A stretch of 6,964 bases of DNA from Pseudomonadota bacterium (GTDB lineage: Bacteria; Pseudomonadota; Alphaproteobacteria; Rhizobiales; Xanthobacteraceae), in assembly GCA_021779635.1 (NCBI GenBank), contig JAJYAH010000366.1:1-6964 (forward strand), written 5' to 3'. Positions 1-6,964 of this stretch are shown here, piece by piece (the first letter of the stretch is position 1; each line of letters begins with the position of its first letter). A program made the translations under genes and the position numbers. The notes beneath the pieces were generated by a model. That model was not told the DNA's origin. It saw only the letters and a list, made by a program, of their open reading frames with translations, and made no database searches.

Positions 1-30
1 CGGGTTTTGCGAGCGGGGTCGCTCAGGGTC

Positions 31-35
31 AGGAG
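31..35 (+). promoter_or_regulatory. Shine-Dalgarno site that sets the sensor kinase start
   Basis: AGGAG at 31-35 is followed by 7 bases and then GTG at 43. This is a near-ideal ribosome binding site and the best reason to start the sensor kinase at GTG 43 rather than at the in-frame TTG at 7, which has almost no upstream sequence in the window to judge. Confidence 0.65.
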
Positions 36-42
36 TGCAAAA

Positions 43-3000
43 GTGGCAGGGCGGCAGCGGATAGACCGCGTCAGGCGCCAATATAATCAATGGGTTGCCA
101 ACCAGACGCTGGAAGATTATGCGCTGCGCTTTACAGCCAAGAGCGCGCGGCGCTGGTCCGCCGCCCGCGTCGCCAACACCGCTCTCGGTGCGATATCGTT
201 CCTGGCGCTTGAGGCGATCGGCGGCACCATCACCCTCAATTACGGCGTCACCAACGCCACCGCGGCTATCCTCGTCGTCAGTGTCATTATCTTTTTCTGC
301 GGTTTGCCGATTGCCTATCACGCCGCCAAATGCGGCATCGATATCGATCTTCTGACCCGCGGCGCCGGCTTCGGTTACATCGGCTCGACCATCACGTCGC
401 TGATCTACGCATCCTTCACGTTCATTTTCTTTGCGATCGAGGCGGTCATCCTCGCCACTGCGCTCGAGATGTGCTTCGGCATCCCGCGCCCGATCGGCTA
501 TCTCGTCAGCGCGGTGGTGATCATTCCACTGGTTACCTACGGCATCACCCTGATCAGCCGCTTCCAGCTGTGGACGCAGCCGCTGTGGATCGTTCTTCAC
601 ATCCTGCCGTTTGCGGCGATCGCCTACGCCAATCCGCATTCCTTTGCGGAGTGGACAAAATTTCCCGGCGAGCATGGCAACCCCAGCGGCCATCTCGATC
701 TGTTGCTGTTCGGAACCGCGGCCTCGGTGGTGTTCGCGCTGGTGGCGCAGATCGGCGAACAGGTCGACTTCCTGCGCTTTCTTCCGCGCGACCGCCGCAC
801 CTCGAAGACCTCGTGGTGGATCGCCCTGGTCAGCGCCGGCCCCGGCTGGATCATTCTCGGCGCGCTCAAACTGTTAGCCGGATCGTTCCTGGCGTTCTTT
901 GCACTGAGCCATGGCGTCTCCGCCGAACATGCCGCCGAACCGGCGCACATGTATCTCGAGGCATTTCGCTATGTGCTGTCGCAACCGGAACTCGCACTGG
1001 CGCTGACCGGCACGTTCGTGATCCTGTCGCAGGTGAAGATCAACGTCACCAACGCCTATGCCGGTTCGATCGCATGGTCGAATTTCTTTTCCCGCCTCAC
1101 CCATAGCCATCCCGGCCGCGTGGTGTGGCTGGTCTTCAACGTGCTCGTGGCGTTGCTGCTGATGGAAATCGGCGTCTACAAGGCGCTCGAACAGACGCTG
1201 GCGCTCTATTCCAACGTCGCCATCGCCTGGGTCGGAGCGCTGGTCGCCGATCTCGTGATCAACAAACCATTCGGCCTGCGTCCGCAACACATGGAGTTCA
1301 AGCGCGCGCATCTCTATGACATCAATCCGGTCGGCGTCGGCGCCATGACCATCGCCACCATCGTCTCGATCAGCGCGTTCTACGGCCTGTTCGGACCGAC
1401 GCCGAAGGCACTGGCCCCGTTCGTCGCGCTGATCGTGGCGTTCGTCACGGCGCCGCTGATCGCATATGCGACCGACGGCAAATACTACATCGCACGCAAG
1501 CCGAAGCGGAGCTGGCAGAATATCGAAGCGATCCAGTGCTGCATTTGCGAGCATACTTTCGAACCCGAGGACATGGCGTCGTGTCCGGCCTATGCCGGGC
1601 CGATTTGCTCGCTGTGCTGCTCGCTCGACGCGCGATGCCACGATCTTTGCAAGCCGCATGCGCGGATCCAGGCGCAGGTCTCTGACACCCTCGGCAAGCT
1701 GCTGCCGACGCCGATCTACGCGCGGATCAATTCGCAACTCGGACACTATATCGGCGTCTTCGCGGTTTCGGCGGGGCTGGTCGGGCTGACGCTCGGCCTG
1801 ATCTATCTGCAGACATCGGCGACGATTCGTGTCGACAATCTGCAGCTATCCGACGTGCTCTGGAAGGTATTCTTCGCGCTCACGATCATCATCGGCGTGG
1901 TCGCGTGGCTGTTCGTGCTGGCGCAGCAAAGCCGTCGCGCGGCGGAGGCCGAAACCAGGCGCCAGACCGCGCTGTTGATACAGGAAATCGACGCGCACAA
2001 GCGAACCGACGCCGAGCTGCAGCGCGCCAAGGAGGTCGCCGAATCGGCCAATCTCGCCAAGAGCCGATATGTCGTCGGACTAAGCCATGAACTGCGCTCG
2101 CCGCTGAACGCCATCAGCGGCTACGCCCAGTTGCTGGAGCAGGATTCAAGCCTGCTTCCGAAGCCGCGCGATCAGGTGCGCGTGGTACGCCGCAGTGCCG
2201 ATCATCTGTCGGGGCTGATCGATGGCATTCTCGATATCTCGAAAATCGAGGCCGGCCGGCTGTATCTGTCGCGGGACGAGGTCCGTCTGAGCGAATTCCT
2301 CGATCAACTGGTCGGAATGTTCCGCCTGCAGGCAGCCGCCAAGGGCATCGATTTCGTTTTCAAGCGGCCGACGGTGCTGCCCTATGTGGTGTTCGCCGAC
2401 GAAAAGCGTCTGCGCCAGATCCTGATCAACCTGTTGTCGAACGCCATCAAATTCACGCAAGCCGGCTGCGTCCAGTTTATCGTCCACTATCGCAGCCCGG
2501 TCGCTGAATTCGAAGTAACCGACACGGGTCCCGGGATTCAGGCAACCGATCTTGAACGCATCTTTGCACCGTTCGAGCGCGGCGCATTGGGCGTCTCACA
2601 GCCGCAAACCGGCACCGGTCTGGGCCTGACCATCAGCAGATTGCTGGCGGGCGTGATGGGCGGCGACATCCAGGTCACCAGCACCGTCGGAACGGGCAGC
2701 ACTTTCCGGGTGAAGATCCTGCTGTCGGAGGTCACCAATCCGACGCGGATTGCGCCGGTCGATGCGCCGGTCTTCGGCTACCATGGCCCGCGCAAAACAA
2801 TCCTCATAACCGACGACGATCCCGTGCATCGCGATCTGCTGCGCGAAGTGCTGACGCCGCTGGGCTTCATCCTGCTAAGCGCGCCGGACGGACCTGGCTG
2901 TCTCGCTCTCGCCCAGCATTGCCGGCCCGATCTGTTTCTGCTCGATATCTCGATGTCCGGCATGGACGGATGGACCGTCGCGGAAACACTGCGCTCGACC

Positions 3001-3414
3001 GGCCACCATCACGCCCGCATCCTGATGGTTTCGGCAAGCGCGCTGGAGGCGCACGGAGCGCCGCTCGCACAGCCGTTTCATGACGGCTATCTGATGAAGC
3101 CGATCGATATTCCAAAGCTGCTGGAGTTGATCCGCCAGCTGCTCAAGATCGAATGGCAATACGAAACCGATCAGGTCGCGGTCCCGCAATGGAAGCCGGA
3201 AACGGGCTCGCGGCCGCATTTCAAGCATATTGAGGAACTCATCAGTCTTGGACAGATGGGATATATTCGCGCGATCCAGATCAAACTCGATGAAATAGGA
3301 GCCGATTATCCCGAACATGCCGAATTCGTCTCACAAATGCGCTTTCTGATCGACCGCTTCGATCTCGATCAGTTCATGGCAACCCTGAAAACCCTGCACA
3401 GCTATGACCACTGA
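43..3414 (+). CDS. Hybrid sensor histidine kinase with N-terminal NCS1-type permease domain and cysteine cluster
   Basis: Predicted membrane sensor of about 1123 residues; numbering is from GTG 43. Residues about 40-485 are hydrophobic, with about a dozen membrane segments. Segments such as TRGAGFGYIGS (105-115) and NVTNAYAGSIAWSN (334-347) resemble NCS1 nucleobase/cytosine permeases. A cytoplasmic-looking stretch (499-539) holds nine cysteines and two histidines. Two more membrane helices (about 569-590 and 609-627) and a charged helical linker lead to the kinase core: H-box with His682 (SHELRSP), N-box Asn800, G1 box DTGPG from 827, G2 box GTGLGL from 857. A receiver domain follows, with acidic residues Asp924-926, phospho-acceptor Asp968, Ser997 and Lys1019, then an unassigned tail of about 85 residues. 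All key kinase and receiver residues are present, so it should autophosphorylate and relay. The permease part could sense a ligand directly or couple transport to signalling; the ligand is unknown. It overlaps the downstream regulator by 11 bases. The reading frame stays open to TTG at 7 as an alternative start. Confidence 0.9.
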   Translation: MAGRQRIDRVRRQYNQWVANQTLEDYALRFTAKSARRWSAARVANTALGAISFLALEAIGGTITLNYGVTNATAAILVVSVIIFFCGLPIAYHAAKCGIDIDLLTRGAGFGYIGSTITSLIYASFTFIFFAIEAVILATALEMCFGIPRPIGYLVSAVVIIPLVTYGITLISRFQLWTQPLWIVLHILPFAAIAYANPHSFAEWTKFPGEHGNPSGHLDLLLFGTAASVVFALVAQIGEQVDFLRFLPRDRRTSKTSWWIALVSAGPGWIILGALKLLAGSFLAFFALSHGVSAEHAAEPAHMYLEAFRYVLSQPELALALTGTFVILSQVKINVTNAYAGSIAWSNFFSRLTHSHPGRVVWLVFNVLVALLLMEIGVYKALEQTLALYSNVAIAWVGALVADLVINKPFGLRPQHMEFKRAHLYDINPVGVGAMTIATIVSISAFYGLFGPTPKALAPFVALIVAFVTAPLIAYATDGKYYIARKPKRSWQNIEAIQCCICEHTFEPEDMASCPAYAGPICSLCCSLDARCHDLCKPHARIQAQVSDTLGKLLPTPIYARINSQLGHYIGVFAVSAGLVGLTLGLIYLQTSATIRVDNLQLSDVLWKVFFALTIIIGVVAWLFVLAQQSRRAAEAETRRQTALLIQEIDAHKRTDAELQRAKEVAESANLAKSRYVVGLSHELRSPLNAISGYAQLLEQDSSLLPKPRDQVRVVRRSADHLSGLIDGILDISKIEAGRLYLSRDEVRLSEFLDQLVGMFRLQAAAKGIDFVFKRPTVLPYVVFADEKRLRQILINLLSNAIKFTQAGCVQFIVHYRSPVAEFEVTDTGPGIQATDLERIFAPFERGALGVSQPQTGTGLGLTISRLLAGVMGGDIQVTSTVGTGSTFRVKILLSEVTNPTRIAPVDAPVFGYHGPRKTILITDDDPVHRDLLREVLTPLGFILLSAPDGPGCLALAQHCRPDLFLLDISMSGMDGWTVAETLRSTGHHHARILMVSASALEAHGAPLAQPFHDGYLMKPIDIPKLLELIRQLLKIEWQYETDQVAVPQWKPETGSRPHFKHIEELISLGQMGYIRAIQIKLDEIGADYPEHAEFVSQMRFLIDRFDLDQFMATLKTLHSYDH

Positions 3415-4333
3415 ATCCAAAAAGCGCGACGTCGCTCTTGTCGTCGATGACTCGCCGGAGACGCTGCGCCTGCTGACCGACGCGCTTGATGGCGCCGGCA
3501 TGACGGTGATGGTCGCCATGGACGGCGCCGCCGCGCTGCGCATCGTCGATCAGATCACGCCGGACATCATTCTGCTCGACGCCGTGATGCCCGGCATGGA
3601 TGGCTTCGAAACCTGCCAGCGCCTCAAACGTGACGCGGGGCTGAGCAACGTGCCGGTCATCTTCATGACGGGGCTGGCGGAGACCGAACACATCGTACGC
3701 GGCCTGGAAGCCGGCGGCGTCGATTACGTGACCAAGCCCATTGTGATCGAGGAGATGCTGGCGCGGATTCGTGTTCATCTGGCCAATGCCAGGTTGACCC
3801 AGAGCGCTCGCGCGGCACTCGATGTGTCCGGGCGATTTCTGCTCGCCGTCAGCCGGCAGGGCAAGATCATGTGGTCAACGCCGCAGGCGCAGAAATTATT
3901 GTCGGACAATCTCACCGCCGGAGCCGAAGATGAACTGGTGCTGCCGGACGCCATGCTGCAATGGCTTGAACAGGCCCAAAAGGTCAAGGCCGGGTCCAAA
4001 ACTCCGGCGATGGCGTCATTTCCCAACAATGAGCAGCTTCGGCTGCAATATATGGGCAAGCTAGGTCCGAATGAATTTCTGCTGCGGCTGGCAAAGGATT
4101 CCAGTACCAATATGCCGGCAGAGTTCAGCAGTGAACTCGGACTGACCACCCGCGAGGGCGAAGTTCTTTCGTGGCTGTCGAAAGGCAAGACCAACCGCGA
4201 CATCGCCCAGATCCTCGGTCTCAGCCCAAGGACGGTAGACAAGCATCTGGAGCAGATCTACGCCAAGCTGGGTGTCGAGAATCGCACCGCCGCCGCCGCA
4301 ATAGCTACCAACGCGACCCGGCGCAATTCATGA
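3404..4333 (+). CDS. Response regulator, receiver + PAS-like + LuxR-type DNA-binding domain
   Basis: A 309-residue transcription factor, very likely the partner of the upstream kinase. The receiver domain (about 9-125) has the acidic pair Asp15/Asp16, phospho-acceptor Asp59 in LLDAVMPGMDG, Thr89 and Lys111 in the TKP motif, so it looks phosphorylatable. Residues about 130-235 (FLLAVSRQGKIMWSTPQAQ and following) look like a small PAS-like fold; this is a weak assignment. The C-terminus (about 245-305) is a LuxR/FixJ helix-turn-helix: LTTREGEVL, then TNRDIAQILGLSPRTVDKHL, then KLGVENR. The ATG lies 8 bases before the last base of the kinase coding sequence stop region, giving an 11-base overlap. 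No clear ribosome binding site precedes it, so translational coupling to the kinase is likely. Its targets cannot be read from the sequence; the carrier-protein cassette next door is a natural candidate. Confidence 0.93.
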   Translation: MTTESKKRDVALVVDDSPETLRLLTDALDGAGMTVMVAMDGAAALRIVDQITPDIILLDAVMPGMDGFETCQRLKRDAGLSNVPVIFMTGLAETEHIVRGLEAGGVDYVTKPIVIEEMLARIRVHLANARLTQSARAALDVSGRFLLAVSRQGKIMWSTPQAQKLLSDNLTAGAEDELVLPDAMLQWLEQAQKVKAGSKTPAMASFPNNEQLRLQYMGKLGPNEFLLRLAKDSSTNMPAEFSSELGLTTREGEVLSWLSKGKTNRDIAQILGLSPRTVDKHLEQIYAKLGVENRTAAAAIATNATRRNS

Positions 4334-4389
4334 GCTCGCATCATTCGTCGTTCGAGACGGCGTTGTCCGCGATCGGGGCGCCGCTCTTC

Positions 4390-4404
4390 GCGCGTCGAGC
4401 GCGC
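4390..4404. terminator. Weak GC hairpin between convergent genes
   Basis: The 86-base gap between the convergent regulator and carrier-protein genes contains GCGCG, a five-base loop TCGAG, and CGCGC. The stem is only five pairs and no run of T follows on either strand, so it is at best a weak or Rho-assisted terminator. It is the only candidate hairpin I see in the gap. Confidence 0.2.
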
Positions 4405-4419
4405 CGCTGATCCGCCGCC

Positions 4420-4716
4420 TCAGGCCGCTGTCTCGAGATTGAGCTGACGGACGATCATCAATTCCAGCGTCCTGATCGACTGGAAATTTTCCGGCGTTAT
4501 CTCGGGCTGCGGTATAGTGAAATCGAACTCGGCTTCGACACCAAGCATCAGATTGACCATATCCATCGAGGTCAAACCGACATCCACCAGTCGCGATTCC
4601 GGATCAACCTGCATGGCAATTGAGTTCTGCTTGAGGATCGCCTCGACGAGAGCGAGGATCCGACCCTGAACGTCGTCGGCGCCAACGGCTTGCATGCGCA
4701 ACTTTCCATTTGTCAT
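4420..4716 (-). CDS. Small acyl/aminoacyl carrier protein, likely partner of the amino acid:[carrier protein] ligase
   Basis: A 98-residue stand-alone carrier protein. The phosphopantetheine attachment site is DVGLTSMDMV with Ser50 as the modified residue. It departs from the usual DSLD motif of fatty-acid carrier proteins but keeps Ser, the following hydrophobic residue and Asp. The acidic character and the pattern of helices around it (Asp14-Asn31 before, Met51-Phe64 and Thr83-Leu94 after) fit a four-helix carrier fold. By family knowledge, such proteins accept an amino acid from a dedicated ligase, encoded here on the other side of the divergent region. It is transcribed opposite to its presumed partners from a shared control region. 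The start is uncertain. ATG at 4716 has no ribosome binding site and sits inside an inverted repeat. ATG at 4695 (residue 8) has GGAAAG six bases upstream and would give 91 residues, still a full carrier domain. Confidence 0.9.
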   Translation of the reverse strand: MTNGKLRMQAVGADDVQGRILALVEAILKQNSIAMQVDPESRLVDVGLTSMDMVNLMLGVEAEFDFTIPQPEITPENFQSIRTLELMIVRQLNLETAA

Positions 4717-4736
4717 CGTGCAACTACGCGCACGAT
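4715..4736 (-). repeat. Inverted repeat covering the carrier protein start codon
   Basis: ATCGTGC, eight bases, then GCACGAT: seven perfect pairs. On the minus-strand message the last two bases of the second arm are the A and U of the AUG at 4716. It could be an operator for a dimeric regulator or, if transcribed, a hairpin masking that start codon. It may equally be chance. Confidence 0.4.
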
Positions 4737-4855
4737 ACCGAACTGAGCATTGAACGTCATATTTAGCGCCGGCGTCGTTTGAAAGGAAGCTAATCTCGTT
4801 TTACGCAAAGCTTCATTCTGTTCTTAACGCTAACGATGATTGCGCCATGGTTTAC

Positions 4856-4890
4856 GCGGTATCTAAAATTGATGGATATCGGAATACCGC
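4856..4890. repeat. Inverted repeat GCGGTAT / ATACCGC in the divergent region
   Basis: Seven-base arms at 4856-4862 and 4884-4890 are separated by 21 bases. The core ATACCG recurs at 4735-4740 next to the carrier protein start, so it may be a repeated regulatory element. Arms of this size and spacing are not rare by chance in a region this long. Confidence 0.3.
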
Positions 4891-4927
4891 AGATTAACTG
4901 TGAACATTGAAATGAAAAGCATTTACG

Positions 4928-4957
4928 TTGATTTTCATCGACGCATTTTAATTAAAT
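4928..4957 (+). promoter_or_regulatory. Possible sigma-70-type promoter for the dehydrogenase-ligase operon
   Basis: TTGATT at 4928-4933 and TTAAAT at 4952-4957 are spaced by 18 bases, in the most AT-rich part of the region and about 100 bases before the dehydrogenase start. Each matches the consensus imperfectly (about four of six for the -10). The TTTAATTAAA palindrome overlaps the -10 element. Weak candidate. Confidence 0.25.
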
Positions 4958-4997
4958 CCCTAGCCTCGAAGCTCAATCAAAAGCAGTTGAGCGATCG

Positions 4998-5016
4998 GTT
5001 GCGATGTTTGTGCAAC
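4998..5016. repeat. Inverted repeat GTTGC-N9-GCAAC upstream of the dehydrogenase
   Basis: Perfect five-base arms about 40 bases before the dehydrogenase start have the size of a dimeric regulator site. The right half overlaps GTGCAACT (5010-5017), which also occurs at 4718-4725 beside the carrier protein start. Confidence 0.3.
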
Positions 5017-5040
5017 TTTATCTCGTACCGGCAAACTCTC

Positions 5041-5044
5041 GAGG
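5041..5044 (+). promoter_or_regulatory. Shine-Dalgarno site of the dehydrogenase gene
   Basis: GAGG lies nine bases before ATG 5054. It supports that start over any other in-frame codon. Confidence 0.6.
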
Positions 5045-5053
5045 TCATCGGCC

Positions 5054-6283
5054 ATGAACGTGCAAGAAGCCAGGTTCCGTAGCTCTGCGGCGGACGAAGC
5101 CAGCGATCAATTCCTTCTCGATCAAAGCTCCTCCTTGGTCCAGCGCACCGCGGCGGTCGCCGCTGCAGCGGCGGCGGATGCCGAGGACGTTGATCGCCAC
5201 GCCCGTTTCCCGAAGGCGGCTATCGACGCCGCACGCGAGCATAAACTTCTGGGAATCCAGATTCCGACCGAGTTTGGCGGATACGGCGCATCAATCTTTG
5301 ATGTCTCCGACACGTGCTACACACTCGGCCGCGCCTGCGCCTCCACGGCCATGATATTTGCAATGCATCAGACCAAGGTTGCTTGCCTGGTCCGACATGG
5401 CACCGGCAGCACCTGGCACGAAATGCTGATGCGCCGCGTCGCGGCCGAACAGTTGTTGCTCGCCTCATCGACGACCGAAGGACAGAACGGCGGCAACATC
5501 CGCTTCAGCGCCGCCGCGGTAGAGCGCGCCGGCGCCGAGATCTCGCTGGTGCGGAACGCCACGGTGATTTCCTACGGCGCAGAAGCCGACGGCATTGTCA
5601 CGATCGCGCGGCGCGCCAACGACGCCGCCGGGTCCGATCAAGTGCTGGTGGCCTTTACCAAAGACAACTACACGCTGGAGCCCAGCCTCGAGTGGGAAAC
5701 GCTCGGCATGCGCGGAACCTGCAGTTCGGGTTTTGAGCTGAAAGCGACCGGTTCGGCCGAGCAGATCTTTCCGGAAGCCTACGAGAAAATCCATGCCCAG
5801 ACGATGACGCCTGTCGCCCACCTGTGCTGGTCTTCGGTCTGGGCCGGGATCGCCGCAGCCTCCGTCGAACGCGCCCAGCTATTCATCCGCAAGGCTGCGC
5901 GCGGATCGGGCGGCCAGATGCCTCCCGGCGCCGCGCACTTTACCGCGGCGAAGATGACGCTGACGAAACTGCGCGCCATGATTACGTCGAGCCTGGATAC
6001 CTATGCGGCCCATGAACATGACGAGCGCGCGTTGAGTTCGCTCGACTTCCAGTCCTCGATCAATCTGCTCAAGGTGGAAGCCTCCGAGCTTGCGGTCGCC
6101 ACCGTCATGAGCGCGATGCGCGCCTGCGGCCTGTCCGGATACCGCAACGACGGCGATTTCAGCGTTGGCCGGCACCTCCGTGACGCCCTTTCGGCGCCCT
6201 TGATGATCAATAACGATCGGATCCTGACCAACATCGCAACCGCAAGCCTGATGAGCGGTGTGCCGGCCAGCCTGCGCGATTAG
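5054..6283 (+). CDS. Acyl-CoA dehydrogenase-like flavoprotein, atypical active site
   Basis: A 409-residue protein with the length and layout of the acyl-CoA dehydrogenase family. The N-terminal helical part (about 1-130) contains LLGIQIPTEFGGYGAS. The middle beta region has the flavin/substrate loop SSTTEGQNGGN (138-148) and LGMRGTCSSGFEL (217 onward). The C-terminal helical bundle runs from about 245 to 400. The usual catalytic glutamate near the C-terminus is missing: where typical members read YEGT, this one reads LMINNDR (383-389), placing Ile385 at that position. The alternative isovaleryl-CoA dehydrogenase position on an earlier helix aligns with Ala255/His256. Alignments were made by eye. 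It probably binds FAD, but may not do ordinary alpha,beta-dehydrogenation of acyl-CoA. Lying 38 bases before the aminoacyl-carrier-protein ligase on the same strand, it likely acts on an amino acid or acyl group held on the carrier protein. Residues 32-42 are alanine-rich. The start is supported by GAGG upstream. Confidence 0.88.
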   Translation: MNVQEARFRSSAADEASDQFLLDQSSSLVQRTAAVAAAAAADAEDVDRHARFPKAAIDAAREHKLLGIQIPTEFGGYGASIFDVSDTCYTLGRACASTAMIFAMHQTKVACLVRHGTGSTWHEMLMRRVAAEQLLLASSTTEGQNGGNIRFSAAAVERAGAEISLVRNATVISYGAEADGIVTIARRANDAAGSDQVLVAFTKDNYTLEPSLEWETLGMRGTCSSGFELKATGSAEQIFPEAYEKIHAQTMTPVAHLCWSSVWAGIAAASVERAQLFIRKAARGSGGQMPPGAAHFTAAKMTLTKLRAMITSSLDTYAAHEHDERALSSLDFQSSINLLKVEASELAVATVMSAMRACGLSGYRNDGDFSVGRHLRDALSAPLMINNDRILTNIATASLMSGVPASLRD

Positions 6284-6309
6284 GCGAAACGGCCCCTTCG
6301 ACAAGCAAT

Positions 6310-6314
6310 GGAAG
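6310..6314 (+). promoter_or_regulatory. Shine-Dalgarno site that selects the ligase start
   Basis: GGAAG at 6310-6314 is seven bases before ATG 6322 but only one base before the in-frame ATG 6316, so 6322 is the better start. The gap after the dehydrogenase stop is short and has no terminator, which fits one transcript. Confidence 0.6.
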
Positions 6315-6321
6315 CATGAAC

Positions 6322-6964
6322 ATGAATGTAGCCATACGAACATCCACATCGGAGGTCACGTCGCTGCCGGTAGACCCGCTGGATCACCTCGCCGGCGCCC
6401 TGTTCCACAAAATGGGTACCGACGGCGTTTATGCCAGAACCGCGCTCTACGAGGACATGGTTGAACGCCTCGCCGCGCTGATCACGCGGCATCGCGAACC
6501 CGACACCGAGGTGATGCGCTTTCCGCCGGTGATGAACCGCGGGCAGCTGGAGAAATCCGGTTATCTGAAAAGCTTTCCCAACCTGCTTGGCTGTGTCTGC
6601 GGTCTGCACGGAACGGAGCGTGAGATCCATTCCGCCGTCAGCCGCTTCGATGCCGGCGGCGACTGGACGACATCGCTCTCCCCAGCCGACCTCGTGCTCT
6701 CGCCGGCGGCCTGCTATCCGGTCTATCCTATTGCGGCGAGCCGTGGTCCCCTGCCCGCCGGCGGCTTGCGCTTTGACGTTGCGGCCGACTGCTTCCGCCG
6801 CGAGCCATCCCGCCATCTCGACCGGCTGCAGTCCTTCCGGATGCGCGAATATGTCTGCATCGGAAGCCCCGATGACGTGTCCGGTTTCCGCGAACGCTGG
6901 ATGGTGCGTGCCCAGGCGATTGCGCGCGATCTCGGCCTGACTTTCAAGGTCGATTACGCCAGCG
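6322..6964 (+). CDS. Amino acid:[carrier protein] ligase, seryl-tRNA synthetase-like, partial (3' end outside window)
   Basis: The frame is open from ATG 6322 to the window edge, giving 214 residues of the N-terminal part. The family uses a class II synthetase active site to make an aminoacyl-adenylate and pass the amino acid to the phosphopantetheine thiol of a small carrier protein instead of to tRNA. Visible evidence: class II motif 2, CFRREPSRHLDRLQSFRMRE (157-176), with Arg159/Glu161 and Arg173/Glu176; Cys131 in SPAACYPVYP; and Glu176. From memory, the B. japonicum structure has zinc bound by Cys131, Glu176 and a later Cys279; the first two match exactly with this start. The third would lie beyond the window. 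There is no room for the long N-terminal coiled coil that normal seryl-tRNA synthetases use to bind tRNA. The described B. japonicum enzymes prefer glycine and an Agrobacterium one alanine; the substrate here cannot be told from the visible part. A true tRNA synthetase is unlikely. Confidence 0.9.
   Translation, partial: MNVAIRTSTSEVTSLPVDPLDHLAGALFHKMGTDGVYARTALYEDMVERLAALITRHREPDTEVMRFPPVMNRGQLEKSGYLKSFPNLLGCVCGLHGTEREIHSAVSRFDAGGDWTTSLSPADLVLSPAACYPVYPIAASRGPLPAGGLRFDVAADCFRREPSRHLDRLQSFRMREYVCIGSPDDVSGFRERWMVRAQAIARDLGLTFKVDYAS

Follow-up and report, generated by a model that had tools for sequence, protein, structure and literature searches.

What do an amino acid ligase, a carrier protein and a flavoprotein make together when no assembly line is encoded beside them? 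This question is raised by the window, as we call the whole stretch of 6,964 nucleotides, from a Bradyrhizobium-like genome, analysed here. Its three relevant open reading frames were confirmed at the positions given for them in a preliminary description of the sequence, and the features are as follows.

4420-4716, minus strand: stand-alone aminoacyl carrier protein, 98 amino acids (PF00550, likeness to PDB 4h2s, orthologue in 80/80 related loci)
4717-5053, no strand: intergenic region of 337 bases separating the carrier gene from the divergent flavoprotein gene
5054-6283, plus strand: flavoprotein of the acyl-CoA dehydrogenase fold, 409 amino acids (Pfam, predicted model, residues at the base positions)
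6316-6964, plus strand: amino acid:[carrier protein] ligase, N-terminal 216 residues, ending with the window (PRK07080, likeness to Bll0957)

The preliminary description had grouped the three genes around one control region, with no peptide synthetase or polyketide synthase in view. Both statements were borne out by the divergent 337-base region, presumably a two-way promoter region, and by scans of the five main window proteins against Pfam and NCBIfam, which returned neither type of synthase. Blocks of the intergenic region were kept in the four nearest relatives (L001-L004); one block had an exact copy, among 164 loci, only in these four and in L081, which sits in the same genome as L003. 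A histidine kinase and a response regulator (1-4333) were considered as parts of the system and rejected, as they adjoin the carrier gene in the window only. Kinase matches (47/80 loci) and regulator matches (50/80; two weak at 35%, one short) in the relatives lay several kb upstream of the carrier gene, and neither gene was found in the flanks covered for L001-L004.

The ligase fragment matched the NCBIfam model PRK07080 (NF005479; 'amino acid--[acyl-carrier-protein] ligase') with 286.6 bits over positions 4-219 of 318, where the cut-off of 357 bits is meant for the whole protein and the window holds a fragment only. The ligase of a related genome (G001, locus L003) scored 477.5 bits over positions 9-316. 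Over 214 residues the fragment shared 84% identity with Bll0957 (PDB 3mey), an orthologue for which ATP-dependent activation of an amino acid and its loading onto the carrier phosphopantetheine are known from the literature; glycine is probably the substrate. Cys131, Glu176 and Cys279 are the zinc ligands of Bll0957. The first two correspond to Cys133 and Glu178 in the window, which stops ahead of the third ligand and ahead of a fourth conserved gene. Cys131 and Glu176 were kept in 108/108 ligases, and the C-terminal zinc cysteine that the preliminary description had expected of the full enzyme (Cys279) was present in all 107 relatives' ligases long enough to show the position. Judged by its 84% identity to Bll0957, the window ligase probably aminoacylates a carrier protein and not a tRNA. 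Weaker ligase-like matches under the cut-off occurred in 16/398 genomes, and no flavoprotein was found at seven loci of such matches (L118-L124, six genomes).

The carrier protein exceeded the Pfam cut-off for PP-binding (PF00550, E 5.4e-6), with its phosphopantetheine site at Ser50 in GLTSM, and shared 68% identity over 91 residues with the crystallised partner of Bll0957, aminoacyl carrier protein 1 (PDB 4h2s). It also weakly matched PDB 8zt4 ('Carrier protein,GNAT family transferase', E 7.6e-6), a code absent from the open-access papers among the matches listed.

For comparison with the window we took the 80 best of 170 ligase relatives, nearly all from Bradyrhizobium or Rhodopseudomonas and not independent of one another; L030 is identical to L032, so the set holds at most 79 distinct loci. 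In 80/80 loci the carrier, flavoprotein and ligase genes were all present in a single order and orientation, so the grouping is not due to chance. A wider survey found flavoprotein and ligase together in 27/27 loci and a nearby carrier in 25/27, with two contigs (L139, L140) apparently shared with L054 and L051 of the 80; no carrier gene was found within 2.5 kb of the flavoprotein of L116 and L117. The proposal that the trio is conserved together was thus upheld, and the list of conserved neighbours showed the unit to be larger, extending to a GNAT-fold acyltransferase and often to a second carrier-protein module. These were missing from the earlier picture because the window ends too early. 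MetY (18/80 fetched stretches), MetA (16/80), an aminotransferase class IV (21/80), a TPP enzyme (8/80, 4 of them over 40% identity) and a cupin (9/80) were considered as possible core parts; each was seen in a minority of the loci, and all of them adjoin the cassette in L115.

The flavoprotein has the acyl-CoA dehydrogenase fold, as indicated by Pfam (Acyl-CoA_dh_N, E 1.6e-13; Acyl-CoA_dh_1, E 1.2e-5) and by its predicted model (m3e7edd986e12, mean pLDDT 81.5). In acyl-CoA dehydrogenases the catalytic glutamate stands at position 376 of MCAD or 254 of IVD. A glutamate was found at neither position in any flavoprotein (0/108), which places the family outside the enzymes with this base: the MCAD Glu376 position was Ile in 108/108 (Ile385 in the window), and the MCAD Thr255/IVD Glu254 position was Ala, Ser, Gly, Thr or Cys in 108/108 (Ala255 in the window), in a register taken from sequence and profile alignments and not from structural superposition. 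As neither position offers the dehydrogenase base, we favour N-oxygenation over dehydrogenation of the bound amino acid, and the flavoprotein is proposed to be an aminoacyl-carrier-protein oxidase, most likely an N-oxygenase. The preliminary description had named a 'dehydrogenase-like' flavoprotein as the step after loading. Linkage to the ligase, and divergence in step with it (Mantel r 0.92, 38 loci, 0/2000 permutations equally high), support this place in the pathway, but 'dehydrogenase-like' does not hold as a statement of function. The label 'Rossmann-fold' redox enzyme, used in a 2010 note in proof (PMC2922099), was set aside for the gene here, given its acyl-CoA dehydrogenase fold.

Fold comparison with the predicted model does not decide between an N-oxygenase and a dehydrogenase. 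The top rows of Foldseek (3mxl, 5xdb, 3x0y, 5xdc and 3m9v) were nitrososynthases (best 3mxl; KijD3) and DszC/TdsC, by a small margin (monooxygenases 8.5e-16, dehydrogenases 6.3e-15). VIA-align leaned to the dehydrogenases: it ranked them first, with a true dehydrogenase as the best match, 5z8t tied and DszC 1.7 Z lower, and the nitrososynthases that led in Foldseek were not among its best 50 entries. We therefore rejected the fold ranking as proof of an N-oxygenase, since the Foldseek edge is small and VIA-align disagrees.

Beyond the window end, a GNAT-fold acyltransferase was encoded downstream of the ligase in 80/80 relatives, separated from it by 8-135 bases in 70 loci and by 2.5-2.8 kb in 10. 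Its predicted model matched tandem GNATs (best E 4.7e-9), assigning it to the GNAT fold; the Pfam Acetyltransf_1 cut-off was not reached, with no match for L003 and 17.9 against 20.7 bits for L115. In another ligase clade the place of the GNAT is taken by DUF1839, a papain-like protein. The two occurred together in 0/31 ligase genomes, and the ligase tree split the GNAT clade from the DUF1839 clade with 100/100 support. DUF1839 adjoined the ligase in 15/15 DUF1839 genomes, and a family-2 glycosidase-domain protein was found in 15/15 fetched DUF1839-clade loci of the phylum survey. The flavoprotein adjoins the ligase in this clade too; carrier 2 and the AMP-ligase (see below) were not found in its fetched stretches. 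A tblastn search (E <= 1e-3) of the stretches fetched for the 80 loci found no DUF1839 and no glycosidase, and DUF1839 occurred in 0/22 family genomes holding both ligase and GNAT; DUF1839 is therefore not expected beside the window's own ligase.

The second module consists of carrier protein 2, an AMP-ligase and a short-chain reductase; a FadD-like ligase usually accompanies them. The AMP-ligase was found in 24/198 family genomes, all 24 of which have the GNAT, and in 22/31 ligase genomes, every one a GNAT genome. Carrier 2, AMP-ligase and reductase lay inside the fetched stretch in 10/80 loci, and the module shared one stretch with the trio and the GNAT in L115, L151, L154, L156 and L161. 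It stood away from the cassette in the Bradyrhizobium genomes examined and beside it in other relatives.

We propose, with a probability of roughly 0.4 for the whole four-step explanation, that the cassette provides the amino-acid arm of a pathway to a small molecule, running on free-standing carrier proteins. By orthology, the ligase would use ATP to activate an amino acid, probably glycine, and load it onto the phosphopantetheine arm of the carrier. The flavoprotein would then oxidise the bound amino acid, most likely by placing an oxygen on the amine to give N-hydroxyglycyl-carrier. The tandem-GNAT acyltransferase may form an amide or hydroxamate, either by transferring the oxidised glycyl unit off the carrier onto an amine or by acylating the bound glycine on its nitrogen. 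The second module, whose linkage was observed, would supply the other half of the product. A more specific version is tentative, with the odds clearly against it: an undescribed pathway, widespread in Bradyrhizobium and Rhodopseudomonas, in which glycine is loaded by a ligase derived from a tRNA synthetase, N-hydroxylated on the carrier by the flavoenzyme and joined by the GNAT to an acyl unit of the stand-alone carrier 2, giving an N-acyl-N-hydroxyglycine (a hydroxamate) or its amide.

Two alternatives concern the flavoprotein. It might be a true dehydrogenase, yielding an imino- or dehydroaminoacyl-carrier protein like the prolyl-carrier dehydrogenases and ColB1; this is rather unlikely, given the absence of a glutamate at both base positions in all 108 sequences, and the usual alpha,beta-desaturation needs a beta carbon, which glycine, presumably the substrate, lacks. 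Alternatively, the GNAT might take the second module's acyl group as its substrate, with the glycyl-carrier serving as an unmodified nitrogen donor or acceptor and the flavoprotein acting on something else. Consistent with this, two genomes (G506 and G507) keep the GNAT and AMP-ligase without the ligase, and locus L157 of G507 holds the GNAT, carrier 2, AMP-ligase, reductase and FadD and none of the three window genes. However, the flavoprotein tracks the ligase and not the GNAT: it was not found in L157-L160, and it accompanies the ligase in the DUF1839 clade, where the fetched stretches showed neither carrier 2 nor the AMP-ligase. We consider this second alternative improbable.

Two further alternatives concern the fate of the loaded unit. 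According to the Agrobacterium-type proposal made in the 2010 note in proof (PMC2922099), the oxidised amino acid would be attached to a sugar of the cell surface at an amino group. The constant company of DUF1839 and glycosidase in the DUF1839 clade fits such a role, and the papain-like BtrH, of another family, moves an acyl group from a carrier to an aminoglycoside (PMC10318531). The window, however, belongs to the GNAT clade, where the fetched stretches of the 80 loci yielded neither protein and the 22 family genomes with both ligase and GNAT yielded no DUF1839, and the AMP-ligase is confined among ligase genomes to those with the GNAT; this makes a sugar acceptor unlikely here. The discoverers, as related in PMC2922099, had first proposed that the loaded carrier delivers its amino acid to a peptide synthetase or some other assembly line with genes elsewhere. 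In the neighbourhoods covered, no gene of this kind was noticed in the conserved surroundings of the cassette, and the ligase gene is usually followed by one for an acyltransferase, either GNAT or DUF1839; we give this reading very little weight.

Part of this picture is not new. The linkage between ligase and redox enzyme was already reported in the 2010 note, together with the guess that the aminoacyl group is modified, probably by monooxygenation; the product of these ligases was open at that time (PMC2922099), and a 2022 review still called their role unknown. No product was named for clusters of these ligases in the open-access literature searched, to which our claim of novelty is limited and which included the available parts of the 2010 note, the 2022 review and a 2024 proteomics table. 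The product should now be easier to hunt, because the relatives reveal the GNAT as a fourth gene and often a second carrier-protein module. The proposed N-oxygenation predicts a mass change of +16 or +14 Da on the carrier, not -2; a candidate acyltransferase can be named for each clade, the GNAT in one and DUF1839 in the other; and the whole pathway is presumably contained in about 13 kb in relatives such as L115. If the proposal is true, it adds a group of N-oxygenases working on carrier-bound amino acids, the N-acyl-N-hydroxyglycine or amide product is possibly a metal chelator or a signal, and the two clades would have recruited unrelated enzymes, the GNAT and the papain-like DUF1839, for one and the same step.

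One of the closest known systems is the Bradyrhizobium japonicum pair of Bll0957 and aminoacyl carrier protein 1 (3mey, 4h2s), whose ligase and carrier are orthologous to those of the window; to our knowledge its characterisation covers loading only, and the literature consulted assigns no role to the flavoprotein, the GNAT or the second module. In B. diazoefficiens, bll0958, the next locus tag after bll0957, is an acyl-CoA dehydrogenase (PMC10888616); both genes are listed there with FC 3.0 for microaerobic growth and a phaR mutant. The Agrobacterium-type cluster groups carrier, flavoprotein and ligase as in the window, but ends in DUF1839 and the glycosidase, whereas the window's relatives end in the GNAT; the 'Atu2574' protein of the 2010 note (PMC2922099) is the putative equivalent of DUF1839. 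BtrH of butirosin side-chain assembly, papain-like as DUF1839 is, moves an acyl group from a carrier to an aminoglycoside and would parallel that clade and not the GNAT branch. GNATs that take an acyl group from a carrier protein are known in SbzI, SbzC and FeeM (PMC6331615). In the altemicidin system (SbzL/SbzG/SbzI), the GNAT is likewise fed by a free-standing carrier, with two carriers and two adenylating enzymes per cluster; the loading enzyme and substrate are different, and the parts of that source available to us mention no dehydrogenase-fold flavoenzyme. ChmG belongs to the acyl-CoA dehydrogenase family and carries Met where the catalytic Glu would stand. In vitro it N-oxygenates prolyl-ACP, and its authors termed it in 2024, to their knowledge, the first flavin-dependent N-oxygenase acting on a carrier-bound amino acid (PMC10849742). 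The chalkophomycin enzymes ChmI/ChmJ/ChmG use proline, another type of adenylating enzyme, a second flavoenzyme that oxidises to the pyrrole, and release by a hydrolase; by their description, they nevertheless combine a free-standing adenylating enzyme, a carrier and a Glu-less N-oxygenase acting on the aminoacyl-carrier, as proposed for the cassette.

A profile scan and the ORFs of the window placed the three cassette genes around one intergenic region of 337 bases, the arrangement observed in the preliminary description:

4420-4716, minus strand: carrier protein, 98 residues
5054-6283, plus strand: flavoprotein with the acyl-CoA dehydrogenase fold, 409 residues
from 6316, plus strand: amino acid:[carrier protein] ligase, first 216 residues, cut by the window end

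With each species represented by one genome, a scan found 170 relatives of the ligase, and the best 80 were kept as loci. All of these best 80 of 170, which are mostly from Bradyrhizobium and Rhodopseudomonas and hence non-independent (L030 and L032 are identical), encoded the carrier protein, the flavoprotein and the ligase, followed by a fourth protein of ~290 residues, with uniform gene order and orientation. The distance from the ligase to this fourth gene was 8-135 bases in 70 of them and 2.5-2.8 kb in 10. In a wider survey, the ligase was above the cut-off in 28 of 398 Pseudomonadota genomes; regions were taken for 27, the 28th being G001, the genome of locus L003. The flavoprotein accompanied the ligase in 27/27 loci, and the carrier was present in 25/27, four of these carriers having been part of the search model. 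Across 38 loci, sequence distances of the ligase correlated with those of the flavoprotein (Mantel r 0.92, a value that none of 2000 permutations reached). The three genes are thus conserved together, a point on which the preliminary description had allowed for the opposite. It had likewise considered that the full ligase might lack its zinc cysteine. Two of the three zinc ligands lie inside the window and the third position falls past its end; this ligand was kept in all 107 ligase relatives long enough to reach it. The dehydrogenase base, the catalytic glutamate of acyl-CoA dehydrogenases, is lost across the flavoprotein family, and the dehydrogenase chemistry proposed earlier is probably wrong.

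L030 and L032 lie on the same B. japonicum SZCCT0153 contig, ~0.39 Mb apart in opposite orientation, and match across all 20,645 bases, reflecting either a duplication in the very recent past or an artefact of assembly. At L116 and L117, MetY and MetA come right after flavoprotein and ligase, and no gene for a carrier was found within 2.5 kb. A distant second group of ligase-like proteins, mostly ~400 residues, was found below the cut-off in 16/398 genomes; the flavoprotein was absent from all seven loci taken (L118-L124).

Among the 198 genomes of G001's family, 31 contained the ligase (30 over the cut-off plus G550, counted although its gene is split at contig ends), 25 the GNAT (E <= 1e-20), an acyltransferase encoded 3' of the ligase in relatives, and 6 the papain-like protein DUF1839. 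The ligase genomes comprised 22 with GNAT, 6 with DUF1839, none with both and 3 with neither (G411, G462, G476); GNAT occurred without ligase in G440, G506 and G507. In the phylum set, DUF1839 was found in 15/398 genomes, and the ligase was present and adjoining in all 15, with 32-125 bases between profile matches. A family-2 glycosidase-domain protein was encoded in 15/15 DUF1839 loci from this survey and in locus L163, and the 80 loci related to the window yielded neither it nor DUF1839. A ligase tree of 38 rows split at 100/100, with all 16 DUF1839 loci on one side and all 16 GNAT loci on the other; six loci with neither fell one on the DUF1839 side and five on the GNAT side. One paper places DUF1839 among the papain-like proteins, describes its triad as Cys-(Thr/Ser)-His and guesses at acyl-CoA-dependent glycan processing (PMC10318531). 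In our reading, GNAT and DUF1839 would both carry out one and the same transfer step, from the loaded carrier or onto it, but with different partners.

A second module, consisting of carrier protein 2, a stand-alone AMP-ligase and a FabG-like reductase, lay inside the fetched stretch in 10/80 loci, and a FadD-like ligase accompanied it in 9. Trio, GNAT and second module shared a single stretch in L115, L151, L154, L156 and L161; L150, L152, L153 and L155 held parts of this set, cut by contig ends. L113 and L114 contained the trio and the module, with GNAT not detected. The module was located apart from the ligase in G001, G385 (both Bradyrhizobium, judged by their loci), G036 and G336 (module loci L145-L148), and a second GNAT copy sits with it in G001. 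The AMP-ligase (E <= 1e-60) was found in 24/198 family genomes, all 24 with GNAT; the Fisher p of 5e-30 overstates this association because the genomes are related. Since G506 and G507 keep module and GNAT without the ligase, these two are paired more tightly, and there may be several inputs, the trio being one. Locus L157 contained GNAT, second carrier, AMP-ligase, reductase, FadD, MetY and MetA and 0/3 window genes; either this is a pathway that naturally lacks a glycine arm, or the genome is incomplete.

Next to the cassette and within its intergenic region we located:

1-3414: hybrid histidine kinase
3404-4333: LuxR-type response regulator, after the kinase
4822-4833: conserved intergenic block, TCTTAACGCTAA
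4938-4959: conserved intergenic block, TCGACGCATTTNAATTAAATCC

The blocks are conserved in L001-L004; of 164 loci, only these four and L081 had an exact copy of TCGACGCATTTNAATTAAATCC. In relatives, conservation beside the cassette does not extend to kinase and regulator. By eye, the kinase's first ~590 residues resemble a multi-pass transporter, and Pfam detects the kinase and receiver parts only; such a fused transporter-like sensor is unusual. According to a study of B. diazoefficiens, bll0957 and bll0958 both had FC 3.0 in a phaR mutant when oxygen was low, and motif sites are given upstream of them (PMC10888616).

As far as the literature could be followed, the end product is open, as stated earlier: a review from 2022 names glycine, alanine and serine for this ligase group and calls its biological role unknown (PMC9437257). 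Gene content, linkage and residues were observed directly; what happens chemically at each step beyond loading, and what is made, we infer. The earlier picture held for ligase and carrier and was incomplete as a system because the window ends too early, the GNAT and second module of relatives lying outside it. Three features are added to it here: the absence of the dehydrogenase base throughout the family, the alternation of GNAT with DUF1839, and a second module with its own carrier. Over 214 residues, the ligase fragment shares 84% identity with Bll0957 (PDB 3mey), an enzyme reported to load glycine, and the carrier is 68% identical over 91 residues to the one co-crystallised with it (PDB 4h2s). 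These identities bear out the earlier identification of both proteins and indicate, at the sequence level, that cassette and known B. japonicum system are orthologous.
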